From Lishizhenia tianjinensis (GTDB lineage Bacteria; Bacteroidota; Bacteroidia; Flavobacteriales_D; Crocinitomicaceae), in NCBI RefSeq assembly GCF_900116425.1, contig NZ_FPAS01000001.1:62001-126000 (forward strand): a DNA stretch of 64,000 bases, in the 5' to 3' direction. The position numbers and the translations under genes are program-made. This document shows, one piece after another, positions 1 through 64,000 of the stretch (its first letter is position 1; each line of letters starts with the position of its first letter). The notes under the pieces were generated by a model. It did not search any database. It saw only the letters and a program-made list of their open reading frames with translations, and had not been told where the DNA came from.

Positions 1-7
1 ATTTTAG

Positions 8-2449
<2,442 letters not shown>

Positions 2450-2453
<4 letters not shown>

Positions 2454-3337
2454 ATAACATGTTCAAAGGAGCAGGTGTAGCGTTAATTACACCGTTCAAT
2501 GCTGATCTTACGGTAGATGAGCAAGGATTAAGAAAGTTGGTTCGACTTCAAATTGAAGGAGGAACAGACTTTTTGGTGGTACAAGGTACTACGGGAGAAA
2601 ACCCTGTTTTATCACCAGAGGAGAAGGCGCATGTTTTAGACATCGTAGCAGATGAAAACAACGGAGAGTTGCCTATCGTATTTGGGGTAGGAGGAAACAA
2701 TACCATGGCTATCGTAAATCAGTTGAAGAACATGAACCACGATGCTATTGACGGTATTTTAAGTGTTTCTCCATACTACAACAAACCAACGCAAGAAGGA
2801 ATTTACCAGCACTTTAAGGCAATCGCAGAAGCTACGGAATTACCTATCATTTTGTACAATGTACCAGGTAGAACAAGCTCTAACATGTCTGTAGAAACTA
2901 CTTTGCGTTTAGCACGTGAGTTTGACAATGTAGTGGCAATTAAAGAAGCGTGTGGAGATTTAGACCAAATCATGCAATTGATACAAGGAGCGCCAGAAGG
3001 ATTTGATGTTATCTCTGGAGATGACAATTTAACCTTTCCTATGATAGTTTCTGGAGCGCAAGGTGTAATTTCTGTATCTTGTAACGCTTTTCCAGAGGTA
3101 TTCTCAACAATGGTGAAAGCTGCCCTGTCTGATGACAATGAAACGGCAAGAGAAAATCACTACAAATTGTTCAACATCACCAACATGATGTTTGCAGAAG
3201 GAAACCCAGCTGGAGTTAAAGTTTGTTTGAAAGAAAGAGGAATTTGTGAAACGCATTTGCGTCTTCCTTTGGTTAACGTTTCAGCAGCTTTAGAAGCAAA
3301 ATTAATTGAAGAAACACAAGCGATTTTAAAGTCGTAA
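2450..3337 (+). CDS. dapA: 4-hydroxy-tetrahydrodipicolinate synthase
   Basis: Condenses pyruvate with aspartate semialdehyde, the first committed step of lysine and meso-diaminopimelate synthesis. It is a 295-aa TIM barrel. Visible family marks are the QGTTGE loop near residue 45, the YNVPGRT motif with the catalytic Tyr at about 136, and the Schiff-base Lys at about 165 in VAIKEACGD. The start overlaps the previous stop (ATGA); an internal ATG three codons later is also possible. It sits in a tight plus-strand run with ligA upstream and a DHH phosphoesterase 12 nt downstream. Confidence 0.97.
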
Positions 3338-3349
3338 GCGAAATTTTAT

Positions 3350-4366
3350 ATGGTATTTACAGAAGAGAAAATCAACCAACTCAACGTATTATTAAAGGAT
3401 GCAAAACAGGTAGTAATTACTGCACACAAATCTCCCGATGGGGATTCTATCGGTAGTTCTTTGGCCTTGTATCACTACTTAAAAGAAGTGTACACAGGTG
3501 AATTACATATCTGTCACCCCGATGCTGCTCCCAAGTTTTTACATTGGATGCAAGGGGCAGATGAAATCTTGTCTTTCGAAAATAATATAGATGAGGTAAA
3601 GGCACATTTAAGTGCTGCAGATTTAATTTTCTGTTTAGACTTTAATTCATTCGGAAGGGTGGGCAATGAAATGCAGCCCTTCCTACTTTCTGCTCCAGGT
3701 AAAAAAGTGATGATAGATCACCACTTAAACCCAGAGGAAGAAGGTTTCGAAATTGTATTTTCTGATACTTCGGCTTGTTCTACTGCACAGTTAGTTTATG
3801 AGCTGATAGAAGCCAATGCAAATCAAACTAAAATTACCAAAGCGTGTGGTGAGGCCATTTATACGGGTATCATGACAGATACAGGTAGTTTTAGGTTCTC
3901 AAGTACGACTTCTAAAACCCATCGCATTGTTGCAGATTTGTTGGATTTAGGAATAGAGAACAACAAAATTCACGAAAATACCTTCGACAATAATTCTGTA
4001 AATCGTTTGCAATTGCACGGTTATGCCATTAGCAATAACTTGGAGATTTTACCAGAATACAAAACAGCCATTATCTACTTAACCAAAGAAGATTTAGAGC
4101 GTTTCCACTATGAAAAAGGTGATACAGAAGGATTGGTAAATACTGTATTGTCTATAGAAGGAATTCGCAAATCTATCTTCCTGAAAGAATCGGATGGAAT
4201 AATCAAGATTTCTTTCCGTTCTATAGGAGAAGATAACCCTGTAAATACTTTGGCTTCTACTTATTTCCATGGTGGCGGACATAAAAATGCGGCTGGAGGT
4301 AGATATACCAAAGATTTAAAAGGGGCAATTGAAAAATTAAAATCCGTATTACCAGAGTTTTGCTAA
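3350..4366 (+). CDS. DHH-family phosphoesterase, NrnA-like (oligoribonuclease/pAp phosphatase)
   Basis: A 338-aa cytosolic DHH/DHHA1 protein. The N-terminal metal-binding motif is HKSPDGDSIGS (about 24-34), followed by DFN, the signature DHH in MIDHHLNP (about 122-130), a further Asp in TDTGSFRF, and the C-terminal DHHA1 glycine-rich GGGHKNAAGG. Family members of this length degrade 2-5 nt RNA or cyclic dinucleotide breakdown products and dephosphorylate pAp, using Mn2+. Which of these applies cannot be read from sequence. The last codons overlap the TTG start of the following lipoprotein gene by 7 nt. Confidence 0.9.
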   Translation: MVFTEEKINQLNVLLKDAKQVVITAHKSPDGDSIGSSLALYHYLKEVYTGELHICHPDAAPKFLHWMQGADEILSFENNIDEVKAHLSAADLIFCLDFNSFGRVGNEMQPFLLSAPGKKVMIDHHLNPEEEGFEIVFSDTSACSTAQLVYELIEANANQTKITKACGEAIYTGIMTDTGSFRFSSTTSKTHRIVADLLDLGIENNKIHENTFDNNSVNRLQLHGYAISNNLEILPEYKTAIIYLTKEDLERFHYEKGDTEGLVNTVLSIEGIRKSIFLKESDGIIKISFRSIGEDNPVNTLASTYFHGGGHKNAAGGRYTKDLKGAIEKLKSVLPEFC

Positions 4367-4887
4367 AATCATTACGTATACTTCCGTTTTTGGCTGTATT
4401 TACAGCATGTACATATACACCTGAGGTGGTGGAAGATAAACCTACGCATTGGTCTACAGAGCAATCTGTCGAAATGAACCAACGTTTTGCCTTTGAACAA
4501 GAGGTGGAGATAAAGGTGTATTTAAAACGTCACCCTGAATTGGAGATGAAAAAGACGGAGACAGGATTGCAGTATGATATTTATAAAGATAGTGCTGGAC
4601 CTACCATTCAAGAAGATGAAATAGCTCACGTGAAGTTTTTAATTCAACTTTTGGACGAAGATACGGTGTATCAAAGTGAAGGGAATACAACCAGTAGCTT
4701 TAAAGTGGACAAAAGCGATGTGGAATTAGGACTGCATCAAGGAATAAAAATGATGTCTGTTGGTGATAAAGCAAAATTCATTATGCCGAGTCATTTAGCC
4801 CACGGTCTACTTGGAGATATGCAAGAAATTCCACCCCTTGAAGTAATCGTAGCAGACATAGAATTAACAGCAATCACTTCTAAATAA
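4360..4887 (+). CDS. FKBP-type peptidyl-prolyl isomerase lipoprotein, GldI-like
   Basis: A 175-aa protein with a lipoprotein signal (LPFLAVFTAC, Cys at about 17) followed by one FKBP fold from about residue 60 to 172 (GLQYDIYK ... EDEIAHVKF ... VGDKAKFIMPSHLAHG). This layout resembles the GldI group of periplasmic prolyl isomerases found with gliding/T9SS genes. The start must be the TTG at 4360, because the signal peptide has no other start and the next Met is about residue 39. The gene overlaps the preceding stop and is followed 14 nt later by a second FKBP-like lipoprotein. Assignment to GldI itself is inference. Confidence 0.8.
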   Translation: MLKSLRILPFLAVFTACTYTPEVVEDKPTHWSTEQSVEMNQRFAFEQEVEIKVYLKRHPELEMKKTETGLQYDIYKDSAGPTIQEDEIAHVKFLIQLLDEDTVYQSEGNTTSSFKVDKSDVELGLHQGIKMMSVGDKAKFIMPSHLAHGLLGDMQEIPPLEVIVADIELTAITSK

Positions 4888-4901
4888 AAAGATCCTTAAT
4901 C

Positions 4902-5795
4902 ATGAAATTGAATAACGCCTTAGTACCTTTTTTTGCACTTCCTTTCTTTTATGCATGTTCTATAGATGGAGTGAAAGATGTAGACAGTAACACGCCTTTT
5001 AATACAGTAGATAGTGCGGCAATGAACGCTGAAGATTCTTTGTCAAGCGTTAAAATGGATAGCGCTGATACCTTGGAAATCGTACAAAAAGATACGGTTA
5101 GCGAATTGGCTTTAGACAATGGAATTAAAATTACATGGTTTAAAAAAGGAAAGGGGCCTAAGGTTGAATTATATGATGTGCTGAGAATAGATTACAAAAA
5201 TGCTTTAGAAGATGGTAAAGTATATGACGGTAATCATTTGATCAAAAAAACAAGTATTGCATATCCTTACGGTTGGAACATACAAACAGAAGGTTGGAAA
5301 ATAGCCTTACAGTATTTAAGTGTGGGAGATGAAGTTGACATTTTTCTACCTGCTAAATTAGCGAGGGGAGAAAGGGGGATTCCTGGACTTGTTCCACCGA
5401 ATGCGGATAACTATTTACACCTAAGTATTCTTGATAAAATAGCACCAGTTGCAAATGTAGATGGAATCAAAGTCTACACAATAGAAGAAAGCAAGGAAGA
5501 AAATGAGGCGGTAGTTACAGATAAGAGTAAAATTAAAGTTCATTACTTTGCACATTCAGCTTCTCAACCACGCTATGCCAACACCTATGCTGATGTGAAG
5601 CCTATATACATTGATATGGCGAATACAACAGAACTGCCTGCGTTGGTAAAAGCATTGAAAGAAAGAAAAAATCACGACAAAGTTTATGTTCATATTCCTG
5701 CAGCTCAAGCCTATGGAGAACAAGGTTTAGAAGGGAAAGTGAAGCCGAACGAGGATATCATGTACGACTTAATTATTTTGGACGTTAAGAATTAG
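4902..5795 (+). CDS. tandem FKBP-like lipoprotein
   Basis: A 297-aa predicted lipoprotein (signal ending FFYAC, Cys at about 19). After a Ser/Asp-rich linker there are two FKBP-like regions. The first spans about 65-180 (KVELYDVLRIDYKN ... VGDEVDIFLPAKLARGERG). The second, about 190-297, is more divergent (KIKVHYFA ... YVHIPAAQAYGEQGLEG). Prolyl isomerase or chaperone activity in the envelope is likely for the first domain and uncertain for the second. It follows another FKBP lipoprotein and ends the operon. Its last 11 bp overlap tail-to-tail with the convergent lytic transglycosylase gene. Confidence 0.75.
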   Translation: MKLNNALVPFFALPFFYACSIDGVKDVDSNTPFNTVDSAAMNAEDSLSSVKMDSADTLEIVQKDTVSELALDNGIKITWFKKGKGPKVELYDVLRIDYKNALEDGKVYDGNHLIKKTSIAYPYGWNIQTEGWKIALQYLSVGDEVDIFLPAKLARGERGIPGLVPPNADNYLHLSILDKIAPVANVDGIKVYTIEESKEENEAVVTDKSKIKVHYFAHSASQPRYANTYADVKPIYIDMANTTELPALVKALKERKNHDKVYVHIPAAQAYGEQGLEGKVKPNEDIMYDLIILDVKN

Positions 5796-7170
5796 GTACT
5801 GTTTTTTCAAAGGCAGATTCATATTCATTGAAGCGCGTGAAAATCTCTCGTACATAATTGTAGGTTTCAGATCCTCTCAAGTATCCGCTTCTTACCAATT
5901 CATCCTTATAGTATTTAGGGTTGTTCAAATTCAAGGCGATGATTTCAACATTATCGTCCCAAACGTTTGGATTTTTACCGTATTTCGTAGCTAAACGCTG
6001 AGCATCTTGTATATGCGCTAAACCTGCATTGTAGGTAGCCAGTGTAAATTTAATACGCTGAATAGAATCGGTAATCATGTGCCAATCTCCATAGTTTTTG
6101 TAGAGTTTTTTCATACCTCCACGTATCTGTGTTTCTGGCGAAGAATTAGGGTAGACGCCGTAGGACGGACCAACACCTGGCATAAACTGCATCAAGCCAT
6201 AGGCACCAGCCCAAGATTTTTGACCTGTTTTAAACTTAGATTCTTGGTATACTAAAGCGGCCAATAAACGCCAATCCCAATTGTAATCTGCCGCAATTTC
6301 TTTAAAGAGTTTATCGTATTTAGAAATTTTCCCTCCACCTAAAGAAGAGAACTCATGTTGAGCTTTGGAAGAAAATTGAGAGATATCTAAATATTTGTGT
6401 TTGATGTAAGAGAAAGTACTTGTTTTCATGAAGTCTTTCAACCAACGGTTAAATTCATGTAATAGCACTTTGCTTGACTTACGCATACCAAATGCAATCT
6501 GCTGCTTTACGCTGATATTTAAATCTATGTCTATGTTAGGGTAGAAGCGACTATTGATTTGTGCAACATTTTGATCTGTAACGGTATAGTCTATGAGTCC
6601 ATCGGCAACTTGTTCTATCAATTGTTCGGGCAATACGTCACCTTCAACAGCTTCTATGTAAATGGTGTCTCCGAGTTCATTTTGTAAGTTCACCAACCTA
6701 TCATAATAAGAGGAATTTTTCCAAACGTGAACCTTTTTACCTATGAGTCCTAAGGGATCAGTAATCACGTCTTCCTTCCAAGCTTGTTTTCTGTTGCGTT
6801 CTCTCCAATCTTTGGGTTTGCGTTGAACAACCACTTGCGAGGAGCGCATGTAAGGATTTGTGAAGTTGATGGAACGTGCCCTTTCTTTGGTAACGGTGTA
6901 GTTACAGGCTATCATATCTCCCTCGCCATTGTTCAATAAATCAACAATATTATCGAGGTTGTGTACCATTTTGATTTCGAGTTGAACGCCTAAATGCTCG
7001 GCAAACTCTTTTAAGATTTCGTACTCTAAGCCCATTTTCTTACCCCTATAAATGAAGTAAGAAGCAGTAGAATTCTCTGCCAAAACAACTAATTTATCTT
7101 GCTCTTTAATTTCTTTTAAGTCAACTTTTATGGTGTTGGCCATGTCTTTAGACACGGGTTCAACCCTCAT
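5785..7170 (-). CDS. MltF-like membrane-bound lytic murein transglycosylase (start disturbed)
   Basis: A two-domain envelope protein. An N-terminal SBP_bac_3 (amino-acid-binding-like) domain covers about residues 20-260. A C-terminal SLT lysozyme-like domain covers about 290-440, with the catalytic Glu in YQESKFK and the family AYGLMQFMPG. It cleaves peptidoglycan glycan strands to 1,6-anhydro products. The ATG at 7170 yields a protein with no export signal. In-frame codons upstream back to the stop at 7273-7275 encode LAVLLSISTLFFTSC, a lipobox, but no ATG, GTG or TTG. A GTG at 7264 in the neighbouring frame encodes MYYYRKFLYI. One base too many near 7234 would explain the split (see findings). 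The 3' end overlaps the convergent FKBP gene by 11 bp. Confidence 0.85.
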   Translation of the reverse strand: MRVEPVSKDMANTIKVDLKEIKEQDKLVVLAENSTASYFIYRGKKMGLEYEILKEFAEHLGVQLEIKMVHNLDNIVDLLNNGEGDMIACNYTVTKERARSINFTNPYMRSSQVVVQRKPKDWRERNRKQAWKEDVITDPLGLIGKKVHVWKNSSYYDRLVNLQNELGDTIYIEAVEGDVLPEQLIEQVADGLIDYTVTDQNVAQINSRFYPNIDIDLNISVKQQIAFGMRKSSKVLLHEFNRWLKDFMKTSTFSYIKHKYLDISQFSSKAQHEFSSLGGGKISKYDKLFKEIAADYNWDWRLLAALVYQESKFKTGQKSWAGAYGLMQFMPGVGPSYGVYPNSSPETQIRGGMKKLYKNYGDWHMITDSIQRIKFTLATYNAGLAHIQDAQRLATKYGKNPNVWDDNVEIIALNLNNPKYYKDELVRSGYLRGSETYNYVREIFTRFNEYESAFEKTVPNS

Positions 7171-7267
7171 TTTGTTGGTGTTGACTTCACACGAAGTGAA
7201 GAATAAAGTGCTGATACTTAGAAGAACAGCCAGATATGTAGAGAAATTTCCGATAGTAGTACACTTT

Positions 7268-7873
7268 CTATTTCAAATTGAAATTACGTAAATTTTGTGA
7301 ACCCGTACAATAAAAATTATCCACAGCCTCTTGCATATAACTATTGAAGTGTTTTGTAATTAGTGGCTCATTTTCTACGAATACTTGTTTAGCCTTGAAC
7401 AATTCGTTAGGAAATGAAATTCTTCTGGAGAGCCCTCGCGCTGCACTATCAAGACCTTCTAAACTCCTGTAATTGAACAGCCAATTTCCCTTTTTCATAT
7501 AGTCTAACATCATAAGGAAATGAGGAGAGTAATCGTAAACTAAATGATTCGTTTGTTGATAAAAGGCATTTACAAAATCATTAAGATCTTGAGGATGAAA
7601 TTGTTTCCAGTTTTTGGCTAACAAATGATCAAAATATAAATCAACGGCTATGCCTGCTATTTTGGGTAAGTGGGGATAGAGGTGATGAAAGAGTTCTTTT
7701 ACCCCTGTATTGGTGTCTATAAAACTATCAATGGCTCTGTGTAGTTTTATACCTTCTTGAATTTTTTGCGGTAGTCCTTCAAACTTATTTCCTTTAAAAT
7801 AATCACCGTAAAGGTTGGCCACCATGAGTTCGGTGTCGTTACCAGAAAAGTAGAGATGTCCTAAAAAGTTCAT
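7268..7873 (-). CDS. AcpH-like acyl carrier protein phosphodiesterase (DUF479)
   Basis: A 201-aa protein of the ACP phosphodiesterase (AcpH) family, which removes the phosphopantetheine arm from holo-ACP in E. coli. Family features are the N-terminal FLGHLYFS, GDYFKG near residue 25, the LHRAIDSFID segment (about 44-53) that supplies metal-binding His/Asp residues, and AVDLYFDHLL at about 77-86. It is all-helical with no signal peptide. The ATG is followed at once by the conserved NFLGH start. It is the upstream gene of a minus-strand pair with the MltF-like gene; its TAG lies inside the region where that gene should start. Confidence 0.85.
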   Translation of the reverse strand: MNFLGHLYFSGNDTELMVANLYGDYFKGNKFEGLPQKIQEGIKLHRAIDSFIDTNTGVKELFHHLYPHLPKIAGIAVDLYFDHLLAKNWKQFHPQDLNDFVNAFYQQTNHLVYDYSPHFLMMLDYMKKGNWLFNYRSLEGLDSAARGLSRRISFPNELFKAKQVFVENEPLITKHFNSYMQEAVDNFYCTGSQNLRNFNLK

Positions 7874-7908
7874 CTCTTAAAGATAAACTTATTTGCCAAT
7901 GTTTCACA

Positions 7909-7936
7909 TAAAAAAAGGGAGACCTAAGCCTCCCTT
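7909..7936 (-). terminator. Rho-independent terminator after the S46 peptidase gene
   Basis: On the minus strand AAGGGAG pairs with CTCCCTT around an 8-nt loop and is followed by a run of T (seen as the A-run at 7909-7914). It lies 20 nt past the stop of the peptidase gene. Confidence 0.75.
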
Positions 7937-7956
7937 CTTCATCCTCCTCAAAAGGA

Positions 7957-10086
7957 TTATTTAATGATATTCATTTCTTCGATCAAGTTTGTAGCTTCAC
8001 CGTATTTCTCGATTACGAACAATACGTAACGGATGTCACAAACAATAGTTCTTTGGATTTCTGGCTCGAAGTAGATGTCACCCGACATAGCTTCCCAGTT
8101 TCCATCAAACGCCGTACCGATTAATTGTCCATCAGCATTGATAACTGGAGAACCAGAGTTACCACCTGTGATGTCATTATTCGTTAAGAAGTTCACCGTT
8201 AAAGTTCCGTCTTCGTTTCCGTACTGACCAAAGTCTTTGTTTTCCCAAAGCGTTTTCAATTTCGCTGGAACAACAAACTCAGGGTTGTTTGGATCTTCTT
8301 TTTGCATCACTCCACTTAAAGATGTTGTGTAGTGGTAAGTAACCGCATCAGCTGGAGAGTAAGGAAGAACATTTCCGTAAGTCAATCTCAATGTTGAGTT
8401 TGCATTCGGGTAGAATTTCTTCTCAGGCATCATTTCACGAATACCTTTAACAAACAATCTGTTTGCTCTCTCTAATTTCTCTTCAGCAGTTTGAATTTCC
8501 TCAGTTCCTGTCGTTTCCGCGTAAGCTGCGTTAATAGATTCAATTAACACGTATAAAGGATCCTTCATCAATTTCTTCATAGAGAATTTTTCCATGAAAG
8601 CATTGAAGTTCTCTTGGTTAGCGAATACAGATTTCTTTTTGATTTTAGCAATGTACTTAGAAATCGCATTTTTGCTTCCTAACTTTTGAACCAATTCTGG
8701 TTGTTGCGCTGCAGGAACATCTTGGTTGTACATTTTCAATACTTCTTCCAAGATTTCGAATTCGATGTCCATGTTTGCGTTGGCGTAGAAATCATTCATC
8801 AACTCTGCTAAACGCGCTTTGTATGATTCAACTGTTTCTGTTTGACCCGCTTCATGTGCTTTTTTCAAGAAAGTGTAACGGAATACATTCAAGTTTAAAT
8901 CTACAGAGTAAATAAACTCTGATTGGTAAACTTTGATGTTGATGATGTCATTCGTAGTTGCGTAAGCATCTTTGATGTCTGTCATCACTCCTTGGTACAA
9001 ATCTTTGCTTGCAGTAAATTCATTGAATTGTGCTTCAATAGCTCTTTTCTTATCGGCAACTTTATTGTTTTTCAACTGTTCAGTTTGTCCGATGAAGTAT
9101 TTCCAGTAGTTAGCAACTTGTGCGTATTTAGAAGAGTATTTTAAACGAACTTTTGTGTCTTGGTCCATGTGTTTTTTCATGATTTCCAATTTCTTCGCTC
9201 TAACATCTACTCTTTTTGGTTGCTCTAAGTTTACCGCTTGCTCAATTCCGTAAGAAGAAAGGTAACGGTCTGTAGATCCTGGGAAACCTAAGATCATTGC
9301 GTAATCACCTTCTTGCACTCCTTTGATAGAAACAGGAAGAGAGTGACGTGGTGTGAAAGGAATGTTTTCAGCATTGTATTTTGCTGGTGCATTATCTTTC
9401 CCTGCGTAGATACGGAACATAGAGAAATCTCCTGTATGACGAGGCCATACCCAGTTGTCAGTATCGTAACCGAATTTACCAATAGACTGAGGAGGTGTTC
9501 CTACTAAACGTACATCATTGTACTTTTCAGTAACAAATAAGTAAAACTCGTTTCCTTCAAAGAAATCTCTTACGAAAGCTTCGTAGTGTGTACCTTCTGT
9601 TGCTTCCTTTGTTAAAAGCGCAGTAACTTCTTTGATTTTCGCTTGCCTATCTTCCAAAGTCATAGACTCACTTAAATTCTTGTTTACTTCTTCAGAAACA
9701 TCTGCAATACGAACCACGAAATTTGCAAATAAACCTGGTACTGGAATTTCTTGACTTTTCTCTTTCGCCCAGAAACCATCATCTAAGTAGTTGTGTTCTG
9801 GTGTAGAAGCCCCAGCAATTGCATCGTAACCACAGTGGTGGTTTGTTAACAATAGACCTTGGGTAGAAATAACCTCCGCAGTACAGAATCCTCCGAAACT
9901 TACTATGGCATCTTTAATAGAAGAATTGTTGATGCTGTAAATTTCTTCTTGTGTAAGGTTAAGTCCATGCTTTTTCATGTCCTCATAGTTTCTGCCCAAT
10001 AAAAATGGTAGCCACATACCTTCGTCGGCTTTGGCAACATTTAAACAGAATAAAAATGAAGCTAATGCAAATAGTTTTAATCTCAT
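7957..10086 (-). CDS. S46 family serine peptidase, DPP7-type dipeptidyl-peptidase
   Basis: A 709-aa exported peptidase (signal about 1-20, mature start near DEGMWLPFLL). S46 enzymes of Bacteroidota release dipeptides from oligopeptides in the periplasm. The catalytic His lies in TNHHCGYDAI (about residue 83) and the nucleophile Ser at about 644 in GGNSGSP; an Asp candidate is in TDNWVWPRHTGDF. Eighteen residues after the Ser there is Gly (AFDGNWEAMSGD). From family knowledge, Gly here suits hydrophobic P1 residues (DPP7) and Arg suits Asp/Glu (DPP11), so DPP7 specificity is inferred. The gene is monocistronic, with its own promoter-like box and terminator. Confidence 0.93.
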   Translation of the reverse strand: MRLKLFALASFLFCLNVAKADEGMWLPFLLGRNYEDMKKHGLNLTQEEIYSINNSSIKDAIVSFGGFCTAEVISTQGLLLTNHHCGYDAIAGASTPEHNYLDDGFWAKEKSQEIPVPGLFANFVVRIADVSEEVNKNLSESMTLEDRQAKIKEVTALLTKEATEGTHYEAFVRDFFEGNEFYLFVTEKYNDVRLVGTPPQSIGKFGYDTDNWVWPRHTGDFSMFRIYAGKDNAPAKYNAENIPFTPRHSLPVSIKGVQEGDYAMILGFPGSTDRYLSSYGIEQAVNLEQPKRVDVRAKKLEIMKKHMDQDTKVRLKYSSKYAQVANYWKYFIGQTEQLKNNKVADKKRAIEAQFNEFTASKDLYQGVMTDIKDAYATTNDIINIKVYQSEFIYSVDLNLNVFRYTFLKKAHEAGQTETVESYKARLAELMNDFYANANMDIEFEILEEVLKMYNQDVPAAQQPELVQKLGSKNAISKYIAKIKKKSVFANQENFNAFMEKFSMKKLMKDPLYVLIESINAAYAETTGTEEIQTAEEKLERANRLFVKGIREMMPEKKFYPNANSTLRLTYGNVLPYSPADAVTYHYTTSLSGVMQKEDPNNPEFVVPAKLKTLWENKDFGQYGNEDGTLTVNFLTNNDITGGNSGSPVINADGQLIGTAFDGNWEAMSGDIYFEPEIQRTIVCDIRYVLFVIEKYGEATNLIEEMNIIK

Positions 10087-10108
10087 TATTGTTTTTTTTG
10101 ATTTTCCA

Positions 10109-10116
10109 CAAAAATA
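10109..10116 (-). promoter_or_regulatory. candidate -7 box of the S46 peptidase gene
   Basis: The minus strand reads TATTTTTG, matching the Bacteroidota -7 consensus TAnnTTTG, 23 nt before the start codon. A clear -33 TTG is not obvious, so this rests on the -7 box and its position. Confidence 0.4.
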
Positions 10117-10211
10117 ACAGCTTCCCGGAAATATAAAGCTTCTATTGTGATGAATAGTAATGGAATGGGTTTATTGGTTGTGATAGTGAGGGAGGTGTTC
10201 ATTCTTGAACA

Positions 10212-10240
10212 TAAAAAAAGCTCCGAAGTTCGGAGCTTTT
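10212..10240 (-). terminator. Rho-independent terminator after the ACT-domain gene
   Basis: AGCTCCGA and TCGGAGCT form a tight hairpin with a 3-nt loop, followed on the minus strand by a T-run (A-run at 10213-10219 on plus). It lies about 20 nt beyond the stop of the ACT-domain gene. Confidence 0.8.
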
Positions 10241-10259
10241 CAATTTTATAAATGAGCTG

Positions 10260-10946
10260 TTATGCTTCTTCTACTTCTGCAGTTTTACTCAATTTCTTTA
10301 ATTGCATTAAAGTAGAGAAGGTACTGTCTATATCATTAGAGTTTACAACGATGGTGAACTCATTGGTTGTTGAAACAATTTCAACAATGTTGATTCCTTC
10401 CCACGCTAAGTGCTTTAAGATGTAGTAGTAAATACCACTAATCTCTGTGTTCACTGTAGGCAATTTAACCGTAACACTGGCTAAATCTGGTGAGTGAGAA
10501 ATTTCCTTTTCAGAGTTAAACACCTTACGGATGTCTTGCGCTAAAGAAGAAGAAGTAATAATGGTAGTTTCACTAACCCCTCTACACACGGCATAGAAAG
10601 TATCGCGTTTATCAGCCAAAATTTGCATCAACTCCATTTGACGCATGGTTAATGTATCAGAGTTTTCAAAGGTGAAATCCTCCAAATCACTACGCACTAA
10701 GAAGTCTCCCAAACTTCCCATAAAGTTTCTAATCTTCAAGTCTATCTTGTGATAGAAACCAGGCGTCATACGTTTGATGGCCATAATGATGGCTCCTTCC
10801 TTAATTTCTTTCTTAAGGTTTTCTTCTATCTCTGGCTTAATTTTTCTAGCAAGCGCCGATACGTTTATTAAATCTTCCGTCAGTGCCTCTCTTAAAAAGG
10901 GTGACCGATTAATTATTGTTTCTGTTATTTTCCCAATTGTCAGCAT
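10260..10946 (-). CDS. ACT-domain protein, often annotated aspartate-kinase-like
   Basis: The protein from the favoured ATG is 228 aa. The N-terminal half is helical (LTIGKITETIINRSPFLREAL ...) and resembles a winged-helix-like segment. The C-terminal 80 residues form an ACT-like beta-alpha fold (GIYYYILKHLAWEGINIVEI ... EFTIVVNSNDID), the small-molecule regulatory module seen in aspartate kinases. No kinase catalytic domain is present, so an aspartate kinase name would mislead. An ATG at 10988 extends the frame by 14 hydrophobic residues (MLISLTFLEFIYNH), but the internal ATG at 10946 is preferred because the conserved-looking block starts there. Function is unknown; a ligand-responsive regulator is an inference. 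Confidence 0.65.
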   Translation of the reverse strand: MLTIGKITETIINRSPFLREALTEDLINVSALARKIKPEIEENLKKEIKEGAIIMAIKRMTPGFYHKIDLKIRNFMGSLGDFLVRSDLEDFTFENSDTLTMRQMELMQILADKRDTFYAVCRGVSETTIITSSSLAQDIRKVFNSEKEISHSPDLASVTVKLPTVNTEISGIYYYILKHLAWEGINIVEIVSTTNEFTIVVNSNDIDSTFSTLMQLKKLSKTAEVEEA

Positions 10947-11073
10947 GTGGTTGTAAATAAATTCTAAAAACGTGAGCGAAATTAACATTTATTTCAAAAA
11001 TAAACTCACATTTCGATTTCGTGTTAAATATACATATATTATTTTAACACAAACAAGTACTATTCATTAAATT

Positions 11074-13074
11074 TTAGTACTCCATTAATTCATTTATAGC
11101 AGTCAAAGCTCTTTCCTTGGGTAAAAAGTTAATTTCTAAACCAGCATCGAAAGGCACTGGAGTATCTAAAGAAGCTACACGTCTAACAGGAGCATCTAAA
11201 AATTTAAAGCAATTTTCAGTAACCAGGGCACTAATTTCAGCTCCAATTCCACCTGTCATACAATCTTCATGTAGCACTAAACATTTACCAGTTTTCTTCA
11301 CAGAGGCGTAAATTGCTTCTGTATCCAAAGGTGCCAGAGTTCTTAAGTCTATGATTTCTGCATCTATTCCAGATTCTGCAACAATTTCATTTGCCCAATG
11401 CACCCCTAAACCGTAAGTAATAATGGTTAAAGCTTTTCCTTCTCTAACAGTGTTCGCTTTTCCTATTTCTATCGTGTAGTAATCATCGTGTACTTCTTCT
11501 TTTATACTTCTGTACAAGAATTTGTGCTCAAAGAACATCACAGGGTTTGGATCTTCTATGGCTGCAGCTAACAATCCTTTTGCCTCTGATGGAGAAGATG
11601 GATAAAGAATTTTTAAACCTGGTGTATGGAAGAACCATGCTTCATTACTTTGCGAGTGGAAAGGTCCGGCAGCAACACCTGCACCGGTTGGCATACGCAC
11701 TACTACGTCGGCATTTTGTCCCCAACGCCAGTGAATTTTCGCCAAGTTGTTTACGATTTGGTTAAATCCACAGGTTACGAAATCTGCGAATTGCATTTCT
11801 ACAACAGCTTTCATTCCTTTCATGCTCAATCCTAAACCTGTACCAACGATAGCAGATTCACAAAGCGGTGTATTACGCACTCTTTCTTTACCAAATAGGT
11901 CTACAAAACCTTCTGTGATTTTAAATACACCTCCGTATTCAGCAACGTCTTGTCCCATAATTATAGTTTCTGGGAAACGCTGCATTGATTGTTTCAAACC
12001 ATCAGAAATGGCATCAATTAGTCTTTTCTCTGAGGTACTGTTAGAAACAGGTGCTATAACTTGTTGCTCATAAGGGGCAAACAAGTCTTCTATTTCTTTT
12101 TCTGTATTCGGAACTATTTTCTCCTCTGCTGAGGCGATGTCTAATCCGTTCTGAATTTCCTTTTTAATTGATTTAGTTAAATCTTTTATAAAGGCTTCAT
12201 CTATCACTCCTTCTTCTTTTAAGAAGAGTTCGAAGTTGGTTACAGGATCTTTAATTTGCCATTCGTCTTGTATGCCTTCTGGGTAGTATTTCGTTCCAGA
12301 AGCTTCTTCGTGCCCACGCATTCTGAAGGTCATACATTCTAATAGTACAGGTGCTGGATTTTCACGCATCTCCTCGGCTAAATTTCTAATTGTAGAAATA
12401 ACCTCCAAAATGTTGTTACCATCTATTTGCACGGCTTTCATTCCGTAACCTATTCCTTTGTCTATAAATTGCTTACACGCGAATTGTTCTGAGCTCGGCG
12501 TTGATAATCCCCAACAGTTGTTTTCTACTGTAAAAATTACAGGTAGTTTCCATACCGCTGCTACGTTTAATGATTCGTGGAAATCACCTTCAGATGCTCC
12601 TCCATCTCCTGTAAATACGATGGTTGCCTTCTTTTCATTCTTCACTTTATTGGCCAAGGCTATACCGTCGGCAATACCTAATTGTGGACCTAAGTGAGAA
12701 ATCATTCCAGCTATCTTGTAGTCTTTCGCTCCAAAGTGGAAAGAACGGTCTCTTCCTTTGGTGAACCCAGACATTTTCCCTTGAAATTGAGCGAAAAGTC
12801 TGTTCAAAGGAATTCCACGTGTAGTGAATATCCCTAAATTCCTGTGCATAGGAAGGATGAATTCATCCTCATCCATAGCTAAAGCAGCTCCAACAGAAAT
12901 TGCTTCTTGTCCCCAACCTGAGAACCATTTAGAAATTTTTCCTTGACGAAGAAGAATCAACATTTTCTCTTCTATCAAACGCGGTTTTAAAATCGCGGTA
13001 TATATGTCCTTCAATTCTTGATCAGAATACGCAGTTCTATCGTAGGTTATAGATCTTTTTTCAAGGATATCCAT
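11074..13074 (-). CDS. fused 2-oxoacid dehydrogenase E1 component, alpha plus beta subunits
   Basis: A TPP-dependent decarboxylase (666 aa from the ATG at 13074) joining both E1 subunits in one chain, as is usual in Bacteroidota. The alpha half (about 1-335) holds the TPP motif beginning GDGGASEGDF and ending VENN. The beta half (from about 345) begins LIDAISDGLKQSMQRFPETI with the transketolase pyrimidine domain and ends with the C-terminal transketolase domain. The substrate is probably a branched-chain 2-oxoacid or pyruvate; the sequence alone does not separate them. An upstream ATG at 13119 would add 15 residues (MNNKSIFVLKSKIFN) before the conserved start and is less likely. No E2 or E3 gene is adjacent. 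Confidence 0.93.
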   Translation of the reverse strand: MDILEKRSITYDRTAYSDQELKDIYTAILKPRLIEEKMLILLRQGKISKWFSGWGQEAISVGAALAMDEDEFILPMHRNLGIFTTRGIPLNRLFAQFQGKMSGFTKGRDRSFHFGAKDYKIAGMISHLGPQLGIADGIALANKVKNEKKATIVFTGDGGASEGDFHESLNVAAVWKLPVIFTVENNCWGLSTPSSEQFACKQFIDKGIGYGMKAVQIDGNNILEVISTIRNLAEEMRENPAPVLLECMTFRMRGHEEASGTKYYPEGIQDEWQIKDPVTNFELFLKEEGVIDEAFIKDLTKSIKKEIQNGLDIASAEEKIVPNTEKEIEDLFAPYEQQVIAPVSNSTSEKRLIDAISDGLKQSMQRFPETIIMGQDVAEYGGVFKITEGFVDLFGKERVRNTPLCESAIVGTGLGLSMKGMKAVVEMQFADFVTCGFNQIVNNLAKIHWRWGQNADVVVRMPTGAGVAAGPFHSQSNEAWFFHTPGLKILYPSSPSEAKGLLAAAIEDPNPVMFFEHKFLYRSIKEEVHDDYYTIEIGKANTVREGKALTIITYGLGVHWANEIVAESGIDAEIIDLRTLAPLDTEAIYASVKKTGKCLVLHEDCMTGGIGAEISALVTENCFKFLDAPVRRVASLDTPVPFDAGLEINFLPKERALTAINELMEY

Positions 13075-13097
13075 GTTAAATATTTTACTTTTTAAAA

Positions 13098-13105
13098 CAA
13101 AAATA
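13098..13105 (-). promoter_or_regulatory. candidate -7 box of the E1 gene
   Basis: The minus strand reads TATTTTTG, a match to TAnnTTTG, 23 nt before the favoured ATG at 13074. Its position supports that start over the ATG at 13119, which would lie upstream of the transcript start. Confidence 0.4.
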
Positions 13106-13151
13106 GATTTATTATTCACAAAGTTCTCTAGCTGAGGTCAGCTTTTCCAAA

Positions 13152-15098
13152 CTATTTTTTAGCCATCTCATTATCAATGTCTTTCCCTAAGAAATGTACA
13201 ATCAAATATAAAATGATAATTCCCAAAGGCATAGTAATGAAAGAGGAAATACCCATAGCTCCAGGAATGATTCCAAAGAACAGGGCAACTCCACCTACCG
13301 TTAAGGCATAAGGCATTTGACTTTTGACGTGGTTGATGTGATTACAAGAACTCGCCAAACTACTCAATATCGTTGTGTCAGAGATAGGAGAACAGTGATC
13401 TCCTAACACAGAACCTGCCAATACACTGGCTATGGTGTTGTACATGATTAAAGTTGCATCATAATCCAAAGCATCGCTTGCTACGGTAAATGACAATGGA
13501 ATTACAAGTGGGTACATTAAGGCCATGGTACTCCAAGAGGAACCCGTAGAGAAGGCAATGATGGCCGATAACACAAAGGTTAAACTTGGAATTATCCAAA
13601 CGTGTTTGAATTCTCCGGCAAAGAAGCTCTTTAAGTAATCTGCAGTATGCAAATCTTCCGTAACGCTGGCTAAGGACCAAGCTAGAACTAATATTACTAT
13701 GGCAGGCAACATGGTTTTAATTCCTGTCATTACAGACTCCATGGTGTCTTTTAAATCCATAATACCTTGACTCACCGTTAACAGTATAGCCAAAGCCAAT
13801 CCACTTAAACTCGACCAAAGTAAGGCTGCATAAGAGTCTGCGTTACCTATTACCAAACCGAGTTTTCTAAAGAAGCTATCTGAGGAGGCATCAATTACTT
13901 GAAGATTGCTCCAAACGCTTCCGTTAAAACTGCCAGCAACATCAATTATTTGTTGTTCACAGCTGGCAAGGCCTGTATATACCAAACCGATGATGGTACC
14001 TAGAACGACAGTTAAAATTGGTAGAAGTGCATTGAAGGCCCTGGGTTTTACTCCAGCTTTGGTTTCAAATTCTTTTAAATCTAACGTAGATTCATCATTG
14101 TCTGTACCACCATTTACACCCTCTTTTAAGGCTTTGCGTTCAAAATTGAGCATGGGCCCAAAGTCCTTTTGCTTGTACAACAAGAAGAACATGAAAAACA
14201 AGGTGAAAATAGGGTAGAAGGAGTAGGCCAAAGAGCTCATGAATATACCATAGGCTCCTTCATTTATTTCACCTCCGGCGGCTGTAATTTTGTTTACACC
14301 ATCAGAGATGTAAGTTAATTCTGCACCTATCCATGTGGTGATAAAAGCAATGGCTGCAATGGGTGCGGCTGTTGAATCTACGATATAGGCTAATTTTTCT
14401 CTTGAAATTCTAAGCTTATCTGTTACTGATCGCATAGTGTTACCTACAACCAGTGTATTTGCGTAATCATCAAAGAAAATGGCTATTCCTAAAAAATAAG
14501 TGGTCAACATTCCCGACTTTCGAGTTTTGGCAAAATTCACGATACGGTTTACCACACCTTGCATACCTCCGTTCTTTGAAATAAGGGCTACAATAGAACC
14601 TATGAGAAGGGAGAAGAGGATGACTGAGACATGACTGCCGTCTGACAAGGCATGTACCATGTACTTATCCAGCACAGTAAAAAATGCGCTAAAAATTCCG
14701 ATGAAACCATCTGCGTAACAAGAGAAAACAGCAGCTCCTACTAAAATACCTATGAAAAGAGAAGAGATAACCTCCTTAAATAAGAGGGCCAAAGCTATGG
14801 CAATAAGTGGTGGGAGTAAACTCAACCAACCCGGAATTACCATAGGTTCGTTGTGTGTATAACCTTCGTTGAGTTCTATAGTTCCGTTATGAATTTCAAT
14901 CTCTCCTTTGTAACCTTCATCCGTTGGCGTAAGTGCAACGTTTTCACCGTTTATCCAAAGGTGATTGATTTCCTCAGAAGTAGTAAGGGTGAAGGTGACT
15001 TGTTCTCCTTTCAATACTAATTCTGGAAATGTAAGGGTATTTTGCGCCTTTAAACCTAAGCTTAGAGTACAAAGTAGTACGAGAAATATATAACGCAT
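13152..15098 (-). CDS. NhaC-family Na+/H+ antiporter with extra N-terminal exported domain
   Basis: A 648-aa polytopic inner-membrane protein. It starts with a cleavable-looking signal (MRYIFLVLLCTLSLGLKAQ). Next is a beta-rich periplasmic stretch of about 65 residues (TLTFPELVLKGEQVTFTLTT ...). The transporter body of about 11-12 membrane segments starts at GWLSLLPPLIAIALALLFKE. The NhaC-like core includes FFDDYANTLVVGNTMR (about 208-223) and STGSSWSTMALMYPL, conserved in NhaC/YfkE-type proteins. It exchanges Na+ for H+ or a related metabolite pair; the substrate is not fixed by sequence. The signal and N-terminal domain are not part of the usual NhaC architecture. The gene stands alone, about 35 nt from the E1 coding region. 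Confidence 0.88.
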   Translation of the reverse strand: MRYIFLVLLCTLSLGLKAQNTLTFPELVLKGEQVTFTLTTSEEINHLWINGENVALTPTDEGYKGEIEIHNGTIELNEGYTHNEPMVIPGWLSLLPPLIAIALALLFKEVISSLFIGILVGAAVFSCYADGFIGIFSAFFTVLDKYMVHALSDGSHVSVILFSLLIGSIVALISKNGGMQGVVNRIVNFAKTRKSGMLTTYFLGIAIFFDDYANTLVVGNTMRSVTDKLRISREKLAYIVDSTAAPIAAIAFITTWIGAELTYISDGVNKITAAGGEINEGAYGIFMSSLAYSFYPIFTLFFMFFLLYKQKDFGPMLNFERKALKEGVNGGTDNDESTLDLKEFETKAGVKPRAFNALLPILTVVLGTIIGLVYTGLASCEQQIIDVAGSFNGSVWSNLQVIDASSDSFFRKLGLVIGNADSYAALLWSSLSGLALAILLTVSQGIMDLKDTMESVMTGIKTMLPAIVILVLAWSLASVTEDLHTADYLKSFFAGEFKHVWIIPSLTFVLSAIIAFSTGSSWSTMALMYPLVIPLSFTVASDALDYDATLIMYNTIASVLAGSVLGDHCSPISDTTILSSLASSCNHINHVKSQMPYALTVGGVALFFGIIPGAMGISSFITMPLGIIILYLIVHFLGKDIDNEMAKK

Positions 15099-15197
15099 AT
15101 GATGAGTTTCTTTTAGCGGATTCGAAAATAATCCATTTAAAGAGAATCGCCTATTTCCCGATGAATTTTATCGAAAAATAGGCGATATGTAAAATTA

Positions 15198-18100
15198 TTA
15201 TTCTGCTTTGAAGTTTTTATTATTTCCTTTCGTGTAAGGAATATTCGCTGCATTTAATTTTTCTTGTAAGGCAGCAACACGTGCCATGTAAGTTTCAATC
15301 GTCGGACGCAAGGCTGTGTATTCTTCCTCTGCAATTTTTATGTCCATTTGTTGCGTGGTAGTTGGAGCAGCTGTAGTTCCATAACGTTGGTAGTTCACCG
15401 TTCCTACTCGACCAGCGATACTTGGTGCTGTTTCAATTTCAAGGCTAGATTTTAATCTATCTCCCCACATTTTAATGCGAATCTCCTCGGCCATTTCTTC
15501 CAAAGCATTTACTTCCTTCAATAGGTTTAAATCTGCATTTGGTGCTTGAATTATCGCTGCTTTGATGAATTTTAAACGTTCTTCATTTTCTACATACATA
15601 CTTGCTGTACCAGAAATCTTTCTGTTGATCTCCATCATGCGTTGAGCAAAGGCCAAATTCTCTTCTTGAGAAGGATTTGCCAACATTTGGTTTTCTAGAA
15701 GTTTCACTTCAAAATTAGAAGTCGGTACAAGCTCTGTTATTGTTCCATTGTCTTCTAAATAAACAGTTACTTGATAAGTACCAGGGCTTACTAAAGGACC
15801 TTCATCTGGATTACTATATCTACCCGGTTTAAATTTATTCAAACGAATAGGGTTAGTAGAAGGAAGTCTCAAGTTCCAAGTCATGCGCTGTGTTCCTTGT
15901 TTAGGAGCAGAGAATAAACGTCTTACTGGATTACCATTAGCATCTGTAATTACCCAAATTAACTGTACTTTTTCTTCTCTTTTTTCTGCTCTAAGTTCTA
16001 CCAGTGTAGGGTAGGAGTTTGCAGCGCCATTTTTCTCATTTTCTTTTTCTGTTGCTTGACGTTCGTCTTTCAAGGTTTTGTATTCATTTTTCAAGTACAA
16101 GGTAAACGTCGCTCCGTATGCTGGGTTTTCTGCTACGTACATAGCTGCTCCTTGAGATCCTACTCCGCGTAAGCCTAAAGGATTGCTTTCTACATATAAA
16201 TCTGCTTTTGGAATAGGGAAGAGATGAGCCGTTTTGTTCAATTGTTCTGTACTTAATTGACGCAATAAGGCATAGTCATCTAAAACATAGAACCCTCTAC
16301 CAAAACTAGCCAAAACCAAATCATCTTCTCTTTCCTGGATGTCCATGTCTCTAACAGCTATTGTCGGAAGTCCATTTTTCAAAGCATTCCAATTTGCTCC
16401 AGCGTCTGTTGAGAAAAATGCTCCAAATTCAGTTCCTACAAAAAGCAAGTCTTTGTTTTTATGATCTTGTTCCATACAGTAAGTAGAACCTTTTTCTGGT
16501 AGATTATTACTGATATTCGTCCAGCTTTTTCCTTTGTTCTTACTTACAAAAACATAAGGTTTAAAGTCACCATTCTTGTGGTTATTGAAAATGGCGTAAA
16601 CTGTATTTGCGTCGTGCTTAGAGGCAAACAATTGGTTTACGTAGGTATTAGCAGGAACTCCATCTATACCTGAGATTTTTGTCCAATTTTTCCCATCATC
16701 TTCAGATACCTGTATCAAACCATCATCTGTACCAACATATAAAAGTCCTTTTTGAACGGGAGATTCATCCAGGGCAACAATGTTCCCATAAATCGTCGTT
16801 GATTTATTTTTCATCACCGCATCCATACTCCAAACCTGATCCATTACTGGAAGTTGGTTTCTATCGATTTGCTGTGTTAAATCAGGAGAAATGGTTTGCC
16901 AAGTATTTCCTCTGTCTGTAGATTTGAACAATTTGTTGGCCGCAAAATAAAGTGTTTTGTGATCGTGCGGAGAGATCAATAGTGGAGCATCCCAGTTCCA
17001 TCTGTAGGCGTCTTCTCCTTTTCCAGGTTGAGGCTGGATTCCAATCTTTTCTCCTGATTGTTTGTCATAACGAACTAACCATCCGTATTGCGACTGAGCA
17101 TAAACGATATTAGACTCAACAGGATCAATTGCAGATTCAAATCCATCACCACCGTTGGTAATGAACCAATCTGAATTTAAAATACCTGCATTATTGATAG
17201 TTTGTGAAGGTCCTCCCAAAGAGTTATTATCTTGAGTTCCTCCATAGATGTAATAGAAAGGTTCTGCATTATCTACCGCAACCTTGTAAAATTGTGTTAC
17301 CGGTAAATTGGCATAGAATTTCCAATCTTGTGCGTGGTTGTAAGTTTCGTAAATTCCTCCATCACATCCTACTAACCAGTGATCAGTGTTGTTTGGATTA
17401 ATCCAAATGGTATGGTTATCTACGTGTTTGTTTTTTTCACCTGTTCTTTTGAATGTTTTACCTCCGTCTTCTGTATGGTGTAACCAAGTATCCATAGAGA
17501 AGACTTTGTCTACATCGTAAGGATCACAAATAATTTCTTGGTAGTAATTACCTGAAGTTACATGTCCAGATTGTTTGCTCCAGCTTTCTCCTTTGTTCAC
17601 CGATTTGTAAAAACCTTGCTTTCCGTAACGTGCTTCAACAATGGCGTAAACAACATTAGGGTCTGCTGGCGAAACAGCAATTCCTAAACGTCCCATATCG
17701 TTTGTCGGCAAACCTTTGGCACTTTCTTTCCAAGTTTTACCTCCGTCTGTAGATTTGTATAAAGTAGATTCTGGTCCACCACCTATATAGGTGTAAACAT
17801 GACGTCTTCTTTGATGCGCCGCTGCGTATAAAATATCTGGATTCGAAGGATCTATAGCGATTTCTGAAATTCCTGTGTTTTCTGAAACAAATAAAGTTTG
17901 AGTCCACGTTTCACCACCATCTGTGGTCATGTAAACACCGCGTTCACCTCCTTTGCTCCAAAGTGGACCATAAGCGGCTACCCAAACAATATTTTCATTT
18001 TCTGGGTGTATGATGATGTTACCTATGTGCTCAGAATTTTTGAGTCCCATGTTTTTCCAGGTGTTTCCTCCATCCAAAGATTTGTAAACCCCATCTCCAT

Positions 18101-18473
18101 AAGCAACAGAACGTTGGTTGTTGTTCTCTCCTGAACCCAACCATACGGTATTCGGATTACTCGGTGCATATTCTACACAAGCAACAGAGTAAGAACCGTA
18201 ATTATCAAAAACCGGTGTAAAAGTAGTACCGTGATTGGTGGTTTTAAAAACATTTCCAGAAGCCACAGCTACCAACCATTCATTGGGGTTGTTGGGGTGA
18301 ACTTTTAAATCGGCAATTCTACCAGAGGTAACGGCCGGACCAACATTTCTGAATTGTAAAGCAGCATAACTACTACTGGGTAGTGTTGCATCTTCTTTTT
18401 TATCTTTCTTTTGGGCAGTTGCAGTACCTGCAATAAAAAAGGCACTTAAAGCTATTGCGGAAAGTTTTTTCAT
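15198..18473 (-). CDS. exported BNR/VPS10-type beta-propeller protein
   Basis: A 1091-aa secreted protein with a signal peptide ending GTATAQ. Residues about 40-740 hold repeated Asp-box/BNR motifs (KSLDGGNTW, MTTDGGETW, KSTDGGKTW, KSVNKGESW, KSTDRGNTW, SEDDGKNW, FSTDAGANW), giving a sortilin/VPS10-like beta-propeller. The C-terminal part (about 760-1091) has an immunoglobulin-like region and a helical tail. Bacteroidota genomes often call these glycosyl hydrolases, but no sialidase catalytic arginine triad or Tyr/Glu pair is evident. No T9SS sorting domain is seen, so it is probably periplasmic. A binding role is as likely as hydrolysis. Confidence 0.8.
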   Translation of the reverse strand: MKKLSAIALSAFFIAGTATAQKKDKKEDATLPSSSYAALQFRNVGPAVTSGRIADLKVHPNNPNEWLVAVASGNVFKTTNHGTTFTPVFDNYGSYSVACVEYAPSNPNTVWLGSGENNNQRSVAYGDGVYKSLDGGNTWKNMGLKNSEHIGNIIIHPENENIVWVAAYGPLWSKGGERGVYMTTDGGETWTQTLFVSENTGISEIAIDPSNPDILYAAAHQRRRHVYTYIGGGPESTLYKSTDGGKTWKESAKGLPTNDMGRLGIAVSPADPNVVYAIVEARYGKQGFYKSVNKGESWSKQSGHVTSGNYYQEIICDPYDVDKVFSMDTWLHHTEDGGKTFKRTGEKNKHVDNHTIWINPNNTDHWLVGCDGGIYETYNHAQDWKFYANLPVTQFYKVAVDNAEPFYYIYGGTQDNNSLGGPSQTINNAGILNSDWFITNGGDGFESAIDPVESNIVYAQSQYGWLVRYDKQSGEKIGIQPQPGKGEDAYRWNWDAPLLISPHDHKTLYFAANKLFKSTDRGNTWQTISPDLTQQIDRNQLPVMDQVWSMDAVMKNKSTTIYGNIVALDESPVQKGLLYVGTDDGLIQVSEDDGKNWTKISGIDGVPANTYVNQLFASKHDANTVYAIFNNHKNGDFKPYVFVSKNKGKSWTNISNNLPEKGSTYCMEQDHKNKDLLFVGTEFGAFFSTDAGANWNALKNGLPTIAVRDMDIQEREDDLVLASFGRGFYVLDDYALLRQLSTEQLNKTAHLFPIPKADLYVESNPLGLRGVGSQGAAMYVAENPAYGATFTLYLKNEYKTLKDERQATEKENEKNGAANSYPTLVELRAEKREEKVQLIWVITDANGNPVRRLFSAPKQGTQRMTWNLRLPSTNPIRLNKFKPGRYSNPDEGPLVSPGTYQVTVYLEDNGTITELVPTSNFEVKLLENQMLANPSQEENLAFAQRMMEINRKISGTASMYVENEERLKFIKAAIIQAPNADLNLLKEVNALEEMAEEIRIKMWGDRLKSSLEIETAPSIAGRVGTVNYQRYGTTAAPTTTQQMDIKIAEEEYTALRPTIETYMARVAALQEKLNAANIPYTKGNNKNFKAE

Positions 18474-18702
18474 GGTTTTTTGTTTTATGGACCTTAAATA
18501 TAGGAATGTAATTAAGAATATAGAATTAAGAATGATGAAAGGGGAAGAGTAGTTTTGATTGTGAGAAGTGAGTAAAGGGAAAGGAAATCAAGGTTAGGTG
18601 TGTTGCATTTCAGGCGTAAGGTCTACTTTCATGATTTAAAGAAGTATACTTTTTAAAATTTGAATTAGTTTTAAAGAGAAAATTAAACTTAACACACTGC
18701 TT

Positions 18703-19476
18703 ATGAATACGAAATACCATGATTTGTACAAGGAGATTTTTGAGACCTTCAGAGAATATGAAGGAACTGTCATTGAAGATCAAATTAATAAATTGAGAGA
18801 ATTCGACTCCTTTCTTCCTCCCTCACAATCTTTTTTTATCGTTTCTAATACCACAAAAAACAGCTTTGAATTTGTGAGTGAAAATTTCGAAGTCGTACTA
18901 GGGTTGGAAATTGATAGAATGATAAATGAAGGGATTAACTATTGGTTCTCCTTTATACACCCCGAAGATTTAGAAATTTGGTTGAATATCATGGCGGATT
19001 TGATGCTTTTCACGATGACTGAGGTTTCTCCAGAGGAAAGACCCTTGCTTCATTATACGTGGAGTTTTAGAGTGAAAAATAAAAAAGGAGTGTATGTAAA
19101 AATCTTGGAGCATCAAACGCCTACCTTCTTCGATGAACATGTAAAACCAGTTATGGGAGTAGCTCAATTGACGGTTTTGGAAGAAAATCAACATTCACCC
19201 ATGGTGGCAACGGTTAAAAAACTAAATGCTAATAAGGAATACGAAACCTTGTTTTATAAAAACTATTCCCAAAAATTAATTGCAACAGATTTAAGCAATA
19301 GGGAACTGGATGTACTAAGACTTTTGGCCTTAAATAAAACAAGTAAGGAAATAGGAAACCAATTGTTTATTAGCTCTCATACCGTGGACGGACACAGACG
19401 CAAAATATTAAAGAAATTAGATTTTTCTAAAACCAATGAGCTGGTAAGTTATTGTATGAAAAATCAATTGTTTTAA
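18703..19476 (+). CDS. PAS-LuxR transcriptional regulator
   Basis: A 257-aa protein. A PAS_3-like sensor domain spans about 40-165 (SFFIVSNTTKNSFEFVSENF ... WFSFIHPEDLEIW). A C-terminal GerE/LuxR helix-turn-helix spans about 195-255 (LSNRELDVLRLLALNKTSKE ... ISSHTVDGHRRKILKKL). It is presumably a cytosolic one-component regulator binding DNA as a dimer; its signal is unknown. It is monocistronic, divergent from the BNR gene and convergent with the T9SS gene, with a terminator between them. A partly matching promoter (TCTACTTTC) lies about 70 nt upstream. Confidence 0.85.
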   Translation: MNTKYHDLYKEIFETFREYEGTVIEDQINKLREFDSFLPPSQSFFIVSNTTKNSFEFVSENFEVVLGLEIDRMINEGINYWFSFIHPEDLEIWLNIMADLMLFTMTEVSPEERPLLHYTWSFRVKNKKGVYVKILEHQTPTFFDEHVKPVMGVAQLTVLEENQHSPMVATVKKLNANKEYETLFYKNYSQKLIATDLSNRELDVLRLLALNKTSKEIGNQLFISSHTVDGHRRKILKKLDFSKTNELVSYCMKNQLF

Positions 19477-19480
19477 ACCA

Positions 19481-19512
19481 AAAAACTGCTAACGTTTAAG
19501 TTAGCAGTTTCA
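19481..19512. terminator. bidirectional terminator between convergent genes
   Basis: AAACTGCTAAC (19483-19493) pairs perfectly with GTTAGCAGTTT (19500-19510). The T-run is good on the minus strand, where it ends the transcript of the T9SS gene at 19537. On the plus strand the tail is weaker. Confidence 0.75.
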
Positions 19513-19536
19513 TTTAATTAGCAGTGAGTTTATAGG

Positions 19537-21912
19537 CTAGTATTTGACTATCCTGAAAACTTTTTGGCTTTCGGTTTGACTGATTTTTATGAAATAAACT
19601 CCGGCATTGTTTGGTAACAATAACTCTTGGTTTTTTAGTGTTTCGAAGTGATGATTCTGAACAACTTTACCTGTTGCGTCTAATATTTCAATGGTCACAT
19701 TTATTAGGGTTTGTTGCGATGAAAGGAAGAGGATACCTTCAGATGGATTTGGGTATACTTGAATAGATTCAAGAGATAGTTCCTCTAACCCTATGGTTTG
19801 AATCGTGTAACACAGACTCGTATCTACACAGGAGTTGTACTCAACGATTACTGCATAGTTACCATTGTTGTTGGGTATGAAATCTTGACTGGTTGCACCA
19901 GAAACTTCGACCATTCCGTTATCACAATCTAACCATTGGTAAGTTGCATTGTTTTGGTTTGCGATTAGGGTAGGATCATTATTGGTGACGGTTAAATCAG
20001 GAACAGGATTAATGGTCAGGTCAAGTGTAACAATAGAGTCACACCCTGCAGCATTTGTTCCTGTCCAAGTGTAGGTCCCTGTTGTTGTGTAGTTTGTTCC
20101 ATTCCAATCGAATTCGTTACATGCAGAAATAACTTCAGAAGAGGACGTGGGTTGGAGTATAGTCAAATCTAAGGTAGCAGTAGAGTCACATCCTGCAGCA
20201 TTTGTACCTGTCCAAGTGTAGGTCCCCGTTGTTGTGTAGTTTGTTCCATTCCAATCAAAATCGTTACATGCAGCAATAACTTCAGAAGAGGACGTGGGTT
20301 GGAGTATAGTCAAATCTAAGGTAGCGGTAGAGTCACAGCCTACAGCATTTGTACCTGTCCAAGTGTAGGTCCCCGTTGTTGTGTAGTTTGTTCCATTCCA
20401 ATCGAAATCGTTACATGCAGCAATAACTTCTGAAGATGACGTGGGTTGGAGTATTGTCAAATCTAAGGTAGCGGTCGAGTCACATCCTACAGCATTTGTA
20501 CCTGTCCAGGTGTAGGTACCTGATGTTGTGTAATTCGTTCCGTTCCATGTATAGGTATCACATTCGGTAATGACTTCAGATGAACTACTTGGTTGAAGTA
20601 TGGTTAAATCCAAAGTTGCCGTGGAGTCACATCCCGCAGTGTTAGTTCCTGTCCAATTGTAAACACCTGTTGCAGTATAATTGGTCCCGTTCCAATCGTA
20701 GTTGTCACAGGCAGAAATAACCTCTGAAGATGTTGTGGGAGCAAGTATTGTAAGATCTAATGAAACTGTTGAATCACATCCATATTGATTACTCCCTGTC
20801 CAGTAATAAATTCCACTAGAGGTATAGGTATTACCATTCCACGTGTAATCTGAACATGAAGACATTGCAATTTCCACAGAATCGATAGGGTTCACTGTAA
20901 TTTGATGAGATATGCTATCTACACAACTTCCGTTTTCTACAATTAGTTTTACATCATATGTACCGGGTAGAGAAAAGGTGTGATTTAAAGTAGTAGAACT
21001 ACTGTATTCTGCGGTGCCATCACTTTCCATGTCCCAAGTATAAATAGAGTTTGCATCAACTACCGTAGAGGTATTTGTAAAACTGTTAGCGTCACCTAAA
21101 CATACTTGCTGCGTATAAGAAAAATCAACTAAAGGTAAATCACAAGAAAGACGGGTAAACTCTCTGCTTTCATAAAGTCCCCAAACATTGTTAGCATCTT
21201 TAAATCGGATATATAACCTATGGTTGGCATCTGTGGCTAACGATGAAATGTTTATGTTTTCTAAAAGGTTTACAGTATCTGCGGGGGTGAAATTAGTAAT
21301 GGAAATACCATTTCCTACACCAGGGTCTGTATTAAAAAAGTACTCAGCTTCAACAATTGGATAGTTCTGCGTTGCTTGTGGCGTAGGGATGACGTAAAAG
21401 GATTTCCCTTCGTAAAGTCCGTAGTTATTCAAATCATCTTTAAACCTGATGTAAATTCTATGAAACCCGCTAGAAACACCTGTTAAGTCTACGTTTAAAC
21501 TCATGTCTAGTGTATCTGTTGGAGAGAAGTTGGGGATAGGTGTTCCGTTTCCAATACCGGGATCAGTATCAATGAAGTATTCGGCTCCATCTAATTGGGC
21601 GGTTGTATTCGCATAGGGTTGACCATTTGGTATCACATAAAACTTTCGTCCTTCATATAAACCGTATTGTCCTACAGAATCTGTAAATCTAACATAGAGT
21701 GTATGGAATCCCTCAGAAAGCGATGAAATGTCTATGTTTAGGTTAATATCTACGGTGTCATTCGCAGTAAAACTAGGAATAGCAGTTCCATTTCCTATTC
21801 CTGGATCTGTATTGAAGAAGTATTCACCTCCGGTGATTTTTTGTCCCCACGAAAGCAAGGGGAGGAGGAGCAGTGCAAAAAGCAGTTGCTTGATAAATAA
21901 AAATCGTCTCAT
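19537..21912 (-). CDS. T9SS type A cargo protein with six 49-residue repeats
   Basis: A 791-aa secreted protein. The signal peptide ends LLSWGQ. Three N-terminal modules (about 25-240) share GGEYFFNTDPGIGNG-type openings and YIRFKD strands. A PKD-like domain (about 250-335) follows. Then come six 49-aa modules (about 340-630) of the form CDSTATLDLTI ... DWNGTNYTTTGTYTWTGTN. An Ig-like segment precedes a type A sorting domain starting VYPNPSEGIL. Export across the outer membrane by T9SS and surface attachment are expected; adhesion is an inference. The repeats are near identical at DNA level (see repeat entry). It lies 3 nt after the beta-helix gene, with which it is probably co-transcribed. 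Confidence 0.85.
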   Translation of the reverse strand: MRRFLFIKQLLFALLLLPLLSWGQKITGGEYFFNTDPGIGNGTAIPSFTANDTVDINLNIDISSLSEGFHTLYVRFTDSVGQYGLYEGRKFYVIPNGQPYANTTAQLDGAEYFIDTDPGIGNGTPIPNFSPTDTLDMSLNVDLTGVSSGFHRIYIRFKDDLNNYGLYEGKSFYVIPTPQATQNYPIVEAEYFFNTDPGVGNGISITNFTPADTVNLLENINISSLATDANHRLYIRFKDANNVWGLYESREFTRLSCDLPLVDFSYTQQVCLGDANSFTNTSTVVDANSIYTWDMESDGTAEYSSSTTLNHTFSLPGTYDVKLIVENGSCVDSISHQITVNPIDSVEIAMSSCSDYTWNGNTYTSSGIYYWTGSNQYGCDSTVSLDLTILAPTTSSEVISACDNYDWNGTNYTATGVYNWTGTNTAGCDSTATLDLTILQPSSSSEVITECDTYTWNGTNYTTSGTYTWTGTNAVGCDSTATLDLTILQPTSSSEVIAACNDFDWNGTNYTTTGTYTWTGTNAVGCDSTATLDLTILQPTSSSEVIAACNDFDWNGTNYTTTGTYTWTGTNAAGCDSTATLDLTILQPTSSSEVISACNEFDWNGTNYTTTGTYTWTGTNAAGCDSIVTLDLTINPVPDLTVTNNDPTLIANQNNATYQWLDCDNGMVEVSGATSQDFIPNNNGNYAVIVEYNSCVDTSLCYTIQTIGLEELSLESIQVYPNPSEGILFLSSQQTLINVTIEILDATGKVVQNHHFETLKNQELLLPNNAGVYFIKISQTESQKVFRIVKY
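20036..20900 (-). repeat. six tandem 147-bp coding repeats
   Basis: The landmark GAGTCACA (or GAATCACA) recurs at 20036, 20183, 20330, 20477, 20624 and 20771, exactly 147 bp apart, which is 49 codons. The first four units are nearly identical. The last two have diverged more, which fits homogenisation by unequal crossing over. Confidence 0.95.
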
Positions 21913-21915
21913 GGC

Positions 21916-22950
21916 CTAGTGGTTTGTGATTCCTTTGATTTCTACATTCAAAGTACCGTTTAAAGGAACACTCGCGTTTTGTATATCCATTTGGTTGACC
22001 TGTGGAATATTGGCTTCTTGGGCATACATAAAACCAGATCCTGAAATTCCACCTTCAGGCCAAGGGTGAGGTCCTCCATAAATTCCTAAATCCGTACCAT
22101 CTGTACCCGCATTTTTTACAGGAGAAGTTGCAAGGAGATTCAAGTCATCTGTATCGTCAATGTATAAGTTGGTTTCATTTACAAACAAAGGGTTAACTCC
22201 TTCAAAGTTGTTACCACCAGTATTGGTTCCTGTAAGAGTAAATTGATTGTTAGTGGCACCAAAAACTAGATTATAATTGTATGTGTTATAGTTGGAGCTG
22301 CTTTGAGGATCATAACCGTACCATATGTTATTGGTGAAAATCGTGTGTGAAGAACCAACGGAACTAATGAACATATTATTAGTGAATAAGACAGTGCTTG
22401 TTGAACTAGGATGAATGTCAACATTTTGGAATATGTTGTTTGAGAAAATACAATTATATAAGTTAGGTGTATAATAGGTTTGTATTGCCAAGCTCCAATT
22501 GTTGTAAACTTGAATATTATTATAGTTACCTGAATTAATGACTAAATTACCTTGGCATCGGGTGATTAAGATATGTGACAGTGATGAGTTTGTTACACTA
22601 TTTTGAAGGTTAAAGGTTCCGTAAAGCCCTTCAATACTCGTGCTGTCAGCATTTCCCAAACCTGCATTGTAAATAATTATATTAGCTATAGAGTGTAACG
22701 CATTTTGCTTGTCTGGATCATAACCAGCTCCTTTGAAATGTAATTGCTTATATACGTTACAAGAACCATAACTTGTTGAAGATCCTGTTAATAGTATTGT
22801 ATCTCCAGCCGCTGCTGCCGTTACAGCAACTTGTAAATCAGTGTAAACTCCTGCTGGTGCGGTTACATTGTTGTCTACCACGATGATGGCAGCAAATGCA
22901 TTCGATGCACTCAAGATGAATGCGGTTAAAATTAGATAGTAAGTTTTCAT
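21916..22950 (-). CDS. exported right-handed beta-helix-like protein
   Basis: A 344-aa protein with a signal peptide (MKTYYLILTAFILSASNAFA) followed by an Asn-rich body whose short repeating strands (NLVINSGNYNNIQVYNNWSL, NNIFQNVDIHPSSTS, NNMFISSVGSSHTIFTNNIW) fit a parallel beta-helix of the pectate-lyase/NosD type. The segment LQVAVTAAAAGDTILLTGS is the usual cap and first rung of such proteins. No catalytic residues are recognisable and there is no clear T9SS sorting domain. Its stop lies 3 nt before the start of the repeat-rich T9SS protein, suggesting one operon and a joint cell-surface role. Confidence 0.7.
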   Translation of the reverse strand: MKTYYLILTAFILSASNAFAAIIVVDNNVTAPAGVYTDLQVAVTAAAAGDTILLTGSSTSYGSCNVYKQLHFKGAGYDPDKQNALHSIANIIIYNAGLGNADSTSIEGLYGTFNLQNSVTNSSLSHILITRCQGNLVINSGNYNNIQVYNNWSLAIQTYYTPNLYNCIFSNNIFQNVDIHPSSTSTVLFTNNMFISSVGSSHTIFTNNIWYGYDPQSSSNYNTYNYNLVFGATNNQFTLTGTNTGGNNFEGVNPLFVNETNLYIDDTDDLNLLATSPVKNAGTDGTDLGIYGGPHPWPEGGISGSGFMYAQEANIPQVNQMDIQNASVPLNGTLNVEIKGITNH

Positions 22951-22995
22951 AAGTCAATTTTTCTTTCAAAGGTATTTTGACTACGAATATGAATC

Positions 22996-23015
22996 AACAC
23001 TCAATATTGAGTGTT
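22996..23015. promoter_or_regulatory. perfect 20-bp palindrome upstream of the beta-helix gene
   Basis: AACACTCAATATTGAGTGTT is a perfect inverted repeat centred 55 nt before the start at 22950. It could be an operator for a dimeric regulator or a remnant of a mobile end. It has no T-run on either side that would make a convincing terminator. Confidence 0.45.
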
Positions 23016-23091
23016 TTTTGAAAGTGGTCTATTCTTGATTGATCTTCAAACCCCGGAATTCTTTAGTTAAGTATTCTTGATTCTTTGAATT

Positions 23092-23124
23092 AAAAAAGCC
23101 CAACTCTTACAAGTCGGGCTTTAC
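23092..23124 (-). terminator. Rho-independent terminator after the ABC exporter gene
   Basis: On the minus strand AAAGCCCGACT pairs with AGTTGGGCTTT (one G-T pair) and is followed by TTTT. It begins 20 nt past the stop of the ABC transporter gene. Confidence 0.8.
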
Positions 23125-23143
23125 ATATTTTATGGTATTGCGC

Positions 23144-24964
23144 TTAGTTCAACTGAAGTTGACTCAAATTCGCGTACACCCCATTTTCAATTTGAACTAA
23201 TTCGTTGTGTGTACCTTGTTCAACTACTTTACCGTGTTCTAATACCAAAATTTTATCTGCATTTCTGATGGTAGACAAACGGTGAGCGATAACAATAGAG
23301 GTTCTTCCTTCCATTAAATTCTCCAAAGCTTCTTGTACCAATCTTTCAGATTCAGAATCTAAAGCAGATGTTGCTTCATCCAATATTAATATTCTAGGGT
23401 TCTTCAACAAGGCACGCGCAATGGCGATACGTTGTTTTTGTCCACCAGAAAGTTGTATTCCTCTATCTCCAACTTCTGTGTCTAATCCTTGAGGGAAGTC
23501 TTTGATAAATACCCAAGCATTGGCTTTTTTAGTTGCTTCGATAATTTCTTCTTCGCTCGCATTTACATTACCGAACTTAATGTTTTCTCTAATGGTTCCA
23601 GCAAATAAGATTACCTCCTGTGGAACAATGGCCATTTGAGAACGCAAATGTTCAACTGAAATATCTTCCACTTTGTTGCCGTCATAAGCAATAGAACCAC
23701 TGTCTATGTCGTAGTAATTGAATAGAAGAGAGGCTATGGTAGATTTACCGGCACCGGAACTACCTACCAAGGCTATGGTTTGGTTTTTCTTTGCTTCAAA
23801 AGAAATACCCTTTAATACTTCTATATCCTTACGCTGAGGGTAGGCAAAGTTTACATTCTCAAAGCTGATGTTTCCTTCCAACGTAGGCTGCAAGCTTCCT
23901 TGTTTCACCTCAAACTCAGTTTTTTCAGAAATGATATTCATCAAGTTTTCAACGGCTCCAATAGACTTTTGTATCCCTGCATATAAATCTGGTATACTTC
24001 CGAAAGAGGCTCCCATCATTATCGTAAACATAATGAAAGAGAAGAATTGTTGCGATGAAATTTCAGGGTCTGGACCTTGGGTCATTTTTATTCCTTGCCA
24101 AATAATAAAGACGATGGCACTGGTCATAAAGAAGATCATGAATGAAACGAAAACACCTCTCCATAATCCACTTTTCACATTTAAGTTTCTAATTTCTTCT
24201 GTTGCCTTTTTGTACTTATTTAAGGTAAAGATTTCGTGGGTGAAAGATTTAATGTTGGTAATCCCCATCAAAGCTTCTTCTACTATAGAGTTACTTTCGG
24301 CATTAAAGTCTTGCGCGTTTTTAGATAACTTACGAATAAATCTACCGAAGAACACGGCAATGATTGCAATCACTGGAACTGTAGATAACATAATCAAAGC
24401 TAATTTCCATGATGTCAATACCAAGAAAAGCACTGAACCAACTACCGTAATGATTTGTCTGAAAAATTCAGCGATGGTGGTTCTTAAGGTTTCTTGTACT
24501 TGTGTGATGTCATTCGATACTCTACTGGTTAATTCTCCTACCTTATTCTGGTTGAAGAAATCCATGGGCATGTAAATCAATTTTGAGAAAGCGTCGTTAC
24601 GAATGTCTCTTAAGGTGTTTTCTGTTACATTGGTGAAAAGTACAACCCTAAAGAAAGAGAAAACCGACATAGCTCCAAATAATACAAGTAGCAATAGGGC
24701 AACATCATTGACGTTATCTAAATTAATAAGACTCACCGTATCGGCCATATTGGTGGGTGTTTCAGTAGATTCACCACCTAATAATTGCCCCATTAGATAT
24801 GGGAAAGCAAGGCCTGATAAAGAAGAAAGTACCAAGCAAATCCATCCAATTGCAAAAACAAAAGAGTAGGGCTTCAAATAAGAGAAGATTCCTTTTGCTT
24901 TTTGTACAGATTCTTTACTTAATTTTACTTTTTCGCGCTTGCCTTTCTTTCTTGGTCCTAACAT
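23144..24964 (-). CDS. ABC exporter, fused permease and ATPase (MsbA/LmrA type)
   Basis: A 606-aa half-transporter that works as a homodimer or heterodimer in the inner membrane. The membrane domain (about 35-330) has six helices. The nucleotide-binding domain (about 365-600) shows Walker A ALVGSSGAGKST, Q-loop VPQEVILFAGT, signature LSGGQKQR, Walker B ILILDEATSALDSES and the switch His in IAHRLST. Lipid A, peptide or drug export are all possible for this class. An approximate TAnnTTTG box lies 18 nt upstream. The gene is divergent from rpmH and has its own terminator. Confidence 0.93.
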   Translation of the reverse strand: MLGPRKKGKREKVKLSKESVQKAKGIFSYLKPYSFVFAIGWICLVLSSLSGLAFPYLMGQLLGGESTETPTNMADTVSLINLDNVNDVALLLLVLFGAMSVFSFFRVVLFTNVTENTLRDIRNDAFSKLIYMPMDFFNQNKVGELTSRVSNDITQVQETLRTTIAEFFRQIITVVGSVLFLVLTSWKLALIMLSTVPVIAIIAVFFGRFIRKLSKNAQDFNAESNSIVEEALMGITNIKSFTHEIFTLNKYKKATEEIRNLNVKSGLWRGVFVSFMIFFMTSAIVFIIWQGIKMTQGPDPEISSQQFFSFIMFTIMMGASFGSIPDLYAGIQKSIGAVENLMNIISEKTEFEVKQGSLQPTLEGNISFENVNFAYPQRKDIEVLKGISFEAKKNQTIALVGSSGAGKSTIASLLFNYYDIDSGSIAYDGNKVEDISVEHLRSQMAIVPQEVILFAGTIRENIKFGNVNASEEEIIEATKKANAWVFIKDFPQGLDTEVGDRGIQLSGGQKQRIAIARALLKNPRILILDEATSALDSESERLVQEALENLMEGRTSIVIAHRLSTIRNADKILVLEHGKVVEQGTHNELVQIENGVYANLSQLQLN

Positions 24965-24982
24965 TTACGTGCTATTTTCGGA

Positions 24983-24990
24983 CAAAAGTA
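24983..24990 (-). promoter_or_regulatory. candidate -7 box of the ABC exporter gene
   Basis: The minus strand reads TACTTTTG, matching TAnnTTTG, 19 nt before the start codon. No convincing -33 element was found. Confidence 0.35.
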
Positions 24991-25040
24991 ACGCTTGCGT
25001 AGAATAAGTTGTTCATTTTTAAATAAATTTGTGCAAGTAT

Positions 25041-25070
25041 TTTGCGTAAAAGAAAATTTATATATCTTTG
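25041..25070 (+). promoter_or_regulatory. Bacteroidota-type promoter of rpmH
   Basis: TTTG at 25041-25044 and TATCTTTG at 25063-25070 are separated by 18 nt, which fits the -33/-7 consensus of the phylum closely. Transcription would start about 50 nt before the rpmH ATG. Confidence 0.6.
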
Positions 25071-25126
25071 CAACCCTGAAACAGAGGAAACAGATATAGA
25101 ATAAAAATACTTAATAATAGAAAGTC

Positions 25127-25288
25127 ATGAGTAAAAGAACGTTCCAACCGTCACAAAGAAAGAGAAGAAACAAGCACGGTTTCCGTAGCAGAATGGCGAC
25201 TAAAAATGGTCGTAAAGTATTAGCTGCTCGTAGAAGAAAAGGTAGAAAAAGCCTTACTGTATCAGATAACAAATTAGCGAAGAGATAA
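25127..25288 (+). CDS. rpmH: 50S ribosomal protein L34
   Basis: A 53-aa, very basic protein beginning [20 protein letters not shown], followed by the L34 signature [20 protein letters not shown]. It is a structural protein of the large ribosomal subunit contacting 23S rRNA. The C-terminus ([13 protein letters not shown]) is longer than in the 46-aa E. coli protein, as is common in Bacteroidota. The gene has its own promoter and a perfect palindromic terminator. rnpA and dnaA are not next to it, unlike in many bacteria. Confidence 0.97.
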
Positions 25289-25309
25289 TCTTAGCAATCT
25301 ATAATATTC

Positions 25310-25337
25310 AAGCCCGACGAATTCGTCGGGCTTTTTT
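25310..25337 (+). terminator. perfect-palindrome terminator of rpmH
   Basis: AAGCCCGACGAA is followed directly by its reverse complement TTCGTCGGGCTT and then a T-run to 25337. It begins 21 nt after the rpmH stop. The poly-T is clear on the plus strand only. Confidence 0.9.
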
Positions 25338-25528
25338 TATGTCTATAAGTTTGGGTTGAATCTCTTGGATAAACGGAAGGAAAGTATGGAGCAAGAGTAG
25401 GGAGAATTGACGAAGTGGAGTTGAGAGGGGGAGTTAAGAGCTCGATAGATTTTTAGATGGTTAACTATCCTTGAATCCTTCAAATCTTTGAATTGTTGAA
25501 TCCTTGAATTGTTGAATATATAATGTTC

Positions 25529-25564
25529 GGCCTTCGAGACTTCTCGTTCCTCGAACCTCAGGTC
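25529..25564 (-). repeat. 36-nt REP-like unit A
   Basis: The plus strand reads GGCCTTCGAGACT ... ACCTCAGGTC. In reverse complement the outer arms GGCCT/AGGCC (here degenerate as GACCT) and GAG/CTC can pair with a 2-nt GA bulge. Same length and arms as six other copies in this window. Confidence 0.8.
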
Positions 25565-25686
25565 TCAGATCTTAGATGGAAACTAGACAGCTAGATTTCT
25601 AGATACCTAGAAGAAGAATTATTTAAAGAATTTTTCAAATCCTTCAAATCCTTCAAATCTTTGAATTGTTGAATTGTATGATGTTC

Positions 25687-25722
25687 GGCCTTCGAGACTT
25701 CTTGTTCCTCGAACCTCAGGCC
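25687..25722 (-). repeat. 36-nt REP-like unit B
   Basis: The plus strand reads GGCCTTCGAGACT, then a 13-nt variable core, then ACCTCAGGCC. Outer arms are intact; the variable core is only partly self-complementary (TTC ... GAA). It lies 158 bp from unit A in the same orientation. Confidence 0.8.
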
Positions 25723-25813
25723 TCAGAACTTTCATAGAAGCAAGACAGTTGGATTTCTAGATACCTAAAGTTTGAATAGAGTAAGTAGCTTTTCAAATAA
25801 TCAAATCATTGAA

Positions 25814-25847
25814 CAAAAAAAAGGCCTCCCCGAAGAGAAGCCTTTTT
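25814..25847 (-). terminator. terminator of the T9SS type B protein gene
   Basis: On the minus strand GGCTTCTC-TTCG-GGGAGGCC forms an 8-bp stem (with G-T pairs) closed by a TTCG tetraloop, flanked by AAAAA and a run of eight T. It sits 20 nt past the stop at 25867. Confidence 0.88.
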
Positions 25848-25866
25848 CCAATTATGTTTAGTCGTC

Positions 25867-27894
25867 TTATTTTCTCACTAACTGTAAGAAACCTTGACCT
25901 TCTGCATTCTTGTCTTCTGATGTTCCTTCTAAGTAGAAGTAGTAGAAGTAAGTTCCTTCTGCTGCATCAGTACCGCTTTTGTTTGTACCGTCCCAAGCTG
26001 GCATTGTTTGTTGAGATGGTAATAAAGAAGCGTCGTATTCTTCTGTATGATCATACATAACATTACCCCATCTGTTTGTAATTACTAAACGAATTGTAGA
26101 GTAATTTGAAGCAGTGATGAAAGTAAACATTTCGTTCTTACCATCATCTCCAGGTGTAAATACGTTTGGCATTGTAGCATTTGGCTCAGGGTAAATACAG
26201 CTTCCATCATCAGTTACAGCTAAATCACTGTAGTTTAATGCAGCAGGGTCTGTACAACCACAAGGTAATACTGTAACTTCCACCGTTGCCGTATCAGAAC
26301 AGTTGTCAGATTGACGAGCAATCAAAGTAACTGTAGTTGAAGCATTGAAAGTTTCTGTTTGTGCCGAGTTGTCAGAAACATCGTAAGAGTTTCCATTTCC
26401 AAAATCCCAAGTATATCCGATGTCTGCATTTGTAGATTCATTTGTAAATACAATCTCCAAAGGAACACAGCCTTCCGTTTGGTTTGGTGTAATTACAGCT
26501 GTAGGTGCATTTAATGCTTCAATGTAAGCACTATCCGTCGCTTTACAAGCGTCATCTTCTATCGTAAAGTAGTACCATCCTGGTCCTAAGTTACCCCATG
26601 CTGATCCATCGATACCATTTGGCGAGTTAGGTCCTGGTCCAGACCAGTTCAAATCTTCTGTTCCAACTTCTCCACTGTAGTATGCAGAAACGTAACCATC
26701 TTGAGAACACCCTGAAGTGTTTCCGATTTGAATAGAGTCAACTTGTAAGTTCTGGTGAACAATTAAAAGTGTACTGTCATACCTTTGGTATCCACAACCA
26801 TCTGTAATTTCAACATAGTACAATAGGGTGTCATAAGTGTTTCCTCCCGTTGGTAAAGCCGTAGGTTGCGTTGTAGACGGAACTTGAGGCCAGAATACGT
26901 TGTAAGGAGCAACTCCGTTTGCAAAGTTTGTCACAGATACTTCTGGGTTTGTTGTTGGACAATCAGAGTAAACCGTATCCACCAAGTTGTAAGTCATTGC
27001 ATCTGGGTGAACGTAGATAGAAATAGTATCAGAAGTACAGTGGTAAACACCTAAGGTATCGTACACATCTACTACGAAATTAGAATCTTGTGTAATAACT
27101 GCTTCAAAAGATACAACGTTACCTAAAGCACCTGTGTTAAAGTTAGATGAAGGTCCTGTTCCATACCACCATTCTAAATCTGTTGTAACCCCACAAGGAG
27201 CACCTGTTGCGTTAATAATGATGTTGTCTAACCCCCAGTTGTCATTCGCTGAACTTGAAGATTGTTCTTGTATCCATCTAAATCTTGTATTTGTACTCAA
27301 TGCGTTAATTGGAATTGGAATAGTATAAGTATCCCAAGACGTAAACTGAGTAATGTTTCCCGGAGGTAAAACTCCTCCTGATGTGTTTGGGTTTTGTGGT
27401 AAAATCTGTCCAGAAGGGGAGAAGTAACAAACTGGTTGGAATGGTCCACCATTTACAGAATACTGTAATTCAACCCCCTCATCACCTTCATCAGGTCCTT
27501 CACATGGAGCTGGCTGACTCTGAATAGAGAAAACCATATCAAAGATGATAAATCCACCACAAGATACGTCAAATCCAGCTGTTGTAATTCCTGGTGTTGT
27601 ACCACTTGATGCCGTTGATGCCCAGTAATACGGTGTTGCATCTAAACTTTGTCCACAAGGCTCAGAGAAACTAGTTCCTCCTGCTGCCTGCCAAGCTGGA
27701 GGCATAGCCGAGTTGTTAAAGTTAAAGGCCTGGTTACCATTTACCAAGTTGGCAAAGGCAAATATTTCTACTGTATCTCCAATACAAACTGTTGAGTCAT
27801 CTGGATAAACAACCGCCGAACAATAGTTACTTTGAGCAAAAGATCCCAAAGCAGCAGTTGCCGAGGCTAAGAGTGATAATAATACTTTTTTCAT
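25867..27894 (-). CDS. T9SS type B (gliding-motility-associated C-terminal) secreted protein
   Basis: A 675-aa exported protein (signal ending LGSFAQ). The N-terminal region is reminiscent of reelin/CUB-like secreted domains (NNWGLDNIIINATG at about 220-235). Several Ig/PKD-like segments follow, including a PKD domain around 465-545 (YTWDFGNGNS). Next is the short cysteine motif GCTDPAALNYSDLAVTDDGS common in Bacteroidota surface proteins. The C-terminal type B sorting domain starts at MPNVFTPGDDGKNEMFTF and contains NRWGNVMYDH. Surface delivery by T9SS is expected; the ligand is unknown. It follows the small secreted protein at 28355 by 11 nt, in one transcription unit. Confidence 0.85.
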   Translation of the reverse strand: MKKVLLSLLASATAALGSFAQSNYCSAVVYPDDSTVCIGDTVEIFAFANLVNGNQAFNFNNSAMPPAWQAAGGTSFSEPCGQSLDATPYYWASTASSGTTPGITTAGFDVSCGGFIIFDMVFSIQSQPAPCEGPDEGDEGVELQYSVNGGPFQPVCYFSPSGQILPQNPNTSGGVLPPGNITQFTSWDTYTIPIPINALSTNTRFRWIQEQSSSSANDNWGLDNIIINATGAPCGVTTDLEWWYGTGPSSNFNTGALGNVVSFEAVITQDSNFVVDVYDTLGVYHCTSDTISIYVHPDAMTYNLVDTVYSDCPTTNPEVSVTNFANGVAPYNVFWPQVPSTTQPTALPTGGNTYDTLLYYVEITDGCGYQRYDSTLLIVHQNLQVDSIQIGNTSGCSQDGYVSAYYSGEVGTEDLNWSGPGPNSPNGIDGSAWGNLGPGWYYFTIEDDACKATDSAYIEALNAPTAVITPNQTEGCVPLEIVFTNESTNADIGYTWDFGNGNSYDVSDNSAQTETFNASTTVTLIARQSDNCSDTATVEVTVLPCGCTDPAALNYSDLAVTDDGSCIYPEPNATMPNVFTPGDDGKNEMFTFITASNYSTIRLVITNRWGNVMYDHTEEYDASLLPSQQTMPAWDGTNKSGTDAAEGTYFYYFYLEGTSEDKNAEGQGFLQLVRK

Positions 27895-27905
27895 CGTAGT
27901 ACTTA

Positions 27906-28355
27906 TTATTTAATTTCAATAAACATGATTTGAACACCTTCGAATGTCCATCCTCCTTCTAAGTTAGGATTTGCTACAATACGAGAAGTACCTCTTGTTT
28001 CGAAGTTACAATCTCCAGTAATCGTTTCTCCTGCACCTATAGTAAGTGTAGTTTTAAATTCACTGTCGTAGTCACATCCTGAACATCCTTCTACGTAGCT
28101 TAAAGCGATACCGAAGTCAACCGTTTTTTCCACGTTTGTAGTGTTTTCTATTTTAACAAAAATGTAAACCAAAGGTTTTTGTCCTTCAAAGACCATACAT
28201 TCTTGCTTAGCAACAGAAAACTTAACGCCGTCTTGTTCTTCAATTTGAACAAACTCCGTAGTTAACTCACTGTCGTTGATTTGGTTTTGGGCAAATGACA
28301 CTTGTGAAATCAGCATTGCTGACAAAAAGGTCAAACCTAAAAGAAGCTTTTTCAT
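27906..28355 (-). CDS. small secreted protein, unknown function
   Basis: A 149-aa protein with a clear signal peptide (MKKLLLGLTFLSAMLISQVSFAQ). The mature part is beta-rich with a cysteine pair in GCSGCDYDSE (about 92-101) and two further cysteines, which may form disulphides. I recognise no domain. It is the first gene of a two-gene unit with the type B T9SS protein, 11 nt apart, so a shared surface role is a reasonable inference. Confidence 0.7.
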   Translation of the reverse strand: MKKLLLGLTFLSAMLISQVSFAQNQINDSELTTEFVQIEEQDGVKFSVAKQECMVFEGQKPLVYIFVKIENTTNVEKTVDFGIALSYVEGCSGCDYDSEFKTTLTIGAGETITGDCNFETRGTSRIVANPNLEGGWTFEGVQIMFIEIK

Positions 28356-28656
28356 GTTTTTGCTGTGTTAATGTTATATAGTACTAGACTATGCTTGTTT
28401 TTTAAAAGTTGCACTAAGATGAAAAAAAAATAACAATTGTGAAATTTATTTTAGAATTAAAACAGATATGCTTCGATTTGAAATGTTTTGGTCAAATGGT
28501 GTCGGACAAAAACAAGACAAGGAATAAAGAGCTTCAGATTTCATTTCTTCTCTTTCTGAAATCGATAAAATTCGTTTTTAAGGGGGTGAGAAAATTTTTT
28601 TTGGTCAGTTAATGAAAGATCAGTAGCTTGTGTAAGAACTAATTAAACTACTGGTT
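28356..28656. other. divergent intergenic region, 300 bp
   Basis: AT-rich spacer between the divergent genes at 28355 (-) and 28657 (+). Apart from a degenerate plus-strand promoter (TTG near 28601, then TAGCTTGT at about 28625) I see no RNA gene, repeat or open frame. Confidence 0.4.
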
Positions 28657-30315
28657 ATGAGAAGATTTTACTCGTTTTTTTTAATGTTGATTTTGCTGTT
28701 TTTTGGTAGAGGAGTCCTCGGACAAACAGCGACAACCATTCCTTATTTTACAGGTTTTGAGAATGGACTGGATGGGTGTTGGAGTACCTATGTACAGTCT
28801 AGTAATTGTGAAGTGGCCATTTATACAAGTGGAACTTATGTGTGGAGTGGAAGTTCTGCGGATGCCTACACAGGTACACATTTTTTAGGTTTACATAATG
28901 CCGTTGGAGGTTTGTTTGAAACCACACATGCAGCCTTACATTTAGATTTGGCAGGAGAATCTGGTTTGCGTTTTTCATTTTATTTAAGTGAATGGAATGA
29001 AGAGGATCATCCCCAAGATGGAATTTATATTTCAGATGATGGAGGAACCACCTATACGGAGGTGTTTCATTATAATGGGACACAGTATACAGATTTGCAG
29101 TACACACATTTCGATTGGAGTTTGGATAGTATAAACGCTTTGTACAACCTAAGTTTTAATTCAAATTATGTAATTAAGGTGCAGCAGCATGACAATTTCT
29201 ACTTTGGAGGCGGAAACGATGGTTTTTTGTTGGATGAAGTATCTGTGTATGAGGTGTGCGCAACGGCCTCTGGTCAAAATGTATATTTATGTGGTTCGGG
29301 ATCCTATACTGTTCCGAGTGGAGATGAAATTTATACAACTCCTGGGAGTGTTACGGATACCTTAATGAACAGTCAAGGTTGTGATAGTGTTTTGTACATT
29401 AATCTATTGCAGGGAAATTCAAGCGCAACGATGTATGAGTTTTCTTGTACAGGATCGTTTACAGCACCAGATGGTCAAATATTAACGACTTCGGGAAATT
29501 ATACGATTACTATACCCAATGCTGTGGGTTGTGACAGCGTGATTGATTTGTGGGTTATCGTTGGAACACCTTCAGGCTCTCATATCACTGTAAATTCTTG
29601 CGGCGATTATACAGCACCAGACGGACAAGTATATACATCGTCCGGGAATTATGTAGCGGTTATTCAAAATGCTATAGGCTGTGATAGTACGATAGCTATT
29701 GATTTAAATATTACCCCCAATGCAAGTGGTTCAGAAACCATTAGTAGTTGTGGAGATTTTACCTGGTCGGATGGAAATACTTACACCACCTCAGGTACGT
29801 ATACCCAAACTTTGGGAGCGAGTAATGGGTGTGATTCTATCGTGACCTTGGACTTAACGATAGATCCAGAACTAGATGTTACCATCGTAAGTACGGACAA
29901 TGTTACCCTAGAAGGACAAGGAGCTGTGAGTTATGATTGGATAGATTGTGCCACAGGTAATGTGGTGGGAACGGGAACTAGTTTCACAGCCACAGCCAAT
30001 GGAAGTTACGCGGCAGTGGGTAATGATGGTCCATATTGTTCTGATACATCAGAATGTTTTGCGGTGACAACAGTTGGGATAGATCAAGCGCAGTTCATAG
30101 CATTTGAAATGTATCCAAACCCTACGGCTGATGAAGTTTATTTTGAAGCCAACGCAAACTTAATAGAGGTAGTTGTTTTGGCAGTTGATGGTAGGGAAGT
30201 GTTGCGCTCTACTGAAACGAGTTTAAATGTTAAAGGATTAGCTCCTGCAACTTATCTTTTAGAATTCACTTATGAGGGAGATTACAAATTTACAAGACGA
30301 CTTATTGTTGAGTAG
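28657..30315 (+). CDS. T9SS type A secreted protein with CDS-type repeats
   Basis: A 552-aa protein with a signal peptide ending GRGVLGQ. The N-terminal 190 residues resemble a MAM/concanavalin-like jelly roll (YFTGFENGLDGCW ... SDDGGTTYTEV). Four modules of about 45-50 aa follow, each with a CDS triplet before a strand (GCDSVLYINL, GCDSVIDLWV, GCDSTIAIDLN, GCDSIVTLDLTI). These are related to the repeats of the T9SS protein at 19537 but not identical. The C-terminal sorting domain starts MYPNPTADEVYFEAN. Export by T9SS to the surface is expected. It is monocistronic and followed by a strong terminator. Confidence 0.85.
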   Translation: MRRFYSFFLMLILLFFGRGVLGQTATTIPYFTGFENGLDGCWSTYVQSSNCEVAIYTSGTYVWSGSSADAYTGTHFLGLHNAVGGLFETTHAALHLDLAGESGLRFSFYLSEWNEEDHPQDGIYISDDGGTTYTEVFHYNGTQYTDLQYTHFDWSLDSINALYNLSFNSNYVIKVQQHDNFYFGGGNDGFLLDEVSVYEVCATASGQNVYLCGSGSYTVPSGDEIYTTPGSVTDTLMNSQGCDSVLYINLLQGNSSATMYEFSCTGSFTAPDGQILTTSGNYTITIPNAVGCDSVIDLWVIVGTPSGSHITVNSCGDYTAPDGQVYTSSGNYVAVIQNAIGCDSTIAIDLNITPNASGSETISSCGDFTWSDGNTYTTSGTYTQTLGASNGCDSIVTLDLTIDPELDVTIVSTDNVTLEGQGAVSYDWIDCATGNVVGTGTSFTATANGSYAAVGNDGPYCSDTSECFAVTTVGIDQAQFIAFEMYPNPTADEVYFEANANLIEVVVLAVDGREVLRSTETSLNVKGLAPATYLLEFTYEGDYKFTRRLIVE

Positions 30316-30365
30316 AGGATTGGCTACTACATCTTCTTAAATTTTTAAATCCTTAAATGGTTAAA

Positions 30366-30398
30366 TAAAAAAGGGCGATCATTCGATCGCCCTTTTAC
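30366..30398. terminator. bidirectional terminator between the T9SS gene and pnp
   Basis: AAGGGCGATC-ATTC-GATCGCCCTT is a 10-bp perfect stem with T-run on plus and A-run on minus. It serves both convergent genes. Four octamers of the form TTAAATNN precede it (30338-30368). Confidence 0.9.
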
Positions 30399-30402
30399 TA
30401 TA

Positions 30403-32556
30403 TTAAGCTTCTTTGTTTTCAGCTTCTTTTTTCTCTGGTTTCGGTAATAAAACCTTACGAGATAATTTCCATTTTTTCGTTTTAGGATCTTTTCCTACCA
30501 CTTTAAACTTCAATAAATCTCCTTCTTTTACTACGTCTTCCATTTTCGCGATTCTTTCCCATGCGAACTCAGATACGTGAATTAACCCGTCAGTTCCTGG
30601 TAAAATCTCTACGAAACATCCGTATGCTTGAACAGATTTAACTTTTCCTTCGTATTCCATTCCTTCTTCAACTTGTGGAGGGAAGGCAATTAAACGAACT
30701 GCTTTCTCTGCTGCTTCCATAGCTTCAGCTCCTTCTGCCAAGATTTGAACTTTACCGTTTCCAGTTTCTTCAATCTCTTCAATGGTTACTGTAGCTCCAG
30801 AATCTTTCTGAATCTGTTGGATGATTTTTCCTCCAGGTCCGATGATAGCACCAATCATATCGTTAGGTACTTCGAAAGAAACAACTCTTGGTGCATTCTT
30901 CTTCAAGTCAGCATTTGGAGCTGGAATAGTTTCTAATAATTTGTTCAAGATGTGTAAACGTCCATCTTTCGCTTGCATTAACGCTTGTGTTAATACCTCG
31001 TATGGTAAACCGTCTACTTTAATATCCATCTGACAAGCAGTGATTCCCTTAGCAGTACCTGTTACTTTGAAGTCCATGTCACCTAAGTGATCTTCGTCTC
31101 CTAAGATATCAGATAATACTGCGAAATCTCCTTCTTTGTTGATGATCAATCCCATTGCGATACCAGAAACTGGTGCCTTCATTTGGATACCTCCGTCCAT
31201 CAACGCTAAGGTTGAAGCACAAACTGTAGCCATAGATGAAGAACCGTTAGATTCCAAGATCTCAGATACTAAACGAATCGTGTATGGGTTGTCTTCTGGT
31301 AGCATAGGCTTAATAGCTCTAAATGCTAAGTTACCGTGACCAATTTCTCTACGAGATACTCCTCTAATTGGACGAGCTTCTCCAGTTGAGAATGGAGGGA
31401 AGTTGTAGTGTAACATGAAGTTTTCAGTACCTCTGAACGTAGCTCCATCTAATAACTGCTCATCTAATTTACCACCTAAAGTTAAAGTAGTTAATGATTG
31501 TGTTTCACCTCTTGTAAAAATAGCAGAACCGTGAGTCATTGGTAAGTAATCTACCTCACACCAGATAGGTCTGATTTCTTCGAACTTACGTCCATCTAAA
31601 CGGATACGCTCTTTTAAGATAACGTAACGTACCGCTTCTTTCATTGCTTTCTTGAAGTAAACTCCAATTAAAGCTCCGTATTCTTCTTGCTCTTCTTCTG
31701 TGAATTGAGCTGTGATTTCTTCTTTGATTGCTCCGAATAACTCCGCTCTTTTTGCTTTGTCAGCTAATCCTTGACGCGCAACATCAGCACATTTGTCGTA
31801 AGCCATTTCGTGGATACGTTTCTCTAATGCTTCGTCGTGTGTTTCATGAGAGTATTCTCTTTTTGGAGATGAAGCAGGAACTTCTGCAGCTAATTCCAAC
31901 TGGAATGCACATTGTTCTTTAATTGCTTCGTGACCTAATTTGATCACTTCTATCATGTCTTCTTCAGAGGCTTCTTGCATTTCACCCTCTAACATCACGA
32001 TGTCTTTCTGCGTACCGGCTAACATAATGTCCATGTCAGCTTTTTCCATTTCCTCTTTCGTAGGGTTGATGATGTATTCACCTTCAACTCGCGCTACTCT
32101 TACTTCAGACATTGGTCCGTTGAAAGGAATGTCAGATACAGCCAAACAAGCAGAAGCAGCAAAACCTGCCAATGCATCTGGTTGGTGAATACCATCGTAA
32201 GAAATCAATTGTATCATCAATTGCGTATCTGCATGGTAATCTTCTGGGAACAATGGACGCAATGCACGGTCAACCAAACGCATGATTAAAACCTCGCTGT
32301 CTGTAGGACGCGCCTCACGTCTTAAAAATCCTCCAGGTATTTTACCTGCAGCTGCAAATTTTTCTCTGTAATCAACAGTCAAAGGAAGGAAATCAACTCC
32401 TTCTTTTGCTTCTTTAGCCGATACAACTGTTGCAAGCAACATTGTATCTCCCATTCGTAACACTACTGATCCATCAGCCTGCTTGGCTAACTTTCCTGTC
32501 TCGATGGAAATCTCTTTTCCACCTGTAGTGATGGTCTTTTTTATTCCTATATTCAT
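30403..32556 (-). CDS. pnp: polyribonucleotide nucleotidyltransferase (PNPase)
   Basis: A 717-aa phosphorolytic 3'-5' exoribonuclease of RNA decay, forming a trimer. Two RNase PH cores flank a helical domain; the second contains [20 protein letters not shown] and [10 protein letters not shown]. The KH domain shows [16 protein letters not shown] (about 570-585) and the S1 domain starts [19 protein letters not shown] (about 630 onward). The C-terminal tail is Lys/Glu-rich. It lies downstream of rpsO in the same order as in E. coli, with a terminator-like hairpin between them. Confidence 0.98.
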
Positions 32557-32590
32557 ATCTATGTATTACATATTCACACAGTTACACTGC

Positions 32591-32612
32591 GACTAACACC
32601 TGTTAAAGTGTT
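32591..32612 (-). promoter_or_regulatory. leader hairpin of pnp
   Basis: CTAACAC and GTGTTAG form a 7-bp stem around an 8-nt loop in the rpsO-pnp gap, 35 nt before the pnp start. In other bacteria pnp is regulated through its leader; a regulatory role here is only inference. Confidence 0.4.
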
Positions 32613-32623
32613 AGATTTTTTAT

Positions 32624-32656
32624 AAAAAAAGGGCAGTCGAACTGAATCGATTGCCC
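32624..32656 (-). terminator. terminator or attenuator between rpsO and pnp
   Basis: On the minus strand GGGCAATCGA and TTCGACTGCCC pair around a short loop (one A-C mismatch) and run into TTTTTTT. It lies 47 nt after the rpsO stop, so part of rpsO transcription should end here. Confidence 0.75.
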
Positions 32657-32702
32657 CCTCTTAATACATTTTGTTTTCTAAAAATAAGAAAACTTTGTAG
32701 AA

Positions 32703-32972
32703 TTATCTTCTTAATCCTAATTCCTTAACAATAGCACGGTAACGAGCGATGTCTTTTTTCTTTAAGTAATCTAAAAGACTTCTTCTTTTACCAACTAATA
32801 ACTGAAGAGCACGTTGAGTAGCGTAATCCTTACGGTTCTTTTTCAAGTGTCCAGTTAAGTGACTAATTCTGTAAGTGAACAAAGCGATTTGTCCCTCTGC
32901 AGAACCTGTGTCTGCTCCTGATTTTCCGTGTTTTGCGAAAATCTCTTGTTTTTTTTCTGGTGCTAAATACAT
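32703..32972 (-). CDS. rpsO: 30S ribosomal protein S15
   Basis: An 89-aa protein of the small ribosomal subunit that binds the central domain of 16S rRNA early in assembly. Family features are DTGSAEGQIALFTYRISHLT (about 20-39), HLKKNRKDYATQRALQLLVG and KRRSLLDYLKKKD. The length is exactly that of E. coli S15. The ATG at 32972 gives the standard N-terminus (MYLAPEKKQEIF). It is followed by pnp. A TATCTTTG box lies 47 nt upstream. Confidence 0.98.
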   Translation of the reverse strand: MYLAPEKKQEIFAKHGKSGADTGSAEGQIALFTYRISHLTGHLKKNRKDYATQRALQLLVGKRRSLLDYLKKKDIARYRAIVKELGLRR

Positions 32973-33019
32973 TCCAATATTGTTTAATGATTTTTATGTA
33001 TACGCCTAAATGCGTGGGG

Positions 33020-33027
33020 CAAAGATA
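33020..33027 (-). promoter_or_regulatory. candidate -7 box of rpsO
   Basis: The minus strand reads TATCTTTG, a full match to TAnnTTTG, about 48 nt before the rpsO start. No clear TTG is seen at -33. Confidence 0.45.
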
Positions 33028-33124
33028 GTTTATTTTTTTGATTGAGGTTTTTTTAGGGAGTTTTCTTTTGATAAAAGATAGGGAGTAGAAGCTTTGGTTC
33101 AAAGGAATATATAAAAATAATATA

Positions 33125-33307
33125 TATCACACGATTAAAATCGTGCGATAGCGCGGGGCAAAAGTAACAGTTTCCCACGCGATGAATTCGCGCGGAAGTG
33201 TTACTTTTCTAGGAAGGGTGCATTTAAGGGGTATAACCAAAGGTACAAAGCCATGAATTGCAGCGATAAAATTCTGATTTGTTTGTTTTGCTGTGCTTTG
33301 TACCTTT
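33125..33307. repeat. cluster of three inverted repeats between rpsO and the truncated DUF4419 gene
   Basis: First, an 11-bp stem with one mismatch around TAAA (33125-33150, core CACGAT/ATCGTG). Second, a roughly 20-bp imperfect stem (33160-33208) whose arms start AAAAGTAACA and end TGTTACTTTT, with CGCGA/TCGCG at the tip. Third, AAAGGTACAAAGC (33239-33251) and GCTTTGTACCTTT (33295-33307), 13 bp perfect with a 43-nt loop. None has a terminator-like T-run in a useful position. No gene is visible in this stretch. Confidence 0.7.
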
Positions 33308-33365
33308 TCAATGAATTCAAAAATCAAAGTTCAAAAAGATAGCATTAGTAATATATATTTAAATT

Positions 33366-33791
33366 ATGAAATCAATTTTCGCAATAACCTTTAGTCTATT
33401 CGTTTTTTCGAGCTTTTCTCAAACGGATTTGTCTGACGCAACCGTTTTTGAAGTGGATAAAGTTGAATCATCTTCTATTCCATTGCCGGTTTATCCTGCA
33501 GATTCTTGTTTGCTCTCGAAGGTTGGGGAACAGATTATTTATGCATCAGAAGGTTTAATTGGGAATAATTATATAAGGCAAGGTATACAGCATTCTTTTC
33601 TTGGAGCCTTGCATAAGGCTTATGCTGAGCATAGACCTTTTGTTTTAACACCTGAAGCTTTTTGGTTATGTATACTTCAGGGAGTGAATAGTATAAGGGA
33701 AATAGATAATTATGAAATGAAACCTTTCATTTTTTCTAAGAACTTAACAATGTCAAAATGTTTTTTAGCTCTGGCATTTATAAGTGCCTGA
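33366..33791 (+). pseudogene. truncated DUF4419-like secreted protein
   Basis: The 141-aa frame begins with a good signal peptide (MKSIFAITFSLFVFSSFSQ). It then matches, from family memory, the start of DUF4419 proteins (HSFLGALHKAYAEHRPFVLT and AFWLCILQGVN, about 78-108). DUF4419 proteins normally run for 300 residues or more, but homology-like sequence stops near residue 118. The last 25 or so residues are antisense to the ankyrin ORF and look like readthrough into foreign DNA. A 3'-truncated remnant at a rearrangement junction near 33715 is the simplest reading. Confidence 0.6.
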
Positions 33792-33970
33792 CCTATTCCT
33801 GTATAATTGTAATTAAATTCCATAAGATATTTAACGACCTCAAGATGTCCATTGTAGGAGGCATTTTTAAGAGCATCAGATATAACTTTATCTGTGGGAG
33901 TAATATTAAGCTTTTTGGCTTCCAAAAGATTACCTTCTGTACAAAAATCTATAAACTTTTTAAATGACAT
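33710..33970 (-). CDS. short ankyrin-repeat protein
   Basis: From the ATG at 33970 the product is 86 aa, starting MSFKKFIDFCTEGNLLEAKK, with about two ankyrin-like repeats (ALKNASYNGHLEVVKYLMEF and ALINARAKKHFDIVKFLE). A TTG at 34045 would add 25 residues but is less likely. No signal peptide. Ankyrin repeats bind proteins; the partner is unknown. Its 3' end overlaps the tail of the truncated DUF4419 frame on the other strand. It lies about 75 nt downstream of the T9SS-like gene at 34046 and could be co-transcribed with it. Confidence 0.6.
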   Translation of the reverse strand: MSFKKFIDFCTEGNLLEAKKLNITPTDKVISDALKNASYNGHLEVVKYLMEFNYNYTGIGQALINARAKKHFDIVKFLEKMKGFIS

Positions 33971-34045
33971 TTCTTTAATAATTATACGGTTATTAATGAT
34001 ATGAATATTAAAACAATTTTCAAAATGGAATTTAACTTTATTCAA

Positions 34046-34714
34046 TTATGAATAGATTTTTTTCGAGGTTTTTTCATTCCCTTTGATAATCACTACAACG
34101 AAGATTCCATTTCTCCCATTCATATCAACCGTAATATTTTGGTTAACTGTATTGGTCTCAATTATTTGACCATTCATTGAGTATACAGCGTATGTGTAGT
34201 CTTCAAAGCTATTGCTTGTAATTTGTATATTGAAATTAGTTAAAGTAATATTGAAAATATCTTCAATTGTTTCGTCTTCTGTTGTTAAATAACTATTTTC
34301 GCCAAAATCAATGTAAGATAATCTATAAACTACACTACTATTATCAAATATCATTGTGAATTCCCCATCGTTGTTGATTTCTGAGTAATACCCAACTACG
34401 TAATCATTATCATCATCATACATTTCGATATCATTCAAGTTGATATTGATACCTTCTAATGAATCTCCTTTATAAGTCATTACAAATGCTCCCAATTGAG
34501 TTTTTGTTAGATTAACCCCCCATGTTCTGATAGCAATATCAACGTCTCCTTCAGTAGCTTCTATTAACCAATCCCCCATCATAAATGATTCACCTTCTGT
34601 GATTGTAATGTTCGTGTCGGTGTCTTGACCGAAGTGCAATGAGTTAGGATGCGCCATACTCAAAGTTGAGATTAATAATGCTACTGCTGTGATGATGTTT
34701 TTTAAAGTTTTCAT
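34046..34714 (-). CDS. small secreted protein with T9SS type A-like C-terminus
   Basis: A 222-aa protein with a signal peptide (MKTLKNIITAVALLISTLSMA). The middle is acidic and beta-rich. The C-terminal 70 residues (YAVYSMNGQIIETNTVNQNI ... NGIFVVVIIKGNEKTSKKI) follow the strand pattern and Lys-rich ending of T9SS type A sorting domains, though the PNP opening is absent. Surface export is probable, function unknown. Codon usage is AT-rich, as in the accessory stretch around it. Confidence 0.65.
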   Translation of the reverse strand: MKTLKNIITAVALLISTLSMAHPNSLHFGQDTDTNITITEGESFMMGDWLIEATEGDVDIAIRTWGVNLTKTQLGAFVMTYKGDSLEGININLNDIEMYDDDNDYVVGYYSEINNDGEFTMIFDNSSVVYRLSYIDFGENSYLTTEDETIEDIFNITLTNFNIQITSNSFEDYTYAVYSMNGQIIETNTVNQNITVDMNGRNGIFVVVIIKGNEKTSKKIYS

Positions 34715-34910
34715 ATGCTTATGTTTTGTTCTTCAAAGCACATTGGATGATTTGAAGGTTAGTTGTACAAACTTAAAACAATAATTATTAACGGCAATTG
34801 AAATGAGTAGATATTTGGAAGTCAAAATGTTTGGTTTTTAGAGAGGTAGGGAGATTGTATTACTCGTGTTAATGAAATAAGAATTCTTAAGTTTTAAAAA
34901 GGACTCAGAT

Positions 34911-35079
34911 AAATTTTCCCCAAAAAGGATAGCAGCGGCACAGGCTGCACTACTGGCGTGATGAACTTGGCTTGCCGGGGCGACAGCGAGAGCCGTGGTA
35001 AGCTTTCGTGTAATAGCTGAGTAGGGTAGTTTGTATAGCGTATAGCCTGGTTTACACATCCCGCAGGGTGGGGAAATTT
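34911..35079 (+). repeat. GC-rich structured noncoding element, copy 1
   Basis: A compact GC-rich block inside AT-rich intergenic DNA. Its ends are complementary (AAATTTTCCCC at 34911-34921, GGGGAAATTT at 35070-35079). Inside, the sequence runs GGATAGCAGCGG ... GGGGCGACAGCGAGAGCC ... GGTAAGCTTTCGTGTAATAG. Two related blocks occur at 45857-45971 (minus) and 46071-46172 (plus). A 73-codon frame across it is not credible as a gene. It could be a structured RNA or a mobile noncoding element. Confidence 0.55.
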
Positions 35080-35118
35080 GGAAAGAAGAAATGTGTTTCT
35101 ACATATAGAATTATGTGG

Positions 35119-35164
35119 TTTTAACCACGGAGAACACTATGGTTTTACACAAAGGGCACAAAGG
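35119..35164 (+). repeat. left terminal inverted repeat of the GxxExxY cassette
   Basis: Starts TTTTAACCAC and ends AAGGGCACAAAG. Together with 35629-35673 in reverse complement it forms an imperfect inverted repeat of about 45 bp. The outer 10 and a 9-nt inner block (GGGCACAAA) match exactly. Confidence 0.8.
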
Positions 35165-35165
35165 A

Positions 35166-35546
35166 TTAAAGTGAGCCATTTATGACTCGTTTAATACCAT
35201 GTTTTAGAAGGACATTGTTGAAGTTGATGAGTAAGCCGAGTTTGAAATTACCCAGTTTTAAATACGTGAGCGTTTGTGCAAGATGAATATCATTTAAAGA
35301 TTCAACACTTTTTATTTCTATAACGAGTTTGTTTTCGACAAGTAAATCTATTCTGTAGCCACAGTTTAAGTGGACTTCTTTATAGACCAGGGGTATAGGT
35401 TTTTCTTTTTCTGTATATAGTCCTTTTTCTGATAAAGTGAAGTACAGGCATTCTTTATAGGCCGACTCAAGAAGCCCTGGACCGAGTGCGTTATGAACGG
35501 TTATGGCACATCCAATTACAGTCTTTGCGAGTTGATTTTCATTCAT
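35166..35546 (-). CDS. GxxExxY protein
   Basis: A 126-aa protein with the family signature GPGLLESAYKE (about 22-32) and the downstream YRIDLLVENKLVIEIKS and LKLGNFKLGLLINFN segments. The Asp and Glu/Lys pattern of the second segment (IDLLVENKLVIEIK) resembles a PD-(D/E)xK nuclease core. That link and any nuclease activity are inference; the family has no established function that I know. The gene lies alone between two long inverted repeats, with its stop only 2 nt from the left one, which suggests a mobile cassette. Confidence 0.88.
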   Translation of the reverse strand: MNENQLAKTVIGCAITVHNALGPGLLESAYKECLYFTLSEKGLYTEKEKPIPLVYKEVHLNCGYRIDLLVENKLVIEIKSVESLNDIHLAQTLTYLKLGNFKLGLLINFNNVLLKHGIKRVINGSL

Positions 35547-35628
35547 GAGGTTAGGTTTTGTAACTTAAGATAAGGTTAATTTATAGATATTTAAAATAAA
35601 AGAAGGTTCATGATTTACGATGAGATAT

Positions 35629-35673
35629 CTTTGTGCCCTTAGTGAAAAGCTTTGTTTCCCTTTGTGGTTAAAA
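35629..35673 (+). repeat. right terminal inverted repeat of the GxxExxY cassette
   Basis: Reads CTTTGTGCCCTT ... GTGGTTAAAA, the reverse complement of the left repeat with scattered mismatches. No matching target duplication is visible outside either end. Confidence 0.8.
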
Positions 35674-35807
35674 TAATTCATTGATAATTACTAAGTCATA
35701 ATATAGTAATCCTCTCATTAATACTCCAAACTCGTCCTCTAAACTACCTTCTCAAATCTCTTCTCACTTTCTCTTAAAATACCGTTAACATTTTGAAGTT
35801 GAATGCT

Positions 35808-35815
35808 TACATTTG
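35808..35815 (+). promoter_or_regulatory. candidate -7 box of the DUF4494-pdxH-M16 operon
   Basis: TACATTTG matches TAnnTTTG and sits 22 nt before the first start codon of the trio. The -33 element is not clear. Confidence 0.4.
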
Positions 35816-35837
35816 TGCTTCTAAGAAATTTTGATTT

Positions 35838-36422
35838 ATGAACAGTTGGTACACCGTAAAGGTTAAATATACAAAGCAAATGGAGGATGGAACGTTAAAG
35901 CGCGTTACTGAACCTTATTTGTTAGATGCGGTATCTTTTACAGATGCTGAAGCAAGAATTTACGAAGAGTTAGGAGAGCAAATTCGTGGGGAGTTTTTGG
36001 TAACCGGAATTTCTAAAACGGATTACGCAGACATTTTCCACTACGAGGACGCAGATTACTGGTACAAGTGTAAGGTAACTTACGTTTCTGTAGATGCAGA
36101 TTCTGGGAAAGAGAAAAAGGTATCGAACAACTTCTTGGTAACGGCTGCTAATGCAAAAGAAGCTTACGAAAGAATAGAGGAAAGTTTAGAATCTATGTTG
36201 GTGAGTTTTGAAATTCCAGCGATTGCTATTTCACCTATCATTGACATCTTCCCATTCAACCCTGATTTAGACAGAGAGTTGGATAGAAGAGAAATGACAG
36301 ACGAGGAGAAGGAAGAATACAATGAGTCTAGAAACCCTCCAGTATTTACAGCTTCTGGAGATGACGAAGATGAAGTTGAAGAAACGGTAGAAGAAAGTAC
36401 ATTTACTGACGAAAGCGAGTAA
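35838..36422 (+). CDS. DUF4494 domain protein
   Basis: A 194-aa cytosolic protein of the DUF4494 family found across Bacteroidota. It starts MNSWYTVKVKYTKQMEDGTL and has an internal duplication (YTVKVKYTKQ at 5-14 and YKCKVTYVSV at about 76-85, each followed by an alanine-rich AEARIYEEL or AKEAYERIEE helix). The C-terminal 40 residues are acidic and disordered. Function unknown. It is the first gene of a tight plus-strand trio with pdxH (1-nt gap) and an M16 peptidase. A TACATTTG box at 35808-35815 lies 22 nt upstream. Confidence 0.85.
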   Translation: MNSWYTVKVKYTKQMEDGTLKRVTEPYLLDAVSFTDAEARIYEELGEQIRGEFLVTGISKTDYADIFHYEDADYWYKCKVTYVSVDADSGKEKKVSNNFLVTAANAKEAYERIEESLESMLVSFEIPAIAISPIIDIFPFNPDLDRELDRREMTDEEKEEYNESRNPPVFTASGDDEDEVEETVEESTFTDESE

Positions 36423-36423
36423 A

Positions 36424-37074
36424 ATGGGTATAGACTTTATTTCTAAAATAAAGAACGAACATAAAGATTTTGATAAAGGGGAGTTGGGCGATAATGTGCC
36501 CAGCAACCCTTTTGATTTATTTAAGGAATGGTACGAGCACGCTTTTAAAAGTGAGCAGCCCGAAGCCAATGCCTTGCATCTTACAACGGTAAACAAAGAA
36601 GGAAAGCCAAGTTCGCGCATTCTTTACTTGAAAGACATTACCGAAGAAGGTTTTATTTTTTACACCAATTACAATTCTCAAAAAGGAAGAGAAATCGCAG
36701 AAACAGGTGTGGTTGCAGGTTTGTTGTTTTGGCACGGTTTAGAACGTCAGATACGTTTTGAAGGAACTTGTGAAAAGGCAGATGCAGCGATAAGTGATGC
36801 GTATTTTAATTCTCGTCCACGAGGAAGTAAGATAGGTGCTTGGGCCTCTCACCAAAGTGAAGAACTCGATAGTAGACAAACTTTGGAGGATAGAACGGCC
36901 GAATACGAAGCGAAATTTCCCAATGAAGTTCCACGACCAGAGCACTGGGGTGGATATTTGATTAAACCAGAGCGTTTCGAGTTTTGGCAGGGAAGAGCCA
37001 GTAGATTACACGATAGAATTTGTTACAAAAAAGATGCTTCTCACAATTGGGAAGTGTTTAGGAAAAATCCATAA
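36424..37074 (+). CDS. pdxH: pyridoxamine 5'-phosphate oxidase
   Basis: A 216-aa FMN-dependent oxidase that makes pyridoxal 5'-phosphate from PNP or PMP. Recognisable segments are the substrate/FMN motif SRILYLKDITEEGFIFYTNY (about 60-79), the SRPRGSKIGAWASHQS block (about 130-145) and the C-terminal PERFEFWQGRASRLHDRI. Cytosolic homodimer. The ATG lies 1 nt after the DUF4494 stop, and the stop is followed directly by the M16 peptidase ATG, so the three are translated from one message. Confidence 0.97.
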   Translation: MGIDFISKIKNEHKDFDKGELGDNVPSNPFDLFKEWYEHAFKSEQPEANALHLTTVNKEGKPSSRILYLKDITEEGFIFYTNYNSQKGREIAETGVVAGLLFWHGLERQIRFEGTCEKADAAISDAYFNSRPRGSKIGAWASHQSEELDSRQTLEDRTAEYEAKFPNEVPRPEHWGGYLIKPERFEFWQGRASRLHDRICYKKDASHNWEVFRKNP

Positions 37075-38319
37075 ATGATTCAAGACGAACCAACGATTTT
37101 TACGCTTTCGAATGGAATGCGTGTGGTTTACCTACATACAGACAAACAAGTGGCGCACTTGGGAGTTACCGTATTGGGTGGATCTAGATTTGAAGATGAT
37201 CATGAAGTTGGTTTAGCGCACTTTTTAGAGCACTGTATTTTTAAAGGAACACAGAAGCGAAAAACCTACCATATTCTCTCTCGCCTCGATTCTGTAGGGG
37301 GAGAATTGAATGCTTACACAGCCAAAGAAGAAATCTGTATTTACGGATCTTTCTCATTTGAGCATTTGAAGCGTACTTCAGAACTTTTGTCTGACATTAC
37401 TTTTCATTCTGTTTTTCCTGAAAAGGAAATAGAAAAGGAAAAGGAAGTAGTCTTGGATGAATTGAATGCCTATATGGATAGTCCAAGCGATAAAATTTTT
37501 GATGATTTTGAAAATTACTTGTTTGGAGAGCACCCACTGGGAAACAATATTTTAGGGACCGAAGAATCTGTGCGCAGTTTTCATAAAGACGATTTGTTGC
37601 GTTACACAGAGAAGTTCTTCTACCCAGACAATATGGTGATTTCTTATGTAGGACAATCGAGTGTGAAGCAATTGGAAAAGGTTCTGGAAAAGGACTTTGG
37701 ACACATTACTTCTAAAAAAGAAAAGCAACACCCGAAAGGGTTTGATGATTATAAGCCTTTTAGAAAGGTTTTGAAAGAAGCCAATTATCAATCGCATATC
37801 TTATTGGGAGGTTTGGCTCCAGGGTATAATGATGATGAGCGACGCGTAATGAGTTTATTGGTGAATATGTTGGGCGGACCAGCATTGAATTCTAGATTAA
37901 ACTTGTCTGTACGTGAAAAATATGGTTATACCTATAATATAGAGGCCAATTATACACCTTATCAAGAGATAGGTTTTTGGTCTATCTATGCAGGAACCGA
38001 TCCAAAATACATGAAGAAAACGGAGAAACTTATTTTAAAAGAGTTGAAACGTTTTACGGAAGTATTGTTGACGGAAGGACAGTTGAAAAAAGGCAAAGAG
38101 CAATTTAAAGGTCACTTAGCTTTAAGTATGGATTCTAACTCAGGTATGATGTTAGGACTCGGTAAGAGCCTTTTAATTTTTGATCAGATAGATACATTAG
38201 ATGATATCTACGACGAACTAGATAGAATAACAGCAGAAGAAATTAGAGCGTTAGCGCAGAAGTTCTTTGCTGCTGATCAAATCTCAACTTTGATTTTTGA
38301 GCAAAACGGAAAAGATTAA
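37075..38319 (+). CDS. M16 family zinc peptidase
   Basis: A 414-aa insulinase-like peptidase. The inverted zinc motif is HFLEH (about 45-49) in AHFLEHCIFKGT, with the third ligand Glu expected about 75 residues on (KEVVLDELNAY, about 122-132). The C-terminal half has the non-catalytic M16 fold (HILLGGLAPGYNDDERR). No signal peptide, so it is probably cytosolic. It closes the operon with DUF4494 and pdxH and is followed by a terminator. Confidence 0.92.
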   Translation: MIQDEPTIFTLSNGMRVVYLHTDKQVAHLGVTVLGGSRFEDDHEVGLAHFLEHCIFKGTQKRKTYHILSRLDSVGGELNAYTAKEEICIYGSFSFEHLKRTSELLSDITFHSVFPEKEIEKEKEVVLDELNAYMDSPSDKIFDDFENYLFGEHPLGNNILGTEESVRSFHKDDLLRYTEKFFYPDNMVISYVGQSSVKQLEKVLEKDFGHITSKKEKQHPKGFDDYKPFRKVLKEANYQSHILLGGLAPGYNDDERRVMSLLVNMLGGPALNSRLNLSVREKYGYTYNIEANYTPYQEIGFWSIYAGTDPKYMKKTEKLILKELKRFTEVLLTEGQLKKGKEQFKGHLALSMDSNSGMMLGLGKSLLIFDQIDTLDDIYDELDRITAEEIRALAQKFFAADQISTLIFEQNGKD

Positions 38320-38366
38320 ATCCAATGGATCGAATCTTTAAATTTTTAAATCATTAAATATTTAAA

Positions 38367-38397
38367 TAAAAAAGGCTGCATCTCTGCAGCCTTTTTT
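38367..38397. terminator. bidirectional terminator between the M16 and LamG genes
   Basis: AAAAAGGCTGCA-TCTC-TGCAGCCTTTTT is a 12-bp stem with T-runs in both directions. Four TTAAATNN-type octamers (38334-38367) come just before it. Confidence 0.9.
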
Positions 38398-38404
38398 GTA
38401 GGGT

Positions 38405-40087
38405 TTAGTTTTTGATAAAACGTTGAGAACTTACAGCCTCATCAGAACTAATTTGGAGGATGTACACTCCTTTTGGTAGCCCCTCTATGTTAAGGGTGTT
38501 GTTCAAAGTCTTTGTTTCTTGTGTGTAGACAGTTTGTCCTGCCGCGTTTATGATTTCAATAGTTTTTTCCGCGCCATTTTCGAAGATGACATGCAGTTCA
38601 TTTTGTGCAGGGTTAGGGTAGAAGGCAAAAGGATGCGTGTTAAAATCATCCGTTCCAACATAATCTATGGTAATACATGCAGAGGTATCTGTACATGTTC
38701 CATTACTCACAACTACAGCGTATTCTCCATTTTGAGTTACTGTAAAGTTGGCGTTTGTTTCTCCAGAAATAGGTGTGTTTGTAGCGCAATCTATCCATTG
38801 GAAAATTGCTCCTGTAGCATTTGCTGTTAAGCTAAGGTCTCCATTATCTGTAACTGTATTGTCTATAGTTGCAATCGTTAAGTCTAAAGTAACAGAAGAA
38901 TCACATCCTGACTGATTGGTAAGATTAGCAACATAAATTCCTGTAGTGTTGTAGGTGTTTCCATCTATGTTCCATAAATAATCTCCACAAGAGGTTACGG
39001 TTTGTGTAGTTGTATTGTTTTGTCCTATACTAAGGTTTAACTGTCTGATTGAATCACATCCGTGAATGTTCGTATATGTTTCTTGGTAGGTACCTGGAGT
39101 AGTGTAAGTCGTTCCATTTACCGGCCAAGTATAAGAAGCTGCACAGGTATCAATTGTTTCTCCAAAGAAGTTTAAACCAGAACTTAAAAACATATTTATT
39201 ATTGAGTCACAACCCGTAGAAGAGGTAATTGTTGCACTGTAGTTACCTATTCCACTTAGCGTTTGATTTGTGGCTTGCCAGAAGTATGACCCACACGTGT
39301 AATCACTGTCGAAAGAAGCCGACATTTGATAAGGTACGTTTATACCTGTAATATAGTTAGAAGATGTTCCGTTCATAGATGCACCAGACTGAGTAAGGTT
39401 GTTTCCATTTCCTGAAAAATCAATAAAGGAATTGAATCCGGCATTAGAACCATTTGCTGTTCCGTGGTTAAAATTAAAATAAGCAACTAAGTTCGCTGGG
39501 GCTGTACAAAACTCAGAAGACATATTGCTTTGAATTTCGCTGGATGTACGTTCAACATTCCAAATTCTAACTTCATCTATATCACCGTCAAAGTAACCTG
39601 TGTTATCGTTTCTTTTACCAATGTACATTGTTGGAGAAACAGGAGTGTTTAGAGTTACAGAAAAGTTACCACTTGTTTCTAAATTTCCATCAATGTAAAG
39701 TTTTGTTGTTGGACTCGCAGACGGGTTGTGAGTTGCAGCAACGTGGTGCCATTGTCCATCATTAACAGGGGTAGTACCTGAAATACCACTTCCACCAATT
39801 TCGATTCTTAAGGAATTACTCCAAAGTAGGTTTAAGGTAAAACGTTGACCATTGGTCATGTTTCCCCAATCAACTATTACTTTTTGACTTCCATTGGCAG
39901 TAGCCGTTGTTTTAATCCAAGCTTCAACGGTACGTTGGGAATTTCCTGCAGGTGCTCCTGAAAAACTTCCAGAGGCATAATCGTTAGATCCATCAAAGTT
40001 AAAGGCGTTTTGTTGAGCATAGGAGGTCGTGATTAGGGAAAAGGTAAGACTGAAAAATGTCAAAACCTTGTACATTTTTTTGCGCAT
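38405..40087 (-). CDS. LamG-domain T9SS type A secreted protein
   Basis: A 560-aa protein with a signal peptide ending TTSYAQ. A LamG/concanavalin-like domain spans about 28-195 (AFNFDGSNDYASGSFSG, VNDGQWHHVAATHN, LYIDGNLETSG, FDGDIDEVRIWNVERTSSEI). Then come three modules with GCDSI or GCDSS before a strand, related to those of the T9SS proteins at 19537 and 28657. The C-terminal type A sorting domain starts FYPNPAQNELHV. LamG folds bind carbohydrate or protein; the ligand is unknown. It is monocistronic and convergent with the M16 gene. Confidence 0.88.
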   Translation of the reverse strand: MRKKMYKVLTFFSLTFSLITTSYAQQNAFNFDGSNDYASGSFSGAPAGNSQRTVEAWIKTTATANGSQKVIVDWGNMTNGQRFTLNLLWSNSLRIEIGGSGISGTTPVNDGQWHHVAATHNPSASPTTKLYIDGNLETSGNFSVTLNTPVSPTMYIGKRNDNTGYFDGDIDEVRIWNVERTSSEIQSNMSSEFCTAPANLVAYFNFNHGTANGSNAGFNSFIDFSGNGNNLTQSGASMNGTSSNYITGINVPYQMSASFDSDYTCGSYFWQATNQTLSGIGNYSATITSSTGCDSIINMFLSSGLNFFGETIDTCAASYTWPVNGTTYTTPGTYQETYTNIHGCDSIRQLNLSIGQNNTTTQTVTSCGDYLWNIDGNTYNTTGIYVANLTNQSGCDSSVTLDLTIATIDNTVTDNGDLSLTANATGAIFQWIDCATNTPISGETNANFTVTQNGEYAVVVSNGTCTDTSACITIDYVGTDDFNTHPFAFYPNPAQNELHVIFENGAEKTIEIINAAGQTVYTQETKTLNNTLNIEGLPKGVYILQISSDEAVSSQRFIKN

Positions 40088-40203
40088 AGTATTAGTTTTA
40101 GTGTTTTATTGTATTTCCTTACATATTAGCTATATTTTAGATTTTAACTGATTGTTAAGGGGTAAACATTTAGTAAACATAGGTGTAAGTAATTGAAGGA
40201 GTG

Positions 40204-41073
40204 ATGACTGTTCGTTTTATAAAAAAGTACTTATTAGAGTTAATTTTATTAATAACTGCTATATGGTGTATAATAAGCTATGTGGATACGCCATATATGA
40301 TGTCTATGGGCGTGTTTTTAGTCCTTAGCGCCTTTTTTATTTGGATATTGATTTCACAACAAAAGGAAAAGAGTAAAGCTAGAATTAGGCGTTATGAAAT
40401 TAATACAAATGATAGGTATTGGTTGAATGAACATATTCCTTTTTATAAGAATTTAAAAGCGGAACAAAAGAAAGTCTTTGAGCATAGGATTGGTTTGTTT
40501 TTAGCAGAGATAAGGGTAACGGAAATAGGGAAAGAACACGCAGAAAAATCAACTGCCTTTTACGTAGCTAGTGCCGCGATTATTGCTTTTTGGGGATTGC
40601 CATATTGGAATTACGGAGAGTTAAGTGAGGTGTTGGTTTATCCGGATAATTTTAATAAAGATTTTGAGGTAGGACAGACCCATACTATACAAGGTCAAGT
40701 GTATGATGGAGGATTGATGGATAGCACTATGAGTTTGTCTTTGAGTGCCTTGAAACTTGGATTTAATAATGATAGTGACAAGAAAAATGTGGGTGTACAT
40801 GAGTTTGCTCATTTATTAGACAAAGAAGATGGAAGTATAGATGGCTTACCTTTTATGATGACCAAAGAAATTAGGGAGAAATGGGTTGTTCTGGCACAAA
40901 GGGAAATTTTAAAAATTCAAAAGGGTAAATCAGACATCAATCCTTATGGCGCAACAAATGCCGCTGAGTTTTTTGCAGTGATTACTGAATATTATAAAGA
41001 AAGACCAAAGCTAATGGCGCGTAAACATCCAGAATTATTTGCTGTTCTCGAAGGTGTTTTTCATGGAAAGTAA
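40204..41073 (+). CDS. MtfA-like M90 zinc peptidase with membrane anchor
   Basis: A 289-aa protein from the ATG at 40204 (a GTG directly before it is also open). Two hydrophobic segments at about 10-30 and 32-50 anchor it. The MtfA-like domain (about 75-285) includes WLNEHIPFYKNLKAEQK and the zinc site VHEFAHLLDKEDGSIDGLP (HExxH at about 200), plus AAEFFAVITEYYKERP supplying the third ligand. E. coli MtfA is a soluble peptidase that binds the repressor Mlc; Mlc control is not implied here. It is followed by a terminator. Confidence 0.88.
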   Translation: MTVRFIKKYLLELILLITAIWCIISYVDTPYMMSMGVFLVLSAFFIWILISQQKEKSKARIRRYEINTNDRYWLNEHIPFYKNLKAEQKKVFEHRIGLFLAEIRVTEIGKEHAEKSTAFYVASAAIIAFWGLPYWNYGELSEVLVYPDNFNKDFEVGQTHTIQGQVYDGGLMDSTMSLSLSALKLGFNNDSDKKNVGVHEFAHLLDKEDGSIDGLPFMMTKEIREKWVVLAQREILKIQKGKSDINPYGATNAAEFFAVITEYYKERPKLMARKHPELFAVLEGVFHGK

Positions 41074-41113
41074 TAGAAGGACGATGTAAACTACTAGATT
41101 CAAGAGGTTAAAG

Positions 41114-41150
41114 TTCAAAAAAGGTCCCGTTTTAGAGGGGCCTTTTTTTG
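41114..41150. terminator. terminator of the MtfA-like gene
   Basis: AAAAAAGGTCCC and GGGGCCTTTTTTT pair (one T-G pair) across a short loop, with a T-run on plus and an A-run on minus. Confidence 0.8.
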
Positions 41151-41445
41151 TTTGCAACAAATATTGAATGTTAACTTACGAATATTAAACCGATGAATTT
41201 GGTGTTAAAAGTCTTCGCATCTTTGTACCATCACATAGCGGAAAGGGCTTTTTAACCAGCCTTTTTACAAGTAAACCAGTAGTAGGTGTTTTAAACATCA
41301 AGTTAATGATACAACTCGTAATGGGTTGTATCATTTCTTTTTTATGCAATAGGGAATTGTAAATAAAAGGCAGTTTAAGCTCTCATCACTTTTCTTTAAA
41401 TGAGGTTGAATATCACACCTGAATCACCTTTCTATTTATATGCTT
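41151..41445. other. intergenic region with a strong 11-bp hairpin, possible small RNA
   Basis: Between the MtfA terminator and the end of the LytTR gene. AATGATACAAC (41305-41315) pairs perfectly with GTTGTATCATT (41325-41335) and is followed by TCTTTTTT on plus, a terminator layout. A TTTG near 41200 and CATCTTTG at 41220-41227 are a near-consensus promoter upstream. A plus-strand RNA of about 110 nt is possible; no peptide is evident. Confidence 0.4.
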
Positions 41446-42159
41446 TTATTTTAATAATTCAGAAACCAAGCTTCTTTTACGCACAGAAACTGGTACCTCT
41501 TCATTGTTCGAAAGATGTACTACTCCTTTTTTATTATAGCTGGTGATGTAGTTTACATTCACCAAGTGAGATTGGTGAATTCGAATAAAAGTATCTTCTG
41601 GAAGTAAAGAGTTGTATTCCTTTAAAGTCTTGGAGCTCAAAATGCGTTTCCCGCTTTTCATATAGAAGTGTGTGTAACCAAGATCTGCTTCACATCGAAT
41701 GATTTCATCCAAGGGGAGTACATAGATTTGCTCGGTAGTTTTAACAACAAGTCTTTTTAAGTCTTCATTCTTTTTAGAAGCCTCAATGAGTTGTTCTGCT
41801 TGTATGTTTTTCTGTTCTCTTAAGCGCTGTACAGTTAAAGTAAGTTCTTCTGGATCTATAGGTTTTAACAGATAGTCGAACGCGTTGTATTTAAAGGCTT
41901 TTATAGCGTATTCATTGTAAGCCGTGATAAAGATTAAATGGAAGTTTTTATGTTCTATTTTATCCAGAAGTTGAAAACCGGTATCTTGTTTAAGTTGTAT
42001 GTCAAGGAGTACCAATTCTGGCTTTAATTCATTGATCAATTTTTCGCCATCAACAATGTTGTCAGCTTCCCCTACAACCTCTAGGTTGGGTATGGTATTG
42101 ACCAATATTTTTATTCCTTCTCGAATTTGTTTTTCGTCATCTATTATTATCGTTCTCAT
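41446..42159 (-). CDS. LytTR response regulator
   Basis: A 237-aa two-component output protein. The receiver domain (1-115) has the acidic pair in IIIDDEK, the phosphoacceptor Asp at about 53 in VLLDIQL, and the conserved Lys at about 99 in YLLKPIDPEE. The C-terminal LytTR DNA-binding domain (about 140-237) shows RCEADLGYTHFYMKSGKRIL and IRIHQSHLVNVNYI. It should bind promoter DNA after phosphorylation by the adjacent kinase, whose stop is 1 nt before this start. Confidence 0.95.
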   Translation of the reverse strand: MRTIIIDDEKQIREGIKILVNTIPNLEVVGEADNIVDGEKLINELKPELVLLDIQLKQDTGFQLLDKIEHKNFHLIFITAYNEYAIKAFKYNAFDYLLKPIDPEELTLTVQRLREQKNIQAEQLIEASKKNEDLKRLVVKTTEQIYVLPLDEIIRCEADLGYTHFYMKSGKRILSSKTLKEYNSLLPEDTFIRIHQSHLVNVNYITSYNKKGVVHLSNNEEVPVSVRKRSLVSELLK

Positions 42160-42160
42160 C

Positions 42161-44026
42161 TCAGTAGTGTTGCGGAGTGGTAATAGGAATTGCTAGGGTT
42201 GCAATGGTTCCTATTATCCTATTGTTTTTATCTAAATTATCTTCTATGTGGTAAAAGAGCTCAAGGTTCAATTTTTTCGAAAGTATTTCCAACCTACGTT
42301 TTAATATATTACTTGCGTGTGAAGTTTTATTAGGATTCTTTTTGTTTTGGGTTTGAGAAAAACCTACTCCATTGTCCATTACGCAAATTTTTAGATGGTC
42401 GTCCTTATCTTCAATATCGATTTGAATATAGGGATTTTCTACACCTTCTAAACCATGTTCCAATGCATTTTCTACGATGGGTTGTATCATCATACCGGGA
42501 ATATAGATGTCTCCATCGTTTTCAACTTCCTCCTCCACATTAATAGTGTAGACTAAAGCGCCATTTAAACGTAGGTTTTGCATGTCTAAATAATCTTTGA
42601 TGCTTTTGAGTTCGTCTCCTAAAACGGCATTGTCTTGTTTTGATTGTTCTAAATTATAGCGTAAAAGTTTGGAGAATTTTACAAGGTATTTCACCGCAAC
42701 CTCTTTTTGATCTTGAAGAATGTTGGCTTGTATATTTGATAAGGAATTAAATATGAAATGTGGATTCATCTTTGAATGAAGGAGTTTTTGCTCCATGGTC
42801 ATTTTTTCCACCTTCGTTTGGAAATTTTTGTTTTTAAAATAAAGCACAAGTAATAAACCTATCAGGACCATTAAAGCTGCAGAAACAATAACAAGTAATC
42901 TGTTTTTAGACAACAAGGCCTGCTGGTTTTTGGTGAGTTCTTGAAGGTTAGAAATTTCTTGCTCCTTTTGGGTGGTTTCATACTCAACGGTGAGGCGTTC
43001 TAGTTCCTTTATTTTAGTTTCATCTAATAATTCTTCTGAGAGCAAGCGCAATTCCTCGCTGTACTGCAGTGCCTCCCTGTAATTTTTTTGTCCCTTTTTT
43101 ACACGTATTAATTCAGCAATGGCTGATTTTTGTGTGTGCTTAATAGGGTTTCTATCTATGGCATTAAGTAAAAACTGTTCAGCTTCTTCAAATTCGTTTT
43201 GGTCGATTAATAAATTGGCATAATTAACCAATAGTCCAGCATTTAATCGCTTTGGATCATAGCGTAAGGCCAGTTGAAATATACTATCTGCTTTATCGAA
43301 TTGGTCGGATTTATAAAAAGCCCTACCAATATTGTTATAGGAACGAACAATGTTTATACTGTCGTTTAGTTGAAAATTAATTTTTTGAGCCAATTCATGA
43401 TATACAAGGGCTGAATCTAGAATATTTTGAGATATATAAAGTACTCCAATGTTGTTATAGGTGGCAGAGGTATTGGCTAAGTTTCCTAGTTTTTTGAAGA
43501 TGGTAGCTTCTTTCTTTAAATAATTGTAGGCTTTATCGTAGTCTTTTAGTATGTAAAATAGTCGGGCATAAGAATCATAAAGGTGGGGGAGGTAGGGGTA
43601 ATTCTTTTGTTCTACTACCGGACATATTTTTTGGAAGATTAGCAAGCCATCTTTGTAATTACCCGTGTTCATTAAGAAGGTACCCCACATAAAATCAAAA
43701 TTGTAGAGGTATTCTTGGTTATGGTAATCCAGCGCAAGTTGATTTCCTATCTTGTAATATTTGATAACGGAATCTTGATTGAATTCTATCAAACGATAGT
43801 ATTCCATTAGTTTCACGTAGAGTTTTAAGTGACTTTTTGGGTCTGACTTAATTTGATCTTCTTGTTCTAAGGAATACAATTCCTTTAGGAAGGCATTGTG
43901 TAATCCAGCTTTTTCTAAACTGTCAGCTTTAATAAAGTAATTCTCTTGTCCTATCCCTTTAAAAGAACAGCACAATAGAAGCGCCAAAAGTAGAGGTCGC
44001 AGAAAAGTATGCGCGTAAGCCGTCAT
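42161..44026 (-). CDS. TPR-containing LytS-type sensor histidine kinase
   Basis: From the ATG at 44026 the protein is 621 aa (a TTG at 44050 would add 8). It has a signal-like N-terminus (HTFLRPLLLALLLCCSFKGI), a periplasmic array of TPR repeats (about 30-330, e.g. ATYNNIGVLYISQNILDSAL and RSYNNIGRAFYKSDQFDKAD), a coiled linker and one membrane helix (LLVIVSAALMVLIGLLLVLYF split across about 380-400). The His_kinase domain contains the phosphoacceptor in MNPHFIFNSLSNIQ (about 425), and the ATPase domain has DNGVGFSQ. It pairs with the LytTR regulator 1 nt downstream. The signal sensed by the TPR domain is unknown. Confidence 0.93.
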   Translation of the reverse strand: MTAYAHTFLRPLLLALLLCCSFKGIGQENYFIKADSLEKAGLHNAFLKELYSLEQEDQIKSDPKSHLKLYVKLMEYYRLIEFNQDSVIKYYKIGNQLALDYHNQEYLYNFDFMWGTFLMNTGNYKDGLLIFQKICPVVEQKNYPYLPHLYDSYARLFYILKDYDKAYNYLKKEATIFKKLGNLANTSATYNNIGVLYISQNILDSALVYHELAQKINFQLNDSINIVRSYNNIGRAFYKSDQFDKADSIFQLALRYDPKRLNAGLLVNYANLLIDQNEFEEAEQFLLNAIDRNPIKHTQKSAIAELIRVKKGQKNYREALQYSEELRLLSEELLDETKIKELERLTVEYETTQKEQEISNLQELTKNQQALLSKNRLLVIVSAALMVLIGLLLVLYFKNKNFQTKVEKMTMEQKLLHSKMNPHFIFNSLSNIQANILQDQKEVAVKYLVKFSKLLRYNLEQSKQDNAVLGDELKSIKDYLDMQNLRLNGALVYTINVEEEVENDGDIYIPGMMIQPIVENALEHGLEGVENPYIQIDIEDKDDHLKICVMDNGVGFSQTQNKKNPNKTSHASNILKRRLEILSKKLNLELFYHIEDNLDKNNRIIGTIATLAIPITTPQHY

Positions 44027-44134
44027 TGTGAAGTAGTTGTAAAGCAACAAAAATATGAAAATTAACTAGATGTTTAATTTGGTAGGCTAAAAGTGGATGA
44101 AAGGGAAGCGGGGTGGGGTGAACTACCGAAAACA

Positions 44135-44160
44135 AAAAAGGCTTCCTAGTGGAAGCCTTA
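44135..44160 (-). terminator. terminator of tRNA-Arg
   Basis: On the minus strand AAGGCTTCC and GGAAGCCTT pair around CACTA-type loop and run into TTTTTTG. It begins 5 nt after the 3' end of tRNA-Arg. Confidence 0.85.
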
Positions 44161-44164
44161 CTTG

Positions 44165-44238
44165 TGATCGCGAAAGGATTCGAACCTTTGACCGTCTGCT
44201 TAGAAGGCAGATGCTCTATCCAGCTGAGCTACGCGACC
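44165..44238 (-). tRNA. tRNA-Arg (anticodon TCT)
   Basis: A 74-nt cloverleaf. The acceptor stem GGTCGCG pairs with CGCGATC (one G-T), the D arm is AGCTC ... GAGC, the anticodon stem TCTGC/GCAGA has loop CTTCTAA with anticodon TCT, and the T arm is AAAGG-TTCGAAT-CCTTT. CCA is not encoded. It reads AGA codons, common in this genome. Confidence 0.95.
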
Positions 44239-44277
44239 TAATGATTGTGTGTTTAAAGAGTTACAATTCCTCTGTTG

Positions 44278-44350
44278 TGATCGTGCAAGGATTCGAACTT
44301 TGACCGTTCCGATTGAAATCGGAATGCGTCTCCAGCTGAGCTACGCGACC
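44278..44350 (-). pseudogene. decayed tandem copy of tRNA-Arg
   Basis: It shares the first 20 nt (GGTCGCGTAGCTCAGCTGGA), the CGGTCAAAG variable region and TTCGAATCCTT with the tRNA-Arg 40 nt downstream. The D stem has lost its 3' half (GACGC for GAGC), the T stem lacks one base, and acceptor position 6-67 is a C-A mismatch. The anticodon arm has become TTCCGATTTCAATCGGAA, a perfect 8-bp palindrome with 2-nt loop, leaving no normal 7-nt loop. The upstream leader (GAGTTACAAT) is also duplicated. It is unlikely to work in translation. Confidence 0.75.
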
Positions 44351-44408
44351 TACTCATTGTATTATTTATTGAGTTACAATATACTCATAATAGGACGATA
44401 AATCCATA

Positions 44409-44438
44409 AAAAAAAGGGGATGATTTCTCATCCCCTTT
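44409..44438 (-). terminator. terminator of tRNA-Pro
   Basis: On the minus strand AAAGGGGATGA-GAAA-TCATCCCCTTT, an 11-bp perfect stem with tetraloop, followed by a run of T. It starts 2 nt from the tRNA-Pro 3' end. Confidence 0.88.
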
Positions 44439-44439
44439 G

Positions 44440-44514
44440 TCGGGGTGGCAGGATTCGAACCTGCGACCTCCTGCTCCCAAAGCAGGCGCGATGACCGGGC
44501 TACGCTACACCCCG
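44440..44514 (-). tRNA. tRNA-Pro (anticodon TGG)
   Basis: A 75-nt cloverleaf with acceptor CGGGGTG/CACCCCG, anticodon stem closing loop TTTGGGA (anticodon TGG), and T arm GCAGG-TTCGAAT-CCTGC. CCA is not encoded. Own promoter and terminator are visible. Confidence 0.95.
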
Positions 44515-44611
44515 ATTAATGGAGATAATTCCTATTAATCTTTTGTTATTTCAAGTCTTTATCTTTCAATTGCAAGGGTTAGATTCGTTAACCATTCCCT
44601 GATTGCGGTTG

Positions 44612-44640
44612 CAAAGATAATCAACTTTTTTTAATCCGCA
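44612..44640 (-). promoter_or_regulatory. promoter of tRNA-Pro
   Basis: On the minus strand TTG (near 44639-44641) and TATCTTTG (44612-44619) are spaced 19 nt, a good match to the Bacteroidota consensus, about 100 nt before the tRNA. Confidence 0.5.
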
Positions 44641-44672
44641 ATTAAAATTGAAATAATTTTAATTTTTTTTTG

Positions 44673-44759
44673 CGGTGAGAGCGGGATTCGAACCCGCGGT
44701 ACGATTGCTCGTACGTCAGTTTAGCAAACTGGTGGTTTCAGCCACTCACCCATCTCACC
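44673..44759 (-). tRNA. tRNA-Ser (anticodon GCT)
   Basis: An 87-nt class II tRNA with acceptor GGTGAGA/TCTCACC, anticodon loop TTGCTAA (GCT), a long variable arm (GTACGAGCAATCGTAC) and T arm GCGGG-TTCGAAT-CCCGC. Discriminator base G. CCA is not encoded. Confidence 0.95.
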
Positions 44760-44780
44760 GTTGTGTTAAAGAACTGGCCG

Positions 44781-44810
44781 CAAAATTATGAATTCAATTG
44801 GTTCCTCAAA
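44781..44810 (-). promoter_or_regulatory. promoter of tRNA-Ser
   Basis: On the minus strand TTTG (44807-44810) and TAATTTTG (44781-44788) are 18 nt apart, matching TTTG-N-TAnnTTTG, about 22 nt before the tRNA 5' end. Confidence 0.55.
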
Positions 44811-44942
44811 AGAAAATCGTGCTTTTTTTTCAAAAAAAAATGGATTGAAAATATAGGTGGCTGTTCCTTAGCTTTTTAAGATTTTAGATGGTCTCTTTCT
44901 TCGTGCTTGTTTCTATATTAGTGGTCGTTAAAAACACACTAG

Positions 44943-45809
44943 ATGATAAAATACAACCCTAAAAATTGGCTCAAACTCGTACTGGGAATACATAAAAGTG
45001 ATACACTTTCTATCTTGTGGAAGGAGTTAATTTATTTTTTCGTGTTTACGTTAACGCTATGTTATGTGGCGGCAACTTATTTTCCAGGGTCGGTAATGTT
45101 AGAAAATTTGTTGACCATCTACTCCATTATAGGTTTTGTGATTTCTCTTTTGTTGGTTTTTAGAACCAATACCGCCTATGATAGGTGGTGGGAAGGAAGA
45201 AAAAAATGGGGTGAAATGGTCAATGATGCCCGAAATCTTGCTGCTAAGTTAAGTGTGCTCGACTTAAAAGACGATGAGCGCGACTTTTTCAACCGTATGA
45301 TTTCGAATTATGTGTTTGCCATGCGCGATCATTTGCGAGAGGGTGTTAGGATGGAGGAATTACTTTTAACTGACCAAGAAAAAGTAAACTTGGCAGATAG
45401 AGAACATGTTCCCTCGCAGTTGGTAAAAATGATGTATGCCCAAGTAAGACGTTTGGTACAGGAAGGGCGACTGAGCGAAGAAAATTATATCACTGTAGAA
45501 CATACCCTCAACAATTTCCTTAATAATATAGGTGCTTGCGAGCGCATCAAAAACACCCCTATCCCTTATTCATACAGTATATTTATCAAGAAGTTTATCT
45601 TTTTATACACGGCGTCATTGCCGTTGGCGCTGTTAGAGTTCTTTGGTTATTATACGGCCATCATCGCTACTTTGGTCTTTTATATTTTGGTAAGCATGGA
45701 GGTTTTGGCCGAAGAAATAGAAGATCCTTTTGGCCGGGATGACAACGATTTGCCTACTTCAGAATTATCCTTGAAGATACAGCAGAATGTAAAGGAGTTG
45801 TTTTATTAG
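44943..45809 (+). CDS. bestrophin-family anion channel protein
   Basis: A 288-aa membrane protein of the bestrophin/UPF0187 family, which form pentameric ion channels. Family features are four hydrophobic segments (about 28-50, 60-78, 220-240, 243-262) and the cytosolic motif LLVFRTNTAYDRWWEGRKKW (about 75-94) followed by NDARNLA. The C-terminal EVLAEEIEDPFGRDDNDLPT matches the conserved family end. Chloride or other anion conduction is expected from the family. It stands alone; a GC-rich hairpin begins 8 nt after the stop. Confidence 0.92.
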   Translation: MIKYNPKNWLKLVLGIHKSDTLSILWKELIYFFVFTLTLCYVAATYFPGSVMLENLLTIYSIIGFVISLLLVFRTNTAYDRWWEGRKKWGEMVNDARNLAAKLSVLDLKDDERDFFNRMISNYVFAMRDHLREGVRMEELLLTDQEKVNLADREHVPSQLVKMMYAQVRRLVQEGRLSEENYITVEHTLNNFLNNIGACERIKNTPIPYSYSIFIKKFIFLYTASLPLALLEFFGYYTAIIATLVFYILVSMEVLAEEIEDPFGRDDNDLPTSELSLKIQQNVKELFY

Positions 45810-45816
45810 GCCAATC

Positions 45817-45842
45817 CCCTTCCCAAGTAACTTGGGGAGGGG
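45817..45842. repeat. GC-rich hairpin after the bestrophin gene
   Basis: CCCTTCCCAAG pairs with CTTGGGGAGGG (one T-G pair) around a 3-nt loop. It has no T-run, so it is not a typical intrinsic terminator, though its position would suit transcript end protection. Confidence 0.5.
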
Positions 45843-45856
45843 TCGGGTTATTCGTT

Positions 45857-45971
45857 CCTAGTAGCTACAGCTCTTACCAAGGGGTTGTAACGGCGTTTGG
45901 GCTTCTGTTAGTCGCCCAGCACACCCAACAGCCTCTAGGTAACAGCTATACCTACTACCACTGCTACCCCT
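45857..45971 (-). repeat. GC-rich structured noncoding element, copy 2
   Basis: Read on the minus strand it runs GGGGTAGCAGTGGTAG ... GCTGGGCGACTAACAGAAGCC ... GGTAAGAGCTGTAGCTACTAGG, following the same order of blocks as copy 1 at 34911. Similarity is by eye and partial. Confidence 0.5.
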
Positions 45972-46070
45972 ATTGGATTTTTATTCAGTTCAAGAGTTTT
46001 CGTATCTAAATACTTTATATAAGGTATTATTTTAAGTTTCATCATTTAATGATTAATGATGGCATTGAAT

Positions 46071-46172
46071 ACTGCTAGCGGTAGAAGTGGCAGGCGTGCT
46101 ACTGGAAAAGCATGCACCAGTTAAGTTGGCATTGCGACCAGCGGAAGCGCATGCTAGCTTTAGTGGTGGAGG
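46071..46172 (+). repeat. GC-rich structured noncoding element, copy 3
   Basis: On plus: CTGCTAGCGGTAGAAGTGG ... TTGGCATTGCGACCAGCGGAAGC ... CTAGCTTTAGTGGTGGAGG. It shares the GCGAC-AGCG-AGC core and flanking order with copy 1 and faces copy 2 in opposite orientation 100 bp away. The 45810-46272 gap holds no gene. Confidence 0.45.
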
Positions 46173-46214
46173 TTGGCCAGGAGTTTGACTTTAACGGATG
46201 ACGCGCCCGAGCAG

Positions 46215-46250
46215 CCAAAAAAAATACCCCTTCCAAAAAGAAGAGGTATT
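46215..46250 (-). terminator. terminator of the coiled-coil lipoprotein gene
   Basis: On the minus strand AATACCTCTTC and GAAGGGGTATT pair (with one wobble) and continue into a run of eight T. It lies 23 nt after the stop at 46273. Confidence 0.8.
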
Positions 46251-46272
46251 TAATATGTGTTTGCAATTGATA

Positions 46273-47124
46273 TTATTTGATTTCAATTACCAAGTATTTT
46301 GAGATTTTCCAGAATTTCTGCGCATCGGTGATGATCAATTTTCCGCCTTCCCACTTGTAAGAATCAGAGGGGTGATCGGTGATGAATTTAGGTTCTTTTC
46401 CACCTACCGTTATTTCTTTGATTTTCGTTTTATCTCCCTTTGTAAAGTAATTCTCGTTCATGTCCGCACTCAAATCCGTCTTTTTACCGATACCGATAAA
46501 TCCACCTTCCTTCACAATTACATTGTTTTCTACCAATTCCTCAACAGAACCCATGGCATAGTAAACGGTGTTTAGCTCCATCATGGTTTCCAAGTTTAAA
46601 TCTACTTGCTCTTGGTACTGGTCGAACAATTCAGAATACTGCACGTCCAAATCTGCCAATTGATTTTGCAAGCTTTCGATTTGCTCGTCTTTGGCTTTGA
46701 TTTGTAAAACGAGTCGGTCTACCATAGACTGTAACTCTTCAATACGCATGTTGCTCGACTTCAATTTACCTTGAAGTTGTCTGACTTTACGCGCATTTTG
46801 CTCACGTAAGAAGTTAATGTTTTGAATTTGTTGTAGAATTTCCTTTCTACCATCTTCTCCCAATTCTGGATCGCTACTCTTGATTTGAATATCGTCTTTT
46901 TTCACACTAATTGAGGCAAGGTTATCTTGGATTTCGTTGAAAAACGCAATTGACTCGTTGATGAGGGAGTCTTTGTTGCTAAGTTCCAATTTGAGTTGCT
47001 CAACCTGGCGTTGCAATTGAATATTTTCAGCATTTTGACTGTTTAGCGCAGCCTCTTGAACATCGTTGTCATTTGTACAAGCCACTAAAGAAAGGGCACA
47101 AAATCCGAGGATATATTTGTTCAT
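46273..47124 (-). CDS. coiled-coil lipoprotein
   Basis: A 283-aa protein with a lipoprotein signal (MNKYILGFCALSLVAC, Cys 16). Residues about 30-195 are a long coiled coil with heptads (QLQRQVEQLKLELSNKDSL, LQGKLKSSNMRIEELQSMVD, IKAKDEQIESLQNQLADLD). A globular C-terminal domain of about 90 residues ends KFWKISKYLVIEIK. It resembles envelope proteins of Bacteroidota sometimes labelled Cbp1-type adhesins; that name is not secure. A role as a periplasmic or outer-membrane spacer is inference. It is monocistronic with its own promoter box and terminator. Confidence 0.75.
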   Translation of the reverse strand: MNKYILGFCALSLVACTNDNDVQEAALNSQNAENIQLQRQVEQLKLELSNKDSLINESIAFFNEIQDNLASISVKKDDIQIKSSDPELGEDGRKEILQQIQNINFLREQNARKVRQLQGKLKSSNMRIEELQSMVDRLVLQIKAKDEQIESLQNQLADLDVQYSELFDQYQEQVDLNLETMMELNTVYYAMGSVEELVENNVIVKEGGFIGIGKKTDLSADMNENYFTKGDKTKIKEITVGGKEPKFITDHPSDSYKWEGGKLIITDAQKFWKISKYLVIEIK

Positions 47125-47149
47125 CGTAAACGTTTTAGAGTGTGGTTAA

Positions 47150-47157
47150 CAAAGCTA
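47150..47157 (-). promoter_or_regulatory. candidate -7 box of the coiled-coil lipoprotein gene
   Basis: The minus strand reads TAGCTTTG, matching TAnnTTTG, 26 nt before the start codon. Confidence 0.4.
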
Positions 47158-47226
47158 ATTAATTATATGGAATGGGGGGAGGGGGAGGGGGAGAAAGTTT
47201 TTTGAGAAGGATAATTATCAAGAAAT

Positions 47227-48150
47227 GCTGAGTGTCCGCAATCTTTCCGAAGTGTTGTGTGGATCGTAAAATAGTTGTAACTTATTGTCAATCAACCTAA
47301 ACAAATGAGTTATGAATAATTTAACCTTTTATTCCACTTTTTTCGACGAGATGAAATGTGTGGAATTCTTAAAACCTTTTTATCAAAAATCTGTTGAAAC
47401 TTGTTCAAAATGCGGCTTTAAAAAGTTGAAATGGTACGATAGTTTTGTGGGCTGGAGATGTGAGAAATGTTCAAAAAAAGTGTCTTTAAAATCCATATCC
47501 TTCATGCGAGATAGTAATAAAAGTTTTTCGGAATGGATGGAGATTTTACACCTGGTTTTAGACACAAAAAAAGCATGTTCCATAAAGGAGATTCTGCGGC
47601 TTTCTCAGCAAACTAGGTATGAAACAGTTTTCCACATGATTCGAAAGATTCAGCAGGAAATAGGAGAAATAAATTTCCGGGAAGTACAGGAATGTCACGC
47701 TTTCTTAGACGCGCCCGAAGTTTTCGATCACTTTCCAAACTTACCCGATAAACTTGAAGTTTTCATCAAGTTGTCGAAAAGAAGAACTAGGGATAAAATA
47801 AGGTTAGTGCTTCCCATGGATTTGGAAAAAATAGAACTCGATCTTAGGCATAAATTAAGGTGTGATTGTAGCTATCGCTTTCCAAAATTATTAAAACATA
47901 GTAGAAGTTGTTTTTCGCAAGATCATGCCTGTCGTCACCTCACCTTAAAAGAGGATTGGATGATAAAAATAAAAGCAAATTTCCTGAAGGTTTTGGATGG
48001 AATTCATCACGATTTTTCACGTTTTCATCTACAAGGTAAGTTGGATGAATATTGTTTTAAGTATAACCATAGGTATGCTGAAAAATCGAAATTGATTTTG
48101 TTTTTTGAGCGACTAAATTTTGAGTTTCGGCAAAATTCAGTACACTCAGC
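47227..48150 (+). mobile_element. IS1595-like insertion element, probably degenerate
   Basis: A 924-bp unit bounded by 25-bp inverted repeats with 20 matches: left 47227-47251 begins GCTGAGTGTCCGCAATC, right 48126-48150 ends ACACTCAGC. One gene fills it and reads through the right repeat to 48160. No direct target duplication of 8 bp is visible at the ends, so it is an old insertion or the borders have changed. Confidence 0.7.
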
Positions 48151-48160
48151 GTTTGGATGA
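47312..48160 (+). CDS. IS1595-like transposase, catalytic residues not evident
   Basis: A 282-aa protein. The N-terminus has a zinc ribbon (CSKCGFKKLKWYDSFVGW then RCEKCSKK, about 31-55) followed by the typical linker KSFSEWMEILHLVL and a helix-turn-helix-like KEILRLSQQTRYETVFHMIR. The C-terminus LDGIHHDFSRFHLQGKLDEY then CFKYNHRY matches the end of IS1595/ISXO2 transposases. Between them I cannot find a DDE/DDN triad; where a VDE motif is expected the sequence reads REVQECHAFLD. It may be inactive or domesticated. The last codons lie in the right inverted repeat. Confidence 0.75.
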   Translation: MNNLTFYSTFFDEMKCVEFLKPFYQKSVETCSKCGFKKLKWYDSFVGWRCEKCSKKVSLKSISFMRDSNKSFSEWMEILHLVLDTKKACSIKEILRLSQQTRYETVFHMIRKIQQEIGEINFREVQECHAFLDAPEVFDHFPNLPDKLEVFIKLSKRRTRDKIRLVLPMDLEKIELDLRHKLRCDCSYRFPKLLKHSRSCFSQDHACRHLTLKEDWMIKIKANFLKVLDGIHHDFSRFHLQGKLDEYCFKYNHRYAEKSKLILFFERLNFEFRQNSVHSAFG

Positions 48161-48194
48161 TTTTTAGGGGCTCAAAAGCATCTAAATAAAATTT

Positions 48195-48202
48195 TATCTT
48201 TG
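48195..48202 (+). promoter_or_regulatory. candidate -7 box of the M61 peptidase gene
   Basis: TATCTTTG, a full match to TAnnTTTG, 21 nt before the ATG at 48223. The -33 element is unclear. Confidence 0.45.
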
Positions 48203-48222
48203 AGAAAAATTCAAACAACAGT

Positions 48223-50007
48223 ATGAGAAAACTTCTTTCTACAGCTTGCATCACCCTTGCTTCCCTCTCTCTTTGGGCGCAAGAAGTAAGCTATAATTTA
48301 AGTATGCCAAAACCGCAAAATCACTACTTCAAGGTAGAGATGAATTTGCAAGATTTTTCAAAAGATTACATAGATATTCAAATGCCGATTTGGGCGCCAG
48401 GTTCTTACCTTGCCCGCGAGTTTCCTAAAAACGTAAACCTCGTTAAAGCGAAAAACCAAAAAGGGGAAGCCTTGGAAGTGTACAAAACTTCTAAAAATAC
48501 TTGGCGTATTGAAAAAAACAAGAAAGATGATGTTACCGTGAACTACGAGGTATACGCCTTTGAACTTTCGGTTCGTACTAGTTTTCTTGATTTAACACAT
48601 GGGTACCTTAACGGGACAAGTGTTTTTATGTACCCGAAAGGTTATAAAGACCTCGGTGGAGAATTGACGATTACACCTTATAAAGATTTCAAGAAAATCA
48701 CCACAGCTCTTCCTAAAGCTGGAGATGGCGTAGCCAATGATAACAACACGCAACGTTTTACATATACGAATTACGATCATCTCGCAGATTGTCCCATTGA
48801 AATAGGGAACCAAGAAGAGTTTTCTTTTGATGCAGCTGGCGTAAAGCATAATGTTGCCATCTATGGAGAAGGAAACTACGATGTTGAAAAACTAAAGGTC
48901 GACATGGCCAAAATCGTTGAAAGTGCGACTTCTATTTTTGGTGAAAACCCAAATAAAGAGTACTGGTTTATCATTCACAATACCTTAAATGGTGGCGGTG
49001 GATTAGAGCATACCAACTCTACAACTTTAAATGTAAACCGCTGGACCTACGATGGAGGAGCTTACCTAGGTTTCCTTTCTTTAGTAGCACACGAGTATTT
49101 CCACCTTTGGAATGTGAAGCGTATCCGTCCTGAGGCATTGGGACCGTTCAATTACAATGAAGAAAACTACACTTCTTTATTATGGGTGATGGAAGGTTTC
49201 ACTTCTTACTACGATGAATTGATCTTGCGTAGAGCTGGATTTTACTCAGAACAGCAATACTTGAGTAGATTAAAAAGAACCTTGAATTATGTTGAAGGAT
49301 CTGAAGGGAACAAAGTTCAGCCTGTAGCACACGCTTCTTTTGATGCTTGGATCAAGTCGTACAGACCAAATGAAAACTCTGCCAATACTACGATTTCGTA
49401 CTACTCGAAAGGTAATTTATTGGCCTTGGTGATTGATGCAATGATCATTGATAAATATGAAGGAGAGAAATCTTTAGACGATTTCATGCAAGTGCTCTAC
49501 AACAAGTTCTACAAGAAATTGAACAGAGGGTTTAGTGAAGACGAATTCCAAGCCGAGTTAGAGGATTTCTTAGATATGAATTTGAATACCTTCTTCAGAG
49601 ACTTCGTTTATGGAGTTGAAACGATTCCTTACAACACTTACTTATCGAAAATAGGTTTGGAAGTAAAAGATGCAAGTACTACAACACCATCCTTCGGTTC
49701 ATCAGTTAGTGAGCAAGATGGGAAGTTAATGGTAAGAAGAATCAGAGCGAATTCTGCTGCAGAAGATGCAGGTTTGAGTGTGAATGATGAAATTCTTTCT
49801 ATTAATGGTTACCGTATGGATGCTGCTAAGTTTTCTTCTTTCTTAGAAACAATGGCTCCTGGAGATAGCTTTACCTTGATTGTTTCGCGTGATGATGTTT
49901 TACGCGTATTAGAAGCAAAAATGGGAGAGCACAAACAAGACAGATACGAGTTTGTATTAGATCCAGCGGAAAACTCATTAGCGAGATACTGGTTGAGATT
50001 ACAATAA
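48223..50007 (+). CDS. M61 family metallopeptidase with PDZ domain
   Basis: A 594-aa exported peptidase (signal ending LSLWAQ). The N-terminal beta domain (20-230) precedes the gluzincin catalytic domain with the zinc motif in VAHEYFHLWNVKRIRPE (HEYFH at about 288) and the third ligand Glu in WVMEGFTSYYDEL (about 323). A C-terminal PDZ domain (about 480-575) includes SAAEDAGLSVNDEILSINGY. The archetype is glycyl aminopeptidase. The periplasm is the likely site. It is followed 9 nt later by a BNR protein, with which it is probably co-transcribed. Confidence 0.93.
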   Translation: MRKLLSTACITLASLSLWAQEVSYNLSMPKPQNHYFKVEMNLQDFSKDYIDIQMPIWAPGSYLAREFPKNVNLVKAKNQKGEALEVYKTSKNTWRIEKNKKDDVTVNYEVYAFELSVRTSFLDLTHGYLNGTSVFMYPKGYKDLGGELTITPYKDFKKITTALPKAGDGVANDNNTQRFTYTNYDHLADCPIEIGNQEEFSFDAAGVKHNVAIYGEGNYDVEKLKVDMAKIVESATSIFGENPNKEYWFIIHNTLNGGGGLEHTNSTTLNVNRWTYDGGAYLGFLSLVAHEYFHLWNVKRIRPEALGPFNYNEENYTSLLWVMEGFTSYYDELILRRAGFYSEQQYLSRLKRTLNYVEGSEGNKVQPVAHASFDAWIKSYRPNENSANTTISYYSKGNLLALVIDAMIIDKYEGEKSLDDFMQVLYNKFYKKLNRGFSEDEFQAELEDFLDMNLNTFFRDFVYGVETIPYNTYLSKIGLEVKDASTTTPSFGSSVSEQDGKLMVRRIRANSAAEDAGLSVNDEILSINGYRMDAAKFSSFLETMAPGDSFTLIVSRDDVLRVLEAKMGEHKQDRYEFVLDPAENSLARYWLRLQ

Positions 50008-50016
50008 TTAAAAAGT

Positions 50017-51306
50017 ATGATGAATTTATTTTTTAGAGGGATATGTTTAAGTATCCCTTTTTTTGGTTTTGGTCAACAATTTAAAGCAGTGCAAATACCA
50101 AAGCCAGATAGTGCGACCTATTCCTATGCGCAAGTGGAACCTAGTATAGCCATCAATCCTTTAAAACCTAAGGAAATGATAGCCGGTACCGTGATGGATG
50201 ATTATTATTATTCAACCAATGGAGGTAAGAAATGGAAAGCCCAAACTCTGCGCTCTAAATATGGAGTGAATGGAGATCCTGTAATGCACATAGATCAAAA
50301 GGGAAGGTATTATTATTTTCACCTGGCAAGTCCGAAAACTTTTGGACACCACCTCGATCGTATTGTTTGTCAAAGCACCAATACGATAACAGGTGATTTT
50401 AATGAAGAATCTTTTACAACACCAGTGGGAGAGAAGGTGCAAGACAAACATTGGGTGGCAGAGCATCCCTTAAATGGTGAGTTGTACCTTACATGGACAC
50501 AATTTGATGCCTATCATTCTGAAAATCCAGAGGACAGTTCCCAAATCATGTTTGCTAAATCTACAGACCAGGGACAGTCGTGGTCGACCCCCAAGCGTAT
50601 CTCTAAAAGAGGTGGAGATTGTTTGGATGATGACAATACCGTAGAAGGCGCTGTGCCAGCGGTGGGTCCAGATGGAACCATTTATGTGGCATGGACGGGA
50701 CCCAATGGATTGGTCTTTACCAAGTCTACAGATGGTGGAGAAACTTGGCTCGAGAAAGAAATTGATGTGGCGCAGCAGGTAGAAGGGTGGACCCTTTCAA
50801 TTCCAGGAATATACCGCGCCAACGGTTTGCCAATTTTAAGGTGTAATCCTGTAAATGGAGAGTTGTACCTCAATTGGGCCGATCAGCGCAACGGTACAGA
50901 GGATACAGATATTTGGATTTCTAAATCTACAGATGGAGGAGAAACCTGGAGTGCTCCAATTAAAGTAAACCAGGATGAGAGTAAGCGTCATCAGTTTTTT
51001 ACGTGGTTAAGCATAGATCCTATTTCTGGGTATTTGTATGTGGTCTATTACGATAGGAGGGCAACAAAAGGAAATGCAACGGATGTTTACTTGAGCGTGA
51101 GTAAAGATGGTGCCCAAAGTTTTACAGATTACAAAATCAGTTCATCTTCTTTTACTCCAGATGATAAAGTGTTTTTTGGAGATTACACCAATATCGCTGT
51201 CTATGACGGAATTATACGTCCCATTTGGTCGCGCATGGACAACAATGAAATTAGTCTCTGGGTAGCCTTAATGAAACAGAAAGAACTGGATAAAATAAAT
51301 AAGTAA
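50017..51306 (+). CDS. exported BNR/sialidase-like beta-propeller protein
   Basis: A 429-aa protein with a short signal peptide (MMNLFFRGICLSIPFFGFGQ). It has several Asp boxes (YSTNGGKKW, KSTDQGQSW, KSTDGGETW twice, VSKDGAQSF), giving a six-bladed propeller like exo-alpha-sialidases. The arginine triad of true sialidases is not certain by eye, so a glycan-binding or unknown hydrolase role remains open. No T9SS domain is visible. It is second in an operon with the M61 peptidase. Confidence 0.78.
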   Translation: MMNLFFRGICLSIPFFGFGQQFKAVQIPKPDSATYSYAQVEPSIAINPLKPKEMIAGTVMDDYYYSTNGGKKWKAQTLRSKYGVNGDPVMHIDQKGRYYYFHLASPKTFGHHLDRIVCQSTNTITGDFNEESFTTPVGEKVQDKHWVAEHPLNGELYLTWTQFDAYHSENPEDSSQIMFAKSTDQGQSWSTPKRISKRGGDCLDDDNTVEGAVPAVGPDGTIYVAWTGPNGLVFTKSTDGGETWLEKEIDVAQQVEGWTLSIPGIYRANGLPILRCNPVNGELYLNWADQRNGTEDTDIWISKSTDGGETWSAPIKVNQDESKRHQFFTWLSIDPISGYLYVVYYDRRATKGNATDVYLSVSKDGAQSFTDYKISSSSFTPDDKVFFGDYTNIAVYDGIIRPIWSRMDNNEISLWVALMKQKELDKINK

Positions 51307-51484
51307 CCTAGGATACATAAAAAGCTGTATGGATTTCAGACCTTTGCCGTCCAAACAGTATAGAAGAGGTGTATTTAGCATGCCAAGCTGTCAGTAGAAT
51401 TTAATTGGTAAAATATTTGTCTGATAGAACTGAAACGTTAAATTTATCCTCGGATAAGGAATTATAAACATTAAATAAATAGAA

Positions 51485-51802
51485 ATGGCAGTAGAAATTA
51501 CAGATGCTAACTTTGACGAAGTAGTAATGAACTCAGATAAACCAGTTATGGTTGATTTTTGGGCAGAATGGTGTGGACCTTGTAGAATGGTTGGACCTAT
51601 CGTTGATGAGATGCATGGAGAATACGAAGGGAAAGCAGTGATTGGAAAGGTGAATGTTGACCAAAACCCTGGAATTTCTGCTAAGTTCGGAGTAAGAAAC
51701 ATCCCAACTATCTTATTCATTAAAAATGGTGAAGTTGCTGATAAGTCAGTAGGAGCAGTTCCTAAAGCACAATTGGCATCTAAATTAGACGCGATTCTTT
51801 AA
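51485..51802 (+). CDS. trxA: thioredoxin
   Basis: A 105-aa cytosolic thioredoxin that reduces protein disulphides. The active site is WAEWCGPCRMVGP with Cys at 30 and 33; the cis-Pro is in RNIPTILFIKNG (about 75). Length and pattern fit classical thioredoxin 1. It is a single gene with a strong terminator, downstream of an AT-rich 180-nt leader in which I see no structure. Confidence 0.96.
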   Translation: MAVEITDANFDEVVMNSDKPVMVDFWAEWCGPCRMVGPIVDEMHGEYEGKAVIGKVNVDQNPGISAKFGVRNIPTILFIKNGEVADKSVGAVPKAQLASKLDAIL

Positions 51803-51834
51803 TTAGATCAAGATATAAAAGTGGAGCCTTGGCG

Positions 51835-51858
51835 TATGCGTCAAGGCTTTTTTTTGTG
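51835..51858 (+). terminator. terminator of trxA
   Basis: AGCCTTG and CAAGGCT pair around a 10-nt loop (GCG/CGT extends it imperfectly) and are followed by eight T, 33 nt after the stop. Confidence 0.85.
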
Positions 51859-51877
51859 CTATAAATTTCATGGATCA

Positions 51878-52043
51878 CTGAGTGTCCGCTTTCTTTCCGA
51901 AACCCCTTTAAAGGAAATGTTGAGTGTTGATGCTTTTGACGTAATTTAACTCGAAAGTCTAGGTTTTTAAAGTCCTTTGAGTAGGTTGTACTAGATGAAT
52001 TGTTTCGTGTTCAGATTTAGTTCGGAAGAATAGCGGACACTCA
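51878..52043. mobile_element. MITE-like element with the ends of the IS1595-like element
   Basis: About 165 bp without a gene. The left end begins CTGAGTGTCCGC and continues to CCGAA at 51901. The right end (52021-52043) reads TTCGGAAGAATAGCGGACA then CTCA. The two 23-nt arms match at 20 positions, and the outer 11 nt equal the left repeat of the IS at 47227. A further partial copy, TTGAGTGTTGATGC, lies inside at about 51921. No target duplication is visible. Confidence 0.75.
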
Positions 52044-52109
52044 AGTTCTATCTTAAAAATTCTGACCAAAAATTCCTCCCACCTCTAGAAAAAGATATAC
52101 TTTTACCCC

Positions 52110-52514
52110 ATGATTTCTAAGAAAACGAAATACGGTTTAAAAGCACTCAGCTACCTGGCTCAACAAGAGAAAGGCAAACCTGTGTTGATCTCAGAAATCG
52201 CGCAATCTCAAAACATTTCCCTCAAATTCTTAGAGTCTATACTCTTAGATCTTAAAAAGCAAGGTATACTCGCTTCCAAGAAAGGAAAGGGCGGAGGTTA
52301 CTACCTGATGAAACCGGCCAATGAAATTTCGCTGGCCAAGGTGTATAGGGCTTTGGAAGGACCAATCGCTTGGCTGCCTTGCGTGAGTTTAAACTACTAC
52401 GAAAAGTGCGAAGACTGTGATTCGGAAGAAAGCTGCAAGCTCAACAAAGCCATGGTAGAGGTGAGAGACAGCATCCTTAATGTAGTCGAAAACAAAACCA
52501 TTGCCGATTTGTAA
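52110..52514 (+). CDS. Rrf2-family transcriptional regulator
   Basis: A 134-aa winged-helix regulator. The N-terminal HTH reads KTKYGLKALSYLAQQEKGKP then VLISEIAQSQNISLKFLESI, and the wing is SKKGKGGGYYLMKPANEIS. Four cysteines follow near the C-terminus (CVSLNYYEKCEDCDSEESC, about 91-109), suitable for an iron-sulphur cluster as in IscR-type members. It probably senses redox, iron or sulphur state; targets are unknown and no cysteine or suf genes are adjacent. Confidence 0.92.
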   Translation: MISKKTKYGLKALSYLAQQEKGKPVLISEIAQSQNISLKFLESILLDLKKQGILASKKGKGGGYYLMKPANEISLAKVYRALEGPIAWLPCVSLNYYEKCEDCDSEESCKLNKAMVEVRDSILNVVENKTIADL

Positions 52515-52950
52515 ATAGGAGAGAAGAAGGCAAACGGCCGGGGCGCCATTGCAAATCCTCGGCTCTTTTGCATTTCAACATCCCTGTACCCAAAGCTTCT
52601 TAGGTCGCTTTTGCCACAGCGTGTTTCCTAAGCAAAATTTCCTGTGGGTTTTCCATTCTACCCCTGTTTGATTCGTTTTAGGTAAGAGTTTATGTTCTTA
52701 CTTCGCGTAATCGGCCTTAGAGACTCCTCCTACATCGGACTTCAAGCCTCAGTGTCCTGTTAACTTTTTAAATTTTGATTTTTGAATTCAGAATTCATGC
52801 ATCGCACAAACCATTGCTCTGTTAACGTTAACTACCACAACCAATATTCTTGAATCGTTGAATCCTTGAATCTTTGAATTATTGAATTGTTGAATTGTTG
52901 AATTCTTAAATCATTTTCACTAACTTGTTCTCAATCAAAACCTAACCCTC
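52515..52950. repeat. intergenic region with a degenerate REP-like unit and TTGAATNN octamers
   Basis: No gene is visible. A 36-nt unit (52713-52748) matches the REP-like family but with changed arms (GGCCTTAGAGACT ... TTCAAGCC). A run of seven to eight octamers TTGAATNN occupies 52850-52911. The remainder has no recognisable signal. Confidence 0.7.
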
Positions 52951-53610
52951 ATGAAAATCTCCCCAGCCCTCCAAAAAGCGGTCTGTAATTTATCGGCCGA
53001 CCAGAAAAACAAAATTCTATTAGAACTTTTAAGTAAAAACGAATCCTATGCCCAAAAACTAGAGTTTCAATTGCTCAATACTTTGACCGTCGTTGAACTC
53101 AGAGAAAAACTTTTTCATACCCTCGACGATGAACTACACAACAATGCAATGCTCTATACTCCCGGACAACTCCTCATGTTCTTGCGCGACCTCTACCGTA
53201 AAATAGAAACCCACGCCCAACTCACCGGCGACACCTACGGCGAAGTAGACCTAAACATCTTTGTCCTAAATGAAAGCCTCAAACTGCACAGTCAGAGCAT
53301 GACTACCTTTAAATACAAACAAGTCGAAACCTGGTGCAAATTCATTTTGGCCAAAACCTTCAAAGCCTTGTTGCAGCGCACACAATTGACTAACAAAGAA
53401 CAACTAGAGCTCTATCCCGACCTAGAAGAACTCGGTCACCACTACCAAAACAACAAATACCTCACCCGCTCCGCCCGCTCCCACGGCCTCCAACTCAATT
53501 GGCTCCTTAATAACGAAGTCCCCAACAACCTTCAAGAAATCCACGATGGAATTAAAAAGCTCGGCTACCTACAAAGTAGAAACCCCGTAAAGGATAGGGT
53601 GAAAGAGTAA
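52951..53610 (+). CDS. unknown helical protein upstream of the restriction operon
   Basis: A 219-aa, probably all-helical cytosolic protein with no domain I recognise. It is rich in Leu, Gln and Asn (YAQKLEFQLLNTLTVVELRE, LYRKIETHAQLTGDTYGEVD) and ends KDRVKE. Its codons favour C-ending and CTA/CTC forms and its GC content looks higher than that of the core genes upstream, which hints at a different origin. It is set between REP-like units (52713 and 53618) and lies 280 nt before hsdM, so a functional link to the restriction system is possible but unproven. Confidence 0.65.
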   Translation: MKISPALQKAVCNLSADQKNKILLELLSKNESYAQKLEFQLLNTLTVVELREKLFHTLDDELHNNAMLYTPGQLLMFLRDLYRKIETHAQLTGDTYGEVDLNIFVLNESLKLHSQSMTTFKYKQVETWCKFILAKTFKALLQRTQLTNKEQLELYPDLEELGHHYQNNKYLTRSARSHGLQLNWLLNNEVPNNLQEIHDGIKKLGYLQSRNPVKDRVKE

Positions 53611-53617
53611 TAATATC

Positions 53618-53653
53618 GGCCTTCGAGACTACTCCTACCTCGTCCCTCAGGCC
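53618..53653 (-). repeat. 36-nt REP-like unit D (left of an inverted pair)
   Basis: The plus strand reads GGCCTTCGAGACT ... CCTCAGGCC. It faces unit D' 53 bp away and is preceded by ATATC, as is unit E at 61500. Confidence 0.85.
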
Positions 53654-53706
53654 TCAGAGTTTTGATGTTTTTTAAATTTTGATTTTTGAATTAAGAATTA
53701 ACGGGC

Positions 53707-53742
53707 GGCCTGAGGTTCGGCAAAGCCGAAGTCTCGAAGGCC
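53707..53742 (+). repeat. 36-nt REP-like unit D' (right of an inverted pair)
   Basis: GGCCTGAGG, then the inner hairpin TTCGGC-AAA-GCCGAA, then GTCTCGAAGGCC. Outer GGCCT/AGGCC and GAG/CTC also pair, giving a bulged stem-loop. Confidence 0.88.
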
Positions 53743-53891
53743 AACCCCCAAACAGGAAAATCCCCTCTTTCTACAATAAATTCAAAAGATAAACCACCCA
53801 TAACCCAACAAAATCAATATTTTTGACCTACACGATCAAAACACCTTGATCTGCCTAAGAATTACATACAGAATTAAGAGCATTCATATAC

Positions 53892-55370
53892 ATGATTACA
53901 GGAGAATTAAAGTCGCAAGTAGATAAAATATGGGAGTCTTTTTGGACAGGTGGTATTACCAACCCCATTACAGTTATTGAACAGTTTACCTATTTGTTGT
54001 TCATTCGTCGTTTGGATGAAAAGCAGTTGCTAGAAGAGAAGAAAGCGAATCTAATTGGCAAGCCCTTGGAGAAACCTCCTTTCTTTACCGCAGCGCAAGA
54101 GGCTTTGCGTTGGAACAAACTCAAAGACCAAGATGCGGAAGTGATGTTCGATCTCTTTACCAAACCTATGGTAGATGACATGACCGTCTTTGACCACATG
54201 AAACAAGTAGGGAGCGATGCAGGTGTGTTTGGCGAATTCATGAAAGGAGCAACTTTTATGATTTCTACACCGCGACTACTCGACCAAGTGGTGCAGATGA
54301 TAGCAGGTATTAAAATGGAAGACAGAGACACCAAAGGTGATTTGTACGAATACTTGTTGTCTAAAACGGCCTCTGCAGGGAAGAACGGACAGTTCCGTAC
54401 ACCGCGCCACATCATTAAAATGATGGTAGAAATGATGCAGCCGCAAAAAGAAGATACCATTTGTGACCCTTCTAGTGGTACGGCGGGCTTCTTGGTGAGT
54501 GCCGGTGAATACATACATGAAAACCATGAGGAATGGTTCCACGAAAAAGATTTTAGAGAACATTACCACAATAAAATGTTTACCGGAGTAGAGTTTGACA
54601 GCACCATGTTGCGTATTGGTGCCATGAACCTCCAACTCCACGGTATAGACCACCCTAACTTAATAGGCAAGGATGCCCTAAGCGAAAGCAACGCCGATGT
54701 GCGTAACCAATTCTCGCTTATTTTGGCCAATCCTCCGTTTAAAGGGAGTTTAGATTACGATTCTGTAGAATCTTCTTTGCTCAAAACGGTAAAAACCAAG
54801 AAAACTGAATTGCTCTTCTTAGCCCTTATGTTGCGCATGCTAAAAATAGGAGGGAGAGCCGCGGTAATTATACCCGATGGTGTGTTATTTGGAAGCAGCA
54901 AAGCCCACAAGCAAATACGCCAAGAAATTATAGAAAACAATAAACTAGAAGCCGTTATCTCTATGCCAAGCGGGGTGTTTAAACCTTATGCAGGGGTAAG
55001 TACGGCGGTGGTTATCTTTACCAAAACGGGCAATGGCGGTACAGATGATGTGTGGTTCTACGACATGAAAGCCGATGGTTATAGTTTAGACGACAAGCGT
55101 GCCGAGGTGAAAGAAAATGATATCCCAGACATCTTGGCGCGTTACAGCCAGTTAGAGCAAGAAAAAGAGCGAAAGCGTACCGACTCCTCTTTCTTAGTTC
55201 CTTTTGAAGAAATTAAAAACAACGACTGGGACCTTTCCATTAACCGTTACAAAGAAATTGTTTACGAGGAAATTGAATATGCTGCTCCAGAGGTGTTGAT
55301 TAAAGAGATTGAAGGATTGGATAAGGAGAGAAATAAGGCGTTAAAAGTATTGAAAGATATATTAGGGTAA
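53892..55370 (+). CDS. hsdM: type I restriction-modification methyltransferase subunit HsdM
   Basis: A 492-aa N6-adenine methyltransferase subunit. The N-terminal helical domain (about 1-150: LKSQVDKIWESFWTGGITNP) is followed by the catalytic domain. SAM motif I is in CDPSSGTAGFLVSAGEY (about 197-213) and motif IV is NPPF (about 282). The C-terminus reaches toward HsdS. It acts with two HsdM and one HsdS as the methylase, and with HsdR as the nuclease. The stop and the hsdS start overlap as TAATG. The operon continues through a toxin-antitoxin pair to hsdR. Confidence 0.96.
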   Translation: MITGELKSQVDKIWESFWTGGITNPITVIEQFTYLLFIRRLDEKQLLEEKKANLIGKPLEKPPFFTAAQEALRWNKLKDQDAEVMFDLFTKPMVDDMTVFDHMKQVGSDAGVFGEFMKGATFMISTPRLLDQVVQMIAGIKMEDRDTKGDLYEYLLSKTASAGKNGQFRTPRHIIKMMVEMMQPQKEDTICDPSSGTAGFLVSAGEYIHENHEEWFHEKDFREHYHNKMFTGVEFDSTMLRIGAMNLQLHGIDHPNLIGKDALSESNADVRNQFSLILANPPFKGSLDYDSVESSLLKTVKTKKTELLFLALMLRMLKIGGRAAVIIPDGVLFGSSKAHKQIRQEIIENNKLEAVISMPSGVFKPYAGVSTAVVIFTKTGNGGTDDVWFYDMKADGYSLDDKRAEVKENDIPDILARYSQLEQEKERKRTDSSFLVPFEEIKNNDWDLSINRYKEIVYEEIEYAAPEVLIKEIEGLDKERNKALKVLKDILG

Positions 55371-56566
55371 TGAAGTTTATTGAATTAAAAGAAGTAATTG
55401 ATAAACCAATATCCGGTGAATGGGGAAGCGATGGTGAAGGAGTAAAAGTAATTAGAACCACAAATTTCACGAATGAAGGAAAATTGGAATTATCTGACGT
55501 AGTTGAGAGAAATATAACTCTAAAAAAAGTTGAGGAAAAAAAACTTCGAAAAGGTGATGTGATTATTGAAAAATCAGGTGGAGGTCCAAAACAACCTGTG
55601 GGAAGGGTTGTCTTTTTTGACGAAGAAGGAGAATATTTATGTAATAATTTCACATCTGTACTTAGACCTAAAACGGAGTTGATTTCTCCGAAATTCTTGT
55701 TGTACGTTTTGTTTGCAAATCATAAGTTTGGTTATACCAATGCCTTTCAAAATAAAACGACAGGAATAATTAATCTCCAATTAAAGAGGTATGTTTCAGA
55801 AACAAAAATCCCTCTCCCCCCCCTCGAAGAACAAAAAAGAATTGCTGCCATTTTAGATGCCGCAGACCTGTACCGACAAAAAACAAAAGCTCTCATTGCC
55901 AAATACGATGAACTCACCCAAAGTTTGTTTTTGGAGATGTTTGGAGATCCTGTTACCAATCCGAAAGGGTGGGAGGTTGTTTTAATGAGTGAGGTTTGTA
56001 ACAAGGTGACAGATGGAACGCATGATACACCCCAAAGAATATCTAGTGGTGTGAAGTTCATTACAGGAAAACATATACGTCCTTTTAAAATTGATTATAT
56101 AAATAGCGATTATGTTGAAGAATCTGTGCATGAAGATATATATAAAAGATGTAATCCAGAATATGGGGATGTATTGTACACTAACATAGGAGCAAATTTA
56201 GGTACTGCAGCATTAAACATTGTAAATTATGAATTTAGTATGAAAAATGTTGCGTTATTAAAACCAATAAAAGGGATAATTGACGGACGTTATATTGAAT
56301 ATCTACTAAATAGTAGAAACATGAAAGAAAAGATTGTCTGGATGGCTTCCTTAGGAGGAGCACAGCAATTTTTAAGTTTGAGTCAATTGCGTAGGTTAAA
56401 AATTAATAATCCACCTTTAAACCTTCAAAACCAATTCGCCGAACGCGTTCAAGCCATAGAACAACAAAAAGCCCAAGCGCAAGAGAGTTTGGCCAAGGCA
56501 GAAGATTTGTTTAATTCCTTACTCCAACGGGCATTTAAAGGGGAGTTAAGTAAAGAAATAGTATAG
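55370..56566 (+). CDS. hsdS: type I restriction-modification specificity subunit HsdS
   Basis: A 398-aa protein that recognises the split target sequence. Target-recognition domain 1 spans about 1-140, ending at the central conserved helix PPLEEQKRIAAILDAADLYR (about 147-166). Domain 2 spans about 195-345 (GWEVVLMSEVCNKVTDGTHD). The distal conserved helix is QNQFAERVQAIEQQKAQAQE onward. Domain 1 is Lys/Glu-rich and AT-rich, while the central and distal helices have higher GC, typical of exchange of recognition domains. It is translationally coupled to hsdM. Confidence 0.94.
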   Translation: MKFIELKEVIDKPISGEWGSDGEGVKVIRTTNFTNEGKLELSDVVERNITLKKVEEKKLRKGDVIIEKSGGGPKQPVGRVVFFDEEGEYLCNNFTSVLRPKTELISPKFLLYVLFANHKFGYTNAFQNKTTGIINLQLKRYVSETKIPLPPLEEQKRIAAILDAADLYRQKTKALIAKYDELTQSLFLEMFGDPVTNPKGWEVVLMSEVCNKVTDGTHDTPQRISSGVKFITGKHIRPFKIDYINSDYVEESVHEDIYKRCNPEYGDVLYTNIGANLGTAALNIVNYEFSMKNVALLKPIKGIIDGRYIEYLLNSRNMKEKIVWMASLGGAQQFLSLSQLRRLKINNPPLNLQNQFAERVQAIEQQKAQAQESLAKAEDLFNSLLQRAFKGELSKEIV

Positions 56567-56617
56567 TTTAAAGTTTTTTAGTTAACAGAAAGTGTTAATT
56601 GTTTTTTTTATCACCTA

Positions 56618-56950
56618 ATGAATATTACATTTGCCACAACCAAGTTAGAGAAGTACGCCAACCAACATAAAGTTGCGGTTAGTAAGTTGGGTATGTTAAG
56701 AGCGAAAAAACTAAAACAACGCTTAGATGATTTGTCTGCAGCAAGTAGTTTGGAAGATGTGAGGTATTTGCCAGGGAAGTATCATGAATTGACAGGAGAT
56801 AGAAAAGGGCAATGGGCATGTGATTTAGATCAACCCTACCGCTTAATTTTTGAACCCCATGAAAATCCTATTCCTACCAATAAAAACGGTCAATACCTTT
56901 GGATAGAAATACTTGGTGTTGAAATTATAGAAATAACAGATTATCATTAG
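56618..56950 (+). CDS. HigB/RelE-superfamily toxin
   Basis: A 110-aa protein with the RelE/HigB fold: N-terminal helices (KLEKYANQHKVAVSKLGMLR), then LRAKKLKQRLDDLSAASSLE, and the beta sheet with KYHELTGDRKGQWACDLDQP and YRLIFEPHENPIP. Such toxins cut mRNA at the ribosome. The Arg in DQPYRLIFEP is the usual conserved residue. It lies between hsdS (51 nt) and the antitoxin gene (about 13 nt), in the restriction operon. The toxin-first order is that of HigBA systems. Confidence 0.85.
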   Translation: MNITFATTKLEKYANQHKVAVSKLGMLRAKKLKQRLDDLSAASSLEDVRYLPGKYHELTGDRKGQWACDLDQPYRLIFEPHENPIPTNKNGQYLWIEILGVEIIEITDYH

Positions 56951-56957
56951 AAAGGAG
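56951..56957 (+). promoter_or_regulatory. Shine-Dalgarno site that fixes the antitoxin start
   Basis: AAAGGAG lies 6 nt before the ATG at 56964, a strong ribosome-binding site that is rare in this window. It favours the ATG over the TTG at 56958. Confidence 0.6.
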
Positions 56958-56963
56958 TTGAAC

Positions 56964-58052
56964 ATGCAAGCAAATAGTTATTTACCAGATTTTGTAAGTC
57001 ACCCAGGTGCAACCCTTGCAGAAATTTTAGAAGAATTAAAGCTAGGTCCAAAAGAGTTTGCTGTAAGAACTGGAAAGCCTGAAAAAACGATAAGCAAAAT
57101 ATTAAATGCTACAAGTGCTATTACACCAGATATGGCAGTGCTTTTTGAAGATGTTTTAAAAATTCCAGCTAATTTTTGGTTAGAGCGTCAAAAAAAGTAC
57201 GATATATTTTTAGCACGTAAAAAGAGAGAAGAACAAATTGAAGCAGAGCTTGAATGGGGATCTAATTTTCCTTATGCAGAAATGGCAAGGCTTGGATGGA
57301 TTACAACCACACGTAAGAAGAAGGAAAAGCTCGAGAATATTTACGATTATTTTTCTATTAGTTCCAAAGCTGCGTTTGATGCATACTATTTCCAACAAAA
57401 AGTACCCGTAAGTTTTAGAATATCCTTATCAAACGCTAAAAAGCCCTATGCTATGGCGGCTTGGTTGAGAAGAGGTGAACTGCAGGCAGAAGAGTTAAGT
57501 GCTCCACCTTTCGACAAATCTACTTTAAAGTCGCTTCTTCCCGAGTTAAAGAAAATAATGGCGAACCACCCTTCAAATTTTTTCAAAAAAATACAAGAAG
57601 TCTGTCTAAAAGCAGGAGTTAAAGTGGTGTATACACCTTGTTTACCAGGAGCTTCAGTTCATGGTTCAACGCGATGGGTTAAAGATACACCGCTCGTTCA
57701 ACTTTCTGCACGCTATAAACAAAATGACATTTTTTGGTTTACCTTCTTTCATGAAATAGGTCATATCTTATTACATGGGAAAAAATTTGTTTCTATGGAG
57801 AATGTAGATTACGATGACGAGGAAGAGTTGAAAGAAAAAGAAGCAGATAAATTTGCAGTAGAGTTAACATTTAGTGAGGCGGAGGAAAAAGAAGTTTTAT
57901 CCAAAAAACCTCTCTTCGTTGAGGATATAGAGAAGTTTGCAAAGAAGTTTGGTACACACCCAGCTATGATAATAGGAAGATTTCACTTTAAAAAATTATT
58001 ACCTTACAGCTTAGGAAGAGAATTTATTCAATCTATAAACCTTAGTGAATAA
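56964..58052 (+). CDS. HigA-like antitoxin fused to an ImmA/IrrE-type peptidase domain
   Basis: From the ATG at 56964 the protein is 362 aa. An XRE/HigA helix-turn-helix covers about 10-85 (HPGATLAEILEELKLGPKEF, then TGKPEKTISKILNATSAITP). A helical middle follows. An ImmA/IrrE (COG2856) domain covers about 215-330 with the zinc motif FFHEIGHILLHGKK (HEIGH, about 268-272) and a distal Glu in EKEADKFAVEL. It should repress the operon and neutralise the toxin. The peptidase domain could cleave a regulator under stress (inference). It lies 6 nt before hsdR. Confidence 0.88.
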   Translation: MQANSYLPDFVSHPGATLAEILEELKLGPKEFAVRTGKPEKTISKILNATSAITPDMAVLFEDVLKIPANFWLERQKKYDIFLARKKREEQIEAELEWGSNFPYAEMARLGWITTTRKKKEKLENIYDYFSISSKAAFDAYYFQQKVPVSFRISLSNAKKPYAMAAWLRRGELQAEELSAPPFDKSTLKSLLPELKKIMANHPSNFFKKIQEVCLKAGVKVVYTPCLPGASVHGSTRWVKDTPLVQLSARYKQNDIFWFTFFHEIGHILLHGKKFVSMENVDYDDEEELKEKEADKFAVELTFSEAEEKEVLSKKPLFVEDIEKFAKKFGTHPAMIIGRFHFKKLLPYSLGREFIQSINLSE

Positions 58053-58058
58053 AAAATA

Positions 58059-61000
58059 ATGAGCAACTTTAAATTCTTAGCTACCGAATGGAGAGCCATC
58101 TACAAAGAGGCTAAAGAGGCAGAAAAATTAACTTTTACTTCGCCCAAAGCTTGTGCAGTTATTTGTAGAAGTGCCTTGGAGAAAACCGTAAACTGGTTGT
58201 TCAACAACGATCCAGATTTAGAAAGGCCCTACAGAGAAAACTTGGGCGCCTTGTTGCACGAGCAGTGTTTCAAAGACATCCTCAAACCTTCCATGTTTAG
58301 AGAAATTTACCTCCTTAAAAAAATAGGAGATAATGCCGCACATGGTAACTCCATTCGCAAAGAAGAGGCCTTGGTTGCTCTACAGAATTTATACAGGTTT
58401 ACGGCTTTTGTGGCCGTATATTATTCAGAAAACGAACCCCTTATTCTTCCCTTCGATGAGTCGCTCATACCCACCGGAGAAGAAATTAAACAAACCCTAG
58501 AAGAAATTCAGTTGCTAGAAAAGCAATTGAACCTTAAAAATGAACAGGCCCTTCTAGAAAGAAAACAATTAGAAGAACAAGCAGAACTCATTGCCTCCTT
58601 GCAACAACAATTGTTAGATCAAGAACAAAATGTTAAAGCGCGTAAGGTTGAGCGAGAACAAGTTGTTGAAATAGAAAAGGTAGTGCCTGTATTGGTGTCA
58701 GAAGCCAAAACACGCCAAATGTTCATAGATGTTTTCCTCAAAGAAGCCGGTTGGAGCAATTTACGTGAGGGATATGAATTAGAGTACGAGGTAAAAGGTA
58801 TGCCGCTTACTACCAATAAATCGGGCAAAGGCTATGCAGATTACGTACTTTGGGGAGACAATGGTTTACCCTTGGCAGTTATAGAAGCCAAGAAAACCAT
58901 GGCAGATGCGCGTAAGGGAAAACACCAAGCGCAGTTGTATGCAGATTGCTTGGAGCAAATGCACCAGCAACGTCCTATTATTTTCTACACCAACGGTTTC
59001 GAGAATTTTATTTGGGATGATACCTTTTACCCCGATAGAGAAGTACAAGGTTTTTACACCAAAGATGAATTACAACTCTTAATTGATAGAAGATCTACCC
59101 GAAAAGATATTAGAGAATATAAAGTCAACGAAAACATAGCTGGCAGGTACTATCAAAAGGAAGCCTTGCAACGTGTGGCAGAAACCTTTGTAGGTACTAC
59201 CACCAACGGGGAACTGAAAGCGGGAGGTAGAAAAGCCCTTTTGGTTATGGCAACGGGTTCGGGTAAAACAAGAACTTCGGCCGCTTTGGTAGATATGCTT
59301 ACCAAATGTAATTGGGTAAAACGCGTATTGTTTTTGGCCGATAGAAATGCTTTGGTAACGCAGGCCAAAAATGCCTTTAACGAACACCTGCCTCACCTCA
59401 GTGCGGTAGATTTAACCAAAGAAAAAGAAGATGGAAGTACGCGTATTGTGTTCAGTACCTACCCAACCATCATGAATAAAATAGATGCACTCAAAACAGA
59501 CGATGAACGCTACTACGGCGTAGGTCATTTCGATCTCATCATCATAGATGAAGCCCACCGTTCTGTGTATAAAAAATACGGTGCAATTTTCGAGTACTTT
59601 GATTCATTGTTAGTCGGTTTAACGGCAACGCCCATAGATCATGTAGATAGAAGTACTTATCAATTATTCCGCGTAGAAGACAAGAACCCAACTTACGGTT
59701 ACGAGCTCAGAGATGCGGTAAAAGATGGTTTCTTGGTGCCTTTTAAAGGAATCACCATGCCCATCAAATTCATGCGAGAAGGAATCCGTTATGAAGATTT
59801 AGACGAAAGAGAAAAAGAGGAATACGAAGAAAAGTTTGGAGATCCCTTGACGGGAGAAATTCCAGAATCCATAGAAGGTTCTGCCTTACACAACTGGTTA
59901 TTCAATACAGATACGGTAGACAAAGCCCTTAATCATTTAATGACCCACGGAATTAAAGTAGAGGGTGGAGACAAGTTGGGTAAAACTATCATATTTGCCA
60001 ACAACCACAAACACGCTGTTTTCATAGAAGAACGCTTTAACAACATGTACCCAGAACATGCGGGTAACTTTTTAAGGGTGATTGATAACTATGAAAGTAA
60101 AGCGCAAGATTTGTTAGACAAATTTACGGATGCCAACCAAGAGCTAAATCCGCAAATTGCCGTTTCTGTAGATATGATGGATACAGGAGTAGATGCGCCA
60201 CGTGTGGTAAACCTGATGTTCTTCAAAGCCGTGAAATCTTACGCCAAGTTTTGGCAAATGATAGGAAGAGGAACACGTTTGTGTCCTAATCTTTTTGGTC
60301 CGAACAGAGATAAAAAAGACTTCCTAATCTTCGATCTCTGCGAAAATTTTGAGTTTTTCGGTACCAATCCTGACGGTATAGATGGTGGTGTTACCACTAG
60401 TCTTACCCAGCGTATTTTTGAAATGAAGCTCGACATCATGGCAGAAATCCGTGAGAAAATGGATGCCAATGAAGAAGAGCGAGAGTTAAATGAAAGTTAT
60501 ACGCGAGAATTATTTGAAAGGGTAAGCACCTTAGATGAAGACAGGTTTCAAGTGAAAATGAAATTGCGTGCAAAGACCTATTTTTCTAACCGCGAAAATT
60601 GGAATCACTTAAAAAAGACAGATTACATTGATTTGAAATCTGAGATAGCGCCCATAATTCTACCGAAAAAAGGAGACCATGAATTGGCCCGTAGGTTCGA
60701 CATCATCATGTTAACCATAGCATTGGCCAAGTTAACCGGTAAAGTTCCAAGCAATTACATAAGAAAAGCAGCCGAGGTAGGTAAGAATTTGAGTCGCGTT
60801 AACGTACCCGACGTAAAAAGAGAACTCAAAACTTTGGATGATTTACAAAGTCCAAATTTCTGGAAACAAGTTTATTTGCGTCGTTTGGATGAGGTAAGAT
60901 TAACCGTGCGTGAGCTCATGAAATACCTTGAGAGCGAACCCACAGAAATTGTCTATACTTCCTTAACCGATGATGTGCAACTTTCTATGGTAAACGAAGA

Positions 61001-61493
61001 CCCTGTTCCTTACGGAAATGCTTTGGCTACTTACAGAGAAAGGGTAGAAAGCTACATTCGAAAGAACAAACACCATTTGATCATACAAAAGCTCCGTAAC
61101 AACGAGCCCATCACAAAAGAGGAGTTAGAAGCGTTAGAAACTTTACTTTTTGACGGTGAAGAAAGAGGAACGAAAGAAACCTTTACAGAAGAATTTGGAG
61201 AACAACCCTTGGGTGTATTTATTCGCTCTATAGTTGGGTTAGACATACAAGCCGCAAATGCTGCGTTTTCGGAGTTCATTCAACTTAGAAACCTAAAAGC
61301 CGACCAAATGACCTTTATAAAAAACATCATTTCTTTCTTAGAAAAGAATGGAACCATAGACAAGAGTATGCTCTTCGAAGCCCCTTTCACCGACATCAAC
61401 GACCAAGGCCTCCTCGGAGTCTTCGACGATGCCGACGCCTTCAAAGTCATCTCACTTTTAGATAGAATAAATGAAAATGCAGAGATAGCATAA
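58059..61493 (+). CDS. hsdR: type I restriction endonuclease subunit HsdR with N-terminal DUF4145
   Basis: A 1144-aa motor-nuclease. Residues about 10-115 form a DUF4145-like domain (KACAVICRSALEKTVNWLFN ... KKIGDNAAHGN). A coiled coil follows at about 145-215. The nuclease domain (about 220-300) shows the PD-(D/E)xK pattern in GYADYVLWGDNGLP and AVIEAKK. The SF2 helicase has Walker A MATGSGKT (about 402), IIIDEAHRS, GLTATPID and the motif VI segment IGRGTRLCPN. The C-terminus is the EcoEI-type domain. It translocates DNA and cuts at a distance when the target is unmethylated. The stop is 6 nt before REP-like unit E. Confidence 0.95.
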   Translation: MSNFKFLATEWRAIYKEAKEAEKLTFTSPKACAVICRSALEKTVNWLFNNDPDLERPYRENLGALLHEQCFKDILKPSMFREIYLLKKIGDNAAHGNSIRKEEALVALQNLYRFTAFVAVYYSENEPLILPFDESLIPTGEEIKQTLEEIQLLEKQLNLKNEQALLERKQLEEQAELIASLQQQLLDQEQNVKARKVEREQVVEIEKVVPVLVSEAKTRQMFIDVFLKEAGWSNLREGYELEYEVKGMPLTTNKSGKGYADYVLWGDNGLPLAVIEAKKTMADARKGKHQAQLYADCLEQMHQQRPIIFYTNGFENFIWDDTFYPDREVQGFYTKDELQLLIDRRSTRKDIREYKVNENIAGRYYQKEALQRVAETFVGTTTNGELKAGGRKALLVMATGSGKTRTSAALVDMLTKCNWVKRVLFLADRNALVTQAKNAFNEHLPHLSAVDLTKEKEDGSTRIVFSTYPTIMNKIDALKTDDERYYGVGHFDLIIIDEAHRSVYKKYGAIFEYFDSLLVGLTATPIDHVDRSTYQLFRVEDKNPTYGYELRDAVKDGFLVPFKGITMPIKFMREGIRYEDLDEREKEEYEEKFGDPLTGEIPESIEGSALHNWLFNTDTVDKALNHLMTHGIKVEGGDKLGKTIIFANNHKHAVFIEERFNNMYPEHAGNFLRVIDNYESKAQDLLDKFTDANQELNPQIAVSVDMMDTGVDAPRVVNLMFFKAVKSYAKFWQMIGRGTRLCPNLFGPNRDKKDFLIFDLCENFEFFGTNPDGIDGGVTTSLTQRIFEMKLDIMAEIREKMDANEEERELNESYTRELFERVSTLDEDRFQVKMKLRAKTYFSNRENWNHLKKTDYIDLKSEIAPIILPKKGDHELARRFDIIMLTIALAKLTGKVPSNYIRKAAEVGKNLSRVNVPDVKRELKTLDDLQSPNFWKQVYLRRLDEVRLTVRELMKYLESEPTEIVYTSLTDDVQLSMVNEDPVPYGNALATYRERVESYIRKNKHHLIIQKLRNNEPITKEELEALETLLFDGEERGTKETFTEEFGEQPLGVFIRSIVGLDIQAANAAFSEFIQLRNLKADQMTFIKNIISFLEKNGTIDKSMLFEAPFTDINDQGLLGVFDDADAFKVISLLDRINENAEIA

Positions 61494-61499
61494 AATATC

Positions 61500-61535
61500 G
61501 GCCTTCGAGACTCCTCCTTCGTCGGACCTCAGGCC
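61500..61535 (-). repeat. 36-nt REP-like unit E (left of an inverted pair)
   Basis: The plus strand reads GGCCTTCGAGACT ... GGACCTCAGGCC, preceded by ATATC like unit D. It forms an inverted pair with unit E' across a 21-nt spacer. Confidence 0.88.
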
Positions 61536-61556
61536 TCCGTTAAATCAAAGATTTGC

Positions 61557-61592
61557 GGCCTGAGGTTCCACGAAGTGGAAGTCTCGAAGGCC
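61557..61592 (+). repeat. 36-nt REP-like unit E' (right of an inverted pair)
   Basis: GGCCTGAGG, then inner hairpin TTCCAC-GAA-GTGGAA, then GTCTCGAAGGCC. The inner stem differs from that of unit D' at paired positions but stays fully complementary. Confidence 0.9.
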
Positions 61593-61617
61593 AACACAAT
61601 TGAATAAAATTAATAAA

Positions 61618-62103
61618 ATGAAAACCACCCCTTATCAAGAAATCATTATCGATTGGACGGCAAGTGAAAAAGTAAATTCTTTAAATGACTTTAAGAGTAA
61701 GTTCGGAAATGTTTTAGAACAAAAGACCGATTTTTTATACCAAATCTACGGAGATCACCCAGTATACGGAAGAAACGTATTGCTGTATATAGGGATTTCC
61801 AAACAGATTAAAGGCAGGATGAATCAACACTTAAAGGGAATTTTTAGCTATGTTCATAATAAGACCATTTCTATCGGTCAGGTAGATGAAAAATATAGAT
61901 TCAAACTTGAAAAGTTAGAATCTATATTGATAGCAAATCATAAACCCGCTTTTAATAAGGAGTATCTCCATAACCTAGATTCATCGGCGATGCAAGTTGA
62001 TACGCAAGATGACGGAAAAATAATTGTAATTAATAACGGAGAGTACGGTTGTTTACAGACATCATGCACCAACTTTTGGTGGGTGGATGCTAAAGTAGAT
62101 TAG
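61618..62103 (+). CDS. GIY-YIG domain protein
   Basis: From the ATG at 61618 the protein is 161 aa (a TTG at 61600 adds 6). The GIY-YIG-like core is FLYQIYGDHPVYGRNVLLYI then GISKQIKGRMNQHL, about 40-75, with the Y, YIG, Arg and His positions of the nuclease family and a Glu in KLEKLESILIANHKPAFN. The first motif is atypical (no strict GIY). A nuclease role, for example in defence or repair, is possible. It follows hsdR after the REP-like pair, so co-transcription is uncertain. Confidence 0.7.
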   Translation: MKTTPYQEIIIDWTASEKVNSLNDFKSKFGNVLEQKTDFLYQIYGDHPVYGRNVLLYIGISKQIKGRMNQHLKGIFSYVHNKTISIGQVDEKYRFKLEKLESILIANHKPAFNKEYLHNLDSSAMQVDTQDDGKIIVINNGEYGCLQTSCTNFWWVDAKVD

Positions 62104-62170
62104 ATACAAACTAAAAAAAACTAAATTAAAAGATTAAAAACCAATAAAGTCAAACCGAAAATTAAATTCA

Positions 62171-64000
62171 ATGAAAAAAATAATCGTTTTTCTGTTTTTT
62201 TTAAGCCAAGTTTTTATCGGCTTCAATCAAACCTTAACGTTGAAAGACCTTCAGTATGTATGTAGTCAATCTGATTGGACAAAAGTTAATAATTACCTAA
62301 CTGACAAAGGGTGGGAGTATTATGAATCCGAAAAAGGCTCTTCCGATCGGTATAACACGATAACATGGACTTTTAATCGAGGTTATGGAGGGAAAGCATC
62401 AGGATGGTTTCATCTGTATACATTCGATGGTTTATCTAATAAAGTACTTTATAGTGTATTTAATCAAACTTCGTACAATAAGGTTCATAACCAAATCAAT
62501 TCTTTAGGCTATAAACTTAATGAGAGCGTAATAGAGGATAATGAAATTATATCTACGTATAAAAATAGTAGGTATTTTTTAGAATTAACAACTGAGAAAA
62601 GAGAAAGTAGTAGTTCTTATTATGACGATGGGGGAGTTACTGCCTATAATTTTGAATTGATTTTAAAGTCTGGAGTTTATGACCCTGATAATGGTAAGAA
62701 ATACGAATATTACTGGGATGGAAAAACACTAAAGTTAGAGTATGTCATGAAGGATGGTGAGTTACATGGTCCTTTTAAATCCTATAATTACAACGGTACA
62801 TTGAAGAAAACGGGTGTGTTTAAAAACGGTGAGCAGCATGGTTTTTTTGTAGAATATAGGGGCGATGGAAGTAAGGAGTCTGAATATAATGTAAAGGATG
62901 GAGTACTTAACGGTAGCATAAAATCGTACTACGAAAATTCTAAATTGGAAAAAGAAGGTTTTATGTTAAATGGTAAGGAACATGGGAACTTTAAAGAATA
63001 TACAGAAGAAGGTGTTCTTGAACTTGTATATAACAAGAAAAACGGAGAATTTGACGGGAGTTTTAAAGTATATTATGAGAATGGTCAATTGAAAAGGATC
63101 GGTGCTTTTGCTAATGGTGTAGAAAGTGGTGAGTTTAAAGAGTATAATGAGGAGGGGAAATTGGAATATCATTATTTCAAAAAGAATGGTGTTAATGAAG
63201 GGAAGTTTTATGAGTATGAGGATGGTAAGTTAATCTTGGAATCTAATTATAAAAATGATCAATTGCATGGGGAGTATGTTAATTATTTTTATAATGATGA
63301 GGGAGAAATAGGGTACAAATTGACAGGTGATTATTTATATGATAAAAAGAATGGATTGTGGAAAGGTGAAATCAAGGAGGGAGAAGAGTTTAGATTGTTG
63401 GAATCTAAAACCTACTATCAAGGTGAGTTAAATGGTCCTTGTATGATACCGAGCAACGATACACTAGTATTTTGTTCTTATGACATGGGTAGCCTACAAG
63501 GGGATTATATGATGTATTTTGATTTGTCGGCATCCCTTTTTAACACTGTGATCCGCACTGATTCTTCAAAACTAGTTTTATTGAAGAAAGGTAAATATCA
63601 ACTTGGTAAAAAGCATGGAATGTGGAGCTACTATTTTAACTCAGGTTCGCTTATGGAAAAAGGTCCTTATAATAAAGGTAAAAAGCATGGGAATTGGAGT
63701 TATTATCATCATGGGATGTCAATACCGGTAGAAAATGGGGAGTTAATGAATTTACCTGGTCAGTTAAGATTAAAAGAACAATACAATAATGGACTACTAA
63801 ATGGTGTTGTTGAACGATTTTCTTACATGAAAAAAATACCTTGTCAAGGAGGTGGAGATTGTTATGAAATTGAAGATGCTTACCTGAAAGAACATTACTT
63901 AAATGGAACACTTCATGGAGATGTTATTTATAAGGATTCAGTAGGTACTGTAATAGAAAAGGGTGAATATTATTATGGTAAAAAACAAGGTGTATGGTTA
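62171..64000 (+). CDS. MORN-repeat (YwqK-like) exported protein, 3' end beyond the window
   Basis: An open frame of 610 codons with no stop by 64000. It starts MKKIIVFLFFLSQVFIGFNQ, a signal peptide. The first 200 residues form a globular domain (LKDLQYVCSQSDWTKVNNYL). From about 205 onward there are at least a dozen MORN-type repeats of about 20-25 aa (GELHGPFKSYNYNG, NGEQHGFFVEYRGDG, NGKEHGNFKEYTEEG, KGKKHGNWSYYHHG). PGAP-style names call such proteins YwqK-family antitoxins, which I would not take literally. An envelope location is expected. It is the last gene seen and lies 67 nt after the GIY-YIG stop. Confidence 0.8.
   Translation, partial: MKKIIVFLFFLSQVFIGFNQTLTLKDLQYVCSQSDWTKVNNYLTDKGWEYYESEKGSSDRYNTITWTFNRGYGGKASGWFHLYTFDGLSNKVLYSVFNQTSYNKVHNQINSLGYKLNESVIEDNEIISTYKNSRYFLELTTEKRESSSSYYDDGGVTAYNFELILKSGVYDPDNGKKYEYYWDGKTLKLEYVMKDGELHGPFKSYNYNGTLKKTGVFKNGEQHGFFVEYRGDGSKESEYNVKDGVLNGSIKSYYENSKLEKEGFMLNGKEHGNFKEYTEEGVLELVYNKKNGEFDGSFKVYYENGQLKRIGAFANGVESGEFKEYNEEGKLEYHYFKKNGVNEGKFYEYEDGKLILESNYKNDQLHGEYVNYFYNDEGEIGYKLTGDYLYDKKNGLWKGEIKEGEEFRLLESKTYYQGELNGPCMIPSNDTLVFCSYDMGSLQGDYMMYFDLSASLFNTVIRTDSSKLVLLKKGKYQLGKKHGMWSYYFNSGSLMEKGPYNKGKKHGNWSYYHHGMSIPVENGELMNLPGQLRLKEQYNNGLLNGVVERFSYMKKIPCQGGGDCYEIEDAYLKEHYLNGTLHGDVIYKDSVGTVIEKGEYYYGKKQGVWL

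Follow-up and report, generated by a model that had tools for sequence, protein, structure and literature searches.

GxxExxY genes, their flanking heptamer arrays and dispersed intergenic repeats: a candidate nuclease-and-repeat system

REP and REPIN sequences, together with the TnpAREP (RAYT) gene, constitute the REPtron, in which a conserved gene lies beside inverted repeats and cognate copies of these repeats are dispersed in intergenic DNA; the source papers further describe foldable inward doublets, a repeat number that follows the presence of the gene, and co-evolving types (PMC3116915; PMC8266576). Another layout is displayed by the 23S rRNA intervening sequence with an S23 four-helix protein, which is about 0.4 kb long, carries a single small ORF and inverted repeats, and is called selfish, its role being unclear (PMC4990558). 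Further, the Rpn (YhgA-like) PD-(D/E)XK nucleases have been tied to DNA movement, in an account whose accessible portion makes no mention of cognate dispersed arms (PMC5350276).

In this work, we characterized a GxxExxY gene enclosed by inverted arms within the window, i.e., the whole stretch of 64,000 nucleotides of the Lishizhenia tianjinensis genome that was analysed, and compared it with GxxExxY loci from other genomes. The system resembles the REPtron in its dispersed cognate repeats and inward doublets. However, the REPtron enzyme is an HUH tyrosine transposase, whereas the GxxExxY protein is a predicted PD-(D/E)XK nuclease with PF13366 as its sole Pfam match at E 1e-3; the REPtron repeat is a palindrome of 20-50 nt with a GTAG or CGTC tag, whereas the GxxExxY arms are heptamer arrays behind TTAAC (103 arms); and, as a further difference, many genomes of the order and phylum sets described below hold several diverged copies of the GxxExxY gene. 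Unlike the 23S rRNA intervening sequence, the window element is flanked by protein ORFs on both sides and encodes a protein of another Pfam family. The Pfam family also differs from that of Rpn, the PF04754-type domain being absent from the matches of the window protein at E 1e-3, and the GxxExxY system does possess cognate dispersed arms. With insertion sequences and MITEs it shares terminal inverted repeats and gene-less derivatives. We group the system with REP/RAYT or MITE elements, although its enzyme is that of neither. A literature search, with most subscription journals lying outside it, returned no link of GxxExxY to repeats or mobility, and no paper on PDDEXK_3; the retrieved passages that mention GxxExxY contained nothing about mobility, and the arm sequence strings matched, in the excerpts returned, other subjects only or nothing.

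The window element and its predicted nuclease

Table 1. Positions, in the window, of the GxxExxY element and its surroundings.
Feature	Position	Strand	Description	Basis or remark
Left arm	35119..35163	+	TTTTAACCAC, then inward-pointing CRCRRAG-type heptamers	Similar copies elsewhere in genome
Right arm	35629..35673	-	Inverted copy of left arm; outer end GTGGTTAAAA	
GxxExxY gene	35166..35546	-	126 aa, predicted PD-(D/E)XK nuclease	
Stretch from start codon to right arm	35547..35628	.		Open-reading-frame and arm coordinates
GTGG directly outside left arm	35115..35118	+		Outer-tip comparison among arms
Conserved neighbour ORF	35838..36422	+		Relatives read: no arm upstream, no GxxExxY match beside

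A repeat search of the window yielded two inverted arms of 45 nt each, 73% complementary and separated by 465 nt (Table 1). Left and right arms are identical at 33 of 45 positions, and the best value among 200 dinucleotide shuffles of both flanks was 27 of 45 (0/200 as high), so that the inverted arms of about 45 nt with scattered mismatches, described in the first-pass annotation, were corroborated. The position given there for the gene was right in one part, since only 2 nt separate its stop codon from the left arm, and not quite right in the other, namely that the gene fills the interior, as 82 nt remain between its start and the right arm. Heptamers of the form CRCRRAG are located in the arms at 35126, 35148 and 35157 (forward strand) and at 35629 and 35660 (reverse strand); both arms are worn relative to many solo arms. 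Across the whole window the heptamer was not enriched (30 occurrences vs 40 for the backwards control), and thus its signal at the element is local.

The product of this gene, which is present as a single copy in the window genome, matched PF13366 (PDDEXK_3; E 1.6e-41, 141.8 bits vs a cut-off of 22) and TIGR04256 (GxxExxY; E 2.9e-43, 146.9 bits vs a cut-off of 35). Residues H18, D67, E77, K79, Q91 and Y95, which we take to be the RecB/Cas4 motif set, were invariant among 69 sequences. When the AlphaFold model (pLDDT 95.9) was compared using VIA-align, the best structural match was Cas4 SSO0001 (4ic1; Z 10.0, rmsd 4.5, 103 aligned), followed by 3ijm (Z 8.6); restriction enzymes and the Holliday junction resolvase Hjc ranked lower. 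Below the first two, the rows were tied, and any assignment to a nearest nuclease subfamily is accordingly tentative. The best Foldseek hit had an E of 4.2e-3, with none at 1e-3 or below, and no solved relative was retrieved by sequence search (best E 0.59). Both traits of the PD-(D/E)XK superfamily, i.e., the fold and the D...ExK residues (D67, E77, K79), were found, and the nuclease core suspected in the first-pass annotation is therefore supported by the model, the structure comparison and the invariant residues; the prediction is a PD-(D/E)XK nuclease of the Cas4/RecB-like type. The QxxxY motif, typical of Cas4/RecB-type nucleases, is common to Cas4 and GxxExxY. A four-cysteine iron-sulphur site is also a feature of this type; the 126-aa GxxExxY protein differs in having a single near-invariant cysteine, C33 (69 sequences), and thus gives no sign of such a site.

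Heptamer arrays beside GxxExxY genes and away from them

Reading of other loci, among them 28 of a set of 30 (L055 and L068 omitted), showed the arm unit to be a heptamer, CRCRRAG, which recurs at short intervals and is preceded on its outer side by TTAAC. The bases immediately outside the outermost heptamer in 103 arms were T (77%), T (73%), A or T, A (75%), and C or A, with conservation declining about six bases out. Counting also a T-ending heptamer, at least two correctly oriented heptamers were present on both sides of the gene in 82 of 130 GxxExxY loci, and in one with the backwards control. These 130 were the usable members of a set of 133 that does not include the window (80 species-collection, 30 window-order, 20 further and 3 plasmid loci), with a few duplicates (L043/L276, L051/L289, L066/L292). 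Other heptamers or spacings account for some, not all, of the 48 loci failing this two-sided count. An earlier subset gave 43 of 78 usable loci (from 80, two having short flanks), the backwards control giving 0. Inverted heptamers were densest within 50 bp of the gene, at 15/kb upstream and 25/kb downstream, and fell to 0.2-0.5/kb beyond 1 kb. Thus, arms of the same kind do accompany GxxExxY genes elsewhere, which the first-pass annotation had proposed to check in other Bacteroidota, and they do so in several phyla; the record titles of the 80 species-collection loci span ten phylum-level groups in the 69-row tree, some being bins with possibly foreign contigs. Arms also occur at plasmid copies of the gene from Bacteroides and Bernardetia, and a Sphingomonas plasmid copy, located between fabD and fabG, has heptamers on both sides by eye, but does not qualify under strict counting, since one arm is overlapped by the gene as annotated.

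Carriage by phages was rejected: no GxxExxY match was obtained in 50,697 phage records, and among viral contigs one of 32 pattern matches was confirmed as GxxExxY, a copy that does have arms. Two features of individual loci may be added. In six of the 80 species-collection loci (L074, L114, L132, L138, L145, L150) the GxxExxY frame is shortened, by decay or by a wrong start assigned by the script, and at a Flavobacterium hungaricum site (L157) short arm units lie in tandem beside the gene.

The number of arms was related to gene presence in two collections, namely 299 genomes of the window's order, 87 of them with the gene, and 296 genomes drawn across its phylum, of which 152 carry this evidently common gene; three genomes of the latter are also in the former. 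At least two matches to the arm pattern were found in 42/87 order-set genomes with the gene vs 4/212 without it (Fisher 3e-22; backwards control p 0.67), and in 80/152 vs 5/144 of the phylum set (p 3e-23; backwards control p 0.32), these p-values overstating independence since the genomes are related. In total, phylum-set genomes with the gene held 916 matches vs 32 in those without. The difference was also present in the window's family alone (27/54 vs 1/63), and upon removal of its largest gene-poor genus (27/51 vs 1/21). Furthermore, 50 gene-bearing genomes taken from the species-collection loci contained 355 arm matches, distributed over 39 genomes with at least one, and a single match for the control. 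Fewer than two strict matches occurred in 45/87 (order) and 72/152 (phylum) gene-bearing genomes, a shortfall for which other heptamers or spacings account in part. Conversely, at least two arms without a detected gene were seen in G004, G013, G185 and G271 of the order set and in G480, G529, G530, G533 and G560 of the phylum set, where the gene may have been lost, the assembly may be incomplete, or the arms may have moved in trans.

In the window genome, the strict arm pattern gave five matches (control 0), and copies without the gene comprise singles, a tandem run (C8:72.4-76.0 kb) and an inverted pair (C8:211855/212013). The loosest pattern, with two mismatches allowed, was near background (94 vs 70 for the backwards control) and was therefore excluded from the evidence. 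A GG-ending tip (TGG, CGG or GGG) lies just outside 17 of the 21 distinct arms that a relaxed expression collected in the stretches read from this genome, vs 6 of 69 arms in other genomes, which indicates that the arm repeat exists here in a version particular to the window genome; the two arms of the window itself failed the expression and were excluded. Between C8:71500 and 77500, units of about 0.4 kb contain one arm each, the arms being amplified within larger tandem repeats. Degenerate AT-rich runs of short period (ATTCAANNATTCAA, TTTAGA.., CTAGA..) adjoin several arms of this genome and have the look of additional iterated repeats that are likewise dispersed.

Among the arms listed, those within 150 bp of each other formed 18 inward, 0 outward and 15 tandem pairs, and the doublets listed measured 45-126 bp from start to start. 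An outward pair does occur in the window genome (C2:301530/301579), its second arm being below the strict pattern. Among 52 arms hand-chosen from the listings (L259 unscored; the pairs and runs L209-L215 and the run L225 excluded), two or more inverted heptamers were present on the inner side in 15/51 and on the outer side in 2/51. Long hairpins were predicted for five Flavobacterium doublets chosen by hand (z -7.5 to -14), and a window-genome doublet folds no better than chance (z -1.6). The close arm pairs are REPIN-like doublets.

Gene and arm types are also paired. The first spacer was common to both arms in 18 of 26 elements, with 7.3 expected (permutation p 2e-4), these being the elements with clustered heptamers on both sides among 110 examined; in strictly adjacent inward pairs, identical spacers were found in 8 of 18, with 3.3 expected (p 0.007), a modest match. 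The seven loci with T-ending heptamers fall in two gene clades, requiring two changes on the tree vs a shuffled mean of 6.9 (0/500 as low), in a test of 89 of 92 labelled loci, 38 loci being unlabelled, and on a quick, poorly resolved gene tree where several T-heptamer rows are long branches. Genome G127 holds both heptamer types, each with a different gene lineage.

Sites with and without the element

Sites lacking the element, which the first-pass annotation had suggested looking for, were found in three settings. The right-hand neighbour of the window element (Table 1) was read at 19 loci in relatives, and at 17 of 17 in-frame loci (L170 and L177, off frame at contig ends, were excluded) its upstream 700 bp contained at most one heptamer; no GxxExxY match lay beside it among the relatives' loci listed. 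One Flavobacterium site was compared in 13 genomes, of which seven hold the gene, three in one orientation and four in the other, and five lack it, some of these with leftover arms; in the thirteenth genome the flanks are apart. Genes in the forward orientation are about as similar to one another as their flanks are (87 vs 86/84% and 85 vs 84/81% identity), whereas reverse-orientation genes are not (75-78% vs 81-90%), although those included in the tree belong to a single gene clade. Either inversion or independent insertion may account for the two orientations. As judged from dN/dS values of 0.03-0.10 where computable, the gene is under purifying selection at this one Flavobacterium site.

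At a third site (L113), the element was present in 3 of 20 loci, query included, and absent from 17, of which 13 had no CRCRRAG heptamer within the stretch read and 4 did. The L113 element begins and ends with TTAA and adjoins the stop codon of the upstream gene. Insertion sequences generate a target duplication; here TTAA stands at both ends and is self-complementary, so a duplication would be indistinguishable from the ends of the element. In another species (L199), the same site is occupied by a gene-less palindromic element of CACGAAT-like heptamers with a TTAA start.

Insertion sequences also carry a transposase and occur as near-identical copies, whereas the GxxExxY element carries no transposase, its gene has one copy in the window genome, and within-genome copies elsewhere are 47-72% identical (20 copies; G127, G659, G021, G290). 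The initial reading of a simple transposon or MITE carrying a cargo gene is not supported as it was worded, considering this divergence, the many arms located away from the gene, purifying selection at one site, and element ends that reveal no distinct target duplication; a plain insertion sequence with cargo was rejected on the divergence in these four genomes and on selection at the Flavobacterium site. With gene copies diverged within genomes, REP/RAYT is a closer parallel to the element than is an insertion sequence that is active.

A proposed nuclease-and-repeat system and its alternatives

We consider it fairly probable that GxxExxY and its arms constitute a nuclease-and-repeat system that works like REP/RAYT with an unrelated enzyme. 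Its autonomous form, of about 0.5 kb, would consist of TTAAC with a heptamer array, one small PD-(D/E)XK nuclease gene and an inverted array, and its gene-less forms, located between genes, would be the inward arm doublets, arms on their own and arms in tandem. The nuclease would recognise the heptamer arrays that belong to it, in the form of a duplex, a hairpin or a cruciform, and would cut at them, whereupon host repair could copy or re-insert the arm unit at AT-rich, TTAA-like sites, some insertions presumably occurring directly behind a stop codon; the gene itself would move rarely and would be maintained by selection. The nuclease would drive the spread of the arms and perhaps its own, the latter having been raised in the first-pass annotation. 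If the pairing of gene and arms holds, GxxExxY would gain a function, none being stated in the papers found; a large set of intergenic repeats would be explained; a REP/RAYT-like lifestyle would have arisen with a quite different enzyme; and the DNA target of a small nuclease would become predictable, which makes for a simple test. A broader version is offered tentatively, being plausible and somewhat short of probable. Here GxxExxY would define a class of bacterial mobile DNA, widespread and so far undescribed, that relies on no other enzyme: through cutting followed by template-switch repair, the Cas4/RecB-like PD-(D/E)XK nuclease would multiply its cognate hairpins of heptamer arrays and, on rare occasions, the gene that encodes it. 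Nuclease and heptamer alphabet would co-evolve, with several types per genome, and unrelated small proteins, e.g., a four-helix-bundle family, would have arrived independently at such a layout, each with iterated arms that are its own.

The main rival, which we regard as unlikely, is a free-standing homing gene that uses older arrays: the arms would be independent repeats that the nuclease cuts and into which repair copies the gene, serving as landing sites and not being spread by it. The gene-less arms found where relatives hold the gene (L159, L160; L191, L192, L195, L198), the two gene orientations at the Flavobacterium site, and the diverged copies with no recent amplification in four genomes agree with such a gene. 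However, arm number is near control level in genomes without the gene, and the heptamer variant tracks the gene clade, for which an independent repeat has no need. Rather improbable, in turn, is a regulatory or structural role, where the arrays would be bound by the GxxExxY protein or a host factor, or would serve as terminators for either, with self-control of the gene and chromosome work elsewhere; although the arms are intergenic in the loci read, some of them behind stop codons, and such roles are reported for RAYT-linked REPs in PMC8266576, the presence or absence at the same site between relatives, the tandem runs, the inward doublets and the patchy spread across phyla look like selfish copies and not like a fixed regulon. 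That chance or unrelated intergenic repeats happen to lie beside an ordinary gene is scarcely credible, since the worn window arms and the background-level counts (94 vs 70 with the loosest pattern in the window genome, 30 vs 40 over the window) that suit this idea are confronted with family-wide strict-pattern tests and their controls (42/87 vs 4/212; 43/78 vs 0; 80/152 vs 5/144; 82/130 vs 1).

Apart from GxxExxY and the nuclease-and-repeat system we propose for it, the window genome contains another family of small proteins whose genes are laid out alike, between arms of a different kind. Seven genes of the four-helix-bundle family PF05635 are located on C6, C8 and C9 (L269-L275), and four of them (L269, L270, L271, L275) are enclosed by inverted arrays of a short motif that is theirs alone, an arrangement reached in 0 of 300 shuffles. 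A row for L166, with a slip in its coordinates, was left out of this comparison; for the remaining loci, the shuffles did so in 5/300 (L272), 26/300 (L274) and 101/300 (L273).
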